DNA from: Sphingobacteriaceae bacterium
GTDB taxonomy: Bacteria; Bacteroidota; Bacteroidia; Sphingobacteriales; Sphingobacteriaceae
Direction of reading: 5' to 3'
DNA length: 53,922 nt
NCBI GenBank assembly: GCA_947460875.1
Contig: CANHGR010000012.1
Coordinates: 1-53,922, forward strand
The position numbers and the translations under genes are program-made. The notes under the pieces were generated by a model that saw only the letters and a program-made list of their open reading frames with translations, was not told the origin of the DNA and searched no databases. How positions within the stretch are numbered: the first letter of the stretch is position 1; the number at the start of each line of letters is the position of its first letter. Shown piece after piece: positions 1 through 53,922 of the stretch.

Positions 1-573
1 ATCGACCCAAACATTGCCTTTGATGAGAAAGGTACTCCATGGATGTCTTTTGGATCATTTTGGAACGGAATTAAGTTATTCAAGTTAAGTGAGGATATGA
101 AAACTATCGCCCAGCCCGAAGAGTGGTATACCATTGCTGCCCGTCAGCGTGATTTTACAAAAGTGGCAGACGGTAGTGCAGGTGGTGCCGCTGCTGCGAT
201 AGAAGGTCCGTTTATATTCAAGAAAGACAACTATTACTATCTGTTCATATCTTGGGATCGCTGTTGCGCGGGTCTCCAAAGTACTTATAATATCAGGGTT
301 GGAAGGTCTGAAAAAATTACCGGGCCATATTTAGACAAAGAAGGAGTAGACCTGGCAAAAGGCGGTGGCACGTTGGTGCTGGGCGGCGATGTGACCGAGC
401 CAAAGACGGTATTTGCTCTTGGGCACAACAGCGCCTACACTTTTGATGGAACCGACTATCTCGTTTTCCATAAATATGTACAAGAAGGCAGCAGGCTTGG
501 CATAGAGAAGTTGGGATGGATGGATGGATGGCCGGTTATAGTGGCAAAATCGGCAGGAGCAGGGGTAAAATAG
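1..573 (+). CDS. Glycoside hydrolase family 43, arabinan endo-1,5-alpha-L-arabinanase-like (5' end missing)
   Basis: The frame is open from the first base and the window begins inside the gene, leaving about 190 C-terminal residues. The first codons read IDPNIAFDEKGTPWMSFG, the family-43 motif around the Asp that tunes the catalytic acid; AAIEGPFIFKKDNYYYLF carries the general-acid Glu; CCAGLQSTYNIRVGRS followed by KITGPY and GGGT is typical of endo-arabinanases. The five-bladed propeller would act outside the cytoplasm on arabinan side chains of plant pectin. The signal peptide and the catalytic-base Asp lie upstream of the window. The protein ends after the propeller with no carbohydrate-binding module. 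Two further GH43 genes lie at 12664 and 47603. GH43 membership is secure; exact substrate is inferred. Confidence 0.85.
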   Translation: MDPNIAFDEKGTPWMSFGSFWNGIKLFKLSEDMKTIAQPEEWYTIAARQRDFTKVADGSAGGAAAAIEGPFIFKKDNYYYLFISWDRCCAGLQSTYNIRVGRSEKITGPYLDKEGVDLAKGGGTLVLGGDVTEPKTVFALGHNSAYTFDGTDYLVFHKYVQEGSRLGIEKLGWMDGWPVIVAKSAGAGVK

Positions 574-698
574 TATCAGAATTTTGGTAGACGTAGCCGG
601 CGCTGCAGAGCTAATTCACTTGAGCTTTAATTGATTGGCATTTCTGTTTTCTACTAAAATACAAATACCGGCTAGTTCGATACCATTTTGACTAATAA

Positions 699-2051
699 TC
701 AAAACCCCAAATGTGCCTTAATGATATCCTGAATTAAGGTCGGTGTGATGCGTTCTTTGCCTAATTGTTTCTCAGTAATCAATACGGGACAATATTCTGT
801 AGCAACATTTACTCTTCCATGCGAGCCTTTGATCAGCGTAGCATCAAGCGGAATAACATCCATCACGTATCTGAAGCCTGCTTTTTTACGCATTAGTTTA
901 TAGCCTGCGCGCAACTTGGAGCTCATGAACATTTCTACAGGGTCGTAACCCGGCTTCTTATGGATATCTACACAGCGCGCATAATCGGGTGCCAGGGCAT
1001 CGTCCCGCCAGAAATAATAGGTAAACCAGCTGTTTGCGTCTGCCATAAGGACCAAGTCGCCGGAACGGGCATGGTCAATATGGTATTCTGTTTGGGCTTT
1101 ACGGTCGAGTACAAGCTCTATGCCGGGTACAGTTTTTAATAATTCTTTGACTTTCTCTGTTACAGAAGGATCATTGATATAAACATGAGCTATTTGATGG
1201 TCGGCCACCACAAAGGCTTTTGACGCGCCCGGGTCGAGCAGCTCTAGTCCTCGTTCTACGCGGATTGCAAGAAGATCGTTTTCTCTGAATAATCTATTTA
1301 AATGAATGGGATTGTTTACCGGACTAATTCCATATTCCGATAGCAAAATGATTTTTGCATTTTTCTTTTCGTAAAACTCTACCAATTGCTTAATAACGTC
1401 ATCTATCTCGTTTAACTCTTTCGAAATCTTTGAAAAATCGGGGCCAAATTTTTGTAAGCAATAGTCAAGATGGGGGAGATAAATTAAAGTTAGTGTCGGA
1501 TCATGCAAATCATCAGTAAGCATGGAGGCATCAGCAATCCATTGGGTTGATTTGATATTAGCTCCGGGTCCCCAAAATTGAAAAAGCGGGAAAACCCCAA
1601 GTTTTTCTTGCAAGACGTCTCGCAATTCGGCCGGATGCGAGTAGCAGTCTGGCGTTTTTCTGCCGTCTGCTAAATAATTGGGCCGTGGAGTAACAGAAAA
1701 GTCTGCCGATGAGTACATATTATACCACCAGAACATGGTGCTGCAGGTAAATTTCGGATCTGCTTTCTTTGCCTGATCCCATATCTTTTCACCTTGTACT
1801 AATTTGTTGGATTGTTTCCAGAACTTGACTTCACAATCTTCTCTGTCGTACCAGCCATTGCCAACGATGCCATTTTGTGAAGGAAATTTACCAGTTACAT
1901 AAGTTGATTGTACAGAAGTAGTTACAGCCGGTAGCAAGGGTTCGATGTTGTGTAAATGATGCTCAGCAATGTACTTCTGTAGAAAAGGTGTATGCTCTCC
2001 AATAACCGAGGCCGAGAGTCCGACAATATCTATAACAACCGTTTTGTTCAT
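699..2051 (-). CDS. eboF: EboF-like alkaline phosphatase/nucleotide pyrophosphatase superfamily protein
   Basis: A 450-residue protein of the alkaline-phosphatase/type I phosphodiesterase fold, the usual sixth member of ebo clusters. I start it at the ATG giving MNKTVVIDIVGLSAS, because the first metal Asp (D8) normally sits at the very N-terminus and a -7 box lies directly before this ATG; an upstream in-frame ATG would add 29 residues. T44 in PAVTTSVQSTYVTG matches the NPP nucleophile. Other ligands deviate: LPHLDYCLQKFG keeps D196 but has Q200 where the family has His, and LSEYG has E239-Y240 where the family has Asp-His. H411 in GSHG is kept. No signal peptide, so a cytoplasmic location is inferred. 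Family placement is firm; activity is uncertain. Confidence 0.82.
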   Translation of the reverse strand: MNKTVVIDIVGLSASVIGEHTPFLQKYIAEHHLHNIEPLLPAVTTSVQSTYVTGKFPSQNGIVGNGWYDREDCEVKFWKQSNKLVQGEKIWDQAKKADPKFTCSTMFWWYNMYSSADFSVTPRPNYLADGRKTPDCYSHPAELRDVLQEKLGVFPLFQFWGPGANIKSTQWIADASMLTDDLHDPTLTLIYLPHLDYCLQKFGPDFSKISKELNEIDDVIKQLVEFYEKKNAKIILLSEYGISPVNNPIHLNRLFRENDLLAIRVERGLELLDPGASKAFVVADHQIAHVYINDPSVTEKVKELLKTVPGIELVLDRKAQTEYHIDHARSGDLVLMADANSWFTYYFWRDDALAPDYARCVDIHKKPGYDPVEMFMSSKLRAGYKLMRKKAGFRYVMDVIPLDATLIKGSHGRVNVATEYCPVLITEKQLGKERITPTLIQDIIKAHLGF

Positions 2052-2054
2052 GGT

Positions 2055-2062
2055 CAAATTTA
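2055..2062 (-). promoter_or_regulatory. -7 promoter element of eboF, directly before the start codon
   Basis: On the minus strand TAAATTTG matches the Bacteroidota -7 consensus TAnnTTTG. Its last G is three bases before the eboF ATG (2051), so the start of transcription should fall on or next to the A of the ATG. I found no convincing TTG -33 element at the usual distance, so confidence is moderate. Confidence 0.45.
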
Positions 2063-2144
2063 GTGTTTTTAGGGTTGAATAATAAGGATTTTCAATGTAA
2101 ACATGATTTGAAATCTGCGGGAGTTTGGAGATGTTCAATCGTAT

Positions 2145-2262
2145 TTTGGCATCATGCAGGTATGCGCCTCGTATCCCCCGCGGGCGGGGGAATTAAACGG
2201 GGTGGTTTGTAAAAAAACCTCCCCCTTGCCCCCCTAAAAGAAGGGGATATGCATGATGCAAA
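2145..2262. repeat. MITE-like inverted-repeat element between csp and eboF
   Basis: GCATCATGC at 2149-2157 is mirrored by GCATGATGC at 2251-2259, each with a TTT(G) on the outside; both arms continue towards a TATCCCC stretch. Between them lie C-runs and G-runs (2174-2190 is a near-perfect C5GCGGGCG5 palindrome; 2219-2235 is C-rich). About 118 bp, no coding potential. It looks like a small non-autonomous or REP-type element inserted downstream of the cold-shock gene. Confidence 0.5.
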
Positions 2263-2349
2263 TGCTAAAGATTAAAGAATCGGTGTTTTTGCAATTTTCC
2301 TTAGGTTTTGGAAAATAGGTATTGACCGACTACAAACCAAAAAAACCAA

Positions 2350-2544
2350 TTATCCAGTCTTCGTTACTCCAATTGCCGATGGACCTCTTTTCCCATCAAC
2401 CATGTCATATGAAACCTTGTCTTGTTCTTTGATATCGTCTGTTAGTCCCGAAACATGAACGAATATTTCTTTGTCGCCATCGTCTGGTGTGATAAAACCA
2501 AAACCTTTGGTTTGATTAAAAAACTTTACTATCCCGGTTGGCAT
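2350..2544 (-). CDS. Cold-shock domain protein (CspA family)
   Basis: A 64-residue single cold-shock domain. RNP1 is seen as KGFGFITPD (about residues 14-22) and RNP2 as IFVHVSG (about 27-33); the start MPTGIVKFFNQTKGFGFI is canonical and the length is typical. It binds single-stranded RNA/DNA in the cytoplasm and melts mRNA structure. It sits inside the ebo gene row, between eboE and eboF on the same strand, but has its own promoter-like sequence at 2559-2588 and an MITE-like element after it. It is therefore probably an independent gene that landed in the cluster, although it could couple eboF expression to cold. Identity is certain; the regulatory role is speculation. Confidence 0.95.
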   Translation of the reverse strand: MPTGIVKFFNQTKGFGFITPDDGDKEIFVHVSGLTDDIKEQDKVSYDMVDGKRGPSAIGVTKTG

Positions 2545-2558
2545 AATTTTAAATTTTT

Positions 2559-2588
2559 TAAAGATAATTTACTTTTGCTTTTTGGCAA
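2559..2588 (-). promoter_or_regulatory. Promoter of the cold-shock gene
   Basis: Read on the minus strand: TTG at 2588-2586, a 19-nt spacer, then TATCTTTA at 2566-2559, one base off TAnnTTTG. Predicted transcription starts about 8-10 nt before the csp ATG at 2544, so there is no long cold-box leader of the enterobacterial cspA type. Confidence 0.5.
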
Positions 2589-2592
2589 TTAC

Positions 2593-2606
2593 GTTTTACG
2601 TAAAAC
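2593..2606. repeat. 14-bp perfect palindrome over the eboE stop codon
   Basis: GTTTTACGTAAAAC is perfectly self-complementary and covers the last codons and stop of eboE. The 12-mer TACGTTTTACGT (2590-2601) recurs at 5014-5025 between eboD and eboC. No T-run follows on the minus strand, so it is not a standard terminator; it could be a protein-binding site or part of a low-complexity repeat family. Confidence 0.4.
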
Positions 2607-3807
2607 CTAATTGCCCCTTCACCCATAATAACTCCCTGATGATCGACTCTTCGATCGGCAATTTAGACTCTTCCGGAAGCACTTCCCAGGTATAGGTTTC
2701 TACCTCAAGATGGGATGTGAGATTTGTTTTTTTATGGATATTTAGTACCTCGACTATATCATCTTGGGTAGATTTTACTAAACCCGGATACTGCGTAAAT
2801 ACAGGAACATGAAAATGTGCTCGCCATTCAACAACTCCTTCGTGATTGATATCCGGAAGAGCATTCGGCAGATCGCGGTAGCGGATAACCGAACCATCAT
2901 TTTTTCGGGCAACCACCTGGTGTAAATAGGTAGATTCATTAAACTTTTCAAAAGCTGCAGCCAATTCAATTTTCGGACCCCTTTGCGGGATACCCGCTTT
3001 AAGCGCTGCACTAATTTGAAATTTGCCAATTTTTAAGCCGTTCTGTTCAAGCTGATTTATTACTTTTTCATGAGGCTCATAACCGATTGCAAAATGGCAA
3101 ACGTCATAGCAAAGCCTGATATGTTGTTTTAACGCGTGCTCGGCTTCGTCCTCCGAAAGGGAATACTTCTGCACAATGCTTTTTACACCTAAGGGTATAA
3201 GCCAATTCTCAAACCAATGGATAAATTCAGCCCCAGTTTCGAGGATGCCATCGGGTTCAGGTTCGATGTCCAGATGCAATATCCGGCCGCTTTTTTGTTG
3301 TATCGCGATGAGATGCTCAACTACTTTGATGATGTTTTCGGTGGCGAGTTCTGTGGCTTTTTTTAAGTCTCCGGCAGTTTGCCACCAATATCGATAGCTC
3401 AAGGGCGAAGTAGATACGCCTCCGTCCATCCCGTCGGGTAAAAGTTCCTTTAGAATATCAAATAGCCGAATTGAATAGTCCACGCGTTCTGTGGTGGTCC
3501 AGTCGGGAGCATGAACCTGATCTTTTACCCTAGTATTGTGAAATCCCCCGTAAGGGAAACCATTCATCGTAAACACATACGCACTTGCTTCTTCTAGCCA
3601 GTGCCTAAATTCGCTAAGATTCTCTTTTTTAATAAGTTCGAGACTAGCAATATGCGATAAACGCAGTCCGATAGCCATAGGATTCGCAGGCGAAACACCG
3701 TTTTTTATCAGGGGGAAAAGTCGTTTTAGAGCCGCAAAATGATCGGGCCAACTTTCGCCGGCATGAATATTTGTGCAATAGGTTAAATGACCGTTATCCG
3801 TCAGCAT
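2596..3807 (-). CDS. eboE: Metabolite traffic protein EboE (xylose isomerase-like TIM barrel)
   Basis: 403 residues, the usual EboE size, starting MLTDNGHLTYCTNIHAGESW. The His/Glu-rich strand ends suit a divalent-metal TIM barrel of the sugar-phosphate isomerase/AP endonuclease 2 superfamily: the N-terminal THIHAGE-like segment (here TNIHAGE), LHLDIEPEPDGILETG (about 195-210), LCYDVCHFAIGYE (about 233-245), FQISAAL and WRAHFHVPVF (about 330-340). In cyanobacteria the ebo genes are needed to move the scytonemin monomer to the periplasm; the EboE reaction is not known. It follows eboD with one base between stop and start, implying translational coupling. The assignment rests on fold plus neighbours. 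Confidence 0.85.
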   Translation of the reverse strand: MLTDNGHLTYCTNIHAGESWPDHFAALKRLFPLIKNGVSPANPMAIGLRLSHIASLELIKKENLSEFRHWLEEASAYVFTMNGFPYGGFHNTRVKDQVHAPDWTTTERVDYSIRLFDILKELLPDGMDGGVSTSPLSYRYWWQTAGDLKKATELATENIIKVVEHLIAIQQKSGRILHLDIEPEPDGILETGAEFIHWFENWLIPLGVKSIVQKYSLSEDEAEHALKQHIRLCYDVCHFAIGYEPHEKVINQLEQNGLKIGKFQISAALKAGIPQRGPKIELAAAFEKFNESTYLHQVVARKNDGSVIRYRDLPNALPDINHEGVVEWRAHFHVPVFTQYPGLVKSTQDDIVEVLNIHKKTNLTSHLEVETYTWEVLPEESKLPIEESIIRELLWVKGQLGFT

Positions 3808-3808
3808 G

Positions 3809-4978
3809 TTAAGAAGCTTGGGGGCCTTTTTTGTTATATTGTTGAAGCAATTTTGCTGCTTTTTTAATTAAATCGACATCCATTTCATGTACTTCTTCGC
3901 CTCTTCCGATCGATTTAAGCAACATAATGGTTAGTCTGCCGCCAAGATGCTCGCGGAATTCTTGTAAGCCATTAATTATCGGACTGTTTTCATTCTCCGG
4001 CATAATCAGCGAGTGATTAACAGGTAAGCCAAGTTTAAGTAGGAGCTGGACCACTCTATCGGTACTATATTCATCCAGTCGGTCCGAAAGATGCGAATAG
4101 ATCGTATCCAAAGCTATCCCGATCGAGACAGCTTCTCCATGAAGTACTTCAAAATCACTGAGCTGCTCCAATTTATGTGCGCTCCAATGGCCGAAATCTA
4201 AGGGACGAGAAGATCCCTTTTCAAACGGATCGCCACCACTGATATGTTCCATATGTAAACGCGCACACTGCCAAATGAGGTATTCCATTGCCTCCTTATT
4301 GCGCGCTGCTAAGGCTTCGGCATTTGCTTCAAGCCAGTTGAAAAAAGTGGCATCTTTGATCAATGCAACTTTAATAGCTTCTGAAATGCCTGAGCGCCAA
4401 TGTCTAATACTTAAGGTAGTTAGAAAATGGTAATCATTAAATACTGCTACTGCAGGTGCGAAGGTTCCTAAGAAATTCTTCTTCCCTTTGTAATTAATGC
4501 TGTTTTTTACACCCACACCAGAGTCGTTCTGTGAGAGTACCGTTGTCGGAATACGGATTAGTTTGATTCCCCTATGGGATACTGCCGCGGCATAACCCAC
4601 TAAATCGAGAATCGCTCCACCACCTATTGCGGCGATGTAAGAATGCCTGTCTACACCATGAACATTAACTGCTTCGACGATATCGTTAAAAAAGCTCTCA
4701 TTGTTCTTGCAGGTTTCGCCACCAGGAATAATCAGCTTTTCTGAAATTAGCTTTACAGTATCGTATGCTCGGAAATATTGATCGATTTGTGACGACAATT
4801 CAGGATGCGCCTGGGAAACCTCCTCATCTATAACAAAAAGTATTTTTTTAGATATAAAATCCTCATGTCCGGCCTGTAGAAAATCAGCCAAGAGAGAATT
4901 AGATTGACTGAAAAGATGCTCGGTAAAGTGAACTTTGTATTGATAATGTACACTAAAATTCTGTTCTATATGGTCCAT
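3809..4978 (-). CDS. eboD: 3-dehydroquinate synthase-like protein of the ebo cluster (EboD)
   Basis: 389 residues of the sugar-phosphate cyclase/AroB family. Nucleotide-binding segments are visible: IPGGETCKN (about 84-92), AIGGGAILDLVGYAAA (about 117-132) and RIPTTVLSQNDSGVGVKNS (about 142-160). The three expected metal ligands are present: E200 in SGISEAIK, H264 in DFGHWSAHKLE and H280 in LHGEAVSIG. Sequence around the substrate loop differs from housekeeping AroB (SGVGVKNS for the usual SSVGGKTG), so this is the secondary paralogue found in ebo clusters rather than the shikimate enzyme. The gene is preceded by a 146-bp gap from eboC and is tightly joined to eboE. Family certain; real substrate unknown. 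Confidence 0.87.
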   Translation of the reverse strand: MDHIEQNFSVHYQYKVHFTEHLFSQSNSLLADFLQAGHEDFISKKILFVIDEEVSQAHPELSSQIDQYFRAYDTVKLISEKLIIPGGETCKNNESFFNDIVEAVNVHGVDRHSYIAAIGGGAILDLVGYAAAVSHRGIKLIRIPTTVLSQNDSGVGVKNSINYKGKKNFLGTFAPAVAVFNDYHFLTTLSIRHWRSGISEAIKVALIKDATFFNWLEANAEALAARNKEAMEYLIWQCARLHMEHISGGDPFEKGSSRPLDFGHWSAHKLEQLSDFEVLHGEAVSIGIALDTIYSHLSDRLDEYSTDRVVQLLLKLGLPVNHSLIMPENENSPIINGLQEFREHLGGRLTIMLLKSIGRGEEVHEMDVDLIKKAAKLLQQYNKKGPQAS

Positions 4979-5005
4979 GTATTGGTGTTGTGTCTTCTTT
5001 ATTTA

Positions 5006-5031
5006 TTACGTAATACGTTTTACGTGGTACG
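5006..5031. repeat. ACGT-rich low-complexity repeat between eboC and eboD
   Basis: TTACGTAA (5006-5013) is followed directly by TACGTTTTACGT (5014-5025) and GGTACG. The 12-mer is identical to 2590-2601. The whole 4979-5124 gap has no coding sense and no clear promoter; this repeat is its only structure. Confidence 0.4.
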
Positions 5032-5124
5032 CTTTATGCGTTGCCTTTGCTTTGAGCTTGTTGCTTTTAGGTTGAAACGTTCTTTTTTTTGCTAGATCGT
5101 AATTCGACACATCTCATACCGTCC

Positions 5125-6012
5125 CTACGTCACCGCAAACTTCTTTCCCAACCAAATCGATAAAGGCAATAAAAGTAGGATAATTAATGCTATATATAAA
5201 GCCCCTGCTGTTGCAGCCCATGAGGCGTTCATTAAAATCAGTGCAATCACCCCTACCTTTACTGATTTGCCGATATTGGGTCCGGAAGGCTCCTGAATGG
5301 CGTTGATCAATGGTTTAAATATCATCCATGCAAATAGGCTTAGAAAGGCAATAGCGAAGATAATAGTGCCTTCTATAAAAGAGAAATATAAAATGCTGGC
5401 GATCACCAAAGCATATAAAACAGCAGCGAATTGCAAGGGCGTACGTTTGCTGCCGTATACTTCCCCGCGACTGATCATGGTAATAGATGCGATGTAAACA
5501 ATTGGTATACAGCTGATAAACCACCAATTTGCAAGTACTTGCGGTATTACACTAATGCCGAGCAATAAATTTAGTCCGCGGCAAAGGCCCATGTTTAGCG
5601 GCCCCAGAAAACGTTGATGTTTCCCCCACTTATCATAAACAAGGGCCAAAACTAAAATTGCAGCGGCAAGAATTCCAGCAGTAAAATTGACAAATACCGC
5701 GCAAGAAAAGCCCAGCGTTAACAAGAAAGCTCCGAGTTGGATGGCATTTCTTTTACTGACGACAGCCGAGGGAATGGCACGCTCTGGTCGTTCCACCTTA
5801 TCCAGTTCGGCATCAAAAACGTCATTGAAAACCACACCGCCAGCATAAAGGCAAGCGGTAGACATGCAAAGCAGAAAAATTGACTGGAGATAGCTTTGGT
5901 CGGGAATCCAAATGGTAAAGAAACCTGCGATAGCCATACCTGCAAGCACATCTGCAACAGCCGTTACCATATTTGCCGGCCGCATTAGCTGTAAAAAAGC
6001 ATTCGTTTTCAA
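5125..6012 (-). CDS. eboC: UbiA-like prenyltransferase EboC
   Basis: 295 residues, almost entirely hydrophobic with roughly eight to nine membrane spans: an intramembrane aromatic prenyltransferase fold. The first Asp-rich motif is NDVFDAELDKVERPERAIPS (about residues 63-82), the diphosphate-Mg site; the second region reads LVYDKWGKHQRFLGPLNMG (about 122-140) followed by CRGLNLLLG, as in UbiA relatives acting in the ebo cluster. Known family chemistry is transfer of a polyprenyl group from its diphosphate to an acceptor; the acceptor here is unknown. The start MKTNAFLQLMRPANMVTAVA lies 8 bp after the eboB stop, so the two are co-transcribed. In Nostoc punctiforme the ebo cluster is required for periplasmic delivery of the scytonemin monomer. 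Confidence 0.9.
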   Translation of the reverse strand: MKTNAFLQLMRPANMVTAVADVLAGMAIAGFFTIWIPDQSYLQSIFLLCMSTACLYAGGVVFNDVFDAELDKVERPERAIPSAVVSKRNAIQLGAFLLTLGFSCAVFVNFTAGILAAAILVLALVYDKWGKHQRFLGPLNMGLCRGLNLLLGISVIPQVLANWWFISCIPIVYIASITMISRGEVYGSKRTPLQFAAVLYALVIASILYFSFIEGTIIFAIAFLSLFAWMIFKPLINAIQEPSGPNIGKSVKVGVIALILMNASWAATAGALYIALIILLLLPLSIWLGKKFAVT

Positions 6013-6020
6013 TTGCTGAT

Positions 6021-7004
6021 TTATCGGATAAGAATCGAAGATTTATCAACTCTTGGAGCTTGTCCACCTCTAAGAACCGTATTGCCGGCATATTTTTGAG
6101 TTTGGTCAATGTCCTTGATCGTATCAAAATCTTCTTCATTAATCTGCCCACTTTGTCCGAACGCCTTGATGGCATTGCGGTAAGTAACCAACTCAATATC
6201 TGTACGTGAGATGCCTCTAGCTTGCATCAAAGCAGCAGTTTTAGGTATAGCAAGGGGGTCGCTGATGCCCCAATCGGCAGCAGAATTGATCATGATGCGT
6301 TCGGAGCCATATTGTTTCACTACTTCTACCATGCGCTCATTCCCCATTTTAGTGAAAGGATAAATGGTAAATGCCGCCCAAAAACCACGATCAAGCACTT
6401 CTTTTACCGTTTCTTCATTATTGTGATCGATGATTACCATGTAGGGATCTAGCTTATGCTCTATCGCGATATCCATGCTCCGTTGAGTTCCTTTTTTCTT
6501 GTCGCGATGAGGTGTATGAACTTGAACGGGTAAAGAGGCCTCTTTCGCGAGCTCTAATTGAAGACGATAGTATTTATCTTCGGCTGGGGTTTGATCGTCA
6601 AAACCAATCTCACCTACGCCAACCACACCTTCCTTGTAAATAAATAGTGGCAGCATTTCCATTACCTGTTCTGCAAGTGCTTCATTATTGGCTTCACGCG
6701 AGTTCAGCCCAATTGTACAGTAATGTTTTATTCCAAATTGCGATGATCGGAATCGTTCCCAGCCAATCAGACTGCTGTAATAATCGCGGAAAGAATCCGC
6801 ACCTGTTCTCGGCTGCCCGAGCCAAAAAGCCGGTTCAATTAGTCCCACAACGCCGGCATCTGCCATTGCCTGGTAATCGTCTGTTGTTCTGGATGACATA
6901 TGTACATGCGGATCAAAAAACCGCATCCCTTTTACAGCCTCAATATCTAGAGGGACTGCATCGCCGGTAGGCATATCTTGCTCGTTAAAATGGCTACAAC
7001 ACAT
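6021..7004 (-). CDS. eboB: TatD-family metal-dependent hydrolase EboB
   Basis: Amidohydrolase-fold TIM barrel of the TatD family, 327 residues from the first ATG; an internal start at M27 (MRFFDPHVHM) is also possible because homologues begin close to the DPHVH motif. Metal ligands are visible as D31-P-H33-V-H35, VVGVGEIGFDD (about 128-138), PVQVHTPHRD (about 160-169), MVIIDHNN and the late Asp in NSAADWG. That is the full TatD set, so hydrolase activity is likely. It is the second gene of the ebo operon, 66 bp after eboA and 8 bp before eboC. Substrate unknown; the context implies an organic metabolite rather than DNA. Confidence 0.87.
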   Translation of the reverse strand: MCCSHFNEQDMPTGDAVPLDIEAVKGMRFFDPHVHMSSRTTDDYQAMADAGVVGLIEPAFWLGQPRTGADSFRDYYSSLIGWERFRSSQFGIKHYCTIGLNSREANNEALAEQVMEMLPLFIYKEGVVGVGEIGFDDQTPAEDKYYRLQLELAKEASLPVQVHTPHRDKKKGTQRSMDIAIEHKLDPYMVIIDHNNEETVKEVLDRGFWAAFTIYPFTKMGNERMVEVVKQYGSERIMINSAADWGISDPLAIPKTAALMQARGISRTDIELVTYRNAIKAFGQSGQINEEDFDTIKDIDQTQKYAGNTVLRGGQAPRVDKSSILIR

Positions 7005-7070
7005 TGCTTATTGGTTTAAGTTTTACTATATTCTTTCGGGATGAACTGTATGGAGATTGTCTACGTTTTA

Positions 7071-7967
7071 TCAGATTAAAATCTCGCCCTTAAGTTCCAT
7101 TGCTAAACTATTCCAGGTTAGCTGAGCAGAATCTATTGAAGATTTCAGGTTAGGGTTTGAGTTTAATAAAGCCTTCGCCAGATGATAATTGCTATTTGAG
7201 CAAGCCAGCGCCACTGCTTTCTGTTCTAGATCTGAGCCATCGCGCAGTACCCGTTCAGCATCTGCATAGCTTTGAGCGTCAATGAATTTTGAAAGGAGTC
7301 GCCAAAGTTGCAGGTCGAAAGTTCGGTGTGCCGCCCAGCGCTCATGCGCATAATCAAAAAGCGTGTCGGCAAGTGCTTTGTTGGCCCGTTCATCCAGTCC
7401 GATAATCTGCTCAACCGCCTTGTCCGTGAAAAATGCTTTTAACACCATTTGATTCCAGGCCGGTTCTGACAAATAGTTGGCTGGATATGGATTATTACAG
7501 ATCACCGTCTCTAACACGCTTCCAATATTGCTGCGAATGCCTTCGCTGCATTGAGCTGTCCAGGCTTCCGGAAATGGGAAAAGTGGTAGAGCGCCGTATA
7601 GGGCAACCAATTCATTCATTTCGGCTGCTTTAAACAGCTCGCTTACTGCCTTGATGTAATTTTCTCTGTCTTCTGTCGGCCAATGGAGCAAAACCCACAC
7701 CCTTGCCAATCGTTCGGCAGTATAGCCGTGTAGACTAAAGTTGTCGACCAGCTGTGCAATCCCTTCGATTTCATCTTTATTTATCTGAAGAGTATTTTTG
7801 CCGGTCCTTCTGTGTGCAGAGCTGAATGCAGTGAATAGCGCTGCATTATCTCCGGTAGATATTTTGCCTGTTGTTTCGATCAGCCAATTCCATGCGTCTG
7901 CAGTTAAATTACGCTGAAGTACGGCACTGAAATAGTTTAAAAGTTGGTTTTGGTTATACGTATACAT
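7071..7967 (-). CDS. eboA: EboA family metabolite traffic protein
   Basis: 298-residue, mostly alpha-helical soluble protein beginning MYTYNQNQLLNYFSAVL. There are no catalytic motifs or membrane segments. Tryptophan/arginine-rich helices such as LARVWVLLHWPTEDRENYI and a segment with RANKALADTLFDYAHERWAAHR resemble EboA proteins, which are weakly conserved and recognised mainly by position at the head of ebo clusters. Here it is the promoter-proximal gene, with eboB 66 bp downstream and the divergent pnt operon upstream across a 219-bp region. Function unknown. The call depends largely on the unmistakable order TatD-UbiA-DHQS-EboE-phosphatase after it. Confidence 0.75.
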   Translation of the reverse strand: MYTYNQNQLLNYFSAVLQRNLTADAWNWLIETTGKISTGDNAALFTAFSSAHRRTGKNTLQINKDEIEGIAQLVDNFSLHGYTAERLARVWVLLHWPTEDRENYIKAVSELFKAAEMNELVALYGALPLFPFPEAWTAQCSEGIRSNIGSVLETVICNNPYPANYLSEPAWNQMVLKAFFTDKAVEQIIGLDERANKALADTLFDYAHERWAAHRTFDLQLWRLLSKFIDAQSYADAERVLRDGSDLEQKAVALACSNSNYHLAKALLNSNPNLKSSIDSAQLTWNSLAMELKGEILI

Positions 7968-7995
7968 TCCCTAGAGATTAAGACGATACAAAGAA

Positions 7996-8003
7996 CAAAT
8001 TTA
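7996..8003 (-). promoter_or_regulatory. Candidate -7 element for the ebo operon
   Basis: TAAATTTG on the minus strand, 28 bases before the eboA ATG (7967). Matches TAnnTTTG, but I see no TTG at the right distance for a -33 element, so this is tentative. Confidence 0.35.
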
Positions 8004-8102
8004 CCTAAAAAATAGCTCATGTCATAGCATTCAGAATTGAACTGACAGTAATTTTTAGAGCCAGCCTAATTTGCTGAAGAACGCATGTATAACGGTGTTT
8101 GT

Positions 8103-8132
8103 TTTGTTTTGTGAAAAGAAGATGTAAATTTG
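8103..8132 (+). promoter_or_regulatory. Promoter of the pnt operon
   Basis: TTTG at 8103-8106, an 18-nt spacer and TAAATTTG at 8125-8132 fit the Bacteroidota promoter well. Transcription should start near 8136, leaving about 50 nt of leader before the pntAA ATG at 8187. Confidence 0.55.
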
Positions 8133-8186
8133 CCCGCATTCGGAAAAGAAAATTTATTTCATTTTCTAATATAAATCTTTAATGAT

Positions 8187-9296
8187 ATGATCGTTGGAAT
8201 ACTCAGAGAGCCTTCTTTTGAATCAAGAGTTTCACTTTTAGCGGAAGGAGCAGCGGCACTCGTAAAAAAGGGCCTTAGTGTTTGGGTTGAAACGGATGCA
8301 GGCAGCGGAGCTTCCTGTACAAACGACGAATATTCAAAAAGTGGCGCTGTACTGCAATCGAGAGATCAAATACTCGCCGAAGCAGATATTTTACTGACTA
8401 TACATCCGGATGGTATCACGCCATCGTTAAAAAATAAAGTGCTTATTGGGGTGTACCAGCCACTGTTTAATAATAAGCAAATGGCAGATTGGGCTGCGCA
8501 GGGTCTTACTGCATTCAGCTTGGATATGTTGCCTCGTACCACCCGTGCTCAAAGTATGGATGTGTTAAGCTCACAGGCCAATATTGCAGGTTATAAAGCA
8601 GTATTACTGGCTGCTAATCAGTCTCCGCATTACTTCCCAATGTTCATGACCGCGGCGGGAAGTATTCCTCCGGCAAAGGTATTGATTTTAGGTGCTGGCG
8701 TTGCAGGATTACAAGCTATCGCGACTGCGAGAAGGCTTGGGGGAGCTGTGCAGGTTTTTGATACTAGACCGGCCGTTAAGGAAGAAGTAATGAGTCTTGG
8801 TGGAAAGTTCATCGAGGTGGAAGGGGCTGCAGATGCGTCTCAATCAGGTGGTTATGCCGTTGAACAAACTGCTGAATTTCAAGCCAGGCAGAAAGCAAAA
8901 ATTGCAGAATGGATAGCAAAATCTGATATTGTAATCAGTACTGCTCAAATTCCCGGAAAAAAAGCTCCGATTCTGATTACAACAGAAATGATAGAGACCA
9001 TGAAAAATGGTTCGATCATTGTCGATCTTGCTGCAGCGACTGGTGGAAATACAGAGATTACTAAAAACAACGAAACCGTTGTGCATAATGGTGTGAAAAT
9101 CATTGGCAATTCAGCCTTGCCTTCAGATATGCCTTATGACGCAAGTAAGCTTTACGGAAAGAACATCATGAATTTCATGGCGCTCATTACCGATGCAGAA
9201 GCGAATCTGAAATTGAATTTTGAAGATGATCTGGTTAAAGGCGCATGCATCACGCATGACGGACAGATCGTTAACGATAGAGTAAAAAGCTTATAA
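8187..9296 (+). CDS. pntAA: NAD(P) transhydrogenase subunit alpha part 1 (NAD-binding domain I)
   Basis: 369 residues, matching the separate soluble dI subunit of three-gene transhydrogenases (Rhodospirillum rubrum type), related to alanine dehydrogenase. It starts MIVGILREPSFESRVSLLAE; the Rossmann fingerprint is LILGAGVAGLQAIATARRLG (about 165-184), followed by QVFDTRPAVKEE. A second conserved stretch is STAQIPGKKAPILIT. It binds NAD(H) in the cytoplasm and passes hydride to the NADP domain of PntB while protons cross the membrane; the physiological direction usually makes NADPH. First gene of a pntAA-pntAB-pntB operon with 41- and 39-bp gaps, divergent from ebo. Confidence 0.95.
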   Translation: MIVGILREPSFESRVSLLAEGAAALVKKGLSVWVETDAGSGASCTNDEYSKSGAVLQSRDQILAEADILLTIHPDGITPSLKNKVLIGVYQPLFNNKQMADWAAQGLTAFSLDMLPRTTRAQSMDVLSSQANIAGYKAVLLAANQSPHYFPMFMTAAGSIPPAKVLILGAGVAGLQAIATARRLGGAVQVFDTRPAVKEEVMSLGGKFIEVEGAADASQSGGYAVEQTAEFQARQKAKIAEWIAKSDIVISTAQIPGKKAPILITTEMIETMKNGSIIVDLAAATGGNTEITKNNETVVHNGVKIIGNSALPSDMPYDASKLYGKNIMNFMALITDAEANLKLNFEDDLVKGACITHDGQIVNDRVKSL

Positions 9297-9337
9297 TCAT
9301 TTCTTTCATCCCATTAGGATGCAATAATTTAATAAAT

Positions 9338-9646
9338 ATGGAAAGTATATTGACTTGGATCACCGAAAATCAGCAAATGATCTATATCGTGATCCTGATG
9401 ATCTTTCTCGGAATTGAGGTAATTGGTCGGGTGCCTAGTTTGCTTCACACGCCCTTGATGAGTGGTGCTAATGCCATTCACGGTGTTGTAATTATTGGCG
9501 CTATTATCGTAATGGGTAAAGCAGAATCAGACAATTATCCGGCGCTTATACTCGGTTTTTTAGCTGTTATCCTAGGTACGCTGAATGTAGTGGGTGGTTT
9601 TGTTGTGACAGACCGCATGCTAGATATGTTTAAAAAGAAGAAATAA
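9338..9646 (+). CDS. pntAB: NAD(P) transhydrogenase subunit alpha part 2 (membrane)
   Basis: 102 residues with three to four hydrophobic spans: MIYIVILMIFLGIEVIG, NAIHGVVIIGAIIVMG and ALILGFLAVILGTLNVVGGF. The RVPSLLHTPLMSGANAIHG segment is the signature of the dII alpha part, containing helices that line the proton channel with PntB. It ends in a lysine-rich tail (MFKKKK) on the cytoplasmic side. In enterobacteria this part is fused to PntAA; here it is separate. Placed between pntAA and pntB, same strand. Confidence 0.95.
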   Translation: MESILTWITENQQMIYIVILMIFLGIEVIGRVPSLLHTPLMSGANAIHGVVIIGAIIVMGKAESDNYPALILGFLAVILGTLNVVGGFVVTDRMLDMFKKKK

Positions 9647-9685
9647 ATTAATCTGTCGCTTAAGCGATATTGAAATACAAAAACT

Positions 9686-11095
9686 ATGGAAATAAGTATA
9701 CTCACCGTTTGCTATCTCATCGGCTCCGTTACGTTCATTCTCGGACTGAAAATGCTTTCGAGCTCTGCATTGGCATGGAAAGGAAACTTAATTGCCGCGG
9801 TGGGGATGGGAATCGCGATTCTAGGAACAATCTTTTTATATGAAGAAGATGGCGTAAAGCTCCATAATTACGGCTGGATCTTCGGTGGTATCTTTATTGG
9901 TACCGTAGCCGGATACCTCGCGGCGAAACAGGTGAAAATGACTGCGATGCCAGAGATGGTGAGTTTGTTCAATGGGATGGGTGGTGCCTGCGCGATGTTG
10001 ATCTCCATCATTGAATTCAGACATTTGGTAGATGTTAGTGGGGGAGAAGTTCATGGCGGCTCGTTGTTTATCATCATTCTTGGAATGATTATAGGTAGTG
10101 TTTCCTTTGCAGGAAGTATGATAGCATGGGGTAAGCTGAGTGGAAACGTTAAAGACTTTTCGTTTAACGGTCAACATATCGTTAACCTGATTTTCTTGGG
10201 CATAATCGTGGTACTTACTGTAATGGTTTTGTCCGGGTCGCCGCAAGAGGGAGCTGGATATTTCTACGCAATTCTTGCTTTGTCTCTTTTTTACGGAATT
10301 CTTTTTGTGTTTCCGATTGGGGGCGCAGATATGCCGGTGGTTATTTCCCTGTTAAACTCGTTTACTGGTGTTGCCGCAGCTTGTGGAGGTTTACTGTATA
10401 ACAATAAAGTAATGCTTACAGGCGGTATCCTGGTAGGTGCTGCAGGTACTTTGCTCACCATTTTAATGTGTAAAGCAATGAACCGTTCATTAACAAATGT
10501 TTTGATTGGATCATTCGGAGGTGCTTCTAAAGTTGCAGCCGGCGGTGCAGCAAAAGAGCAAGGAAATTACAAAGAAATGTCTGTAAGCGATGCGGCCATG
10601 GTGATGAATTATGCGCAAAAAGTGATCATCGTGCCCGGATACGGTCTTGCAGTTGCACAGGCGCAACATACTTGTCACGAACTAGAGAACTTCCTTACAG
10701 CAAAAGGGGTAGATGTTAAGTATGCTATTCACCCTGTTGCCGGGCGGATGCCGGGCCATATGAACGTTCTATTGGCCGAAGCGAATATCAGCGATGAAAA
10801 GATGCTTGAAATGGAGCTTGCTAACGAAGAATTTCCTACAACCGATGTAGTTCTTATTCTAGGAGCAAATGACGTAGTAAACCCCGCTGCAAAAGACGAT
10901 CCATCAAGTCCGATATACGGAATGCCTATTCTGGAAGTTGGATTAGCCAAGACGGTGATTATGAACAAACGTAGTATGCGTCCCGGATATGCAGGTATTG
11001 ATAATGATCTGTTCTTCCAACCAAAGACTTCGATGTTGTTCGGTGATGCGAAAGACGTTATTCAGCAGATTTTAGCAGATATTAAGAGTTTCTAG
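9686..11095 (+). CDS. pntB: NAD(P) transhydrogenase subunit beta
   Basis: 469 residues: about nine membrane helices in the first 280 residues (dII) and a C-terminal NADP(H)-binding dIII domain. Family landmarks are MPEMVSLFNGMGGACAML (about 90-107), the NRSLTNVLIGSFGG loop (about 268-281), VIIVPGYGLAVAQAQH (about 312-327), the start of dIII with the NADP-binding Gly-rich loop, and VLILGANDVVNPAAKDDPSS with PIYGMPILEV. Length and all motifs are intact, so the enzyme should be a working proton-pumping transhydrogenase. No good terminator follows: the hairpin at 11111-11128 lacks a T-run. Confidence 0.96.
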   Translation: MEISILTVCYLIGSVTFILGLKMLSSSALAWKGNLIAAVGMGIAILGTIFLYEEDGVKLHNYGWIFGGIFIGTVAGYLAAKQVKMTAMPEMVSLFNGMGGACAMLISIIEFRHLVDVSGGEVHGGSLFIIILGMIIGSVSFAGSMIAWGKLSGNVKDFSFNGQHIVNLIFLGIIVVLTVMVLSGSPQEGAGYFYAILALSLFYGILFVFPIGGADMPVVISLLNSFTGVAAACGGLLYNNKVMLTGGILVGAAGTLLTILMCKAMNRSLTNVLIGSFGGASKVAAGGAAKEQGNYKEMSVSDAAMVMNYAQKVIIVPGYGLAVAQAQHTCHELENFLTAKGVDVKYAIHPVAGRMPGHMNVLLAEANISDEKMLEMELANEEFPTTDVVLILGANDVVNPAAKDDPSSPIYGMPILEVGLAKTVIMNKRSMRPGYAGIDNDLFFQPKTSMLFGDAKDVIQQILADIKSF

Positions 11096-11313
11096 GCTTG
11101 ACAAATGTCATCTCGATAAACATCGGGATCTTAAAACAGTCTAAGTGGTTTCAAGTTTAAAATAGCGATCCGACTGACTTTTAATCATCGGATTTCTGCG
11201 TTACTTAACACGATGATGTTCTATAGCCTTGATTACAAAACGGAGCTCTTATACAGCTGATCAAATTAACTCCGTATTGCAAATAGATGTTTAGCGAATT
11301 CCGTATCGGATGG

Positions 11314-11967
11314 CTACCCCAACAATTCTTTCATTAACTTTTCAAATGATTCTTTCAGTTGAGTAAGTTCCAGCTCAACTTTTGCTAATCTTTTTTCAAG
11401 ATCGTGGTTAGTTGTAGTATATTCTGCGGGCGAATCATCTTCTTCCGGCTCCAGGCCTCTACTTAATAGGTGCATGAACCGCTGTTCTTTTTGGCCCTGA
11501 CGGCGACTGAGTTGCCTCAAAAATAACGTTTCGGGCTGCACAGTGAGTCGCTCTAGCACCGATTGCACTTCTTGAAGCGAATCAAACTCGTATAATCTAC
11601 CTGAGTTAGTATTCAATTCTCCAGGCGTTTGTGGGCCTCTTAAAATGAGCAGTGCAATTATCGCAATCTCTGCAGGTACTACCGGGTAGAGAACCGCAAA
11701 GTTGTGTTTATATTTTACCGAACGGCTTGATCCTCCGGTAACAGTGGAGACGAGCCCCTTTTTTTTAAGGGTTTCTAAACTGAGGACAACCGTTTCTTCG
11801 TCGAAATTAACAACAGGCTTACGCGAAGATTTCTGATTACATGCCGCTACCAAGCTGTTAACAGTCATGGGGTAATAATCGGGAGTGGCTCGGCTTTTTT
11901 CCATTAATGATCCAAGAACACGAAGTTCAGCCGAATCAAGAACGGGAATGGCTTTAGTTGTATCCAT
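11314..11967 (-). CDS. YceH family protein (DUF480)
   Basis: 217 residues, typical for YceH. The N-terminal half carries the family signature: LDSAELRVLGSLMEKSRATP (about 10-29), YYPMTVNSLVAACNQKSSR (about 31-49) and a second winged-helix with ILRGPQTPGELNTNSGRLYE (about 110-130). The C-terminal 40 residues form a coiled coil (LEKRLAKVELELTQLKESFEK). The double winged-helix fold suggests a DNA- or protein-binding role; the molecular function is not established. It follows the DUF6526 gene at 12008 by 40 bp on the same strand. Confidence 0.9.
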   Translation of the reverse strand: MDTTKAIPVLDSAELRVLGSLMEKSRATPDYYPMTVNSLVAACNQKSSRKPVVNFDEETVVLSLETLKKKGLVSTVTGGSSRSVKYKHNFAVLYPVVPAEIAIIALLILRGPQTPGELNTNSGRLYEFDSLQEVQSVLERLTVQPETLFLRQLSRRQGQKEQRFMHLLSRGLEPEEDDSPAEYTTTNHDLEKRLAKVELELTQLKESFEKLMKELLG

Positions 11968-12007
11968 TCATTGACTAAGTTTCAAAACAAGTACTTATTA
12001 CTTAACC

Positions 12008-12445
12008 TTAAACGCGCATATGATCAGCCTTCCAATTTTTGACAGACTTTTTGATATCCTTGGATGACAGGTTTTCATCAATGGTTTTTTGAATAAGTAT
12101 GATTAATTCATCGTCAGACGCAAATCTTAACGCAACAATTTGCGAAAAGCGGAGTTTCTCTTCCAGAGTATCGAAAGATTTTCCTGTCAGTTGAAAGTAC
12201 CGAAGGCGGAATTCTAAGCGAATGATTCTATCTTGATTTCCTAACGCATAATGTTGCCTCATCATAAAGGAAAGCCATCCTATAAAAAAGAAACTGAGCG
12301 CTAATCCCATAAATTCAAAATGCGATTCGGGATATTGAAAGCTAAATTTCACGCTGATGGCGGTCAATACTAATATAAGAGGATAGAATACAAAATGATG
12401 GGTAGGATAATATTTTTGGTGATTGTTAAAATTCTGATTTTCCAT
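12008..12445 (-). CDS. DUF6526 family small membrane protein
   Basis: 145 residues. After a hydrophilic start (MENQNFNNHQKYYPTHHF) come two adjacent membrane helices (FYPLILVLTAISVKFSF and FMGLALSFFFIGWLSFMM), then a charged cytoplasmic domain that includes RIIRLEFRLRYFQLTGKSF and the conserved IVALRFASDDELIILI. This layout is that of a Bacteroidota-restricted family of unknown function. It may share a transcript with YceH downstream. Function not known. Confidence 0.75.
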   Translation of the reverse strand: MENQNFNNHQKYYPTHHFVFYPLILVLTAISVKFSFQYPESHFEFMGLALSFFFIGWLSFMMRQHYALGNQDRIIRLEFRLRYFQLTGKSFDTLEEKLRFSQIVALRFASDDELIILIQKTIDENLSSKDIKKSVKNWKADHMRV

Positions 12446-12663
12446 GATATAAAGATAAGTTTAATTTTTTTGATCTAGGTGCACGTCCTCGATGGCTTAT
12501 TTACTCTGCTAATATTTTCTAAATCCTCCTGTCTGGGATAAACTCAATTGTCGCTACCGTAATATGCAAAGCGAAAAAATTGAAGTGTTGAAAAACGCAA
12601 TGATGATTGTGCTGAAATATAATAAGAGCGAGATTTTTCTTGATTAATTGGCTGACTTCAATA

Positions 12664-13647
12664 TTATCTGTCTGCCATTTCCGGAACGATAACTTTGCTT
12701 CCATCTACGCTGAACTTGTACATGCCGGTTTTTCGATCGAGACGTTTTGTTACGGGGACGATACGAGTCTTTCGAGGAGTGATTAGGTCTTTACCGTTGT
12801 GGACATGGTACACATAATACAATTGATTTTTGGGGCCCGCAAAAAAGTCGCCATGCCCCGAGCCATTATCACCAACAATAGTTCTGTGTATGATCGGGCT
12901 ATCCTTTTGCTTAAGCCATGGTCCCGTCGGCGAATCGGAAACCGCATAACCAACCGCGTAGTCGATGTTTCTGTAATGGTTTGCAGAGTAGAACAGGTAG
13001 TATTTTTTGTTCAATTTCATGACCGTTGGACCTTCCATAATCGGCGAGGATGGGTAATTTGGAGTAGTCTCCCAGGGCTCTGTGTTGTCAAAACATTTTT
13101 TTAGAGTTTCCGGCTTTATGGTGCCTTTTTCTAAATCGAATTCGGCTACCCACAAGAAATTGCCTTTATTGAACCTGACGTGATAGAGGTAAAATTTGCC
13201 ATCGTCGTCTTTGAAAATGTAGGAGTCGATATTTTTTGCAGAGCCATCGATAGGAGCGATAACAGTTTGTTTGTATGGACCAAGGAGAGATTTTGACTGT
13301 GCTATTACTGTCTGCTCATTTGCGGTATAGGTAAGATAATACGTATCCTTTTCTTTTAAGATTTGTGGTGCCCAGAAGCCGGTTTCTCCGAAAGCCTGAT
13401 CACCTTTGCGTAAAATCATGTGCGACGTCTCTGAAGGTCCCGTAGGTGGCGCCCAGGTTTTAAGATCTTTGGATTCTAAAATATAAAATCCTGGCGTCAC
13501 TCCCTGTCCGCCGCCTGTCCCGGTCAGGTAATATTTCCCCTTGGCAGTATATATGGATGGATCTGCAAGAAACAATTCTTTTTTATCCTGTGCGGACAAT
13601 TGAATGGTGCTCATTGAAAAGACGAAAAGGGCGATAATAGATCTCAT
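12664..13647 (-). CDS. Secreted glycoside hydrolase family 43 protein
   Basis: 327 residues with a Sec signal peptide (MRSIIALFVFSMSTIQLSAQ, cleavage near residue 20), then a single five-bladed propeller. The GH43 catalytic triad is visible: D29 in FLADPSIYTAKGKYYLTG (base), D141 in NIDSYIFKDDDGKFYLY (pKa modulator) and E205 in IMEGPTVMKLNKKYYLFYS (acid). Likely an arabinosidase/xylosidase-type enzyme for plant polysaccharide, in the periplasm or outside. It stands alone, without SusC/SusD partners, between DUF6526 and tRNA-Ser. Substrate cannot be told from sequence alone. Confidence 0.9.
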   Translation of the reverse strand: MRSIIALFVFSMSTIQLSAQDKKELFLADPSIYTAKGKYYLTGTGGGQGVTPGFYILESKDLKTWAPPTGPSETSHMILRKGDQAFGETGFWAPQILKEKDTYYLTYTANEQTVIAQSKSLLGPYKQTVIAPIDGSAKNIDSYIFKDDDGKFYLYHVRFNKGNFLWVAEFDLEKGTIKPETLKKCFDNTEPWETTPNYPSSPIMEGPTVMKLNKKYYLFYSANHYRNIDYAVGYAVSDSPTGPWLKQKDSPIIHRTIVGDNGSGHGDFFAGPKNQLYYVYHVHNGKDLITPRKTRIVPVTKRLDRKTGMYKFSVDGSKVIVPEMADR

Positions 13648-13858
13648 TTTTTTGAATGTAAAGATTGAACACCTAACTATATTTTTCGTGGACTAAGTAT
13701 CTGCTAAGCAATAGAATCGTTTATGTCTGGACTGCAGAACACTACTACCAGAAATTAGGCAGAATAATAGTGTTGATGTTATCCAATTTACGGCAAATTA
13801 GTTCAAAGTCGTAAAAAATAAGTTCCCAGCGATGATCCCTTAAAGGGGGGCTTTAAAA

Positions 13859-13895
13859 GAAAATGCCGTTCCGCCTTTGGCAGAACAGCATTTTC
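13859..13895 (-). terminator. Intrinsic terminator after tRNA-Ser
   Basis: GAAAATGC (13859-13866) pairs with GCATTTTC (13888-13895), and the inner bases CGTTC and GAAC extend the stem. Transcribed leftwards from the tRNA, the hairpin is followed by TTTT. Six bases after the tRNA 3' end. Confidence 0.75.
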
Positions 13896-13900
13896 TTTAG

Positions 13901-13987
13901 CGGAGAGCTAGGGATTCGAACCCCAGGAACCTTTAACAGTTCAACAGTTTTCAAGACTGCCGCAATCGACCACTCTGCCAGCTCTCC
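13901..13987 (-). tRNA. tRNA-Ser (anticodon UGA)
   Basis: On the minus strand the 87-nt cloverleaf starts GGAGAGC and ends GCTCTCC plus discriminator G. The anticodon arm is GCAGT-CTTGAAA-ACTGT, giving anticodon TGA for UCA/UCG-type serine codons. A long variable arm (TGAACTGTTAAAGGTTC), class II as expected for tRNA-Ser, precedes the T arm with its TTCGAAT loop. CCA is not encoded. A clear terminator follows. Confidence 0.96.
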
Positions 13988-14083
13988 GGGGTCAAAAGTA
14001 CGAACTCTGACCTATAACTTCAAACAAGAGTTGAAATTTTATAATGCACTATAAACAGCACAAAATAAGAGGGTTAAGAGTAT

Positions 14084-15073
14084 TTAGAAATTTTTGTGCT
14101 CTAATTTATTATCGACCGGCGCTTTGAAGGAATTGAAATTTGGCTTAACAATCTTAATACTTCGCTTAGAAAGGTCGATGCTGGCGTTTAACTCAAAGCC
14201 AATTAAAATGATTAAGGAATTAAGATATAGCCAAATCATAATCACGATGAGGGTTCCTATGGATCCGTACAATTTGTTGTAATCCCCGAAATTTTGAATA
14301 TAGTAGGAAAAGCCCCAGAATGTAAATACTGCTAGAATTGTTGCGAGCCATGACCCTGCACTAAATAGGCTCCATTTTTTAGGCGTTGCCGGTCCGTAAC
14401 GATATAACATTGATATCGTAATAAAATAAACTAATGTAAGAGTGAGCCATCGGGCGAAGTCAACGATATACACCCAAAAAGAAGCTTTGAAACTAAGCTC
14501 TGATTCTAAATAGGCAAAGACGTATTCTCCGGCTATGATAACACCAATCCCTAGAAGCAATGCGAATGCCATCAAAAGCGTAAGGTATAGAGCCACCAGC
14601 CTTTGCCTAAACCACGTCCTGCTTTCAATGATAAGTGATGATTTATTAAAAGCCTGCATCAAGGTATGAATGCCATTAGTAGCAAATATCAGTGCTGCAA
14701 AAAATCCAAATGAAAGTAATCCCCCATTGGGGATCTTGATGATATCCTCAAGGGTTGATTCAACGGCGCTGAAGGCATTGGGAGGAAGTACCAGTGAAAT
14801 CAATGCCATTAACTGTTCCTGTCCTTTCCTTGGGAAAATGTAAGGGATAAGGGTAAACAAAAAGATAATTCCCGGAAATATTGCTAATAAAAAATTGTAG
14901 GCAAGCGACGATGCTTTATTGACAAGAGATTCCTTTGCGATTTCCTGAAAGAAAAAGGCGGCAACGGTATAGAGAGGCAAGGGGCTAAACCCAGGCAGCA
15001 CGATCACCTTCGTCCATTCTATCAGTAACTGATAGGGCTTAAATTTGTAAAGGATTTTATGCAGCCAAGCCAT
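14084..15073 (-). CDS. YihY/virulence factor BrkB family membrane protein
   Basis: 329 residues with six membrane helices. Family features: ASSLAYNFLLAIFPGIIFLFTLIPYIFP (about 53-80, quoted in two parts: ASSLAYNFLLAIFPG and IIFLFTLIPYIFP), the LLSFGFFAALIFATNGIHTL span (about 117-136), and the late RYGPATPKKWSLFSAGSW loop followed by GTLIVIMIWLYLNSLIILIG. These proteins are often misannotated as ribonuclease BN; their real role, probably transport or envelope related, is not settled. Last gene of the PASTA-rhodanese-mltG-ybgC-yihY row, 6 bp after ybgC. Confidence 0.92.
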   Translation of the reverse strand: MAWLHKILYKFKPYQLLIEWTKVIVLPGFSPLPLYTVAAFFFQEIAKESLVNKASSLAYNFLLAIFPGIIFLFTLIPYIFPRKGQEQLMALISLVLPPNAFSAVESTLEDIIKIPNGGLLSFGFFAALIFATNGIHTLMQAFNKSSLIIESRTWFRQRLVALYLTLLMAFALLLGIGVIIAGEYVFAYLESELSFKASFWVYIVDFARWLTLTLVYFITISMLYRYGPATPKKWSLFSAGSWLATILAVFTFWGFSYYIQNFGDYNKLYGSIGTLIVIMIWLYLNSLIILIGFELNASIDLSKRSIKIVKPNFNSFKAPVDNKLEHKNF

Positions 15074-15079
15074 CTTCTG

Positions 15080-15487
15080 TTAATCGAAAAATTTTTTCAT
15101 TTTATTTGTAAATTCCTCCGAAGGCAGGCAAGGGCGCTTGGTTTCTATATTTACAAATACCAAAGTAGTTTCTCCAATATTAATTAGCTCATCAGCTTCA
15201 TTATAGAGCTCATAGCTGAAATGTATGCGCATTTCGGGCATTTTGGCTACCGTTACTTTAATGGTAATTTCTTGGTCATAAAGCGCAGGTCTGATATATT
15301 TGCATTTAAGCTCTAGGACAGGCATCATCATGCCGGTATCTTCCATCGATTTATAGGTCATGCCCAGATTTCTGAGCATTTCGACCCGAGCTACCTCATA
15401 CCATTCGGCATAATTGCCATAATACATATAGCCCATTTGGTCGGTCTCGCCGTACCTGACCCGTATTTTGGTCTCGTGCGTAAGCAT
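15080..15487 (-). CDS. Acyl-CoA thioesterase, YbgC/4-hydroxybenzoyl-CoA thioesterase family
   Basis: 135-residue single hot-dog fold. The active-site motif RYGETDQMGYMYYGNYAEWY (about 11-30) contains the catalytic Asp (D17) and the conserved GNY..W. The rest (MPVLELKCKYIRPALYDQE and ETTLVFVNIETKRPC) follows the family pattern. It hydrolyses acyl-CoA or acyl-ACP thioesters in the cytoplasm; chain specificity cannot be deduced. Its ATG shares a base with the mltG stop (TAATG), so translation is coupled to mltG, linking it to envelope maintenance. Confidence 0.93.
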   Translation of the reverse strand: MLTHETKIRVRYGETDQMGYMYYGNYAEWYEVARVEMLRNLGMTYKSMEDTGMMMPVLELKCKYIRPALYDQEITIKVTVAKMPEMRIHFSYELYNEADELINIGETTLVFVNIETKRPCLPSEEFTNKMKKFFD

Positions 15488-16542
15488 TATTTTTTGATGT
15501 TTAATCGATCTAGCGCTTGCTGAAACCGACGTGCATTTGCTTGATGTTCTGCTGCGGTGACTGCGAAATTATGATAGCCTTTCATATCTTCCTTCGCGCA
15601 CATGTAGATATAATTATGCGTTTTATAGTTCAAAACAGCATCGATAGCATTGATACTTGGCATCGTCACCGGACCGGGGGGTAAACCCGCATAACGATAA
15701 GTATTGTAGGGCGAATCTTTAACCAAATGCCGATTTAATACCCGACGGATTGTAAAGTCGCCAACGGCATAGATTACCGTAGGGTCTGATTGGAGTTTAA
15801 TGCCACGTCTGTAACGATTTATATAAAGTCCTGCAATTATTGGCATTTCATCATCATGTAAAGCCTCAGCATCAACTATTGCTGCAAGTGTGCTGACTTC
15901 CAGTGGTTTAATGCCTATTTTTTCAGCTTTTGCCATGCGTGAATCTGTCCAGAACTTCTTATATTCATCATTCATCCTTACGAAAAAATCCTCAGCAGGG
16001 GTGTTCCAATATACTTCATAAGAATTAGGTATGAACATGCTGTAAACATTGTCTCTATTGAAGCCATAGGGCGCTATATACGCTGCAGAATCAAGTAATT
16101 GAACAAGCTCGGCAGAATCAAGTTCAAGCTTTCGCGACAAATAGCCTGCGAAATTTTCTTTTAAGCGAAAAGTTTGAAATCGTAGCTTTACCGGCACTTG
16201 GTTGCCCGCTTTGAGTCTGTTTACCAGTGCTCGGTTACTCATGCCTTTTTCGAGAAGGTATCTACCAGGCTTGATACTTTCAACATAATCCATATTTTCT
16301 GCAGCCCATCTGAAAGTAGTAGTGTCCATAAGTGCATTGTCGCTGCGTAAACTATCCATGACATCGCGGAAGTCAGAGCCCGTTCGTACGTACAAGAATT
16401 CTTTTTTGCCGGTCACGTTTGCACCATAATATTTGAGGTAATAACTTACAAACGTAGCGCCCAAACTAATTAAGATTAGAACTCCGAGGACAATAAATGC
16501 TTTTGCTATAAGGCTCAGCTCCTTTAATCTTTTTCTAGCCAT
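15487..16542 (-). CDS. mltG: Endolytic murein transglycosylase MltG
   Basis: 351 residues: cytoplasmic lysine-rich start, one membrane anchor (AFIVLGVLILISLGATFVSY, about 13-32), then a LysM-like region and the YceG fold. The catalytic segment reads LAAIVDAEALHDDEMPIIAG (about 218-237), keeping the conserved Glu of the IVxxE pattern, followed by LYINRYRRG and LQSDPTVIYAVGD. It cuts nascent glycan strands at the periplasmic face and sets strand length. It sits after the PASTA and rhodanese genes and overlaps ybgC by one base, with ddl close by, so peptidoglycan genes cluster here. The 87-bp gap upstream contains a 7-bp inverted repeat (16564-16581) of unknown meaning. Confidence 0.95.
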   Translation of the reverse strand: MARKRLKELSLIAKAFIVLGVLILISLGATFVSYYLKYYGANVTGKKEFLYVRTGSDFRDVMDSLRSDNALMDTTTFRWAAENMDYVESIKPGRYLLEKGMSNRALVNRLKAGNQVPVKLRFQTFRLKENFAGYLSRKLELDSAELVQLLDSAAYIAPYGFNRDNVYSMFIPNSYEVYWNTPAEDFFVRMNDEYKKFWTDSRMAKAEKIGIKPLEVSTLAAIVDAEALHDDEMPIIAGLYINRYRRGIKLQSDPTVIYAVGDFTIRRVLNRHLVKDSPYNTYRYAGLPPGPVTMPSINAIDAVLNYKTHNYIYMCAKEDMKGYHNFAVTAAEHQANARRFQQALDRLNIKK

Positions 16543-16629
16543 TTTCTATGTTTTTACTGACGCTTGCCTATTATTAGGCAATGCTCTAATTGACATGTTT
16601 TTAGTTATGCTATTTACTTTGCGAATGCA

Positions 16630-16929
16630 TTATCTTCTATAGGCTACTAAGCCGCCTTGTAAATTTCTTGCGTTTACAAATCCTGCCGCTTGCAGCAATG
16701 CTGTCGCCGTTAGACTGCGGATGCCATGTTGGCAAATGAGTACTATTTCGGTCGTCTTCTCATAGTCAAGCTCCTCGATCAGCAAAGGTAGTCGCCCCAA
16801 AGGAATATTCTCACCCCCAATGTTAAAGGTGTGGAACTCAAGTTCCTCTCTGACGTCGAGGATGACTACCGGATCATTTTCACTGATCCGTTGTTTCAAT
16901 TCAGCGGCCGAAATGTTATTATCTTCCAT
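16630..16929 (-). CDS. Single-domain rhodanese-like sulfurtransferase
   Basis: About 99 residues from the ATG reading MEDNNISAAELKQRI; an upstream ATG would add six residues (MMWSYQ). Rhodanese marks: VVILDVREELEFHTFNIGGE (about 23-42) and the active-site loop LICQHGIRSLTATALL (about 66-81), whose Cys would carry the persulfide; the loop CQHGIRS keeps the Arg-Ser end of the usual CxxGxRS. Cytoplasmic, no signal. The start overlaps the end of the PASTA gene by 11 bp. Sulfur acceptor unknown. Confidence 0.92.
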   Translation of the reverse strand: MEDNNISAAELKQRISENDPVVILDVREELEFHTFNIGGENIPLGRLPLLIEELDYEKTTEIVLICQHGIRSLTATALLQAAGFVNARNLQGGLVAYRR

Positions 16930-17686
16930 TTGATATGACCACATCAATTCTACTTCCTATACTGATTTTTGTGAGTGTATCGCTTAAAGCGGGCATTTGT
17001 CTGATAATGATTGCGTTAGCAGTATCATTTATCGTCCCCTCATACATCACATTGCCTAAGCTAAGGAGTGCCTGTCTTAAAGGAAATCTTGCCTCACTTA
17101 ATGATAGACCAATCAGATTAGGAATATCCGACTCACCGCTTCCTCTGCCATCGCCAAGTACTAGTCCGATTCTTGATCCTTTAGGAATTAATTCCCCTTT
17201 TTTAATCCGTTGCCCTGCAAATGTTGCTTCTAGTACACGATCAAGCGCGATATCTGAGCTATAAACGGTGTCTCCAATTTTTAGTCCGGCATTTCTCAGT
17301 ATGGCTTCAGCTTCGAGGTAAATCTTATCATGTATATCCGGAAAACTCGCATTAGGGGCCTGCCTGTTTATGATCGTTAGATAAACGGTACGATTTGCTT
17401 TTACATTTGTATTGGCGTCCGGATCTTGTTCAATTACAGTTCCCGGTTTTTTGTCGACTTGATAAACTGAATCAATCTCATAATTTAAGCCTTGTGTTTT
17501 CAGTATTTCGATGGCGCTCTCCACAGCGAGTCCCTGTAATGCAGGCACTGGAATACTCTGAGCGTGTCTTGTATAAAAACGTAGAATAAAAAAAATTATA
17601 AACAAAAATGCTAGTATTGAGCCTATTGCAACTAGTAGGTTTTTGCGAAATGTTTCAGTCCGGAGATATAAGAAAAATTTATTCAT
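16919..17686 (-). CDS. PASTA-domain membrane protein without kinase domain
   Basis: About 255 residues from MNKFFLYLRTETFRKNLLVA; the ORF can be extended by nine residues but the shorter start lies 12 bp after a -7 box. One membrane helix (LLVAIGSILAFLFIIFFILRF, about 16-36) is followed by three PASTA repeats outside: SIPVPALQGLAVESAIEILK (from about 45), SFPDIHDKIYLEAEAILRNAG (about 115-135) and DIPNLIGLSLSEARFPLRQA (about 188-207). PASTA domains bind peptidoglycan stem peptides or beta-lactams. In Gram-positives they are fused to Ser/Thr kinases or PBPs; here there is no kinase. The gene diverges from ddl and leads the mltG operon, pointing to wall sensing or assembly. Confidence 0.92.
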   Translation of the reverse strand: MNKFFLYLRTETFRKNLLVAIGSILAFLFIIFFILRFYTRHAQSIPVPALQGLAVESAIEILKTQGLNYEIDSVYQVDKKPGTVIEQDPDANTNVKANRTVYLTIINRQAPNASFPDIHDKIYLEAEAILRNAGLKIGDTVYSSDIALDRVLEATFAGQRIKKGELIPKGSRIGLVLGDGRGSGESDIPNLIGLSLSEARFPLRQALLSLGNVMYEGTINDTANAIIIRQMPALSDTLTKISIGSRIDVVISNGR

Positions 17687-17697
17687 TGATTGTTTGG

Positions 17698-17705
17698 CAA
17701 AGCTA
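17698..17705 (-). promoter_or_regulatory. -7 element of the PASTA-mltG operon
   Basis: TAGCTTTG on the minus strand fits TAnnTTTG. It lies 11 bases before the ATG at 17686, giving a leader of roughly 8 nt. No clear -33 TTG at standard spacing. Confidence 0.4.
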
Positions 17706-17752
17706 AGAAGCACAAACTTAAATTAAGAATCTGATAAGATAATAATTAGCCG

Positions 17753-17783
17753 TTGGTAATAAGCTGTTTTAAAAATATCTTTG
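17753..17783 (+). promoter_or_regulatory. ddl promoter giving a predicted leaderless mRNA
   Basis: TTG (17753-17755), 20-nt spacer, TATCTTTG (17776-17783): a full match to the Bacteroidota -33/-7 promoter. The last G is three bases before the ddl ATG (17787), where transcription itself should begin. Confidence 0.65.
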
Positions 17784-17786
17784 GAG

Positions 17787-18770
17787 ATGAATCAAACTAT
17801 TGCGCTCGTTACCGGTGGATTTACCGGCGAATCTGTTATCTCATTGAAAAGTGCAGACGTAATTGCTCGTAATCTGGATAACGAAAAATTCAACGTGTAT
17901 AAGATAATAATTACTAGGCTGAGTTGGTATTATGAGGATGTAAAAGGCGAAAGATTCGAAGTAGATAAGAATGATTTTTCACTAGAGATAAATAACGAAA
18001 AAGTTTATTTCGACGGCATATTTATTGGCTTGCACGGCTCGCCGGGAGAGGATGGGAAACTGCAGGGATATTTTGATATGCTTGGTATACCATATACATC
18101 TTGTGACGCGATAACCTCTTCTCTTACAATGAACAAGGCCTATACAAAGGCCATCGTATCGGATATTCAAAATCTTTTTATTGCGCGTTCAGTACAATTA
18201 TTCAGTACTCAATCTGGAAACCAAGAGAAAGTCAATAAACTTCAGCTTCCATATTTTGTGAAGCCCAATAATGGAGGCAGTAGTATTGGGATGAGTAAGG
18301 TAAACGACGGCTTAGACCTTGCCGAGGCCCTCGAAAAGGCGTTTAAAGAAGACGATGAAATCCTGGTTGAAGAATTCATTAATGGGCGGGAGTTCACAAT
18401 TGGCGTTTACAAAGGAAGAGATGGAGTTAAGGTATTACCTGCTACTGAGATTATCAGTTCCAATGAATTCTTCGATTTCGAAGCCAAATATACCCCGGGA
18501 GTTTCTCAGGAAATTACTCCGGGTAGAATGACCGACGAAGAACGTGATCGTGTAGATGAGATTGTAAAAGAGGTTTATATCCTCCTAAACTGCCGCGGGG
18601 TGGTTCGGATTGATTATTTTTTGGAGCAAGGCAGCGGGAATTTTTATTTTGTCGAGATCAATACAGTGCCAGGCCAGACTGAAAATAGCATCATCCCTCA
18701 ACAGGTGAGAGCAATTGGAAGAACCATAAAGGATTTTTATACAGAGCTTATAGAGGTCGGGATTGGTTGA
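17787..18770 (+). CDS. ddl: D-alanine--D-alanine ligase
   Basis: 327-residue ATP-grasp ligase that joins two D-alanines for the peptidoglycan stem peptide. Start chosen at the ATG MNQTIALVTGGFTGESVISL; the TTG six bases earlier belongs to the promoter. Motifs: GLHGSPGEDGKLQGYFDMLG (about 75-94), MNKAYTKAI, KPNNGGSSIGMSKV (about 157-170) and the C-terminal Mg/ATP and oxyanion segment VRIDYFLEQ...FYFVEINTVPGQTENSIIP with the catalytic EINTVPG. Length is usual. Divergent from the PASTA-mltG operon with 100 bp between the start codons. Confidence 0.97.
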   Translation: MNQTIALVTGGFTGESVISLKSADVIARNLDNEKFNVYKIIITRLSWYYEDVKGERFEVDKNDFSLEINNEKVYFDGIFIGLHGSPGEDGKLQGYFDMLGIPYTSCDAITSSLTMNKAYTKAIVSDIQNLFIARSVQLFSTQSGNQEKVNKLQLPYFVKPNNGGSSIGMSKVNDGLDLAEALEKAFKEDDEILVEEFINGREFTIGVYKGRDGVKVLPATEIISSNEFFDFEAKYTPGVSQEITPGRMTDEERDRVDEIVKEVYILLNCRGVVRIDYFLEQGSGNFYFVEINTVPGQTENSIIPQQVRAIGRTIKDFYTELIEVGIG

Positions 18771-18967
18771 TGGCCCAAGGTGTCGATGCTTAATTTGCTC
18801 AAAAGGTGATAATTGGTCATTGTAAAGTCTTGGTCAGCGCTATTAGCTGGCATACTAAATATTGTGTCCTTAAAAACAGTCCTTTCCGACTCTTTAGAAA
18901 TTAGAGAAGCCAAATCTTCCCGCTCTATGTTGTCTGAACGAGGATTAACGATGATTAATACTTTCAT
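18737..18967 (-). CDS. Possible small protein after merR
   Basis: A 76-codon frame beginning MKVLIIVNPRSDNIEREDLA on the same strand as, and 50 bp after, the MerR gene; its last 34 bp run antisense over the end of ddl. The composition is protein-like and it fills an otherwise empty gap, but I recognise no family, and an opposite-strand frame of similar size (18813-19034) also exists. The hairpin ACCGG-N7-CCGGT at 18976-18992 lies just before it. Could be spurious. Confidence 0.25.
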   Translation of the reverse strand: MKVLIIVNPRSDNIEREDLASLISKESERTVFKDTIFSMPANSADQDFTMTNYHLLSKLSIDTLGHQPIPTSISSV

Positions 18968-19017
18968 CTTTAATAACCGGTCATTAGCCGGTCTTTGCAG
19001 TGTCTTTTTAGGTCGCT

Positions 19018-19353
19018 TTACAATTGTTCCTTAACTTCCAGCAAAAACTGTCTGAGACGTTCCAATGAATCAATGACTTTTTGGTTTTCTTTTGCTTCTG
19101 TTTTATTTGAACTCAGGTATTCTTTTGCTCCTTGCAGGGTGTATCCTTTTTCTTTTACAAGATGAAAGATAACCTTCAAATTTTCAACATCTTCGGGCGA
19201 AAATAGACGGTTGCCTTTCTTGTTTTTTTTAGGCTGGAGTATGTCGAATTCCTTTTCGTAAAAGCGTACCTGTGAAGCGTTGACATCGAATAATTTTGTC
19301 ACTTCGCCCATGGTATAGTATAGTTTGGTAATTTCCCGTTCTTTGTATGGCAT
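19018..19353 (-). CDS. MerR family transcriptional regulator
   Basis: 111 residues: an N-terminal MerR winged helix-turn-helix and a short C-terminal coiled coil. The HTH reads KLYYTMGEVTKLFDVNASQV (about 9-28), the wing RFYEKEFDILQPKKNKKGNR (about 29-48) and LFSPEDVENLKVIFHLVKEK (about 49-68). There are no Cys residues in the C-terminal part for metal or redox sensing, so the effector is unknown. Divergent from alaS across 139 bp; this pairing makes autoregulation or control of alaS possible but is not evidence. Confidence 0.92.
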   Translation of the reverse strand: MPYKEREITKLYYTMGEVTKLFDVNASQVRFYEKEFDILQPKKNKKGNRLFSPEDVENLKVIFHLVKEKGYTLQGAKEYLSSNKTEAKENQKVIDSLERLRQFLLEVKEQL

Positions 19354-19466
19354 AGTTTAATTGTTGTGATTGTGAATGAGTTATAAAGGCTACCTAAACT
19401 ACATCAAAAATACTAAACTCTACTAAATAAGCATGATTTGGGAGCAATAGTTTTGCCCTAAAAAAT

Positions 19467-19474
19467 TACCTTTG
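19467..19474 (+). promoter_or_regulatory. -7 promoter element of alaS
   Basis: TACCTTTG matches TAnnTTTG and ends 18 bases before the alaS ATG. No -33 TTG with ordinary spacing (nearest TTTG is 26 nt upstream). Confidence 0.4.
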
Positions 19475-19492
19475 CACAAATTAGTTACCAGA

Positions 19493-22123
19493 ATGACCAC
19501 GAAAGAGATCAGGCAGGCATTTTTAGATTTTTTTAAATCAAAAGGCCATAGGATTGTACCTTCTGCACCTATCACGGTAAAGAACGACCCTACGTTGATG
19601 TTTACCAATGCAGGGATGAACCAGTTCAAAGAGATTTTTTTGGGAGACGCGCCTGTAAAGTATTCGCGCGTCGCGGATACGCAGCGTTGTCTACGCGTTT
19701 CGGGTAAACATAATGATTTGGAAGAAGTGGGGATAGACACCTATCACCATACGATGTTTGAAATGCTCGGTAATTGGAGCTTCGGAGATTACTTTAAAAA
19801 GGAAGCTATTGAATGGAGTTGGGAACTGCTTACTGACGTCTATAAAATTCAGAAGGACCGCTTGTATGTGACCATTTTTGAAGGTGATGATAAGGAAGGG
19901 CTTCCGAAAGATCAGGAAGCGTTTGATTTCTGGAAGCAGTTTGTAACCGAGGATCACATCCTCATGGGAAATAAAAAAGACAATTTCTGGGAGATGGGCG
20001 AGACCGGTCCATGTGGCCCTTGTTCAGAAATTCATTTTGACAACAGGACTGACGCAGAACGATTAAAGATTGATGGCGCAACGCTTGTCAACAATGATGA
20101 TCCACAAGTAATTGAAATTTGGAACAACGTTTTCATCCAGTTTAATCGCTTGAAAGACGGTTCTTTACAACAATTGCCGGAACAGCATGTTGACACCGGA
20201 ATGGGTCTGGAAAGGCTCGTTAGAGTATTGCAAAATAAGAGTTCTAACTATGATTCTGACGTGTTTCAGTCGCTCATTCAGTTCATCTCGAAAGAAAGTA
20301 ATAAGCAATACATAAGCGAAGCCGGTCCTGGCGATAAAGGATGGAATGAGGCGGTTGCTATGCGAGTGATGGCAGATCACGTCAGAGCAATCAGTTTTTG
20401 TATCGCCGACGGGCAACTCCCTTCTAACAATAAAGCAGGCTATGTCATTCGTAGAATTCTTCGCCGCGCGGTAAGATACGCTTACCAGTATCTCGGCTTT
20501 AAAGAACCGTTTTTAAATAAGCTTGTCCCCATTCTTTCTGATCAGTTCGATGGAGTATTTCCTGAGCTTAAGGCACAGCAGGATTTTGTACAGAGGGTTG
20601 TTTTAGAGGAGGAGAGTTCGTTTTTGAGAACATTAGAGAACGGTATTCAACGGTTTGAAAAAATGGATCAGATTACCGGCGATCAGGCATTTGAACTATA
20701 CGATACCTTCGGTTTTCCGATAGATCTTACAGAACTAATGGCTCGGGAAAAAGGACTAACCGTCGACATGAACGGATTTAACGCCGCCCTGGAACAACAA
20801 AAACGCCGCTCACGCGCAGCTACTGCGGTCGATACCGGCGACTGGGTAATAGTTAATAGCGGCGATGAGGTCGAGTTTATAGGGTACGACGAACTGGAAT
20901 CAGAGTGTACTATTTTAAAATACCGTAAGGTAAACGCTAAAGGAAAAGATCAGTTTCAAGTAGTCTTAGATCGCACACCCTTTTATGCAGAAAGTGGTGG
21001 TCAGGTAGGTGATACCGGTGTATTGAAAGATTCTACTCGCCGTTTTGAGTTTGAAATTACAGATACTAAAAAGGAAAATGGCTTGATCATTCATTTCATG
21101 GATGCTTTACCCGAGGATCTCAGCGGAAGCTTTTTGGGTATAGTAGAACCAAGAAAACGGCTATCCACTGAAAGCAATCACTCGGCCACGCACTTGCTCC
21201 ACGCGGCTCTTAAGCAGGTCCTGGGGCATCATGTCAATCAAAAAGGTTCATTGGTCAATGCAGACTACCTGCGTTTTGACTTTAGTCATTTTTCTAAAGT
21301 GAACGATGAGGAAATTGCCCAAATTGAAGCAATTGTCAATGAGAAAGTACGGGAAAACATCTTCTTAAAGGAAGAGCGTAATACGCCTTATCAGGAAGCT
21401 ATCAATTCTGGCGTAACAGCACTATTCGGCGAAAAATATGGTGATTTTGTGCGTGTGATTACCTTTGGTGATACGTATTCTAAAGAGCTCTGCGGCGGTA
21501 CACATGTAAGAGCTACAGGTCAAATAGGATATTTTAAAATCATTTCAGAAAGTGCTGTAGCTGCAGGCGTCCGGCGTATAGAAGCGATATCTGGTCGCGC
21601 AGCCGAAGATTATATCAACGAGCAAAGCAAACTAATTTTCGATCTTAAAAATTTGCTCAGAAATCCTAAAGATATCGCTAGTACCGTTGAAACTTTGCTT
21701 GAAGAAAATACCCGGTTAAAGAAGGATGCCGAGAAGGCCACATTTGAGAAATCTGCCGGCCTTAAACATGATCTCGCTGCAAAAGCAAGAACAGTCAATG
21801 GAATTAATTTTATCGCCGAAAAGGTTAGTCTTCCTAATGCAGATGCTGTAAAAAATCTGGCTTATTCGATTAAGGATCTGGTTCCGGACTTGTTTCTAGT
21901 TTTAGCCGCGGATATTGAAGGCAAGCCAAACCTTACAGTCATGATATCTGAAAATTTGGTGTCTGGACGCAGCTTAAATGCAGGCACGATCATTAGAGAT
22001 CTAGCTAAAGAGATTCAAGGCGGGGGCGGCGGACAAGTATTCTACGCCACTGCTGGTGGTAAGGATCTTGCCGGATTGGAAAAGGCTCTTTCAAAAGCTG
22101 AAAGTTTGATCGGCGCGCTTTAA
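19493..22123 (+). CDS. alaS: Alanine--tRNA ligase
   Basis: 876 residues, normal for bacterial AlaRS. Start at MTTKEIRQAFLDFFKSKGHR; a TTG 21 bases earlier is part of the promoter. Class II catalytic core with motif 1 region PTLMFTNAGMNQFK (about 31-44), motif 2 RVADTQRCLRVSGKHNDLE (about 60-78) and motif 3 GMGLERL (about 238-244). The editing domain shows SNHSATHLLHAALK (about 561-574) with its zinc-binding His residues and LCGGTHVRATG (about 665-675). A coiled coil and DHHA1 domain with GGGGGQVFYATAGG end the protein. Charges tRNA-Ala in the cytoplasm. It converges on udk with a 55-bp gap that holds no clear terminator. Confidence 0.98.
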   Translation: MTTKEIRQAFLDFFKSKGHRIVPSAPITVKNDPTLMFTNAGMNQFKEIFLGDAPVKYSRVADTQRCLRVSGKHNDLEEVGIDTYHHTMFEMLGNWSFGDYFKKEAIEWSWELLTDVYKIQKDRLYVTIFEGDDKEGLPKDQEAFDFWKQFVTEDHILMGNKKDNFWEMGETGPCGPCSEIHFDNRTDAERLKIDGATLVNNDDPQVIEIWNNVFIQFNRLKDGSLQQLPEQHVDTGMGLERLVRVLQNKSSNYDSDVFQSLIQFISKESNKQYISEAGPGDKGWNEAVAMRVMADHVRAISFCIADGQLPSNNKAGYVIRRILRRAVRYAYQYLGFKEPFLNKLVPILSDQFDGVFPELKAQQDFVQRVVLEEESSFLRTLENGIQRFEKMDQITGDQAFELYDTFGFPIDLTELMAREKGLTVDMNGFNAALEQQKRRSRAATAVDTGDWVIVNSGDEVEFIGYDELESECTILKYRKVNAKGKDQFQVVLDRTPFYAESGGQVGDTGVLKDSTRRFEFEITDTKKENGLIIHFMDALPEDLSGSFLGIVEPRKRLSTESNHSATHLLHAALKQVLGHHVNQKGSLVNADYLRFDFSHFSKVNDEEIAQIEAIVNEKVRENIFLKEERNTPYQEAINSGVTALFGEKYGDFVRVITFGDTYSKELCGGTHVRATGQIGYFKIISESAVAAGVRRIEAISGRAAEDYINEQSKLIFDLKNLLRNPKDIASTVETLLEENTRLKKDAEKATFEKSAGLKHDLAAKARTVNGINFIAEKVSLPNADAVKNLAYSIKDLVPDLFLVLAADIEGKPNLTVMISENLVSGRSLNAGTIIRDLAKEIQGGGGGQVFYATAGGKDLAGLEKALSKAESLIGAL

Positions 22124-22178
22124 AGTTACAAGCGATTGGATGACTCTATGTTCATCTGATCACTAATAATTTATTCGA

Positions 22179-22829
22179 TCACTTAGCCAGCCCCAACAAG
22201 ACTCTAAGCTCAAGTGATATTTCCTCGGCGGCAGCTATTAAACCTTCTTTTACGTCAGAGTTATTGATGATCAATTTGTTGCATGAGGTTTTATGTGGCA
22301 GCAAGAACTCGTTATAAGCAGGGATCACATGGTTATGCCATTTATATAAGACATCTTCTTCAGAATAACCGCGTTCAATCATATCCCTCTTTATCCGCCG
22401 TTGTAGCGCGATTTCGTGATCAGACTCAATAAAAATTTTTATATCAGGAAGTTTTGAAATTTTTTCAAAATATAGAATAAACAAACCTTCGATGATTATA
22501 ATAGGAGAGGGCTTGATAGTTAACAATTTTGGAACAGCTCCAGGATTATTGAAAGTATATTCTTTCTTGTAGACACTTTCACCGGACAGCAGTTTATAAA
22601 CATCTCTCGTAAACTGTTCGCCATCGATTGCACAAGGAAGATCAAAATTGTAGAGCTTATTTTCTTCCGCGCTTAGATCGCCAACCGGCACATAATAATC
22701 GTCTTGTGAAACTAGACAGATCTCATCATCAGCGAAATGATTTAAAAAGGAATTAAGAAAGACTGTTTTTCCCGACCCGCTTCCGCCGGTAATGCCAATT
22801 ATAAATGGAGCCTTATTCTGTAATGCCAT
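22179..22829 (-). CDS. udk: Uridine kinase family P-loop kinase
   Basis: 216 residues. Walker A is GITGGSGSGKTVFLNSFL (about 13-30); then SQDDYYVPVGDLS (about 40-52), the substrate segment NFDLPCAIDG, and IIIIEGLFILYFEKI (about 111-125) with the LID RIKRDMIERG. This is the uridine/cytidine kinase (PRK-like) pattern for pyrimidine salvage, phosphorylating uridine to UMP. It overlaps the upstream LysM gene by 17 bp, so the two are translationally linked. The Bacteroidota branch could have a shifted specificity; kinase identity is solid. Confidence 0.92.
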   Translation of the reverse strand: MALQNKAPFIIGITGGSGSGKTVFLNSFLNHFADDEICLVSQDDYYVPVGDLSAEENKLYNFDLPCAIDGEQFTRDVYKLLSGESVYKKEYTFNNPGAVPKLLTIKPSPIIIIEGLFILYFEKISKLPDIKIFIESDHEIALQRRIKRDMIERGYSEEDVLYKWHNHVIPAYNEFLLPHKTSCNKLIINNSDVKEGLIAAAEEISLELRVLLGLAK

Positions 22830-23658
22830 AGTCTATATACACCTGGAAGCGCTTATCTAATGCTCCAAGAAGTTCGGATGTTGCTTTTGTTACTATAATG
22901 ATAACATCTTTTGTGCTTTCATTTTCTGTGAACTTACCTACAACCTTTGCAAAAGTACTTTTCTGAGTCATAGGGTTTGTAATCTTCATTACAGTACCAG
23001 TAGGCGCGGTACGATGGAGCACCAATAGCTTGGTTCCATCGATGTTTTCGTCTTCAATAGCGATAGCGGCGCCACGGTCTGATATGGCCCTGAGGCCGTA
23101 ACGGTTCGAAGGCACTTTAGCTTCAGTTTTGACAGGCTCAACTTCTTCCTTGTTGGCAAGGCTCAATTCTGGTGTGGTTGCTGCAACTGCAGGCGGAACT
23201 GGCGTAGCGAGCGTACCCTGTCTAACCTTTAGGATTTGCCCGATACTTAGTGCCGAACCTTGAATATTATTTAATTGGCGGATGTCTTCGATAGTTGTAT
23301 TAAATCTTTTAGCTATAAAGTAAAGAGTTTCCTTCGGACCAACTTTATAATCGATAATACTATAAGTAGCGGATACAGTAATTGTAGACGTTGGAGCGTT
23401 TTCTTCAATAAAAGGTCTTTCTGTCGGAACTTTAACGATTTTCCCCGGTTGCAGAGCAATGTTCGAATTAAATTCGATGACTGATGATGGTGTTACATCA
23501 TATTTTCTGGCCAATGAGTAATAGGTCTCTTTTGGTTCAATTTTGTGGACAATGAGCTTCTTGCCTTTATTATTTTCTACCCCAATAGAATCACTGTTTG
23601 CAAATGAATTTAAAGAATAGCTTATAAATAAAATAATAACCGATAGTCGTATATACAT
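22813..23658 (-). CDS. Secreted protein with two LysM domains and C-terminal double-psi-barrel-like domain
   Basis: About 281 residues from MYIRLSVIILFISYSLNSFA, which is a signal peptide (cleavage near residue 21). Two LysM repeats follow: HKIEPKETYYSLARKYDVTP (from about 38) and YKVGPKETLYFIAKRFNTT (from about 106), each ending in the G-x-I-L/V-K-V strand. A linker rich in Pro, Val, Ala and Glu leads to a final domain with RYGLRAISDRGAAIAIEDE and HRTAPTGTVMKITNPM, similar to RlpA/barwin-like barrels. Likely binds peptidoglycan in the periplasm. It lies between DUF4905 (22 bp) and udk (overlap). Confidence 0.87.
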   Translation of the reverse strand: MYIRLSVIILFISYSLNSFANSDSIGVENNKGKKLIVHKIEPKETYYSLARKYDVTPSSVIEFNSNIALQPGKIVKVPTERPFIEENAPTSTITVSATYSIIDYKVGPKETLYFIAKRFNTTIEDIRQLNNIQGSALSIGQILKVRQGTLATPVPPAVAATTPELSLANKEEVEPVKTEAKVPSNRYGLRAISDRGAAIAIEDENIDGTKLLVLHRTAPTGTVMKITNPMTQKSTFAKVVGKFTENESTKDVIIIVTKATSELLGALDKRFQVYIDYGITE

Positions 23659-23680
23659 GAAAATCAATGGTTTATAACAA

Positions 23681-24445
23681 CTATAATGAGTATGCAGTCA
23701 TTATATAGTTGTTGTCACGGATGCAAAATAAGTAGTTTTTGTGCATAAAGAACGCTTCGGGGTTAAGTTTTGGTATTTTTTCGGCTAAATTCTTATCCAA
23801 TATGACAGAATTATTCTCAGTAACAATCAATTTTTGTGTAAATTTTTCATCGGTTTTTACATGAAAAGACCAGGCTGTTTTCTCGGAAATTTCTAAATAG
23901 AAAATAGGCCCGGCTAAATTTTCAGCAATAAATTCAGGTTTCGAGGGCGATAAATAAACTTCTGGAAACCTGATATCGCGATTTAATTCACTATAACCCT
24001 CTAGGTTTTTTCTTATGATTTCGCCACTTTCCGGTGCTAATAATTCCTCCCTGGCGGGTTGTATAAGTGTGTTGTGAGCAATTAATCCCTCAGCACTGAT
24101 TTTATCGAGAGAGTAATTAAAGTGTTGCCAAGCCATTTCGCCCGTTTTGGCATTCCAAGCGATGATGCCTCTTCGCTCCGGACTTTTTTCATTTTTATAA
24201 CCATGGAGATACATAAATCCTTTGTGGATTCTATCGAGGCTCCACCACCAACTGTTTTCAGTGCTTTTTTCTTTAAAATAGCAGTGTCCGCTCAAGAAAT
24301 TGTACACAGAAAATGTGGCTGATCGCTTCTCCGCACTTCTAGTCTCTATGGCGATCAGCTCATTCTCCTCATCGATTTCAATCTTCCAGATAAGGGAATT
24401 AAACCTTTGATCTAATGAATCAATTATTTTTTTTTCAATCGCCAT
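23681..24445 (-). CDS. DUF4905 family protein
   Basis: 254 residues, rich in beta strands and aromatic residues, no signal peptide. The sequence alternates short strands and Trp/Phe turns (FNSLIWKIEIDEENELIAIE, STENSWWWSLDRIHKGFMYL, RRGIIAWNAKTGEMAWQHFN), suggesting a propeller-like fold; the WNAKTGEMAW repeat resembles PQQ/WD-type blades. This is a Bacteroidota family without known function. It heads the DUF4905-LysM-udk row. Confidence 0.8.
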   Translation of the reverse strand: MAIEKKIIDSLDQRFNSLIWKIEIDEENELIAIETRSAEKRSATFSVYNFLSGHCYFKEKSTENSWWWSLDRIHKGFMYLHGYKNEKSPERRGIIAWNAKTGEMAWQHFNYSLDKISAEGLIAHNTLIQPAREELLAPESGEIIRKNLEGYSELNRDIRFPEVYLSPSKPEFIAENLAGPIFYLEISEKTAWSFHVKTDEKFTQKLIVTENNSVILDKNLAEKIPKLNPEAFFMHKNYLFCIRDNNYIMTAYSL

Positions 24446-24569
24446 TCCTGCAAAATTACGTCAATTATCACTTAATAATTCAAAATAGCGTTTTAAGATT
24501 ATTGATTTTTGTCAGTAAATTGAAGTGCAAATAAATTTAAAACTGCGGGGCTCTACCGGAAGATACATC

Positions 24570-24960
24570 ATGAACACTGAAGAAATCGGTCTGGAGCAAA
24601 AAAACACTAAACCAATAATAGATCAGCTAGATGGATTATTAGCTAATTATCATTTACATTATCAAAAGTTACGTGTTTGCCATTGGGATGTAATGGGAAC
24701 GAATTTTCTTGCGCTTCATATGAAGACTAATGAATTGAATGCGAATGCTACAAGAACTATCGACGAACTTACTGAAAGAATATTATCACTAAAGAAAACA
24801 CCTTTGAGTACTTATCAGGAGTATATTAACTCTTCAGTACTCAGAGAAGCTCAAAAAATATTTTGGAGATATTGATCTTCTAAAATATATTTTAGGTGTT
24901 TTTGAAACACTAATCGCTTTTGAGCGTGGAGTTGCAGAAATAACTGTAAAAAATCATTTA
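24570..24960 (+). pseudogene. Dps/ferritin-like DNA-protection gene, frameshifted and 3'-truncated
   Basis: The N-terminal 100 codons read as Dps: MNTEEIGLEQKNTKPIIDQL, HLHYQKLRVCHWDVMGTNF with the ferroxidase His, LALHMKTNEL, then RTIDELTERILSLKKTPLST. The frame closes at 24873-24875. Dropping one T from the TTTT run at 24861-24864 restores the family pattern (KIF-GDIDLLKYILGVFETLIAF-ERGVAEI). After that the expected DEGT and C-terminal helix are missing and the text stops resembling Dps near 24945. So there is one frameshift plus loss of the 3' end. The next gene begins at 25008. A sequencing error could explain the frameshift but not the missing tail. Confidence 0.75.
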
Positions 24961-25007
24961 TTTTTATGTAAGAATGGTCTGTGTTTTGCTACTATCCACA
25001 TAAAATT

Positions 25008-25202
25008 ATGATAAAGATATTTTTTGCACTGCTGATTGGAATGGGCTTGTTAGGTTCATGCGGTAAATCCTCATCTCCCGAGGGTAGAATGTCTATGAAG
25101 ATTGATGTTATAAGCAATCGGATTGATAGCTTAACGAAACAGAATAGCGCTATTTTAGACAGTTTGGGCGTAATTAAGAAAGAACTAGCATCTCGGCCCT
25201 AG
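25008..25202 (+). CDS. Small putative lipoprotein with coiled coil
   Basis: 64 residues. The start MIKIFFALLIGMGLLGSCGK is a type II signal peptide with lipobox LLGSC (Cys at residue 18). The remainder has heptad-like spacing (MKIDVISNRIDSLTKQNSAI, LDSLGVIKKELAS), consistent with a short trimeric or dimeric coiled coil, like Lpp-type proteins. Upstream codons to 24981 are open but would spoil the signal. No family recognised. Confidence 0.65.
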   Translation: MIKIFFALLIGMGLLGSCGKSSSPEGRMSMKIDVISNRIDSLTKQNSAILDSLGVIKKELASRP

Positions 25203-25259
25203 TCTTTCCTAAATCTGAGCCGGACGAAAAGCATAAGGAAGATTTTCCTTTTTTCCTGT

Positions 25260-25267
25260 TACCTTTG
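25260..25267 (+). promoter_or_regulatory. -7 element just before ubiD-like gene
   Basis: TACCTTTG fits TAnnTTTG; its G is six bases before the ATG at 25274, so the leader is predicted at about three bases. No clear -33 TTG. Confidence 0.45.
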
Positions 25268-25273
25268 AAAAGC

Positions 25274-27109
25274 ATGGGATATAAAAGTTTGGCGGATTGT
25301 GTTTCAGACCTCGAAAAGCACGGTCATTTGGTTAGGATAAAGGAAGAGGTCGATCCTTTTCTAGAAATGGCAGCGATACATTTACGTGTTTATGAGCATG
25401 GCGGACCTGCAATTTTTTTCGAAAATATTAAGGGCAGTAAATTTCCTGCTTTGTCTAATCTGTTTGGTACTTTAGACCGCTCAAAATTCATATTCCGTGA
25501 TACACTTGATAAGATAAAGGTCTTGGTTGATTTGAAATCTGATCCAATAAAGGCGCTTAAAAGTCCGTTTAAATATTTAGATATAGCTGCAACAGCTTTT
25601 TCTGCGCTGCCGATGAAGAGCTTGTTGACTGCGCCGGTTAAGTACGATAAAACCACAATCGCTAAACTGCCACAGATTGTTAACTGGCCAAACGATGGCG
25701 GTCCGTTTGTAACCATGCCTCAGGTTTACACGGAAGATATTAGCCGTCCGGGCATCATGAATGCGAACCTGGGTATGTACCGTATTCAAATGGCTGGTAA
25801 TGAATACCTTGAAAATGAAATTGGACTACATTATCAACTTCACCGAGGGATCGGTGTCCATCAAACCAAAGCCAACGCCGCAGGCAAGCCTCTAAAAGTT
25901 AGCATATTTATAGGCGGTCCGCCGGCTCATCCCCTGGCTGCAGTGATGCCTTTGCCTGAAGGCCTATCGGAGATGACTTTCGCCGGTGCTTTAGGCAACA
26001 GGCGTTTCAGATATTTTTATGATAGCGAGGGCTTTTGTATTTCTTCTGACGCAGATTTTGTGATTACTGGCACGGTTTATCCACAGGAAAATAAGCCTGA
26101 GGGTCCTTTCGGAGATCATCTTGGCTATTATAGTTTGAAGCACCCGTTTCCTTTAATGAGGGTTCATAATGTCTACCATCGTAAAAATCCAATCTGGTCT
26201 TTTACTGTAGTTGGAAGGCCGCCGCAAGAGGACACTAGCTTCGGAGCAATGATCCATGAGATAACCGGCTCGGCGATTCAGTCTGAAATTCCGGGCTTGC
26301 ATGAAGTGAATGCTGTCGATGCAGCAGGCGTCCATCCCCTTTTATTTGCAATCGGGAGCGAGAGATATACCCCTTACTTAGATACGAAAAGGCCGCAGGA
26401 AATATTAACCATCGCCAATCATATTCTCGGAAAAAATCAACTTAGCCTAGCCAAATACCTGTTTATTTGCGCAAAAGAGGATGATCCAACGCTCAGTACT
26501 CATGATATTCCTTCATTCTTAAAACATCTATTAGAACGAATAGATCTTAGTAACGATCTCCATTTTTACACTAAAACAACCATTGATACTTTAGATTATA
26601 GTGGCTCCGACCTGAACTCCGGCTCGAAGGTGGCTATCGCCGTAGTGGGAGATAAAAGAAGAGATTTATGGTCGGAAACCCCCGCATATTTTACGTTACC
26701 AAGTTCTTTTGATCAGTTTAAAATGGTACTGCCGGGAATTATTGCAGTAAAGGCACCCGCGTTTAAAAATGCAAAAATCGCAGAGAGCGAAATGACAATA
26801 CTAAATGAGCATCTTAAAGCAAAAGACCTCAACAGTTTACCATTATTCGTTCTATGTGATGATGCCGACTTCTGCGCAGCTTCAATAAACAATTTCGTGT
26901 GGGTTACTTTTACTCGTAGTAATCCTTCTACTGATATTTATGGGATAAATAGTTTTACCGAAAATAAGCATTGGGGTTGCAAAGGACCTTTGATAATCGA
27001 CGCCAGGAAAAAGCCTCATCATGCACCAGAATTGATCAAAGACCCTTCGGTCGAAAAGCGCGTTGATGCATTGGGGGCATTCGGTAAGCCACTACATGGA
27101 ATTATTTAG
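25274..27109 (+). CDS. UbiD family decarboxylase (menaquinone biosynthesis type)
   Basis: 611 residues from MGYKSLADCVSDLEKHGHLV, the size of the long UbiD proteins of Bacteroidota linked to menaquinone synthesis. The N-terminal split-barrel domain binds prenylated FMN and metal; LHRGIGVHQTKANAAGKPLK (about 195-215) and FIGGPPAHPLAAVMPLPEG (about 217-235) are family marks. KPEGPFGDHLGYYSLKHPFP (about 275-294) holds the catalytic region; the second acid is Asp where fungal Fdc1 has Glu282. VVGRPPQEDTSFGAMIHEIT follows. It would remove the carboxyl group from a prenylated naphthoate or benzoate. It needs the UbiX partner, which is not in this window. The ATG before it is almost leaderless. Confidence 0.9.
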   Translation: MGYKSLADCVSDLEKHGHLVRIKEEVDPFLEMAAIHLRVYEHGGPAIFFENIKGSKFPALSNLFGTLDRSKFIFRDTLDKIKVLVDLKSDPIKALKSPFKYLDIAATAFSALPMKSLLTAPVKYDKTTIAKLPQIVNWPNDGGPFVTMPQVYTEDISRPGIMNANLGMYRIQMAGNEYLENEIGLHYQLHRGIGVHQTKANAAGKPLKVSIFIGGPPAHPLAAVMPLPEGLSEMTFAGALGNRRFRYFYDSEGFCISSDADFVITGTVYPQENKPEGPFGDHLGYYSLKHPFPLMRVHNVYHRKNPIWSFTVVGRPPQEDTSFGAMIHEITGSAIQSEIPGLHEVNAVDAAGVHPLLFAIGSERYTPYLDTKRPQEILTIANHILGKNQLSLAKYLFICAKEDDPTLSTHDIPSFLKHLLERIDLSNDLHFYTKTTIDTLDYSGSDLNSGSKVAIAVVGDKRRDLWSETPAYFTLPSSFDQFKMVLPGIIAVKAPAFKNAKIAESEMTILNEHLKAKDLNSLPLFVLCDDADFCAASINNFVWVTFTRSNPSTDIYGINSFTENKHWGCKGPLIIDARKKPHHAPELIKDPSVEKRVDALGAFGKPLHGII

Positions 27110-27138
27110 CGAATTTTTCGTTTACTGTTTAGCTGTGT

Positions 27139-28650
27139 TTAGAACCTAACACCAAAAGTAAAAAACATACTATTTCTGCCGTTTTTAACAGAAGCGGTTG
27201 GAGCCGGACCGGAGCTATTAGAACTGTTTAGTACATACGGTTGAAATTCAGTATCATACATTGCTTTTTGATAGGCAAGATCGATATAGCTGTTCATAAA
27301 TCGGTAACCTGCACCTACACTGTATGCACTTGTTTTAAAGCGATTACTTGTTGATAAATCCGCTGCACTTCCAAGCAAATTGTAGCCAGCCCTGAGCATC
27401 AATTCCGGACTCGCCTTATACTCAGCTCCAACTTTAAAGTTGACAGTGTTTGTAAAATTGGAAGCGATCTGCTGGTTATTATCCAAGATTATATCCTCAT
27501 CGACACTGGTCTTTGAGCTAAGTAAGATGCTATTATAGTCGATAAATTCTATTTCGCCCGAAATGAATCCAAGGTCATTGTTAAATAGAGCAGCACCGAT
27601 AGTATACTTGGCAGGTGTTTTCAATCGGTAAGAAAAATTGTAAAATTGTTCATCATTAGCAACATTTAGCGCAGGATTAGTTCCGCCCGAAAGTTTCGTA
27701 CTGATAAATTCTGAGTAGCTATCGGTTATTTTATACCAAGAGGGTGTTTGAGCACTTGCGCCGAAGCGAAAATATTGGTTAGGCTTATAGATAAATCCCA
27801 ATTTGGCATTAATTCCTGCTCCGGTAGTCATATAATTCTGCGAATAATCTGAATCATAGTTAGCATTATAACCAAAGGTTTTACCCTGTTCACTGAACGT
27901 CCCTTCAGAATTATACTTAAGGCTAAGAATCCCAACGCTGGCGCCGACAAAAAACCTATTGCTTACATTTATTCCGGTCGAAAGATTAACTTCAGATTGC
28001 GACCCCATTCGGTCTTCACTCTTCGTCTGTTCATTGTTGATGTCGGTATCCGGCACATATTTACCTCCAAAATAATCGATAAGGTACCCTTCATAGGCTG
28101 CGCGTTCTAATGAGCCGTCGGGCGGATTAGTTGAGCTTGGGGGCCCGTAACCTGCATTATTAGCTATATCGCTGTAGAAATCTGCGATAGAATTATCTGC
28201 ATTAGTGCCTGAATAAACTATCTTATTTTCAAAATCATTTACCTTACTGTAGGCTATTCCGAAGTTTAGACTTAACACTCCTTTTGTCAAGTCCGATCCT
28301 TTAGGTCGCGAGAAGCGCGCCACCCAAGCGGCGGCGGCATTTGTAATACTGGTTTTGTCCTTTTGGCTATTGGCATTAGCACCCAAAAAAATGGATTTGG
28401 CAGAATAGTTTACAAATTCAGGCGTCAGACTAAATTCTGATTTAGTGAATAGGCCTAATCCGCCTGGATTAGTGCCAATCGAACTCAAATCGCCGCCAAC
28501 AGCCGTTCCGGCGTTCCCCAGGGCTTTAAATCTCGCGCTAGCGCCAAATTGCGATTGGGAAAACCGAAGCGCGTCATTTGCATATTGGGCGTAACTGTCG
28601 CCTGCAATCGCCATACCTGCAATCGCCAGGAATAAAATTCTAAATTTCAT
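27139..28650 (-). CDS. Outer-membrane OmpP1/FadL/TodX-like transporter
   Basis: 503 residues. Signal peptide MKFRILFLAIAGMAIAGDSY with cleavage near AQ; the mature start ANDALRFSQSQFGASARFKA and GTAVGGDLSSIGTNPGGLGL (about 45-66) is the hatch region of FadL-type porins. Alternating strands continue to the C-terminus, which ends SMFFTFGVRF with the aromatic terminal residue used by the Bam machinery. Probably transports hydrophobic compounds across the outer membrane; often called 'hemin receptor' in Bacteroidota without proof. It follows the Tyr/Asn-rich lipoprotein gene by 14 bp, so the two are likely an operon. Confidence 0.88.
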   Translation of the reverse strand: MKFRILFLAIAGMAIAGDSYAQYANDALRFSQSQFGASARFKALGNAGTAVGGDLSSIGTNPGGLGLFTKSEFSLTPEFVNYSAKSIFLGANANSQKDKTSITNAAAAWVARFSRPKGSDLTKGVLSLNFGIAYSKVNDFENKIVYSGTNADNSIADFYSDIANNAGYGPPSSTNPPDGSLERAAYEGYLIDYFGGKYVPDTDINNEQTKSEDRMGSQSEVNLSTGINVSNRFFVGASVGILSLKYNSEGTFSEQGKTFGYNANYDSDYSQNYMTTGAGINAKLGFIYKPNQYFRFGASAQTPSWYKITDSYSEFISTKLSGGTNPALNVANDEQFYNFSYRLKTPAKYTIGAALFNNDLGFISGEIEFIDYNSILLSSKTSVDEDIILDNNQQIASNFTNTVNFKVGAEYKASPELMLRAGYNLLGSAADLSTSNRFKTSAYSVGAGYRFMNSYIDLAYQKAMYDTEFQPYVLNSSNSSGPAPTASVKNGRNSMFFTFGVRF

Positions 28651-28664
28651 AAAGGTTTTTGTTT

Positions 28665-29645
28665 CTAGTTCCCTAATCTGGAAGGTCTTTCTCTTGATTC
28701 ACCACCACCGCCGGTATTTCCACTCCCACCACCGCCGCCGGAAGGAAAAGATTGACGTGGTTCAGGCTGGGTGCTTGTACGGGAAGGTGTCTCGCGTTCA
28801 ATCGCCGGACGGGCCTGCTCGGCTCTCGCGGGCCTCACTCTTTCCTCAGCTGGCGGAGTGGTTGAAATCCGTCCGTTAGAACCGGTTGAATTGGTTCTTT
28901 CATTCGCCTCGCCTCTGCTTGTTGAAGTCATGGTACGTCCCTGACTATCTGTACGGATGGTGCCCATAATTGGAACCCCACCAATATTTTCAGCACTGCG
29001 CATAGGTCTTGGCCTGTAATTAGGATCTTGTACTGTTGGCCTTGGATTTATAAAGCGCCCTCCGTTACCTCCATACCCCGGATAATAATTATTGTAAGAC
29101 ACCGGTCCCCAATAGCGATTTGAGTAGGGGTAGCCATACATCCAGAAAGGCGTGTTGTACGTGGATTTCCAGGGATTAACACCTATGTATAAATTTAATC
29201 CGGGACTAAACCAATTATTGAAATTATTGAAGCTGTAACTATTGAAACCAAAGTTGTTGAAGCCGTAATTATTGAATCCATAGTTATTATATCCATAATC
29301 GTGTACGCCATAATTGTTATCCCATGGGTTTAAACTGTAAAAAGAGTTATTGAAAAATGGAGAATCATAATAATAAAACCTCCGAATGCGGTCTGAATAG
29401 CTATCTCTATTATATGGATAATCCCCATAATTATTGCCTCCATATAGTTCTTCTTCAGTACGATATGTTTTTTCAGTCGGCTTTGATACCGCCCTCGCTA
29501 TTGCGATCTCTTCCCTGGCCGAAACATCAGAGAAATATACGTCATCATTATAGTCCTTTTGATTAGTTATTTCGGCAACTTTATATCCGGTGGCGCATGC
29601 TCCTAAAAACAGAGCAGCCACTGCAAACAAAAATATATTTTTCAT
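28665..29645 (-). CDS. Lipoprotein with Tyr/Asn/Phe-rich repeats and Gly/Arg-rich tail
   Basis: 326 residues. MKNIFLFAVAALFLGACATG is a lipoprotein signal (lipobox LGAC, Cys 17). After an acidic helix come repeated short units of the type NYGFNN/NFGFNS (about residues 113-145), then a Tyr/Trp/Pro-rich section (SNRYWGPVSYNNYYPGYGG) and a C-terminal tail rich in Arg, Pro, Thr, Ser and Gly, ending with poly-Gly runs. The low complexity suggests a flexible surface or matrix protein. No known domain. Co-transcribed with the FadL-like porin. Confidence 0.75.
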   Translation of the reverse strand: MKNIFLFAVAALFLGACATGYKVAEITNQKDYNDDVYFSDVSAREEIAIARAVSKPTEKTYRTEEELYGGNNYGDYPYNRDSYSDRIRRFYYYDSPFFNNSFYSLNPWDNNYGVHDYGYNNYGFNNYGFNNFGFNSYSFNNFNNWFSPGLNLYIGVNPWKSTYNTPFWMYGYPYSNRYWGPVSYNNYYPGYGGNGGRFINPRPTVQDPNYRPRPMRSAENIGGVPIMGTIRTDSQGRTMTSTSRGEANERTNSTGSNGRISTTPPAEERVRPARAEQARPAIERETPSRTSTQPEPRQSFPSGGGGGSGNTGGGGESRERPSRLGN

Positions 29646-29718
29646 AATGGCCTTGGTTTAATCAATCTCATCTATGTTATAATGATGTAATTTTCAGGAA
29701 AAGGTTGCATCACTAAAG

Positions 29719-29750
29719 TTGCAATAAGCTCACACAGTTTTATAACTTTG
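29719..29750 (+). promoter_or_regulatory. proS promoter
   Basis: TTG (29719-29721), 21-nt spacer, TAACTTTG (29743-29750): full Bacteroidota promoter match. Start of transcription near 29754, leader about 48 nt to the ATG at 29802. Confidence 0.6.
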
Positions 29751-29801
29751 GAAGTTGCAAAATGTTATCTTAAATCTACAAAAAATAAACGAATAAAAAC
29801 G

Positions 29802-31274
29802 ATGAGCAAGGGATTGATAAGCAGGAATGATGATTATTCACAGTGGTACAACGATCTTGTTACCAAGGCAGATTTGGCAGAACACTCAGCGGTGCGGGGC
29901 TGTATGGTCATAAAGCCCTATGGATACTCAATTTGGGAGAAAATGCAGGCCGCTCTTGATAAAATGTTTAAAGACACAGGTCATAGTAATGCCTATTTCC
30001 CTTTGTTCATTCCAAAGTCATTTTTCTCCAAAGAGGCCAGTCACGTTGAGGGCTTTGCGACAGAATGTGCAGTCGTCACTCATTATCGGTTGAAGAACGA
30101 TGGAAACGGAAATATAATTGTAGATGAAGATGCTAAATTAGAAGAAGAGCTAATTGTTCGGCCTACTTCAGAAACCATCATCTGGAATACCTACCGGGGA
30201 TGGATTCAATCTTACCGGGATCTTCCCATCTTGGTTAACCAATGGGCCAATGTGGTAAGATGGGAAATGCGTACCCGTTTATTTTTGCGTACGACCGAGT
30301 TCTTATGGCAAGAAGGGCATACCGCCCATGCAACCGCAGAAGAAGCAATAGAGGAAACCGAACGCATGCTGGACGTATACGCTGATTTTGCAGAAAACTG
30401 GATGGCGCTTCCGGTAATTAAGGGGAGGAAGACCGCCACGGAGCGATTTGCGGGCGCTATTGATACCTATTGCATTGAAGCTTTAATGCAAGATGGAAAG
30501 GCGCTTCAGGCAGGTACTTCGCATTTTTTAGGGCAAAACTTTGCGAAAGCATTCGATGTGAAGTTTACGAGCAAGGAAGGTAAATTGGATCATGTGTGGG
30601 CGACGTCGTGGGGTGTGTCAACCAGGTTGATGGGTGCCCTGATCATGGCCCATTCTGATGATTCGGGCTTAATTATTCCACCTAAACTGGCTCCAATACA
30701 AGTAGTAATTGTTCCGATCTACAGAAGCGATGAAGAACTAGCAAAGATCTCTGAAGTGGTCGATTCTCTTATTGCTAAATTTAAGGCAAGGAATATTTCT
30801 GTTAAGTATGACAATCGGGATACCCAACGTCCGGGCTTTAAATTTGCCGAGTACGAGTTAAAAGGAGTGCCTGTAAGACTTGCCATGGGTGGACGCGACA
30901 TCGAAAATGGCACGGTCGAAATTGTTCGGCGTGACACCAAAGATAAACAAACCATCAGTCGCGAAAATCTTGATCTCTATGTTGAAAACCTCCTGGAAGA
31001 AATTCAGAAAAATATATATACTAAAGCCTTAAACTTTCGCCAAGAAAAGACAACAGAAGTTAATTCTTATGAAGAGTTTAAGGAGGTTTTAGACTCTAAG
31101 GGCGGCTTTATTTATGCGCATTGGGATGGAACTCCAGAGACAGAAAAGCGTATAAAAGATGAAACAAAGGCTACAATCCGTTGTGTTCCCCTAAACAATA
31201 AACAGGAAACAGGAAACTGTATCCTGACCGGTAATCCTTCTGCGCAGCGGGTAATTTTTGCACGGGCGTATTAG
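29802..31274 (+). CDS. proS: Proline--tRNA ligase (ProS type 3, eukaryote/archaea-like)
   Basis: 490 residues from [20 protein letters not shown]. This is the short, insertion-free class that resembles archaeal/eukaryotic enzymes, not the ~570-residue bacterial form with an editing domain. Class II motifs: motif 1 around [20 protein letters not shown], motif 2 [21 protein letters not shown] (quoted in part: [17 protein letters not shown]), the [20 protein letters not shown] region and [17 protein letters not shown] (motif 3). The anticodon domain ([14 protein letters not shown]) and the extra C-terminal domain ending ARAY are complete. The TTG at 29748 belongs to the promoter, not to the gene. 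Confidence 0.97.
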
Positions 31275-31364
31275 GACAAAAGAAACAGGTGATTTTATTC
31301 CGCTTTAATCAAACATTTCTCAATTTAAATGCGTTGTATAATTAAATCACTTAAGCTTATAAAC

Positions 31365-31664
31365 ATGAAAAAGAAAATTTATTTTGTATTAGCAGCTTTT
31401 ATCTTGGCATTTACAGCACCAACGTTTGCAAATGATGCAAAGCCGACTCTTACCTCATTAATGGAAATCCGCTTACAGCAAATTGAAAGCCGTGTGCTTG
31501 AAATTAAAGCAATGGACAAATCTGACCTTGGTCGAACAGAGCGTAAAGCATTACGTCAGGAATTAGTTTCTTTGAAGAAAGAAGCGGCTCCAATGAATGG
31601 TGGTGTATACCTTTCAGTAGGAGCAATTATTATCATTATTTTGCTATTGATTCTGATCTTGTAA
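31365..31664 (+). CDS. Small exported protein with C-terminal membrane anchor
   Basis: 99 residues from MKKKIYFVLAAFILAFTAPT (signal peptide, cleavage near FA-ND). The middle is a charged helix (SLMEIRLQQIESRVLEIKAM, RTERKALRQELVSLKKEAAP); the end is one very hydrophobic span of Ile/Leu (GGVYLSVGAIIIIILLLILI) reaching the C-terminus. Topology: periplasmic helix with tail anchor. I recognise no named family. An intrinsic terminator follows at 31691. Confidence 0.7.
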   Translation: MKKKIYFVLAAFILAFTAPTFANDAKPTLTSLMEIRLQQIESRVLEIKAMDKSDLGRTERKALRQELVSLKKEAAPMNGGVYLSVGAIIIIILLLILIL

Positions 31665-31690
31665 TAACCAATCGATTCTTATAGTATTTG

Positions 31691-31723
31691 AATGCCGGGG
31701 ATATCCTTTCCGGTATTTTTTCG
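31691..31723 (+). terminator. Intrinsic terminator after the small membrane protein
   Basis: AATGCCGG (31691-31698) pairs with CCGGTATT (31710-31717, one G-T pair) and is followed by a run of T. Confidence 0.65.
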
Positions 31724-32066
31724 TTACAAAAATGCCTTGCGCTTGAATTTTTTACATCCTTAATACGAATTTTATAAAAATACCCTATTTTAGGATTGGA
31801 ATACGTTAAATTCTAATCTTAGAGGTGGTCGTAACATCTCGCTACGACTAACTGTAAATTAATAGAATCACAGGTCAGCGGGTTGATCTCCATACACGTC
31901 ATACCGGGCTTGACCGGTATCATAAGGAGATTTATGGGCGTTTGTAACTCTTTATGATGCTGATAAGTTCAGGATGACGAATGGAAGGAAGAATTCGGGT
32001 TATTTCATCTCGATAGTACTCTTTTCGGAAGTGAAGAATGTCGCTTGGTGTGTGGACCAATTTAAG
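31724..32066. other. Intergenic region with a REP-like element
   Basis: No coding sequence. CGTCAT (31897-31902) and ATGACG (31974-31979) bound an 83-bp stretch; inside the left end ATACCGG-N6-CCGGTAT (31901-31920) forms a perfect 7-bp hairpin. The arrangement, with 'TCAGGATGACG' at the far end, is typical of decayed REP-type intergenic repeats. The rest is AT-rich and featureless. Confidence 0.45.
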
Positions 32067-32801
32067 TCACAAGCCCTTCAACAACCTCTCCAAATCTTCC
32101 GGCGTATCCACGGCAATCGTCTCAATAGTAGTTGAAGCAGCTTTAATTCGGTAGCCATTTTCTATCCACCGAAGTTGTTCAAGCGCTTCAGCTTTTTCAA
32201 GCGATGAGACCGGCAAACTGCTGATTGTTTTTAGGGTGTCAATCCGGTAGCCATAAATACCAATATGCTTATAATAGGAGTGTTCGTCTTGCCATCGTGC
32301 TCCGTCCTTTCCTCTAAAATAGGGGATAGGCGCCCGGCTGAAATAAACGGCTTCTGAGCGATTGTTCAGAATGACTTTAGGGATATTTGGGTTATTTAAT
32401 TCTTCGGCGGTTTCAATCTTTTTTACCAGGGTTGCTAGCACAGTTTCAGGTTCTGCAAAGCATGTTGTCAAAATATTGATTTGTCGAGGGTCGATAAATG
32501 GTTCATCACCCTGGATATTAATAATCGCGTCAAACCCCGAGATTTTTTCCGCTACTTCAGCGCAGCGGTCAGTACCGCTTTGGTGTTCGGTCGACGTAAG
32601 GATTGCCCTTCCACCAAACTCCATCACATGGGATAGTATCCGATCATCATCCGTGGCAACGATCACTTCATCCAGGGCGGAAGCTTGCTTAGCCTGCTCG
32701 TATACGCGCTGAATCATACTCTTGCCGGCAATATCCACTAATGGTTTACCCGGAAAACGGGTAGAAGCAAAACGTGCAGGAATGATACCAAGGATAAGCA
32801 T
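32067..32801 (-). CDS. kdsB: 3-deoxy-manno-octulosonate cytidylyltransferase
   Basis: 244 residues. The N-terminal nucleotide-binding motif IIPARFASTRFPGKPLVDIA (about 6-25), then VYEQAKQAS, VIVATDDDRIL (about 46-56), TEHQSGTDRCAEVAEKI (about 72-88) and NIQGDEPFI (about 96-104) are diagnostic of KdsB. It activates Kdo with CTP to CMP-Kdo for attachment to lipid A. The organism therefore makes a Kdo-containing LPS inner core, in keeping with the heptose kinase at 40793. Third gene of a trpS-dNK-kdsB row with short gaps (70 and 54 bp). Confidence 0.96.
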   Translation of the reverse strand: MLILGIIPARFASTRFPGKPLVDIAGKSMIQRVYEQAKQASALDEVIVATDDDRILSHVMEFGGRAILTSTEHQSGTDRCAEVAEKISGFDAIINIQGDEPFIDPRQINILTTCFAEPETVLATLVKKIETAEELNNPNIPKVILNNRSEAVYFSRAPIPYFRGKDGARWQDEHSYYKHIGIYGYRIDTLKTISSLPVSSLEKAEALEQLRWIENGYRIKAASTTIETIAVDTPEDLERLLKGL

Positions 32802-32826
32802 TGAGTGATTACATTAATTGGACTAA

Positions 32827-32853
32827 TATCTCACATCTCACTTTTCAAATCTG
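32827..32853. repeat. Low-complexity repeat related to a segment inside bioA
   Basis: The sequence TATCTCACATCTCACTTTTC continuing AAATCTG resembles 45377-45410 within bioA (ATATCTCAGATCTCA, then TTTCAAATCT). Located in the gap between dNK and kdsB. Confidence 0.4.
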
Positions 32854-32855
32854 CC

Positions 32856-33470
32856 TCAAAACAATCCATTCAACTCCCTATCGATGGAAGTTATAATAAA
32901 TCCCAGATCATCAGGTTTGTTCGCAAAATCTAGTTTATCCATATCCAGTACTAAAAGCTTGCCGAGCTTGTAACCTTCGATCCACTTTTTATATTTATCA
33001 TTCAGTTTAGAAAGATAATCAAGGCGGATGCCGGCTTCATATTCTCTGCCCCGCTTTTGGATATTGTTGACAAGTGTTGGCACTGAACCTTTTAGATAGA
33101 TTAGTAGATCCGGCGGTTTTATGAACGCTGTAATATTATCAAAAACAGCACGATAATTTTCATAATCCCTGCTGGTCATTAATCCCATTTCGTGCAGATT
33201 TTCAGCAAAAATATACGCGTCTTCGTAAATGGTACGGTCTTGAATTATTTTTTTGTCGTCGTTCTGAAACTCCATTCCCTGCTTAAAACGACTGTTAAGA
33301 AAATAGATCTGGAGGTTAAAACTCCATCTTTTCATGTCGCTGTAGAAATCCTCAAGGTAGGGATTATCTTCTACCCCTTCGAAAAGAGGCTCATAGCCCA
33401 AATGCTTCGCTAATAGTTCGGTAAGGGTTGTTTTACCGGCTCCAATATTTCCTACAATAGCAATGTGCAT
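32856..33470 (-). CDS. Deoxynucleoside kinase family protein
   Basis: 204 residues. The P-loop is AIVGNIGAGKTTLTELLAKH (about 3-22); WSFNLQIYFLNSRF (about 49-62) and IIQDRTIYEDAYIFAENLHE (about 74-93) with the catalytic DR(T/S) motif are typical of dNK/dGK kinases of Gram-positives and Bacteroidota; the lid is IQKRGREYE. It phosphorylates a deoxynucleoside (dA/dG/dC) for dNTP salvage. It lies between trpS and kdsB, same strand. Specificity cannot be read off. Confidence 0.92.
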   Translation of the reverse strand: MHIAIVGNIGAGKTTLTELLAKHLGYEPLFEGVEDNPYLEDFYSDMKRWSFNLQIYFLNSRFKQGMEFQNDDKKIIQDRTIYEDAYIFAENLHEMGLMTSRDYENYRAVFDNITAFIKPPDLLIYLKGSVPTLVNNIQKRGREYEAGIRLDYLSKLNDKYKKWIEGYKLGKLLVLDMDKLDFANKPDDLGFIITSIDRELNGLF

Positions 33471-33540
33471 GGGCGTTTTGTTCCTGTTGCGAAGCGATGC
33501 GCTAAGCGAGCCTCAAAATACAAAGTTTTTATCAATAGTT

Positions 33541-34536
33541 TTAGAAATTTCTAAATCCGATTATCTCGCGAATCTCATTAAGGGTTTTTGATGCGCTTTT
33601 TCGCGCTTTTTCAGCTCCAAAGGCAGCAATCTCACGTAAAATATTGGTATCAGTTTCTATTTCTTTGATACGTTCCCTGATCGGTGCCGTAGCAACAATC
33701 ATGTCTTCTGCCAACTGTTTTTTCAAATCGCCATAGCGGATCTGGCAGCTGTTGTAAAGTGCATTAAAATGATCGTAGGTTTCTGTACTAGAAACGACTT
33801 GCATTAGGTCGAATAAATTTTGAATAGCCTCAGGTTTGCTTTGGTTTTTAGCTTCCGGTCCGCTATCGGTGACCGCACGGGCTACTTTTTTGCGAATGAT
33901 TTCGGGTTCATCAGAGAGAAAAACTGCATTTGATTCTCCGTTCGATTTACCCATTTTACCCTTGCCGTCTAAGCCGGGAATTTTTACAAGTTTCCCGGTA
34001 AAGTTGAAGGCATAAGGCTCTTGGAAATAAGCGGTATCATACAATCTGTTAAAGCGATTTGCAAATGTGCGAGCCATTTCCAGATGTTGTTCTTGATCTT
34101 TTCCGACCGGAACTTTAGTAGCTTTATGAATCAATATATCTGCTGCCATTAGAACAGGATAGGTGAGCAATCCTGCATTGACATTATTCGGCTGAGCCCG
34201 TACCTTGTCTTTAAATGACGTGCTGCGTTCCAGCTCTCCCATGTAGGCGTTCATATTTAAAAAAAGGTATAGCTCAGCAATTTCTGGAACGTCAGACTGT
34301 ACGTAGATCGTGGCTTTTTCTGGGTCTATACCTGCGGCGAGGTATTCTACAAGCACATGTTTCACGTTGACATGAAGGTCTTGCGGTGTAGGATGTGTTG
34401 TTAGCGAATGGTAATCGGCAATAAAGAAAAAGCAGTTATGCTCCTGCTGCATTTTTACGAAGTTTTTTACTGCTCCATAATAATTTCCTAGGTGTAATTT
34501 GCCGGTACTTCGAATACCGCTGACAACAGTTTCCAT
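33541..34536 (-). CDS. trpS: Tryptophan--tRNA ligase
   Basis: 331 residues when started at METVVSGIRSTGKLHLGNYY, which puts the class I HIGH-like motif (KLHLGNYYGA) at its usual place; a 22-residue upstream extension is possible on paper but contains the promoter. The second signature reads GKGKMGKSNGES (KMSKS loop with Gly for Ser, as usual in this group). Other marks: FFIADYHSLTTHP, GELERSTSFKDK and PVGKDQEQHLEMARTFANRF. Length is normal. A 40-bp gap separates its start from the divergent plsC-like gene, and both promoters must lie in it. Confidence 0.96.
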   Translation of the reverse strand: METVVSGIRSTGKLHLGNYYGAVKNFVKMQQEHNCFFFIADYHSLTTHPTPQDLHVNVKHVLVEYLAAGIDPEKATIYVQSDVPEIAELYLFLNMNAYMGELERSTSFKDKVRAQPNNVNAGLLTYPVLMAADILIHKATKVPVGKDQEQHLEMARTFANRFNRLYDTAYFQEPYAFNFTGKLVKIPGLDGKGKMGKSNGESNAVFLSDEPEIIRKKVARAVTDSGPEAKNQSKPEAIQNLFDLMQVVSSTETYDHFNALYNSCQIRYGDLKKQLAEDMIVATAPIRERIKEIETDTNILREIAAFGAEKARKSASKTLNEIREIIGFRNF

Positions 34537-34543
34537 ACATGGG

Positions 34544-34570
34544 CTAAAGTAAGGAATTTTTATATTTTTG
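34544..34570. promoter_or_regulatory. Divergent -7 elements of trpS and plsC packed in a 40-bp gap
   Basis: Minus strand: TACTTTAG (34551-34544), one base off TAnnTTTG, ending 7 nt before the trpS ATG. Plus strand: TATTTTTG (34563-34570), ending 6 nt before the plsC-like ATG (34577). Each -33 region would have to fall close to or inside the other transcript's start. No clear TTG -33 elements on either side. Confidence 0.4.
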
Positions 34571-34576
34571 TTGCTG

Positions 34577-35314
34577 ATGAAATTCTTTAAACTGCTGCAC
34601 ACTTATCTATACATCTTTGTTGTGGCGCTTATGTTTTATTTGCTCTACCCGCTGTTTTTTTATCTCACCCGTAAGCCCGAGCGATTCAGACAACTTAATG
34701 GTGTGAGATATTATTTTGCTTTGTTGAGTTCAGCGTTTGTGGGCTTCTTTTACCGCTTCCGGATAGAGGAGAAAATAGATTGGTCGCGAACATATATCAT
34801 TTGTCCTAATCATTTTTCTAATTTAGATATCTCCATCGCTACGTTAATTGTACCTTCTAACTTTGCCTTTTTGGGAAAGGACGAGTTGGCAAAGCATCCT
34901 ATTTTCAGTATTTTCTTCAAAACCGTTGACATACCGGTCAACCGGGATAGTATGATGTCCTCGTTTCGTGCGTTTAAAAAGGCCGAAAGCTATTTGAAAG
35001 ATGGTATCTCCCTGATTATATACCCTGAAGGGAAAATCGGTGAAGAATTTCCACCAATCTTGCATTCCTTTAAAAAAGGTCCATTTAGACTCGCAATTGA
35101 GCAGCAAATACCGATAATCCCTGTGACAATATCAGATGCCTGGGAAAAATTATGGGATGATGGCTTGAAGTATGGAAGTAGACCCGGAATTTGCGATATT
35201 TGCATTCATAAGCCCGTGGAAACTTCTGGTCTTACTCTCGATGATTTAGACAGCTTACGCGATAAAGTTTACGGTATAATTGCTACAGAATTAGAAAAGG
35301 ATGAAGCTCGATAA
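34577..35314 (+). CDS. plsC: 1-acyl-sn-glycerol-3-phosphate acyltransferase (PlsC family)
   Basis: 245 residues from MKFFKLLHTYLYIFVVALMF, which starts with a membrane-embedded helix. Acyltransferase block I is CPNHFSNLDIS (NHx4D, about 75-85); block II contains FLGKDELAKHPIFSIFFK; block III reads IYPEGKIGEEFP (about 151-162, EG of the canonical FPEGT); block IV is IPIIPVTISDAWE. It adds the second acyl chain to lysophosphatidate, or acylates a related lipid such as the ornithine/glycine lipids of Bacteroidota. Overlaps gatC by 14 bp, so the two genes are translationally linked. Confidence 0.88.
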   Translation: MKFFKLLHTYLYIFVVALMFYLLYPLFFYLTRKPERFRQLNGVRYYFALLSSAFVGFFYRFRIEEKIDWSRTYIICPNHFSNLDISIATLIVPSNFAFLGKDELAKHPIFSIFFKTVDIPVNRDSMMSSFRAFKKAESYLKDGISLIIYPEGKIGEEFPPILHSFKKGPFRLAIEQQIPIIPVTISDAWEKLWDDGLKYGSRPGICDICIHKPVETSGLTLDDLDSLRDKVYGIIATELEKDEAR

Positions 35315-35594
35315 CGATACAATAACAAAAATTGCGCATCTGGCGCGCCTTGACGTCGACGCTTCAGAAAAGGAAGCTTTATTAAGCGACATGAATAACA
35401 TCCTTAGCTTCATGGAAAAATTGAATGAGCTTGACACAGATGGTGTTGAGCCACTTATTTATCTAAGCGACGAGGTAAACGTGTTTAGAGAAGATGTGGT
35501 TAAAGGAGAGATAACCGTAAAGCAAGCGCTAGAGAATGCACCCAGTGAGGATGGCAAATATTTCCAGGTTGCTAGAGTAATTGAAAAGCCTTAA
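35301..35594 (+). CDS. gatC: Asp-tRNA(Asn)/Glu-tRNA(Gln) amidotransferase subunit C
   Basis: 97 residues. Typical GatC: MKLDNDTITKIAHLARLDVD, MNNILSFMEKLNELDTDGVE (about 33-52) and the C-terminal ENAPSEDGKYFQVARVIEKP with the APSxDGxYFxVPxV pattern. It stabilises the GatCAB complex that amidates misacylated tRNA. gatA and gatB are not nearby, which is usual in these genomes. Starts within the end of the plsC gene. Confidence 0.96.
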   Translation: MKLDNDTITKIAHLARLDVDASEKEALLSDMNNILSFMEKLNELDTDGVEPLIYLSDEVNVFREDVVKGEITVKQALENAPSEDGKYFQVARVIEKP

Positions 35595-35640
35595 TTTAAT
35601 GCTTTAAAATGCAGACATTCACTGTCTAAGAATAAAAATT

Positions 35641-36378
35641 ATGCTAGAAACGCCACTGATCACCCTTAAGAATATCGGACGTAAATATGTGATTGGTGCT
35701 GAAGTTATTCATGCACTTAAATCAGTTACCCTCAACATAAATAAAGGCGAATTTGTAGCTTTGATGGGCCCTTCCGGTTCTGGGAAGTCTACATTGATGA
35801 ATATTTTAGGTTGCCTAGATACCCCCTCAAAAGGGGAGTATGTTTTAAATGGCATACAGGTAAGTGAGATGAGTGATAACGAATTAGCAGAAGTTAGAAA
35901 TAAAGAAATAGGCTTTGTTTTTCAAACTTTCAACCTCCTGCCGCGCTCATCATCGCTCGATAATGTTGCTCTTCCACTAGTTTATGCGGGGATAAGTAAA
36001 AGCGAGCGCGACCGTCGCGCGTCTAAAGCGCTTGAAAATGTGGGACTTGGTAATAGAATGCACCATAAGCCAAATGAATTATCGGGTGGGCAGCGTCAAC
36101 GTGTAGCCGTTGCACGTGCTTTAATAAACACACCTTCGATTATTCTTGCAGATGAGCCTACAGGTAATCTTGATACAAAAACATCTATTGAGATCATGGC
36201 GCTGTTGGAAGATATTCACGCTAAGGGAAATACTATTATCCTCGTAACGCACGAAGAAGATATCTCTCAGCATGCCCATAGAATTGTAAGGATGCGCGAT
36301 GGTTTGATAGAAAAAGATTATCTGAATGATAATATAAAAAAGGCAATAGCTGAGCCTGTGCTTAGTCAAGATCAGTAA
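35641..36378 (+). CDS. ABC transporter ATP-binding protein (MacB/LolD type)
   Basis: 245 residues. Walker [10 protein letters not shown] (about 43-51), Q-loop FQTFNLLP (about 97-104), signature [15 protein letters not shown] (about 142-156), Walker [13 protein letters not shown] (about 162-173) and H-loop VTHEED. The family is the lipoprotein/antimicrobial exporter ATPase group. No permease gene is adjacent; the MacB-type permease at 39545 lies 3.2 kb downstream on the same strand beyond unrelated genes and may be its partner. It ends in a hydrophilic tail not found in short LolD proteins. Confidence 0.93.
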
Positions 36379-36398
36379 TCTGTTACAAATTCTTTACC

Positions 36399-36406
36399 TA
36401 TCTTTG
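36399..36406 (+). promoter_or_regulatory. -7 element of the adenosyltransferase gene
   Basis: TATCTTTG, consensus match, ending 22 bases before the ATG at 36429. No clear -33 TTG. Confidence 0.4.
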
Positions 36407-36428
36407 CTTCTTTTTCGGAAACTCCTCA

Positions 36429-36998
36429 ATGAAAATTTATACTAAAACAGGCGATAAGGGTTATACCTCTCTTATTGGCGGCACAAGGGTGCCTAAATCT
36501 GATCTCAGAATAGAAAGCTATGGCACGGTAGATGAGCTCAATTCGTATATCGGTCTTATAGCCGACCAGGATGTTTCTCTACACATAAAGTCGGTGTTAA
36601 AAGAGGTTCAGGACCGATTATTTACTATCGGCTCATCGCTCGCCACTGATCCGGAGAAAGTGCTCGATAAGAACGGAAAAAAGGGCATCCAAATACCGGA
36701 TCTGCATCCTTCGGATACGGAGCTATTAGAAAAGGAGATGGATTCGATGAATGGAATGCTTCCGGAGCTACGTCATTTTATTTTGCCTGGAGGAAATACC
36801 ACCGTATCTTTTTGTCACATTGCCCGATGCGTTTGCCGTAGAGCCGAGCGACTTACCGTGCATCTAGGCAGGGATAGTTATGTTGATAATCAGGTTAGTA
36901 TTTATCTTAATAGGCTGAGCGATTATCTTTTTGTGCTGGCTAGAAAGTTGTGTTTTGATAATAATATCGTTGAAAATCAGTGGATACCAAGGGTATAG
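36429..36998 (+). CDS. Cob(I)yrinic acid a,c-diamide adenosyltransferase, PduO type
   Basis: 189 residues. The N-terminal ATP-binding motif KIYTKTGDKGYTSLIGGTRV (about 2-21) with TGDxG, SYGTVDELNSYIGL (about 30-43), the middle QDRLFTIGSSLATDP, and the C-terminal CRRAERLTVHLG (about 137-148) with NRLSDYLFVLARK are characteristic of PduO/MMAB trimers. It transfers adenosyl from ATP to corrinoid, providing adenosylcobalamin for B12-dependent mutases or reductases. No other cobalamin gene is in the window. Confidence 0.95.
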   Translation: MKIYTKTGDKGYTSLIGGTRVPKSDLRIESYGTVDELNSYIGLIADQDVSLHIKSVLKEVQDRLFTIGSSLATDPEKVLDKNGKKGIQIPDLHPSDTELLEKEMDSMNGMLPELRHFILPGGNTTVSFCHIARCVCRRAERLTVHLGRDSYVDNQVSIYLNRLSDYLFVLARKLCFDNNIVENQWIPRV

Positions 36999-37051
36999 CT
37001 AACCAGAAATGAAATTTTTTACATTATTTTATAATCTTATTTTTTTTATTA

Positions 37052-37059
37052 TACTTTTG
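37052..37059 (+). promoter_or_regulatory. -7 element of the DUF2795 gene
   Basis: TACTTTTG, consensus match; ends 33 bases before the ATG at 37093. The upstream sequence is a T-rich run without an obvious TTG. Confidence 0.35.
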
Positions 37060-37092
37060 CCACAAATTAAGATTATTTAAAATTCCCGGAAT

Positions 37093-37314
37093 ATGTACTG
37101 GACCTTAGAATTAGCATCACATCTGGAAGACGCTCCATGGCCTGCAACAAAAGATGAGCTGATCGATTATGCAATCCGTTCTGGCGCACCTGTCGAAGTA
37201 ATTGAAAATCTTCAAGCTTTGGAAGATGATGGTGAGCCTTACGAAAATATTGAGGAGATCTGGCCGGATTATCCTACCAAAGACGATTTTTTCTTTAACG
37301 AAGACGAATATTAA
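37093..37314 (+). CDS. DUF2795 domain-containing small acidic protein
   Basis: 73 residues, strongly acidic. The domain core is HLEDAPWPATKDELIDYAIR (about 10-29) and SGAPVEVIENLQAL (about 30-43), the AxxPxxKxEL-xxA pattern of DUF2795. The acidic C-terminus with FFFNEDEY is common in Bacteroidota members. Cytoplasmic, function unknown. Followed immediately by a strong terminator. Confidence 0.88.
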   Translation: MYWTLELASHLEDAPWPATKDELIDYAIRSGAPVEVIENLQALEDDGEPYENIEEIWPDYPTKDDFFFNEDEY

Positions 37315-37338
37315 AAAAGCCCCTATTGGGGCTTTTTT
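37313..37338. terminator. Strong intrinsic terminator (bidirectional)
   Basis: AAAAAAGCCCC-TATT-GGGGCTTTTTT: a perfect 11-bp stem with a 4-base loop, T-run on both strands. Ends the DUF2795 transcript. Confidence 0.92.
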
Positions 37339-37452
37339 AATAAGAAAGAAATTTTATACTCTTTATCAGATAGATTATTTTCAAATAATCTAAACAAATT
37401 TCGCTGTTTAAGTCTTTAATAGACAACATCAATCTATAAAAAACTTAAAACT

Positions 37453-37608
37453 ATGGGTAATTTACTTTATTTGATAGCAGTTATACTTGTAATAGTGTGG
37501 GCTGTTAGTTTCTTTGGCGGCTATGCTTTCGGTGGCATAATACATATCCTACTAATTATCGCCATAGTGGCTGTTTTACTACGGGTGATCAGAGGCGGTA
37601 CTCTGTAA
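37453..37608 (+). CDS. lmo0937 family small membrane protein
   Basis: 51 residues beginning MGNLLYLIAVILVIVWAVSF. Two membrane helices are separated by GGYAFGGIIH, followed by LLIIAIVAVLLRVIRGG; the G-rich turn and RxxRG ending match the short 'lmo0937' proteins found across bacteria, which are mostly stress-associated and otherwise unstudied. It lies alone between the terminator at 37338 and the convergent ispD gene, 12 bp from the ispD stop. Confidence 0.8.
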   Translation: MGNLLYLIAVILVIVWAVSFFGGYAFGGIIHILLIIAIVAVLLRVIRGGTL

Positions 37609-37620
37609 TAAGAATACGTT

Positions 37621-38289
37621 TTAGGGCTTCAATAACAACTTAGCGATTTTAACGTCATCAGGGTATGTAATCTTTATATTATATGGTTCTCCCGAGATGA
37701 TATTTATTTTTGAGCCTATTTTTTCTACTACAGAAGCATCATCTGTAAATTTATCAGAATACTGTTGGTTATAAGCTCTTTTTAAGAGACCGCTTTCAAA
37801 CACTTGAGGCGTCTGAATTTCAAATATTCGACTGCGATTAAGCGCCACCGATCCATCCTCCGTCAATTGCCTTAATGAATTACTACTAGGAATACCTGGA
37901 ACGGCATTTCCTTTTTTCTCTGCTTCCTTGAAGGAACGCTTAATTAAATCGTTACTGATAAGTGGCCTAACTGCATCATGTACGCCTATAATAGAAGTAC
38001 CTTCGTCAATTTCTGTCAAAGCATTTTTGACAGAATCGAATCGTTGAGTACCACCTTTTATTGTTTTATGAGGGACGGTAAAGTTGTGCTGACTACAAAG
38101 TCCAGCCCAAAAATCCAGGTATTGCTCATTTAATACAACAAGTATATCCGGATGTACGTCAGAATGATAAAAGGCATTGATCGTATGCATCAGTACTGGC
38201 CGGGAGTCTAGTAAAAGAAACTGCTTGGGAGTCGCAGAATTCATTCGTTTTCCTGACCCGGCAGCTACGATAATCACGTAATACTTCAT
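37621..38289 (-). CDS. ispD: 2-C-methyl-D-erythritol 4-phosphate cytidylyltransferase
   Basis: 222 residues. CTP-binding motif VIIVAAGSGKRMNSATPKQF (about 4-23), then LLLDSRPVLMHTINAF, the central GVHDAVRPLIS (about 101-111), GNAVPGIPSSNSLRQ and IQTPQVFES (about 151-159) and TDDASVVEKIG. All are as in IspD. Third enzyme of the non-mevalonate isoprenoid pathway, making CDP-ME. Downstream of queA by 55 bp on the same strand. Confidence 0.96.
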   Translation of the reverse strand: MKYYVIIVAAGSGKRMNSATPKQFLLLDSRPVLMHTINAFYHSDVHPDILVVLNEQYLDFWAGLCSQHNFTVPHKTIKGGTQRFDSVKNALTEIDEGTSIIGVHDAVRPLISNDLIKRSFKEAEKKGNAVPGIPSSNSLRQLTEDGSVALNRSRIFEIQTPQVFESGLLKRAYNQQYSDKFTDDASVVEKIGSKINIISGEPYNIKITYPDDVKIAKLLLKP

Positions 38290-38344
38290 GATTTTGATAA
38301 AACCAAAACATGAGAGTGATCAGATGCGCACATGTAAAAGCTTT

Positions 38345-39394
38345 TTAGATGATTAACATCGCATCGCCATAGCTAAAGAAGCGATACTTTTCTTTTATTG
38401 CTACCTGATAGGCTTTCATTACGTTTTCATAACCGCCAAAAGCACAAACCATCATCAACAATGTTGATTCGGGCGTATGGAAATTAGTAATCATGCTATT
38501 TGCAATGCTGAAATCATGTGGCGGAAAAAGAAACTTACTTGTCCAGTCGTTAGCCTGCTTCAATGTCCTCGCCGCAGAAACCGAAGATTCAATCGCACGC
38601 ATTGAGGTGGTGCCAACGGCACAAATTCTACGCTTCTCTTCGATGGCTTTATTTACAATATCCGCGTCCTTCTCTTCGATTATAAACTGCTCAGAATCCA
38701 TCTTATGTTTTGTAAGATCTTCTACTTCAACAGCTCTAAAAGTTCCAAGTCCGACGTGCAGGGTTATTTCAGCAAATTCAATACCCTTCAGCTCAAGGCG
38801 TTTCATTAATTCGCGACTAAAGTGTAGGCCTGCGGTGGGAGCAGCAACTGCACCTTCGTTTTTAGCGAAAACTGTTTGATATCTGTCTTTATCTTCGGCA
38901 GTCGCTTTACGTTTGATGTATTTTGGAAGAGGTGTCTCTCCAAGGATTTCTATGTTACGGCGAAATTCTTCATCTGTGCCATCGAAAAGAAAACGAATAG
39001 TACGACCGCGAGAAGTAGTATTATCTACAACTTCAGCTACCAGTAAATCATCATCTCCAAAATAAAGTTTGTTTCCAACTCTAATTTTTCTGGCCGGATC
39101 TACTAAAACATCCCAAAGACGTAATTCTTTATTTAGTTCGCGTAGTAAGAACACCTCGATAGTGGCACCGGTTTTTTCTTTATTGCCATACATACGCGCA
39201 GGAAAAACCTTCGTATTGTTGATGATCATTACATCTTTTTCATCGAAGTACCCTAAAACATCTTTAAATATTTTATGCTCAATAGCCCCTGTCTTGCGAT
39301 TAAGCACCATTAAACGTGCTTCGTCGCGGCTGCTAACTGGATTGTGGGCTATTAAAGACTCTGGTAAATTGAATTTGAATTGAGATAATTTCAT
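38345..39394 (-). CDS. queA: S-adenosylmethionine:tRNA ribosyltransferase-isomerase
   Basis: 349 residues. Family signatures: [20 protein letters not shown] (about 8-27), [15 protein letters not shown] (about 56-70), VFLLRELN, then [17 protein letters not shown] (about 181-197), [18 protein letters not shown] (about 211-228) and TTSMRAIES with [16 protein letters not shown]-like (here [16 protein letters not shown]). It makes epoxyqueuosine in tRNA wobble position 34. Length and motifs are normal. Transcribed divergently from the ABC permease with a 150-bp gap. Confidence 0.97.
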
Positions 39395-39522
39395 GTATGG
39401 GATAAATAAAATTCAGGGCGCAAATTTATGAAAAATTAATTTGTAATCCTTAAAGTCTGAGAGTTGAATTTCGTTCAAGCATTATTTTGCAGTCTGGAGT
39501 ATTAATCTGTAACCTTATTGCT

Positions 39523-39530
39523 TACTTTTG
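39523..39530 (+). promoter_or_regulatory. -7 element of the ABC permease gene
   Basis: TACTTTTG matches TAnnTTTG, ending 14 bases before the ATG at 39545. Confidence 0.35.
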
Positions 39531-39544
39531 ATCTAACACTTGAT

Positions 39545-40792
39545 ATGATCTTCTTTAAACTACTAATAGAGAGCTTTAGTTTTGCGTTTGCTGCACTGCG
39601 ACAAAATAAACTCCGCACATTTTTATCGCTAATAGGGATTTCTATAGGTATTCTGACTATCATAGGCGTTTTTTCTGCGGTAGATACACTTAGAAATAAT
39701 CTTCAGAGCAGCGTAGAAAAGTTGGGAAGTAATACCATATATGTTCAAAAATGGCCCTGGGCTTTTGGTCCCGATTATCCCTGGTGGAAATATTTGAGCA
39801 GGCCCAACCCGCAGATAAAAGATTTCGAGAAACTTGCCGAGAGAATTGAAGGTGCTGATGGCGTTGCCTATGAAATTGGAATAGGAAACAGGTTGATAAA
39901 GTATAAAAGTAATAGTGTTGAGGGTGCTCAGCTGTCTGCGGCATCACATGATTATTTCAAAACCCGGTCTTTTGAATTTGAAAACGGCCGCTATTTTACT
40001 GATGCTGAATCCAGAGCTGGTAATCCGGTCGCGATCATTGGCTCAAGTATTTCCGAAGGCTTATTTCCGAATGAAGAACCAATTGGAAAGGAAATTAATG
40101 TCCTAGGCAGAAAAGTGACTGTAATTGGTGTATTTGAAAAGGAGGGAGAAGATATTTTAGGTGTTTCGGCCGATAAAACGATTCATTTGCCTCTAAATTT
40201 TGTAAAAGGTGTGGTTTCGGTGCAAAGCGAGAGATATAGTCCAAAGATAACTGTAAAAGGAAAAGACAATGTTTCAATCGACGAACTCGAAAGCGAGTTG
40301 AGGGGCGTAATGCGATCGATTCGTCGCTTAAGTCCGGCGGAAGAAGATGATTTTGCGCTAAATAAATCGACAATACTCACAGCACAACTCGACAGCCTCT
40401 TCGGCATTATTAATTTTGCCGGCGCCTTTATTGGAGGCTTTTCTATCCTGGTAGGAGGCTTTGGAATCGCAAATATTATGTTCGTGTCTGTGAAAGAGCG
40501 TACTAATATCATCGGAATTCAAAAGTCATTGGGCGCAAAAAATTACTTCATATTGTTGCAATTTCTAATAGAATCTGTAGTGCTTTGTATCATGGGCGGA
40601 ATAATCGGACTGGGAGTAGTATATTTATTTGCGTTCATTCTGAAAATGACTGCAGACCTCACCATCATCGTCGATGGTGGTAAAGTGATTCTTATGTTTG
40701 TTCTCTCTACCGCGATCGGACTAATATCCGGAGTGATCCCAGCATTTATGGCGTCCAGATTGGATCCGGTAGAAGCAATTAGAAGTAAATAA
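39545..40792 (+). CDS. ABC transporter permease (MacB/FtsX family)
   Basis: 415 residues from MIFFKLLIESFSFAFAALRQ. One membrane span (LSLIGISIGILTIIGVFSAV, about 28-47), a periplasmic MacB-PCD domain of about 230 residues containing the family motif VAIIGSSISEGLFPNEEPIG (about 163-182), then the FtsX domain with three spans (FIGGFSILVGGFGIANIMFV; ESVVLCIMGGIIGLGVVYLF; VILMFVLSTAIGLISGVIPA) and the terminal ASRLDPVEAIR motif. Probably pumps a lipoprotein, peptide or other envelope compound. The likely ATPase is at 35641. It meets the convergent heptose kinase stop with no gap. Confidence 0.92.
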   Translation: MIFFKLLIESFSFAFAALRQNKLRTFLSLIGISIGILTIIGVFSAVDTLRNNLQSSVEKLGSNTIYVQKWPWAFGPDYPWWKYLSRPNPQIKDFEKLAERIEGADGVAYEIGIGNRLIKYKSNSVEGAQLSAASHDYFKTRSFEFENGRYFTDAESRAGNPVAIIGSSISEGLFPNEEPIGKEINVLGRKVTVIGVFEKEGEDILGVSADKTIHLPLNFVKGVVSVQSERYSPKITVKGKDNVSIDELESELRGVMRSIRRLSPAEEDDFALNKSTILTAQLDSLFGIINFAGAFIGGFSILVGGFGIANIMFVSVKERTNIIGIQKSLGAKNYFILLQFLIESVVLCIMGGIIGLGVVYLFAFILKMTADLTIIVDGGKVILMFVLSTAIGLISGVIPAFMASRLDPVEAIRSK

Positions 40793-41767
40793 TTAAATAT
40801 TTTTGGCTTCTTTAAGGAGCTGCTCTTTGTTTACCGGAACAACTCCCGGATGCTCGCAAACCAATCCACCCGAGATGTTAGCAATTGCTGCAGTGGAAAA
40901 TTCATCTAATCCTGCGGCTAGACACAAGGCCGCAGTGGCAATAACTGTATCTCCCGCGCCTGAAACATCTGCAATATCACGAATGTGCGCTGGAATTAAT
41001 TTCTTCCCCTTTGCGGAATCAATAAATACGCCGCGTTCTGAAAGTGTTACCATTACAGATTTGCAATTAAGATGGTTTTTCAGCTGTTCAACCGCCTTTT
41101 CAAGTTCCTGAGGCGTGGCAAGGTTAATCTCTAATTTCAAACCATCTCGTAATTCTTTAAGGTTTGGCTTGAACAACGTAACGCCAGTATAGTCCAAGAA
41201 ATTGCGCTTTTTGGGATCTACAACGGTTATGATCTTATTTTTATCTGCCAATTTGACGATTTCATGAATTAATGAGGCGGAAATTACACCCTTATCATAA
41301 TCTTGGAAGATTATTGCATCGATCGTTTGCTTGTTGATGATCGCAGTTATTTTTGCAATCACTTTATCAGAAAGTATTTTACCTATATTCTGATTATTCT
41401 CTGAATCAATTCTTAAAATCTGTTGTTTTTGACCAATTACGCGAGTTTTGACGGTGGTAAGACGCTCTGAGGCGCGAATAATACCGTCTGCATTTAATCC
41501 TCGAGCCTTTAAAAGTTCCAGAAATTCAGTTCCTTCCTTGTCTTCACCAACGACAGCACAAACAATAGCAGTAGCGCCCAAAGATTGAACGTTCAGCGCT
41601 ACGTTAGCAGCTCCACCGAGTCTGTTTTCTTTCTTATTGATTAGAAGCACCGGAACCGGTGCTTCCGGAGAAATACGATCGACACTTCCCCAGAGGTAAG
41701 TGTCGATCATAACATCTCCGATGATAAGAATATTTAGATCGTTAAACTGTTTAAACAGTTTTTTCAT
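40793..41767 (-). CDS. D-glycero-beta-D-manno-heptose-7-phosphate kinase (RfaE1-like)
   Basis: 324 residues, a PfkB-family sugar kinase. LIIGDVMIDTYLWGSVDRIS (about 14-33) and SPEAPVPVLLINKKENRLGG (about 33-52) followed by AANVALNVQSLGA are typical of the kinase half of HldE; the ATP/catalytic motif is ADVSGAGDTVIATAALCLAA. The adenylyltransferase half is absent, so this is the separate one-domain form (HldE1/HldA type). It makes heptose-1,7-bisphosphate for LPS heptose. Follows the aminotransferase gene by 5 bp, same strand. The exact sugar is inferred from family. Confidence 0.9.
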   Translation of the reverse strand: MKKLFKQFNDLNILIIGDVMIDTYLWGSVDRISPEAPVPVLLINKKENRLGGAANVALNVQSLGATAIVCAVVGEDKEGTEFLELLKARGLNADGIIRASERLTTVKTRVIGQKQQILRIDSENNQNIGKILSDKVIAKITAIINKQTIDAIIFQDYDKGVISASLIHEIVKLADKNKIITVVDPKKRNFLDYTGVTLFKPNLKELRDGLKLEINLATPQELEKAVEQLKNHLNCKSVMVTLSERGVFIDSAKGKKLIPAHIRDIADVSGAGDTVIATAALCLAAGLDEFSTAAIANISGGLVCEHPGVVPVNKEQLLKEAKNI

Positions 41768-41772
41768 CTTGA

Positions 41773-42969
41773 TTATTTTAAAGACTCTAAGGCATTCTTA
41801 ATACGTTTTACCGCCTCGATCAATTTTTCATCCGCTGCAGCATAAGAAATACGAATCGATTTAGGATCGCCAAAACCATCTCCGCTTACAACTGCAACGT
41901 GACCGGTATTTAACAGAAATAAAGCGACATCCTGCGCATTGCTAAGTACCTCGCCCTCTGGAGTTAATTTGCCGAAGAATGAACTTACATCAGGGAAGAA
42001 GTAAAAGGCTCCTCCGGGAAGGTTTACTTTCAACCCTTTGATTTCTTTAAGCAAGCCGTAAACAAGATCGCGTCTGCGCAAAAATACCTCGCGCATTTCT
42101 TTAATTGTATCTAAGCCACCTTCGTATGCCGCAATTCCTGCCTTTTGTGTGATGGAGCAAGTGCCTGAGGTTATTTGGCTTTGAAGCTTATCGCAGGCAT
42201 CTGCAATTAACTTGCTACTTACGGAATATCCTATTCGCCAGCCGGTCATAGCATATGCTTTAGACAGACCATTGATGATAATCACTCTTTCTTTTACGGA
42301 TGGAAATTGTGCAATGGATACATGTTTGTTTAAGAAATTGATATGCTCATAGATTTCATCAGATATGATATAGATTTCTGGATATTTTTCGAACACTTTT
42401 ACAAGGGCCGCTAATTCATCATAACTGTAAACACTTCCGGTTGGATTATTCGGGGAAGAGAACATGAACAGCTTGGTTTTTGGCGTTATCGCAGCTTCCA
42501 GTTCTTGAGGTGTTATTTTAAAATCACTTTCAATATTAGAGTCAATAAATACCGATTCGCCTTCTGCCAGCTTTACCAGCTCAGAGTAAGAAACCCAGTA
42601 AGGAGTTGGGATAATCACTTCATCGCCCGGATTAACAAGTACCATAATAGCGTTCGCCAATGATTGTTTGGCACCGGTTGAAACCACCACTTGATCAAAA
42701 CTATAATCCAAGTCGTTTTCACGCTTCAGCTTCGCCGCAATTGATTTTCTTAATTCAGGATAACCCGCTACCGGTGTATAGTAAGAAAAGTTCTTATCTA
42801 TGGCGTCTTTTGCCGCGGTTTTCACGAAATCTGGAGTAAAGAAATCTGTTTCTCCAAGGCTAAGGCTGATCACATCGACGCCTTTTGCTGCCAGTTCTCT
42901 TCCAAGTTTAGCCATTTTGATGGTTGCCGACTCTGAAAGGTTGTTGATTCTATCTGATAATATTGCCAT
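41773..42969 (-). CDS. Pyridoxal-phosphate-dependent aminotransferase, class I (aspartate aminotransferase-like)
   Basis: 398 residues, fold-type I. Features: VISLSLGETDFFTPDFVKTA (about 35-54), YTPVAGYPELRKSIAAKLKR (about 63-82), FMFSSPNNPTGSVYS (about 168-182), ISDEIYEHI (about 200-208) and the PLP lysine in NGLSKAYAMTGWRIGYSVSS (about 233-252). This is the AspC subgroup Ib of Bacteroidota and other bacteria, transferring amino groups between aspartate and 2-oxoglutarate; prephenate specificity cannot be excluded. Leads a two-gene operon with the heptose kinase. Divergent from the CDF transporter. Confidence 0.94.
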   Translation of the reverse strand: MAILSDRINNLSESATIKMAKLGRELAAKGVDVISLSLGETDFFTPDFVKTAAKDAIDKNFSYYTPVAGYPELRKSIAAKLKRENDLDYSFDQVVVSTGAKQSLANAIMVLVNPGDEVIIPTPYWVSYSELVKLAEGESVFIDSNIESDFKITPQELEAAITPKTKLFMFSSPNNPTGSVYSYDELAALVKVFEKYPEIYIISDEIYEHINFLNKHVSIAQFPSVKERVIIINGLSKAYAMTGWRIGYSVSSKLIADACDKLQSQITSGTCSITQKAGIAAYEGGLDTIKEMREVFLRRRDLVYGLLKEIKGLKVNLPGGAFYFFPDVSSFFGKLTPEGEVLSNAQDVALFLLNTGHVAVVSGDGFGDPKSIRISYAAADEKLIEAVKRIKNALESLK

Positions 42970-43102
42970 GATTTATATAAAAAGGCAAATATATGAACCT
43001 GCATCTAAACAGAAGCGATTATTTGTCATAATTCTATGTTACTTGATTATTTTGCGAAGCGAGCCGCTTAATTTTTAACTTTATCCAATTAGAATTCACG
43101 GT

Positions 43103-44083
43103 TTGCTGTCTCAAAAAAAATTAATCACTCTTTCACTCATCGTCGGCATTTTGCTTATGCTGATTAAGTTTTTCGCATATTTTATAACATCATCCAACGC
43201 AATCTTGACAGATGCTGCCGAAAGTATTGTTAACGTCATTGCAAGTTCTTTTGCCTTTTACAGTATCTATCTATCCTCGCAGCCCAGAGATGCTAATCAC
43301 CCTTATGGGCATGGAAAGGTGGAGTTCTTCTCGATCTTTGTAGAAGGAAGCCTAATAATCATTGCCGGCATTCTTATTATTTTTAAGTCCGTTTATAACC
43401 TGTTTGAGGTTCAAAACGTACATTCTTTACAGGATGGAGCAATTATCATAGGAATTACAGGTTCGATCAACTTTATTCTTGGTTATTATCTGATTAAAAA
43501 GAGCAAGAGCCTCAATTCTCTAACGCTTTTTGCTGATGGAAAGCATTTGCAGACTGACGCCTACTCTAGCGCAGGCTTAGTGGTAGGCCTAATACTCATT
43601 CATTACACCCAATTATTTTATTTAGATAGCATTTTTTCAATTCTATTAGGTTTATATATCATCTATAGCGGCTATAAGCTAGTTAGACGGTCGGTTGCCG
43701 GATTGATGGATGAGTCGGATGTAGGTATAGTAGAAAATGTAATAGAAATTTTAAATACAACACGTAAAGACGCCTGGATTGACGTCCACAACTTGCGTGC
43801 ACAACGCTATGGCAATGACCTGCACGTGGACTGCCATGTTACTCTTCCATATTATTTCGACTTGATTAAAGTACACGAAGAAATATCCCAGATTGATGCA
43901 TTGGTTAATCAAAAAGGCCCCGTTCAAACAGAATTTTTTATTCACACAGATCCCTGCCTACCACAATGTTGCCATTATTGTAAGATGAAAGAGTGCCCCG
44001 TCAGATCAGCACCTAAGACCACAGACATCGATTGGACAATGGACAATGTGACGAGGAATAAAAAGCATTTTGAGTACAAATAG
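43103..44083 (+). CDS. Cation diffusion facilitator (CDF) family metal transporter
   Basis: 326 residues. No ATG fits: the frame closes at 43076-43078 and the next Met is at residue 19, so TTG at 43103 (reading LLSQKKLITLSLIVGI) is taken as the start. Six membrane helices: the metal site of helix 2 is LTDAAESIVNVIASS (about 34-48), HPYGHGKVEFFSIFVEG (about 70-86) follows, and FADGKHLQTDAYSSAGL (about 146-162) gives the HxxxD of helix 5. The cytoplasmic domain ends in a Cys-rich tail (DPCLPQCCHYCKMKECPVR) that could bind zinc or a related ion. Exports divalent metal (Zn/Fe/Mn/Co) by proton exchange; the ion is not decided. Confidence 0.93.
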   Translation: MLSQKKLITLSLIVGILLMLIKFFAYFITSSNAILTDAAESIVNVIASSFAFYSIYLSSQPRDANHPYGHGKVEFFSIFVEGSLIIIAGILIIFKSVYNLFEVQNVHSLQDGAIIIGITGSINFILGYYLIKKSKSLNSLTLFADGKHLQTDAYSSAGLVVGLILIHYTQLFYLDSIFSILLGLYIIYSGYKLVRRSVAGLMDESDVGIVENVIEILNTTRKDAWIDVHNLRAQRYGNDLHVDCHVTLPYYFDLIKVHEEISQIDALVNQKGPVQTEFFIHTDPCLPQCCHYCKMKECPVRSAPKTTDIDWTMDNVTRNKKHFEYK

Positions 44084-44397
44084 AGAACAAGGAGTAAGGA
44101 GTAGATATTTTAAAGAACAAGGAGTAAGGAGTAAAGACTAAGCATAGGTAAATGGCCATTCGGTTTTTTTAATTCGGGAAATGATGAACATTGAGTCATC
44201 GAGCCACCTTTTTTATCAGCGCTGTCCTTATTTCCTTTCATCTTTACTCCCTTCCAGCTTTATTCCCTTAAATAGCTCCGTTCCTTATTCCTTTTTCCTA
44301 ACTTATCGTTATTTTTACTCCATGCTTTTTGCTCTATGCCATTTGTTCCCAGTTCCATGCTTTCTGCACCTTGGTCCTTGCTCTTCAACTCCCTCTT
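44084..44397. repeat. Intergenic region of degenerate pyrimidine/purine-rich repeats
   Basis: Two near-identical 20-mers with core GAACAAGGAGTAAGGAGTA lie at 44084-44103 and 44115-44133. From about 44220 to 44397 the opposite strand bias appears: runs of TTCCTT, TTACTCC and CCTTGCTC, which are partial reverse complements of the left copies. No protein is encoded apart from the start of the NUDIX frame; looks like decayed repeat DNA. No terminator or promoter is clear. Confidence 0.55.
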
Positions 44398-44850
44398 ATG
44401 TACAAATTTAACGTTCGCGTCTACGGTCTGTTGATCAACGAGTTTGACCAGATTTTACTCAGCGATGAAGAAGAATATGGAGTTCGGTTTTCGAAATTTC
44501 CGGGGGGCGGTCTAGAGTATGGAGAGGGCTTAATTGAAGGATTAAAGCGCGAATTTGACGAAGAATGTAGTGCTGATGTAGACGTTCTGGAACATTTTTA
44601 TACGACGGATTTTTATGTAAAATCTGCGTTTAATGAAAGTCAGATGATCAGCGTTTATTACCTGGTTAAAGCGAAGAGCAATCTGAATCTGAAATTTAAA
44701 GAAAAGATATTTGATTTTGATGAAGAGGGAGAAGTACTTCAGGCTTTTAGGTGGAAAAATGTTTCCGAATTAGAAACGGAAGATGCAACTTTTCCGACCG
44801 ACCAAAGGGTTATAGAATTATTAAAAGAAAGATGGCTGAAAAGAATCTGA
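44398..44850 (+). CDS. NUDIX hydrolase
   Basis: 150 residues from MYKFNVRVYGLLINEFDQIL, chosen because the domain's first strand begins here; the 23 codons upstream are translated repeat DNA. Nudix box: GGLEYGEGLIEGLKREFDEE (about 38-57) followed by CSADV; this is G-x5-E-x7-REuxEExxu with Ser for the second Gly. FRWKNVSELE follows as in small-nucleotide hydrolases. Cleaves a nucleoside-diphosphate-linked compound; substrate unknown. Its last 19 bp overlap the start of bioA, suggesting co-translation. Confidence 0.92.
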   Translation: MYKFNVRVYGLLINEFDQILLSDEEEYGVRFSKFPGGGLEYGEGLIEGLKREFDEECSADVDVLEHFYTTDFYVKSAFNESQMISVYYLVKAKSNLNLKFKEKIFDFDEEGEVLQAFRWKNVSELETEDATFPTDQRVIELLKERWLKRI

Positions 44851-46106
44851 CAGAACGCGATCGCGATGTGATCTGGCATCCCTATACCCAGATGAAAACT
44901 GCTGCCCCGGCTGTTCCAATTGTAAGAGGAGAGGGAGTTTATTTGATCGCTGAAGACGGCAAAAAGTATATCGATGCAATATCGTCGTGGTGGGTAAATA
45001 TTCATGGACATTCACATCCCTATATCGCCGAGAAGGTAGCGGAGCAACTAAAAGTATTGGAGCATTCTATTTTCGCGGGATTCACACACCCCACAGCGGT
45101 TGAACTTGCCGAACGTTTACTAAAAATACTTCCGTCGAACCAATCTAAAATTTTTTATTCAGACGATGGTTCAACGGCAGTTGAAGTGGCATTAAAAATG
45201 TGTTTTCAATATTGGAGCAATAAAGGCGAACTGAGAAGAAAAGTCATCGCTTTCCAAAACTCATACCATGGCGACACATTTGGAGCGATGTCTGTTAGCG
45301 CCCGCAGTGCTTTTACAAAGCCTTTTGAAGATTTACTTTTTGATGTAGAATACATCGAAACTCCGAACGCTCATAATATCTCAGATCTCAGATCGCACAT
45401 TTCAAATCTTAGATCTGAAATTTCAGCCTTTATTTTCGAGCCACTAGTGCAAGGATCTGCCGGAATGCTGATGCATGAAGCTACATACCTTGATCAACTA
45501 GTAGAAGCTTGTCGAGAAAATAGTATACTTACCATCGCCGACGAGGTTATGACCGGTTTTGGCCGTACCGGTGAGCTTTTCGCGATTGACACTTTGCACG
45601 AGCAGCCTGACATCATTTGCCTGTCCAAGGGCCTTACTGGGGGCACTATGGCGCTTGGGGTGACATCCTGTAAAGAAGAAATTTTTGAAGCTTTTTTGTC
45701 AGACGATAAGCTGAGAACCCTTTTTCATGGTCATTCTTTTACCGCTAATCCGATAGCGTGTGCCGCAGCCTTAAGCAGCTTGGATCTGCTGTTGAGCGCA
45801 ACAACTTTTAATGATATTAATCGGATACAAGAACGTCATGCTGGTTTCAAAAAGAAAATTGAAGGCCATCCAAAGCTAAAGGATGTTCGGCAGACAGGAA
45901 CGATCATTGCTTTTGAGTGGAATACAGAGGCGGGAACATCTTATTTCAGTTCATTACGAGACAATTTGTACGAGTTTTTTCTAGAAAGCGGAATAATTCT
46001 ACGCCCGCTTGGAAATATCATTTATATATTACCTCCATATTGCATAAGCGATGAGCAACTAGATTATATTTACGCCAAAATCGAAATTGCTTTAGAGAGA
46101 TTTTAA
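44832..46106 (+). CDS. bioA: Adenosylmethionine--8-amino-7-oxononanoate transaminase
   Basis: 424 residues from MAEKNLTERDRDVIWHPYTQ. Aminotransferase class III. DVIWHPYTQMK (about 12-22) and DAISSWWVNIHGHSHPYI (about 55-72) are BioA-specific; NSYHGDTFGAMSVS, IFEPLVQGSAGM (about 208-219), DEVMTGFGRTG (about 237-247) and the PLP lysine in LSKGLTGGTMALG (about 267-279). It makes 7,8-diaminopelargonate in biotin synthesis using SAM as amino donor. bioB, bioD, bioF are not in the window. The stretch SDLRSHISNLRSEIS (about 187-201) is encoded by repeat-like DNA (45377-45427). A ferritin-like gene starts one base after its stop. Confidence 0.95.
   Translation: MAEKNLTERDRDVIWHPYTQMKTAAPAVPIVRGEGVYLIAEDGKKYIDAISSWWVNIHGHSHPYIAEKVAEQLKVLEHSIFAGFTHPTAVELAERLLKILPSNQSKIFYSDDGSTAVEVALKMCFQYWSNKGELRRKVIAFQNSYHGDTFGAMSVSARSAFTKPFEDLLFDVEYIETPNAHNISDLRSHISNLRSEISAFIFEPLVQGSAGMLMHEATYLDQLVEACRENSILTIADEVMTGFGRTGELFAIDTLHEQPDIICLSKGLTGGTMALGVTSCKEEIFEAFLSDDKLRTLFHGHSFTANPIACAAALSSLDLLLSATTFNDINRIQERHAGFKKKIEGHPKLKDVRQTGTIIAFEWNTEAGTSYFSSLRDNLYEFFLESGIILRPLGNIIYILPPYCISDEQLDYIYAKIEIALERF
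45377..45427. repeat. Repeat-like segment inside the bioA reading frame
   Basis: The nucleotide sequence consists of TCTCAGATCTCAGATC and TTTCAAATCTTAGATCTGAAA, i.e. short repeats and inverted repeats of an ATCT(C/T)AGA word. It resembles the non-coding repeat at 32827-32853. It is translated in frame as SDLRSHISNLRSEIS within a loop. Confidence 0.45.
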
Positions 46107-46107
46107 T

Positions 46108-46719
46108 ATGGAACTGAAGGAACTTTTTACGGGATTAGTATCAGATAAAAATAAGCATGTAAAGTTATTAAACACGCTTTCGCTGATGGAGAATACAGGG
46201 GCGAGAAAGATCTCGGCTTGCGAACACAAAACTGACGTAACAATGATCGTTTTGAAGCATGCCGCGGAAGAACACAGACACGCCTATTACCTAAAAAAGC
46301 AAATCGCAAAACTAGATGAAAAGGCTTGTCCTACGTACGCAGACGAATACCTTGCAGCGCCATATGATAGTCGCCTGTATCTAAATAAACTGGATATAGC
46401 TGTTTGTAGATACCTGAAAGATATATTTGGATTTTCTAGTTCCGAACTTAGGTTCGCGGCTTACCTTCTTGTGACTTATGCGATTGAAGTACGAGCAGAT
46501 GAATTATATCCAGTCTATCAGGCTGTACTTGATGAAACGAAAAGCAAGGTAAATGTTAAATCAATCATTTTGGAAGAAGAGGGGCATTTAGAGGAGATGC
46601 TTCACCAACTAAAACAATTTTCTCCTGATTGGGAAATTCATGCTCAAAAGGCAGTGGAGATAGAAACAGGCTTATTTAAGGATTGGATTCAAGCCTTAAG
46701 CAAGGAGATTAGATACTAG
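46108..46719 (+). CDS. Uncharacterised ferritin-like di-iron protein coupled to bioA
   Basis: 203 residues, all-helical. The di-iron pattern E...ExxH...E...ExxH is visible: E28 in SLMENTG, E55-x-x-H58 in HAAEEHRHAYY, E127 in YAIEVRADELYPVY and E157-x-x-H160 in ILEEEGHLEEM. No signal peptide. The pattern is that of ferritin-like oxygenases/hydroxylases (MiaE, AurF, rubrerythrin relatives) rather than storage ferritin; I recognise no named family. One base separates it from bioA, so the two are translated together. A role beside biotin synthesis is a hypothesis only. Confidence 0.7.
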   Translation: MELKELFTGLVSDKNKHVKLLNTLSLMENTGARKISACEHKTDVTMIVLKHAAEEHRHAYYLKKQIAKLDEKACPTYADEYLAAPYDSRLYLNKLDIAVCRYLKDIFGFSSSELRFAAYLLVTYAIEVRADELYPVYQAVLDETKSKVNVKSIILEEEGHLEEMLHQLKQFSPDWEIHAQKAVEIETGLFKDWIQALSKEIRY

Positions 46720-46720
46720 T

Positions 46721-46760
46721 TTAAATCCCGATCCCGGCGATAAACCGGAACCGGATTTAA
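46721..46760. terminator. Hairpin between two convergent genes
   Basis: TTAAATCC (46721-46728) pairs with GGATTTAA (46753-46760); the interior CCCGG/CCGG can extend the stem. It lies between the ends of the ferritin-like and DoxX genes. A short T-rich stretch follows only after several bases, so terminator function is tentative. Confidence 0.4.
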
Positions 46761-46767
46761 GTAAGAT

Positions 46768-47172
46768 TTATTTCTTTAGGATTAGTTGATCTACTGAATA
46801 TTTTCCACTTCCAAGAACAAAAACAGCAAAACTTAAGGTTAGAAACGCAAAGGGTAATTCCTTCTCTTGAAATGGTTGTGCACCATGTGCGATGAAGTAA
46901 GCCACAAACATTGTAATAAAGATTGGAATTACGGAAAAGCGCGTCAAAAGTCCAATCAGAACAAATATTGCACAAAATAATTCTGCAGATATTACTAGGT
47001 TGAACGAAAGTGACGAGCCTATTCCAATCAGATCGGGAAATACAGGAGCTATTTGATCGTATCCCATAAATTTGCTGTAACCATGTGTCATCATTAATCC
47101 ACCGAAAACTAGTCGTAGGAGGAGAATGCCAAGATCGATATCTAGAGGCAAGGAGCTAAGGAGTTTTTTCAT
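46768..47172 (-). CDS. DoxX family membrane protein
   Basis: 134 residues with four membrane spans: LGILLLRLVFGGLMMTHGYS (about 14-33), FNLVISAELFCAIFVLIGLL (about 57-76), SVIPIFITMFVAYFIAHGA (about 80-98) and AFLTLSFAVFVLGSGKYSVD (about 109-128). LLRLVFGGLMMTHGYSKF and the GSGKYSVD ending are the DoxX signature. Function in bacteria is poorly defined (quinone or redox-related membrane partner). Convergent with the ferritin-like gene. Confidence 0.9.
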   Translation of the reverse strand: MKKLLSSLPLDIDLGILLLRLVFGGLMMTHGYSKFMGYDQIAPVFPDLIGIGSSLSFNLVISAELFCAIFVLIGLLTRFSVIPIFITMFVAYFIAHGAQPFQEKELPFAFLTLSFAVFVLGSGKYSVDQLILKK

Positions 47173-47602
47173 ATTTTTTTTAACGTAAACTTAAGGCGTT
47201 ATCGGCCAGTCTAATGTATGGTAATTGTCAAGAAATTAAAAACTTAATGAAAGGCTAAGATTTATTTCAATCTGTGGTTTCTTAACTGTGGCTGGTGTTT
47301 TCACGATACCACTGAGGTACATGCATTTTTCCTGTTGTGTGTGGTACGGTGAAAAAGAAACCTCTCAAAATCCATAGGTGTATATTTTATTCGTCTTGTT
47401 GCTTGTATTTTTGTTCTAACAGATGTAATAATTGGGAGGCGATTTGTTTAAATACCACTAGAATTTATAATTTAAAATGGATCGTTTGAGATGTACAAAA
47501 TCATCGATATTAGTTGCTTAGGTTTTAATTTTTTTAATCCTCCATTTATTTTTTACCTTTTACGTTTTATCTTTAAGGATGTCTATAAACTGAACCCTTG
47601 TT
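47173..47602. other. 430-bp intergenic region, no gene seen
   Basis: AT-rich; frames are short and unconvincing. T-rich stretches near 47525-47580 (with ACGTTTTA, also part of the ACGT-rich repeats in the ebo cluster) precede the GH43 gene. No TAnnTTTG at a suitable place, no tRNA or IS ends. Confidence 0.5.
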
Positions 47603-49339
47603 ATGAACCGATTCTCGAAAGAACTTTTTTTAACGCTAGCATGTGCTGTTTTAGTTTCAACAACCTCTGCTCAGATAACTCCTGTTTCGTCGGCTGTTCA
47701 AAAAACTATTAGCAATCCAATGAACTTGAGCTACCGTTTTTGCCTTGATGTACCTTCTAGACGCGAAGCGGCCGATCCGACGATTGTGAATTTTAAAGGT
47801 GAATACTATTTATTTGCTTCTAAGTCTGGAGGATATTTTCATTCAGCAGATTTGATCAAATGGGACCTGATCACTACAAATGACCTGCCGATCGAAGATT
47901 ATGCACCTACAGCGGTAGTGATGAACGATGCAATTTATTTCATGGCTTCGCGAGGGGCACCTGTTAGTATTTTTAAATCTTCAGATCCGAAATCCGGGAA
48001 GTGGCAAGTGGCAAATCCATCTTTTCCAATTGGCATGATCGATCCCGATCTTTTTGTAGATGATGACGGACGATTATTTTTCTACTACGGATGTTCTAAT
48101 GTAAATCCCATTTATGGAGTAGAATTAGATCCGATTACGTTAAATCCTAAAGGTCCCGCAACGGCACTTTTTAATAGCAAAAGGTTGATCTATGGCTGGG
48201 AGCGAAAGGGGGATTATAACAACCAAGGTGAAAATCCGTGGATTGAAGGTGCTTGGATGACAAAAAGAAACGGTAAATATTATCTGCAATATGCAGGTCC
48301 GGGAACGGAGTTCAAAAGTTATAGTGATGGAATGTACGTCTCAGATAAACCGTTGGGACCGTTTACTTTGGCAACACACAATCCTATATCATACAAACCG
48401 GAAGGCTTCGTGGCAGCAGCCGGACATGGAAACACTTTTCAAGACAATTATGGCAACTATTGGCATATTGCTACTATGACCATTTCTCAAAAGCACATGT
48501 TTGAGCGCCGCCTTGGATTATTTCCCGCGTTTTTCGACAAGGATGGTGATATGCATGTTTACACAGGATTTGGCGACTTTCCGTATAAAGTTCCCACAAA
48601 AAAGATCGCAGGCCCGGAGGAGCTTTTTCCCGGATGGATGTTGCTTTCTCAAAATAAGCCGGTAGAGGTTTCTTCAGAATTGCAGGGACATTCTAAAGCG
48701 TATGCAATGGACGAGGAGATCAGAACCTTTTGGAGTGCTGCTACCGGCGACAAAGGAGAATGGATTAGTATGGATTTACAAAGAGAAAGTACAATTAACG
48801 CTATTCAGCTTAATTTCTATGAAAATGAGACGAAGATATTTGGGCGTTCGCCAGATATCTTTTATCAATATTTGGTCGAATACTCATCGGATGATAAAAA
48901 TTGGAACGTGTTGGCAGACAAGAGAGAAAACAAAATTGATGCTCCACATGACTATATTGAATTGAGTAAACCGATAAAAGCGCGATATATTCGATTAACA
49001 AATTACAAGGTACCCGGTGGTACGTTTGCAATGGCGGGATTTCGTGTCTTTGGTAAAGCCGGTAAAAAGGCTCCTGCGGTTATTGAAGACCTTTTAGTTA
49101 ATCGATACAAAACAGATCGATGCGTAGTGGATCTGACTTGGACTAAGCCAGTGGGCGCGACTGGCTTTAATATCCGATACGGAACATCGCGCGACAAGCT
49201 TTACCATAACTACCAAGTATTGTCTAATCATTCAATTAAGATCAATAGCCTGAATAGTGAGCAGAAATATTACTTTACGATTGATTCTTTTAATGAATCT
49301 GGGGTAACGAAGGGCAAAAGGGTGATTGAAGTCGAATGA
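47603..49339 (+). CDS. Secreted GH43 enzyme with F5/8 type C and fibronectin III-like domains
   Basis: 578 residues. Signal peptide MNRFSKELFLTLACAVLVST with cleavage at TSA-Q (about 23). The propeller shows the GH43 triad: D58 in AADPTIVNFKGEYYLFAS, D147 in GMIDPDLFVDDDGRLFFYYG and E215 in WIEGAWMTKRNGKYYLQY. From about 350 to 490 a discoidin (CBM32-like) domain (IRTFWSAATGDKGEWISMDL, YIELSKPIKARYIRLTNYK), and from about 492 a FN3-like module (DLTWTKPVGATGFNIRYG). A beta-xylosidase/arabinosidase-like role on plant glycans outside the cell is inferred. Alone, without Sus genes. Confidence 0.9.
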   Translation: MNRFSKELFLTLACAVLVSTTSAQITPVSSAVQKTISNPMNLSYRFCLDVPSRREAADPTIVNFKGEYYLFASKSGGYFHSADLIKWDLITTNDLPIEDYAPTAVVMNDAIYFMASRGAPVSIFKSSDPKSGKWQVANPSFPIGMIDPDLFVDDDGRLFFYYGCSNVNPIYGVELDPITLNPKGPATALFNSKRLIYGWERKGDYNNQGENPWIEGAWMTKRNGKYYLQYAGPGTEFKSYSDGMYVSDKPLGPFTLATHNPISYKPEGFVAAAGHGNTFQDNYGNYWHIATMTISQKHMFERRLGLFPAFFDKDGDMHVYTGFGDFPYKVPTKKIAGPEELFPGWMLLSQNKPVEVSSELQGHSKAYAMDEEIRTFWSAATGDKGEWISMDLQRESTINAIQLNFYENETKIFGRSPDIFYQYLVEYSSDDKNWNVLADKRENKIDAPHDYIELSKPIKARYIRLTNYKVPGGTFAMAGFRVFGKAGKKAPAVIEDLLVNRYKTDRCVVDLTWTKPVGATGFNIRYGTSRDKLYHNYQVLSNHSIKINSLNSEQKYYFTIDSFNESGVTKGKRVIEVE

Positions 49340-49662
49340 AGACTATGGTGTTTGAATGCCACTCGTAATGCTACGTTTCCCCTCAAAAATCAAAAATTTT
49401 ATGCCACTTAATCTCATGCTTCCCCTTTGAAATTACCTTAGGCGCCTAGCCCAGTTTCTCCGCAAGCGTCGTGGTTGGCATAAGCTTAAACTTTCTTAGC
49501 AATCCCAAATTTGTTCGACTATCTACGGGCAGTAGGTGCCAAGGTCTGTCGTCGTTTTTCCTCACGATGACAGATATGAAATTTTTCTTCATACTTCCAG
49601 CTCCTTAGACCTTGCGCCATGTCTTTGTCTTTACTCCATAAAATCTCCCTTATATTTGCTCC
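49340..49662. other. Intergenic region with decayed repeats
   Basis: No gene. CTGTCGTCG (49546-49554) and CGATGACAG (49565-49573) form a hairpin with one G-T pair, like REP remnants. From 49580 onward the DNA becomes pyrimidine-rich (CTTCCAGCTCCTTAGACCTT and similar), resembling 44220-44397. Confidence 0.45.
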
Positions 49663-49890
49663 ATGATAGAACCATTTGACATTTTTATAGGATCAACAGC
49701 CTATTCAGTATTTGCGGAAGAAGATGAGACCTTCACCATTTTTAAGGAAGGAAAGGAACATGTACGAATTCAAAAAGACACCGAAGGCATCTGGTTAAAG
49801 CTTGATTATGAAACAGACCTGCCTTTATTTGAAGAAGATGCAGAGGTGAATGAAATTGGAAGGCAGATTGGTTTGTATAAACCGGAGTAG
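49663..49890 (+). CDS. Small acidic protein of unknown function
   Basis: 75 residues, MIEPFDIFIGSTAYSVFAEE then DETFTIFKEGKEHVRIQKDT and IWLKLDYETDLPLFEEDAEV. Beta-rich with alternating polar/hydrophobic residues, no signal or membrane segment; composition is clearly protein-like. I recognise no family. Flanked on both sides by repeat-type DNA. Confidence 0.6.
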   Translation: MIEPFDIFIGSTAYSVFAEEDETFTIFKEGKEHVRIQKDTEGIWLKLDYETDLPLFEEDAEVNEIGRQIGLYKPE

Positions 49891-49896
49891 TAAGGG

Positions 49897-49975
49897 CTAA
49901 GTTATAGGTTTTAAGTTATAGGTTCAGTGTTTTCAGACTTCAGACCTCAGACCTCCAAATTCCAACTCCACACTG
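49897..49975. repeat. Direct and low-complexity repeats before the MHS transporter
   Basis: TAAGTTATAGGTT occurs twice in succession (49899-49911 and 49912-49924), followed by TCAGACTTCAGACCTCAGAC (49935-49954) and a pyrimidine-rich tail. The gap downstream of the transporter carries partial reverse complements. Confidence 0.5.
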
Positions 49976-49990
49976 TATATTTGATCTCCC

Positions 49991-51283
49991 ATGAGTAATA
50001 AACCTAAACCAATCAACCCCGTCCGCCGGATATTGACCGCAAGTCTTATCGGCACCACCATTGAGTTTTTCGATTTCTACATTTACGCCACCGCCGCGGT
50101 GCTGGTATTTCCGAAATTGTTTTTCCCGCCGGGTGATCCTGCAGCGGCTACGCTGGAGTCGCTGGCTACATTTGCGCTTGCTTTCTTTGCACGTCCATTG
50201 GGTGCGGCTTTGTTTGGGCATTTCGGCGACCGTTATGGACGTAAGGCTACGCTGGTGGCTGCGCTGATGACGATGGGGCCGTCGACGGTGGCAATTGGAT
50301 TGTTGCCGGGTTATGCCACAATTGGTATTGCAGCACCGATACTGCTCGCAGTATTTCGTTTCGGGCAGGGTTTGGGGCTTGGCGGAGAATGGGGTGGCGC
50401 CGTGCTGCTTGCTACAGAAAATGCTCCTCCGCATAAGAAAGCCTGGTATGGGATGTTCCCGCAATTGGGTGCGCCCATCGGTTTCCTGCTCTCGACGGGT
50501 ATATTTTTTATTCTGAGTAAAACAATGAGTGATGCTGATTTTATCAGCTGGGGCTGGCGCATCCCCTTTATATCCAGTGCTTTGTTGGTGTGGGTAGGAC
50601 TGTATATCCGTCTCAAAATTGAGGAAACGCCTGATTTTTTGAAAGTCGTAAACAGCAAACAGCAGTCGAAAATGCCGGTGGCGGATGTATTTACTAAACA
50701 CACTAAAGCGATCACGCTTGGTACATTAGCTACGATAACCACTTTTTTGCTGTTTTATTTGATGACGGTTTTTACATTGAGTTGGGGAACATCAGCTTTG
50801 CACTATTCAAAAAGTGACTTCCTGATACTGCAAATGATCTCGATGCTGTTTTTCGGTATTGGTATTCCACTTTCGGCTGTGCTTGCCGATAAATATGGAC
50901 GGGCTAAGATGTTAAGTTTTGCATCAGTAGGTATTATGATTTTCGGCCTTGTTTTCGCACAACTGTTTGTTGGCGGAAGCTTGTTTATTTGTGGTGTATT
51001 CTTGTCTATCGGAATGTTTCTTATGGGCTTAACTTACGGTCCGATTGGTACGGCCCTGGCAGGTATTTTTCCGGCGCCCGTGCGGTATACCGGAGCTTCA
51101 TTGGCGTTCACACTTGCTGGAATTTTCGGGGCTTCGCTTACGCCTTATCTAGCAACAACTCTTGCAAATAATTTCGGTCTTGCCTATGTAGGCTATTACC
51201 TTACGGGAGCAGCTGGTTTATCATTGCTTGCATTTTTGGGAAGTTGGAAAATGATGGAGCCTTCAGTCCGCGCAGATCAATGA
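49991..51283 (+). CDS. MFS transporter, metabolite:H+ symporter (MHS) family
   Basis: 430 residues, 12 membrane helices. The MHS signature is clear: ASLIGTTIEFFDFYIYATAA (about 17-36), FFARPLGAALFGHFGDRYGR (about 65-84, containing the GxxxDRxGR loop), GLGLGGEWGGAVLLATENAP (about 128-147), then FPQLGAPIGFLLSTG. Relatives include ProP, ShiA, KgtP and citrate symporters, importing small organic acids or betaines with protons. The gene is noticeably GC-richer than its neighbours, and its low-complexity flanks are partly inverted to each other, suggesting horizontal acquisition. Substrate unknown. Confidence 0.9.
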   Translation: MSNKPKPINPVRRILTASLIGTTIEFFDFYIYATAAVLVFPKLFFPPGDPAAATLESLATFALAFFARPLGAALFGHFGDRYGRKATLVAALMTMGPSTVAIGLLPGYATIGIAAPILLAVFRFGQGLGLGGEWGGAVLLATENAPPHKKAWYGMFPQLGAPIGFLLSTGIFFILSKTMSDADFISWGWRIPFISSALLVWVGLYIRLKIEETPDFLKVVNSKQQSKMPVADVFTKHTKAITLGTLATITTFLLFYLMTVFTLSWGTSALHYSKSDFLILQMISMLFFGIGIPLSAVLADKYGRAKMLSFASVGIMIFGLVFAQLFVGGSLFICGVFLSIGMFLMGLTYGPIGTALAGIFPAPVRYTGASLAFTLAGIFGASLTPYLATTLANNFGLAYVGYYLTGAAGLSLLAFLGSWKMMEPSVRADQ

Positions 51284-51395
51284 ATGGAAGTTAAAATGAA
51301 ACTGAACACTTAGATCCTTTAACTTTTCACATACCACTTAGAACCTACAACTAATTGCTCATAAATCTTACTTTTACGCTTCAAAAACCTCAAAC
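51284..51395. repeat. Low-complexity gap between transporter and mutS
   Basis: Contains ACTTAGATCCTTTAACTTTT and ACTTAGAACCTACAACTAAT, partial reverse complements of the TAAGTTATAGGTT copies at 49899-49924. TACTTTTA at 51369-51376 may be a -7 element for mutS. Confidence 0.4.
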
Positions 51396-53922
51396 TTGAC
51401 AAAGATCGCGACGAAAGAAACACCCTTAATGCAGCAGTACAACGCCATAAAGGCAAAGCATCCGGGTGCATTACTTCTTTTTCGCGTTGGCGACTTTTAC
51501 GAGACTTTTGGTGAAGATGCTGTAAAAGCATCGGGTATTTTAGGCATCGTGCTAACTAAACGCGCTAATGGCGCCGCGACGCATATAGAGCTTGCGGGAT
51601 TTCCTCACCATTCGCTCGACACGTATCTGCCAAAACTTGTACGTGCCGGACAGCGTGTAGCGATATGTGATCAACTTGAAGATCCGAAAACCACTAAATC
51701 TATTGTAAAACGTGGCGTTACAGAATTGGTCACACCCGGGGTTTCGTATAGCGACAATATTCTGCAGCAGAAGTCTAATAACTACTTAGCATCCATTTAT
51801 TTTCAGAAAAATTCCATTGGAATTTCGTTTTTGGATATCTCTACCGGAGAGTTCCTTTTGGCACAGGGTACCGCAGAATACATTGATAAATTATTGCAAG
51901 GTTTCAAACCTAGCGAAGTGATTTTTCAGAAGAGCCGTTTCCGGGATTTTACTGAGTCTTTTGGCGATCGTTTTTACACCTATAGTCTCGACGAATGGAT
52001 CTTTGCGGGCGATTATGCGCAAGAGGCCCTTTTAAAGCACTTTGACGTGTCGTCTCTAAAAGGTTTCGGGATTGAGCGCCTAAATCTCGGAATAATTGCT
52101 GCCGGCGTTATTCTTCACTATTTGAATGAAACTGAACATCGCAACTTGCAGCACATATCTTCCATCTCCCGGATTGAGGAAGATCGTTACATGTGGCTGG
52201 ATCGATTTACAATCCGAAATCTGGAACTAGTTGGCTCTTCCAATGATAATGCTAAGTCGCTAGTAGATGTACTCGATCAAACCTGTTCGCCTATGGGGGC
52301 AAGAATGCTAAGGCGATGGATTGTGATGCCCCTGAAGGAAAAAAAGCCAATTGAGCACCGGCTGGAAATTGTCGAGTATTTGCTCATTCATGAAGAGCTT
52401 AGAGATGTATTAGTACATGAGATCAAACAGATTGGTGATTTAGAAAGGCTCATCTCAAAAGTTGGTTTGCAGAAGGCTAATCCGCGAGAGCTAAACCAGT
52501 TGAAACGGGCCTTGCATGCTATAGAAAAAATTAAATCTGCAGGTGCGGAAGAAAAAAATAGTGCCTTAAATTTGATCGCAGATCAACTTAATGGGTGCGT
52601 TTTGATGCGCGAGAAAATCGAACGGCAATTATGCGCAGAACCTCCGGTGTTGATTTCAAAGGGCGGCGTGATTGCCGATGGAGTTGATGATGAACTCGAC
52701 CGATTACGAAAAATTGCTTTCGGCGGGAAAGGCTATTTACTCGAAATACAAAAGAGAGAAGCAGAAGCTACTGGGATACCTTCGCTCAAGATCGCTTTCA
52801 ATAACGTATTTGGATACTATCTGGAAGTAACTCATACTCATAAAGATAAGGTGCCAACAGACTGGCTTCGTAAGCAGACTTTGGTTAACGCAGAGCGATA
52901 TATTACTCCTGAATTAAAAGAGTACGAAGAACAGATTTTAGGAGCAGAAGAGAAAATTCTGGCACTGGAAACGAGGTTGTATAATGGACTTGTATTCGAT
53001 TTAATCGAATATATAAAGCCTATACAGTTAAACGCACAAGTTATTGCGCAGTTGGATGTGCTGCTCTGCTTTTCCATTCTTGCGTTGAAAAATTATTACG
53101 TCAGGCCAAAAATCGATGAAAGTAATGTGCTGGACATCAAGGGCGGACGGCATCCGGTTATCGAGAAAAACCTCCCGATAGGAGAGGAATACATTACTAA
53201 TGACGTCTATCTCGACAGCGAAACACAGCAGATTATAATCATAACCGGCCCTAATATGGCAGGAAAATCAGCATTGCTGCGGCAAACTGGATTGATAGTT
53301 CTGATGGCCCAAATGGGATGTTTTGTGCCTGCCAAAGAAGCGACGATCGGCTTAGTAGATAAAATATTTACAAGGGTAGGGGCGTCAGACAATATCACAT
53401 CAGGCGAGTCTACCTTTATGGTCGAGATGAACGAAACGGCCAGCATTTTAAATAATATATCGGACAAAAGTCTGGTACTATTAGATGAGATCGGCAGAGG
53501 TACTAGCACTTACGATGGAATTTCAATAGCATGGGCGATTGCGGAGTATCTTCATGTACACCCAACCGCAAAAGCGAAAACCTTATTCGCAACCCACTAT
53601 CATGAGCTTAATGAGCTCACTAATTCCTTTCCCCGAATTAAAAACTATAATGTTTCTGTGCGTGAAGTGGGAAACAAGGTGATTTTTCTCAGAAAGCTGG
53701 TCCCTGGAGGTAGCGAGCATAGTTTCGGAATCCATGTTGCGAAGATGGCCGGAATGCCTCCAAAACTCGTTCTACGGGCCACCGAAATACTGAAACGCCT
53801 TGAACAGGAGCGCACGGGCGGGGAAGATATAAAGGATAGCTTAAAAAAAGTACAGAAACAAGCCTACCAATTGCAAATGTTTTCGATTGACGATCCCGTA
53901 CTCGTGAAAATTAGAGATATGC
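51396..53922 (+). CDS. mutS: DNA mismatch repair protein MutS (3' end missing)
   Basis: 842 residues visible; the window stops in the C-terminal region. No upstream ATG exists. I take the TTG at 51396 (reading [20 protein letters not shown]) since homologues carry KETPLMxQYN at the N-terminus; the ATG at 51429 is the alternative. Mismatch-binding motif [12 protein letters not shown] (Phe-x-Glu) is near residue 35. ATPase: Walker [17 protein letters not shown] (about 617-632), signature [18 protein letters not shown], Walker [19 protein letters not shown] and ATHYHEL. MutS1 scanning mispairs and small loops with MutL. Confidence 0.96.

Follow-up and report, generated by a model that had tools for sequence, protein, structure and literature searches.

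A minority of genes in a Bacteroidota genome carry the octamer TAnnTTTG only 3–8 nt upstream of the start codon. This octamer is the known -7 promoter box of the phylum, where it is accompanied by a -33 TTTG (PMC6847099). We read these close boxes, with a probability of about 0.8, as -7 elements of sigma-ABfr type housekeeping promoters, from which transcription is predicted to start at the start codon or within about 4 bases of it. The basis of this reading is the positional excess of the box, its peak at a gap of 4 nt and its dip at gaps 8–12, its promoter-like features, the preference for AUG, and the repeated occurrence of the close box before ddl and plsC in different genera. Near-leaderless initiation is probably real in this organism, but as a minority mode (about 6% of the ORFs).

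Close boxes in the window and in the genome

We analysed a window comprising bases 1–53,922 of one contig (C12) from an assembly of 2.21 Mb in 26 contigs. TAnnTTTG was mildly enriched in it (71 copies vs 57.0 ± 7.4 in shuffles; at least 71 copies in 3 of 100 shuffles). A box was observed at most 60 nt from an early ATG in 15 of the 47 ORFs of the window, and in six of those 15 (eboF, ddl, ubiD, plsC, a DUF4905 gene and an MFS transporter gene) the gap between box and ATG was 3–8 nt (Table 1). The first-pass annotation had placed the eboF box three bases before its ATG, as at ddl, and had given ubiD and plsC a gap of six; these coordinates are correct to the base. The 'overlap' of box and start codon that it described at eboF is the wrong word, since the two adjoin and share no bases.

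Table 1. Candidate close boxes of the window and features of the eboF locus (gap, nt between box and ATG)
Feature	Sequence	Position	Strand	Details
eboF, putative -7 promoter box	TAAATTTG	2062-2055	-	spacer ACC 2054-2052; gap 3 to ATG 2051-2049
ddl, candidate -7 box	TATCTTTG	17776-17783	+	spacer GAG; gap 3; ATG 17787
DUF4905 gene (24445-23681), candidate -7 box	TAATTTTG	24458-24451	-	gap 5
ubiD, candidate -7 box	TACCTTTG	25260-25267	+	gap 6; ATG 25274
trpS, box-like sequence	TACTTTAG	34544-34551	-	gap 7 to ATG at 34536; divergent from plsC
plsC, candidate -7 box	TATTTTTG	34563-34570	+	gap 6; ATG 34577
MFS transporter gene (49991-51283), candidate -7 box	TATATTTG	49976-49983	+	gap 7
eboF-like gene		699-2051	-	type I phosphodiesterase/nucleotide pyrophosphatase, PF01663, domain from residue 4
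Strongly folding stretch		2140-2270	-	z -4.36 vs shuffles; inverted repeat 2146-2158/2250-2262; between cold-shock gene and eboF
Cold-shock domain gene		2350-2544	-	64 aa, PF00313; between eboE and eboF
eboE		2596-3807	-	NF035939

Two further observations concern the same DNA. TATATTTG also occurs at gap 4 before a 75-aa ORF (49663–49890; site 49651–49665), which is under the length cut-off used. A 101-aa frame at 24570–24875 matches a ferritin-like domain over the first half of the profile only (PF00210, positions 1–71 of 142, E 5.8e-6), and could be a truncated or disrupted Dps-like gene.

The positions of the box were counted in an 842-kb sample of the genome, consisting of the window and 40 stretches taken at regular steps, not at random, along contigs C1–C11 and C13–C18. 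ORFs were called as a greedy set (619 ORFs, 77% of the bases) that omits ORFs of fewer than 90 codons, ORFs truncated by the end of a stretch and ATGs preceded by less than 150 nt. A gene caller based on codon usage was discarded; it covered 72% of the bases and missed plsC. In-frame ATGs near the ORF beginning served as candidate starts (873), and the mean over 29 anagram motifs served as the control.

At gaps 3–8 we observed 43 boxes, whereas the 29 anagram motifs averaged 3.4 and reached 12 at most. The excess peaked at gap 4 (15 vs 0.4) and extended over gaps 5, 6 and 7 (5 vs 0.4, 5 vs 0.5 and 9 vs 0.6, respectively), with 2 vs 0.8 at gap 8 and 2 vs 1.3 at gaps 0–2. Gap 3 alone was the weakest part of the excess at gaps 3–7 (7 vs 0.8, control maximum 6). 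Further upstream, the counts were 8 vs 2.8 at gaps 9–13, 66 vs 16.6 at 14–40, 30 vs 11.6 at 41–60 and 53 vs 22.1 at 61–100. The zone between the two groups is thinned, not empty, in this genome (10 boxes at gaps 8–13, with 3.6 expected). Of the excess found within 100 nt, these counts assign about a quarter to the near boxes, which precede 42 of the 619 ORFs, about 6% after subtraction of chance.

The excess at gaps 3–8 persisted when the window was excluded (37 vs 5 for the motif on the opposite strand) and when only first ATGs were considered (41 vs 5). Boxes beginning with TAA or TAG could favour gaps 4 and 7 as an artefact of in-frame stops. We rejected this explanation, since boxes in which a stop codon is impossible as the first triplet (27 vs 0, 0 and 0 for three control motifs that begin in the same way) still peaked at gap 4, which held 11 of the 27, while gap 7 dropped from 9 to 4. 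Over the whole genome, without gene calls, gap 4 had 73 boxes against 28 for the reversed pattern. A genome-wide count of the box-to-start distances, which the first-pass annotation had proposed as a check, thus bears out an excess of short distances, in this genome and, as described below, in its family. Its 'common mode' of initiation holds as far as the class is real and the close box of ddl and plsC is found in many genera; common it is not, being limited to the minority of ORFs given above.

The near boxes have several features of promoters. They lay outside called ORFs in 40 of 42 cases, and 39 of 43 matched TAHHTTTG. G at the two free positions was present in 7% and 2% of near boxes and in 9% and 7% of leadered boxes (81 boxes), compared to 23% and 16% of boxes inside genes (431 boxes). 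The DNA upstream of both near and leadered boxes is AT-rich. Operon-internal genes accounted for 5 of the 42 near-box genes vs 184 of all 619 ORFs (Fisher 0.008), and a second box 14–100 nt upstream was found at 1 of 42 near genes vs 118 of 818 other candidate starts (Fisher 0.02). By codon, near boxes preceded 43 of 884 early ATGs, 5 of 238 GTGs, 5 of 519 TTGs and 17 of 2318 ATT, ATA or CTG codons. A -33 TTG element gave no clear peak among the 42 near or the 81 leadered boxes; it is weak in F. johnsoniae too.

We scanned 26 of the proteins encoded at the 42 ORFs, six of them from the window, against Pfam, and 23 of the 26 matched a family. Named here from their domains, they include RecR, QueG, a polyprenyl synthetase, a HemW-like enzyme, PurD, ribulose-phosphate epimerase, peptide deformylase, TrmD, endonuclease III, a BamD-like lipoprotein and a NuoA-like subunit.

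The first-pass annotation had also linked the short distances to the lack of Shine-Dalgarno sequences. GGAGG was indeed absent from the 42 near genes, but this is not specific to them: it was equally absent from the 86 leadered genes (AGGAG in 1 of 86), and over all ORFs it occurred in 5 of 616 (letter-order controls, mean 2.8, maximum 4). Therefore, the near-leaderless mode does not explain the missing signals, because leadered genes lack them as well. The authors of an RNA-seq study in F. johnsoniae likewise stated that leaderless translation cannot explain the absence of Shine-Dalgarno sequences (PMC6847099).

The spacing in related genomes

Whole-genome counts were obtained for 61 genomes of the family, with the reversed pattern as the control. 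The box and its reversal occurred 26,921 and 20,521 times at gaps 3–7, 21,371 and 20,667 times at gaps 8–12, and 24,347 and 20,209 times at gaps 15–19. In all 61 genomes, gaps 3–7 exceeded gaps 8–12, and so did gaps 15–19. The box was above the reversed control in 58 of 61 genomes at gaps 3–7, in 35 at gaps 8–12 and in 48 at gaps 15–19. In a set of 41 genomes, gap 4 was above its control in 40. One genome of the same class (G032) had an unusually strong excess at gap 4 (32 vs 3 for the reversed pattern), and leaderless genes may be commoner there.

At ddl, we read 106 loci from 119 other family genomes with a match. The box stood at gap 3–7 in 47 of these orthologues, at 8–16 in none, at 17–22 in 16, at 25 in one and at 35–90 in 22; 20 had none within 100 nt. 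Anagram controls gave a mean of 0.4 and a maximum of 2. The close box was found in 13 of 24 genera, with differing spacer letters. Some genera (g5, g16, g17, g18 and others) had the box at longer gaps only, and in 5 of the 24 (g8, g11, g12, g23 and g24) none of the copies read had a box within 100 nt.

At plsC, 104 loci were read, of which five were excluded for lack of an ATG close to the aligned start. A box at gap 3–8 was present in 75 of the remaining 99, with a gap of exactly 6 in 42 (anagram controls: mean 1.2, with one control reaching the maximum of 20 of 99). The close box occurred in 16 of 20 genera, again with spacer letters that vary between genera; it was absent in four genera (g16, g18, g20 and g23), and most copies of g4 and g17 also lacked it. 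Beyond the family, five of eight loci had a box at gap 4–7, two of these before GTG or TTG. At ubiD, the close box was found in 4 of 29 relatives, one of the four being distant.

The trpS and plsC genes point away from each other, and 40 nt separate the two start codons (34536–34577). The same trpS start (ATGGAAAC) was located within 100 nt in 45 of the 99 family plsC upstream regions, and in 45 of 45 a box-like sequence preceded it at gap 4–8: TACTTTCG in 44 and TAATTTCG in one, with letter-order controls reaching at most 2 of 45 and the motif having been chosen after the sequences were viewed. By its sequence, this is a second, variant candidate box facing that of plsC.

The name eboF comes from the first-pass annotation and from the place of the gene after ebo genes, and is not carried by any model searched. 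The best relatives of its protein are from Mucilaginibacter, Daejeonella, Pedobacter and the like, by which the genome very probably belongs to the Bacteroidota near Sphingobacteriaceae. NCBIfam identified the upstream genes as EboE, EboC and EboA; the EboA call rests on a domain model above its cut-off, the EboA family model being below its own. An ATG was present at the place aligned to the eboF start codon (2049–2051, minus strand) in 80 of 80 relatives, and a misplaced eboF start was rejected on this ground. None of the 80 had a box within 20 nt of this start, and five had any box within 70 nt (gaps 22–35). Among five family orthologues, none had a box within 60 nt.

In all 80 relatives, eboE is upstream of eboF on the same strand. 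Its stop codon was at most 60 nt from the eboF start in 73 of them and 62–228 nt in the other seven, bar one with an unreliable frame. The distance in the present genome is 544 nt and contains the cold-shock gene and the strongly folding stretch. The latter is a possible terminator; a repeat element was also considered and dropped, as the stretch is single copy in the 842-kb sample. From this gene order, it is likely that the cold-shock gene and the folding stretch came between eboE and eboF, separating eboF from the rest of the ebo operon, and that eboF is now served by the close box as a promoter of its own. Read-through from the cold-shock gene is possible. The eboF gene is the least secure of the four cases first named (eboF, ddl, ubiD and plsC), having a gap of 3 and no relative with a box close by.

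Predicted transcription starts and alternative explanations

In F. johnsoniae, transcription is reported to start 4 or 5 nt after the box, and the -33 element is weak (PMC6847099); in F. psychrophilum, the box spans -12 to -5 (PMC9723704). We took the start site from F. johnsoniae and infer initiation on a 5'-terminal AUG. A -7 box abutting the ATG would give an mRNA with no or nearly no leader, on which the ribosome must initiate at an AUG at the 5' end. With a start 4 nt after the box, gaps 3–8 would correspond to leaders of about -1 to 4 nt: gap 4 would place +1 on the A of the ATG, gaps 5–8 would leave leaders of 1–4 nt, and a gap of 17 or more would leave about 12 nt or more. The same distance would place +1 inside the ATG at gap 3, and the gap-3 genes, eboF and ddl, would therefore have to start one base closer to the box, possibly helped by the purine A. 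This gap, one base shorter than the reported box-to-start distance, counts against our reading, as do the rarity of short leaders in the published maps of other Bacteroidota, the lack of a clear -33 TTG peak, the missing close box at eboF in its relatives and the one high anagram control at plsC.

It could be argued that an AT-rich genome simply yields TAnnTTTG near starts and that a close handful was noticed. The mild enrichment in the window and the count at gap 3, barely above the worst anagram control, would fit this, but the count at gaps 3–8 with or without the window, the recurrence at ddl and plsC, and the higher counts at gaps 3–7 than at 8–12 in 61 of 61 genomes would not. We consider chance very improbable, and for the class as a whole it is refuted by the sample, window-free and stop-free counts. 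Misplaced start codons, with true starts downstream and promoters that are ordinarily leadered, are also highly unlikely. Automatic start choice is error-prone, and in-frame ATGs near the ORF beginning were used; however, besides the conserved ATG of eboF, ddl loci aligned from residue 1–5 in 30 of 30 and plsC loci from residue 1–7 in 24 of 30, and the Pfam domain begins at residue 1 in the PurD-like, 4 in the deformylase-like, 5 in the epimerase-like and 4 in the eboF protein.

The box might instead be a translation signal beside the AUG, Kozak-like or of the S1 type, within the leader of transcripts that start further upstream. In F. johnsoniae, translation is reported to be tuned by bases near the start codon (PMC6847099), Nakagawa et al. 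named leaderless mRNA and/or binding of S1 as alternatives for Bacteroidetes (PMC5397173), and the box distance at plsC is nearly fixed. However, the element described in PMC10783764 consists of upstream adenines and not of TAnnTTTG. Operon-internal genes have fewer near boxes, a near box seems to take the place of an upstream one rather than to be added to it, and ddl orthologues carry the box either at gap 3–7 or at 17 and more. The octamer is also in excess 14–60 nt upstream, a distance at which one would not look for a signal tied to the start codon. A translation signal is therefore unlikely, and we retain the promoter reading.

Boxes are sparse from gap 8 to about gap 13, which suggests that leaders of only a few bases function poorly. 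A stronger rule may be drawn from the spacings, although we put it at somewhat below even odds: in the family (probably Sphingobacteriaceae), the box would stand either 3–7 nt before the AUG or at a distance leaving a leader of about 10 nt or more, and the positions between would be selected against. With similar reserve, genes like ddl would under this rule switch between the two states in evolution without being found in the middle, as the 47 copies at gaps 3–7, none at 8–16 and 16 at 17–22 might indicate. The rule is softened by plsC, with boxes at gap 8 in 7 of 99 orthologues and at gap 9 in one, and by the zone of this genome that is thinned rather than empty. If it were true, the Bacteroidota ribosome would be able to load mRNA by two distinct routes, and some household genes, among them the two genes of the compact divergent pair trpS/plsC, would be held leaderless.

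Household genes with a candidate promoter at the start codon in many genera would lend themselves to tests of leaderless initiation, and thereby of how ribosomes of Bacteroidota select start codons in the absence of Shine-Dalgarno pairing. From the sparsely filled zone between the two spacings, one can predict the leader lengths that should work badly. Gene finders may also be able to use the close box as a start-site signal in this group.

Comparison with known promoters and leaderless systems

A literature search that examined few papers in detail and left subscription journals mostly outside retrieved no report of the close-box recurrence at ddl and plsC or of the two-peaked spacing across the family, and no start-site map of Sphingobacteriaceae by title, searches for leaderless together with Pedobacter included. 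A 2011 sequence survey listed leaderless genes in 1 of 37 Bacteroidetes/Chlorobi genomes; its authors had used Pribnow-like boxes only and allowed that Bacteroidetes may be undercounted, yet thought many missed genes unlikely (PMC3160421). Nakagawa et al. attributed upstream base biases in Bacteroidetes to possible leaderless genes and/or S1 sites (PMC5397173), and the anti-Shine-Dalgarno of F. johnsoniae is described as concealed (PMC10783764).

The boxes share with the sigma-ABfr promoters of Bacteroidota the octamer, the avoidance of G at the free positions and the AT-rich upstream DNA (PMC6847099); the difference is in their place, further upstream there and 3–8 nt before the start codon here. 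Earlier work on Bacteroidota has described leaderless genes at a frequency of a few per cent: leaders under 10 nt amount to 3.7% in B. thetaiotaomicron (PMC7366714), leaderless transcripts to 5.5% in F. psychrophilum (PMC9723704), and leaders of 10 nt or less to 13% of 241 in F. johnsoniae (PMC6847099). The phenomenon is therefore of a known kind, in the same phylum and again as a minority class. The start sites were mapped or predicted from RNA-seq in those species, whereas here they are predicted from the DNA sequence. What our counts add to these leaderless mRNAs is the recurrence of the spacing at single genes across genera and the two peaks in 61 of 61 genomes.

C. glutamicum belongs to a different phylum and uses GUG as well in its leaderless genes. 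It resembles the present case in having a leaderless class (707 of 2,147, 33%) beside a leadered one, with leaders of 1–10 nt at only 80 of 2,147, a group that its authors singled out as unexplained (PMC3890552). The leaderless class is, however, far commoner in C. glutamicum than in the genome described here.
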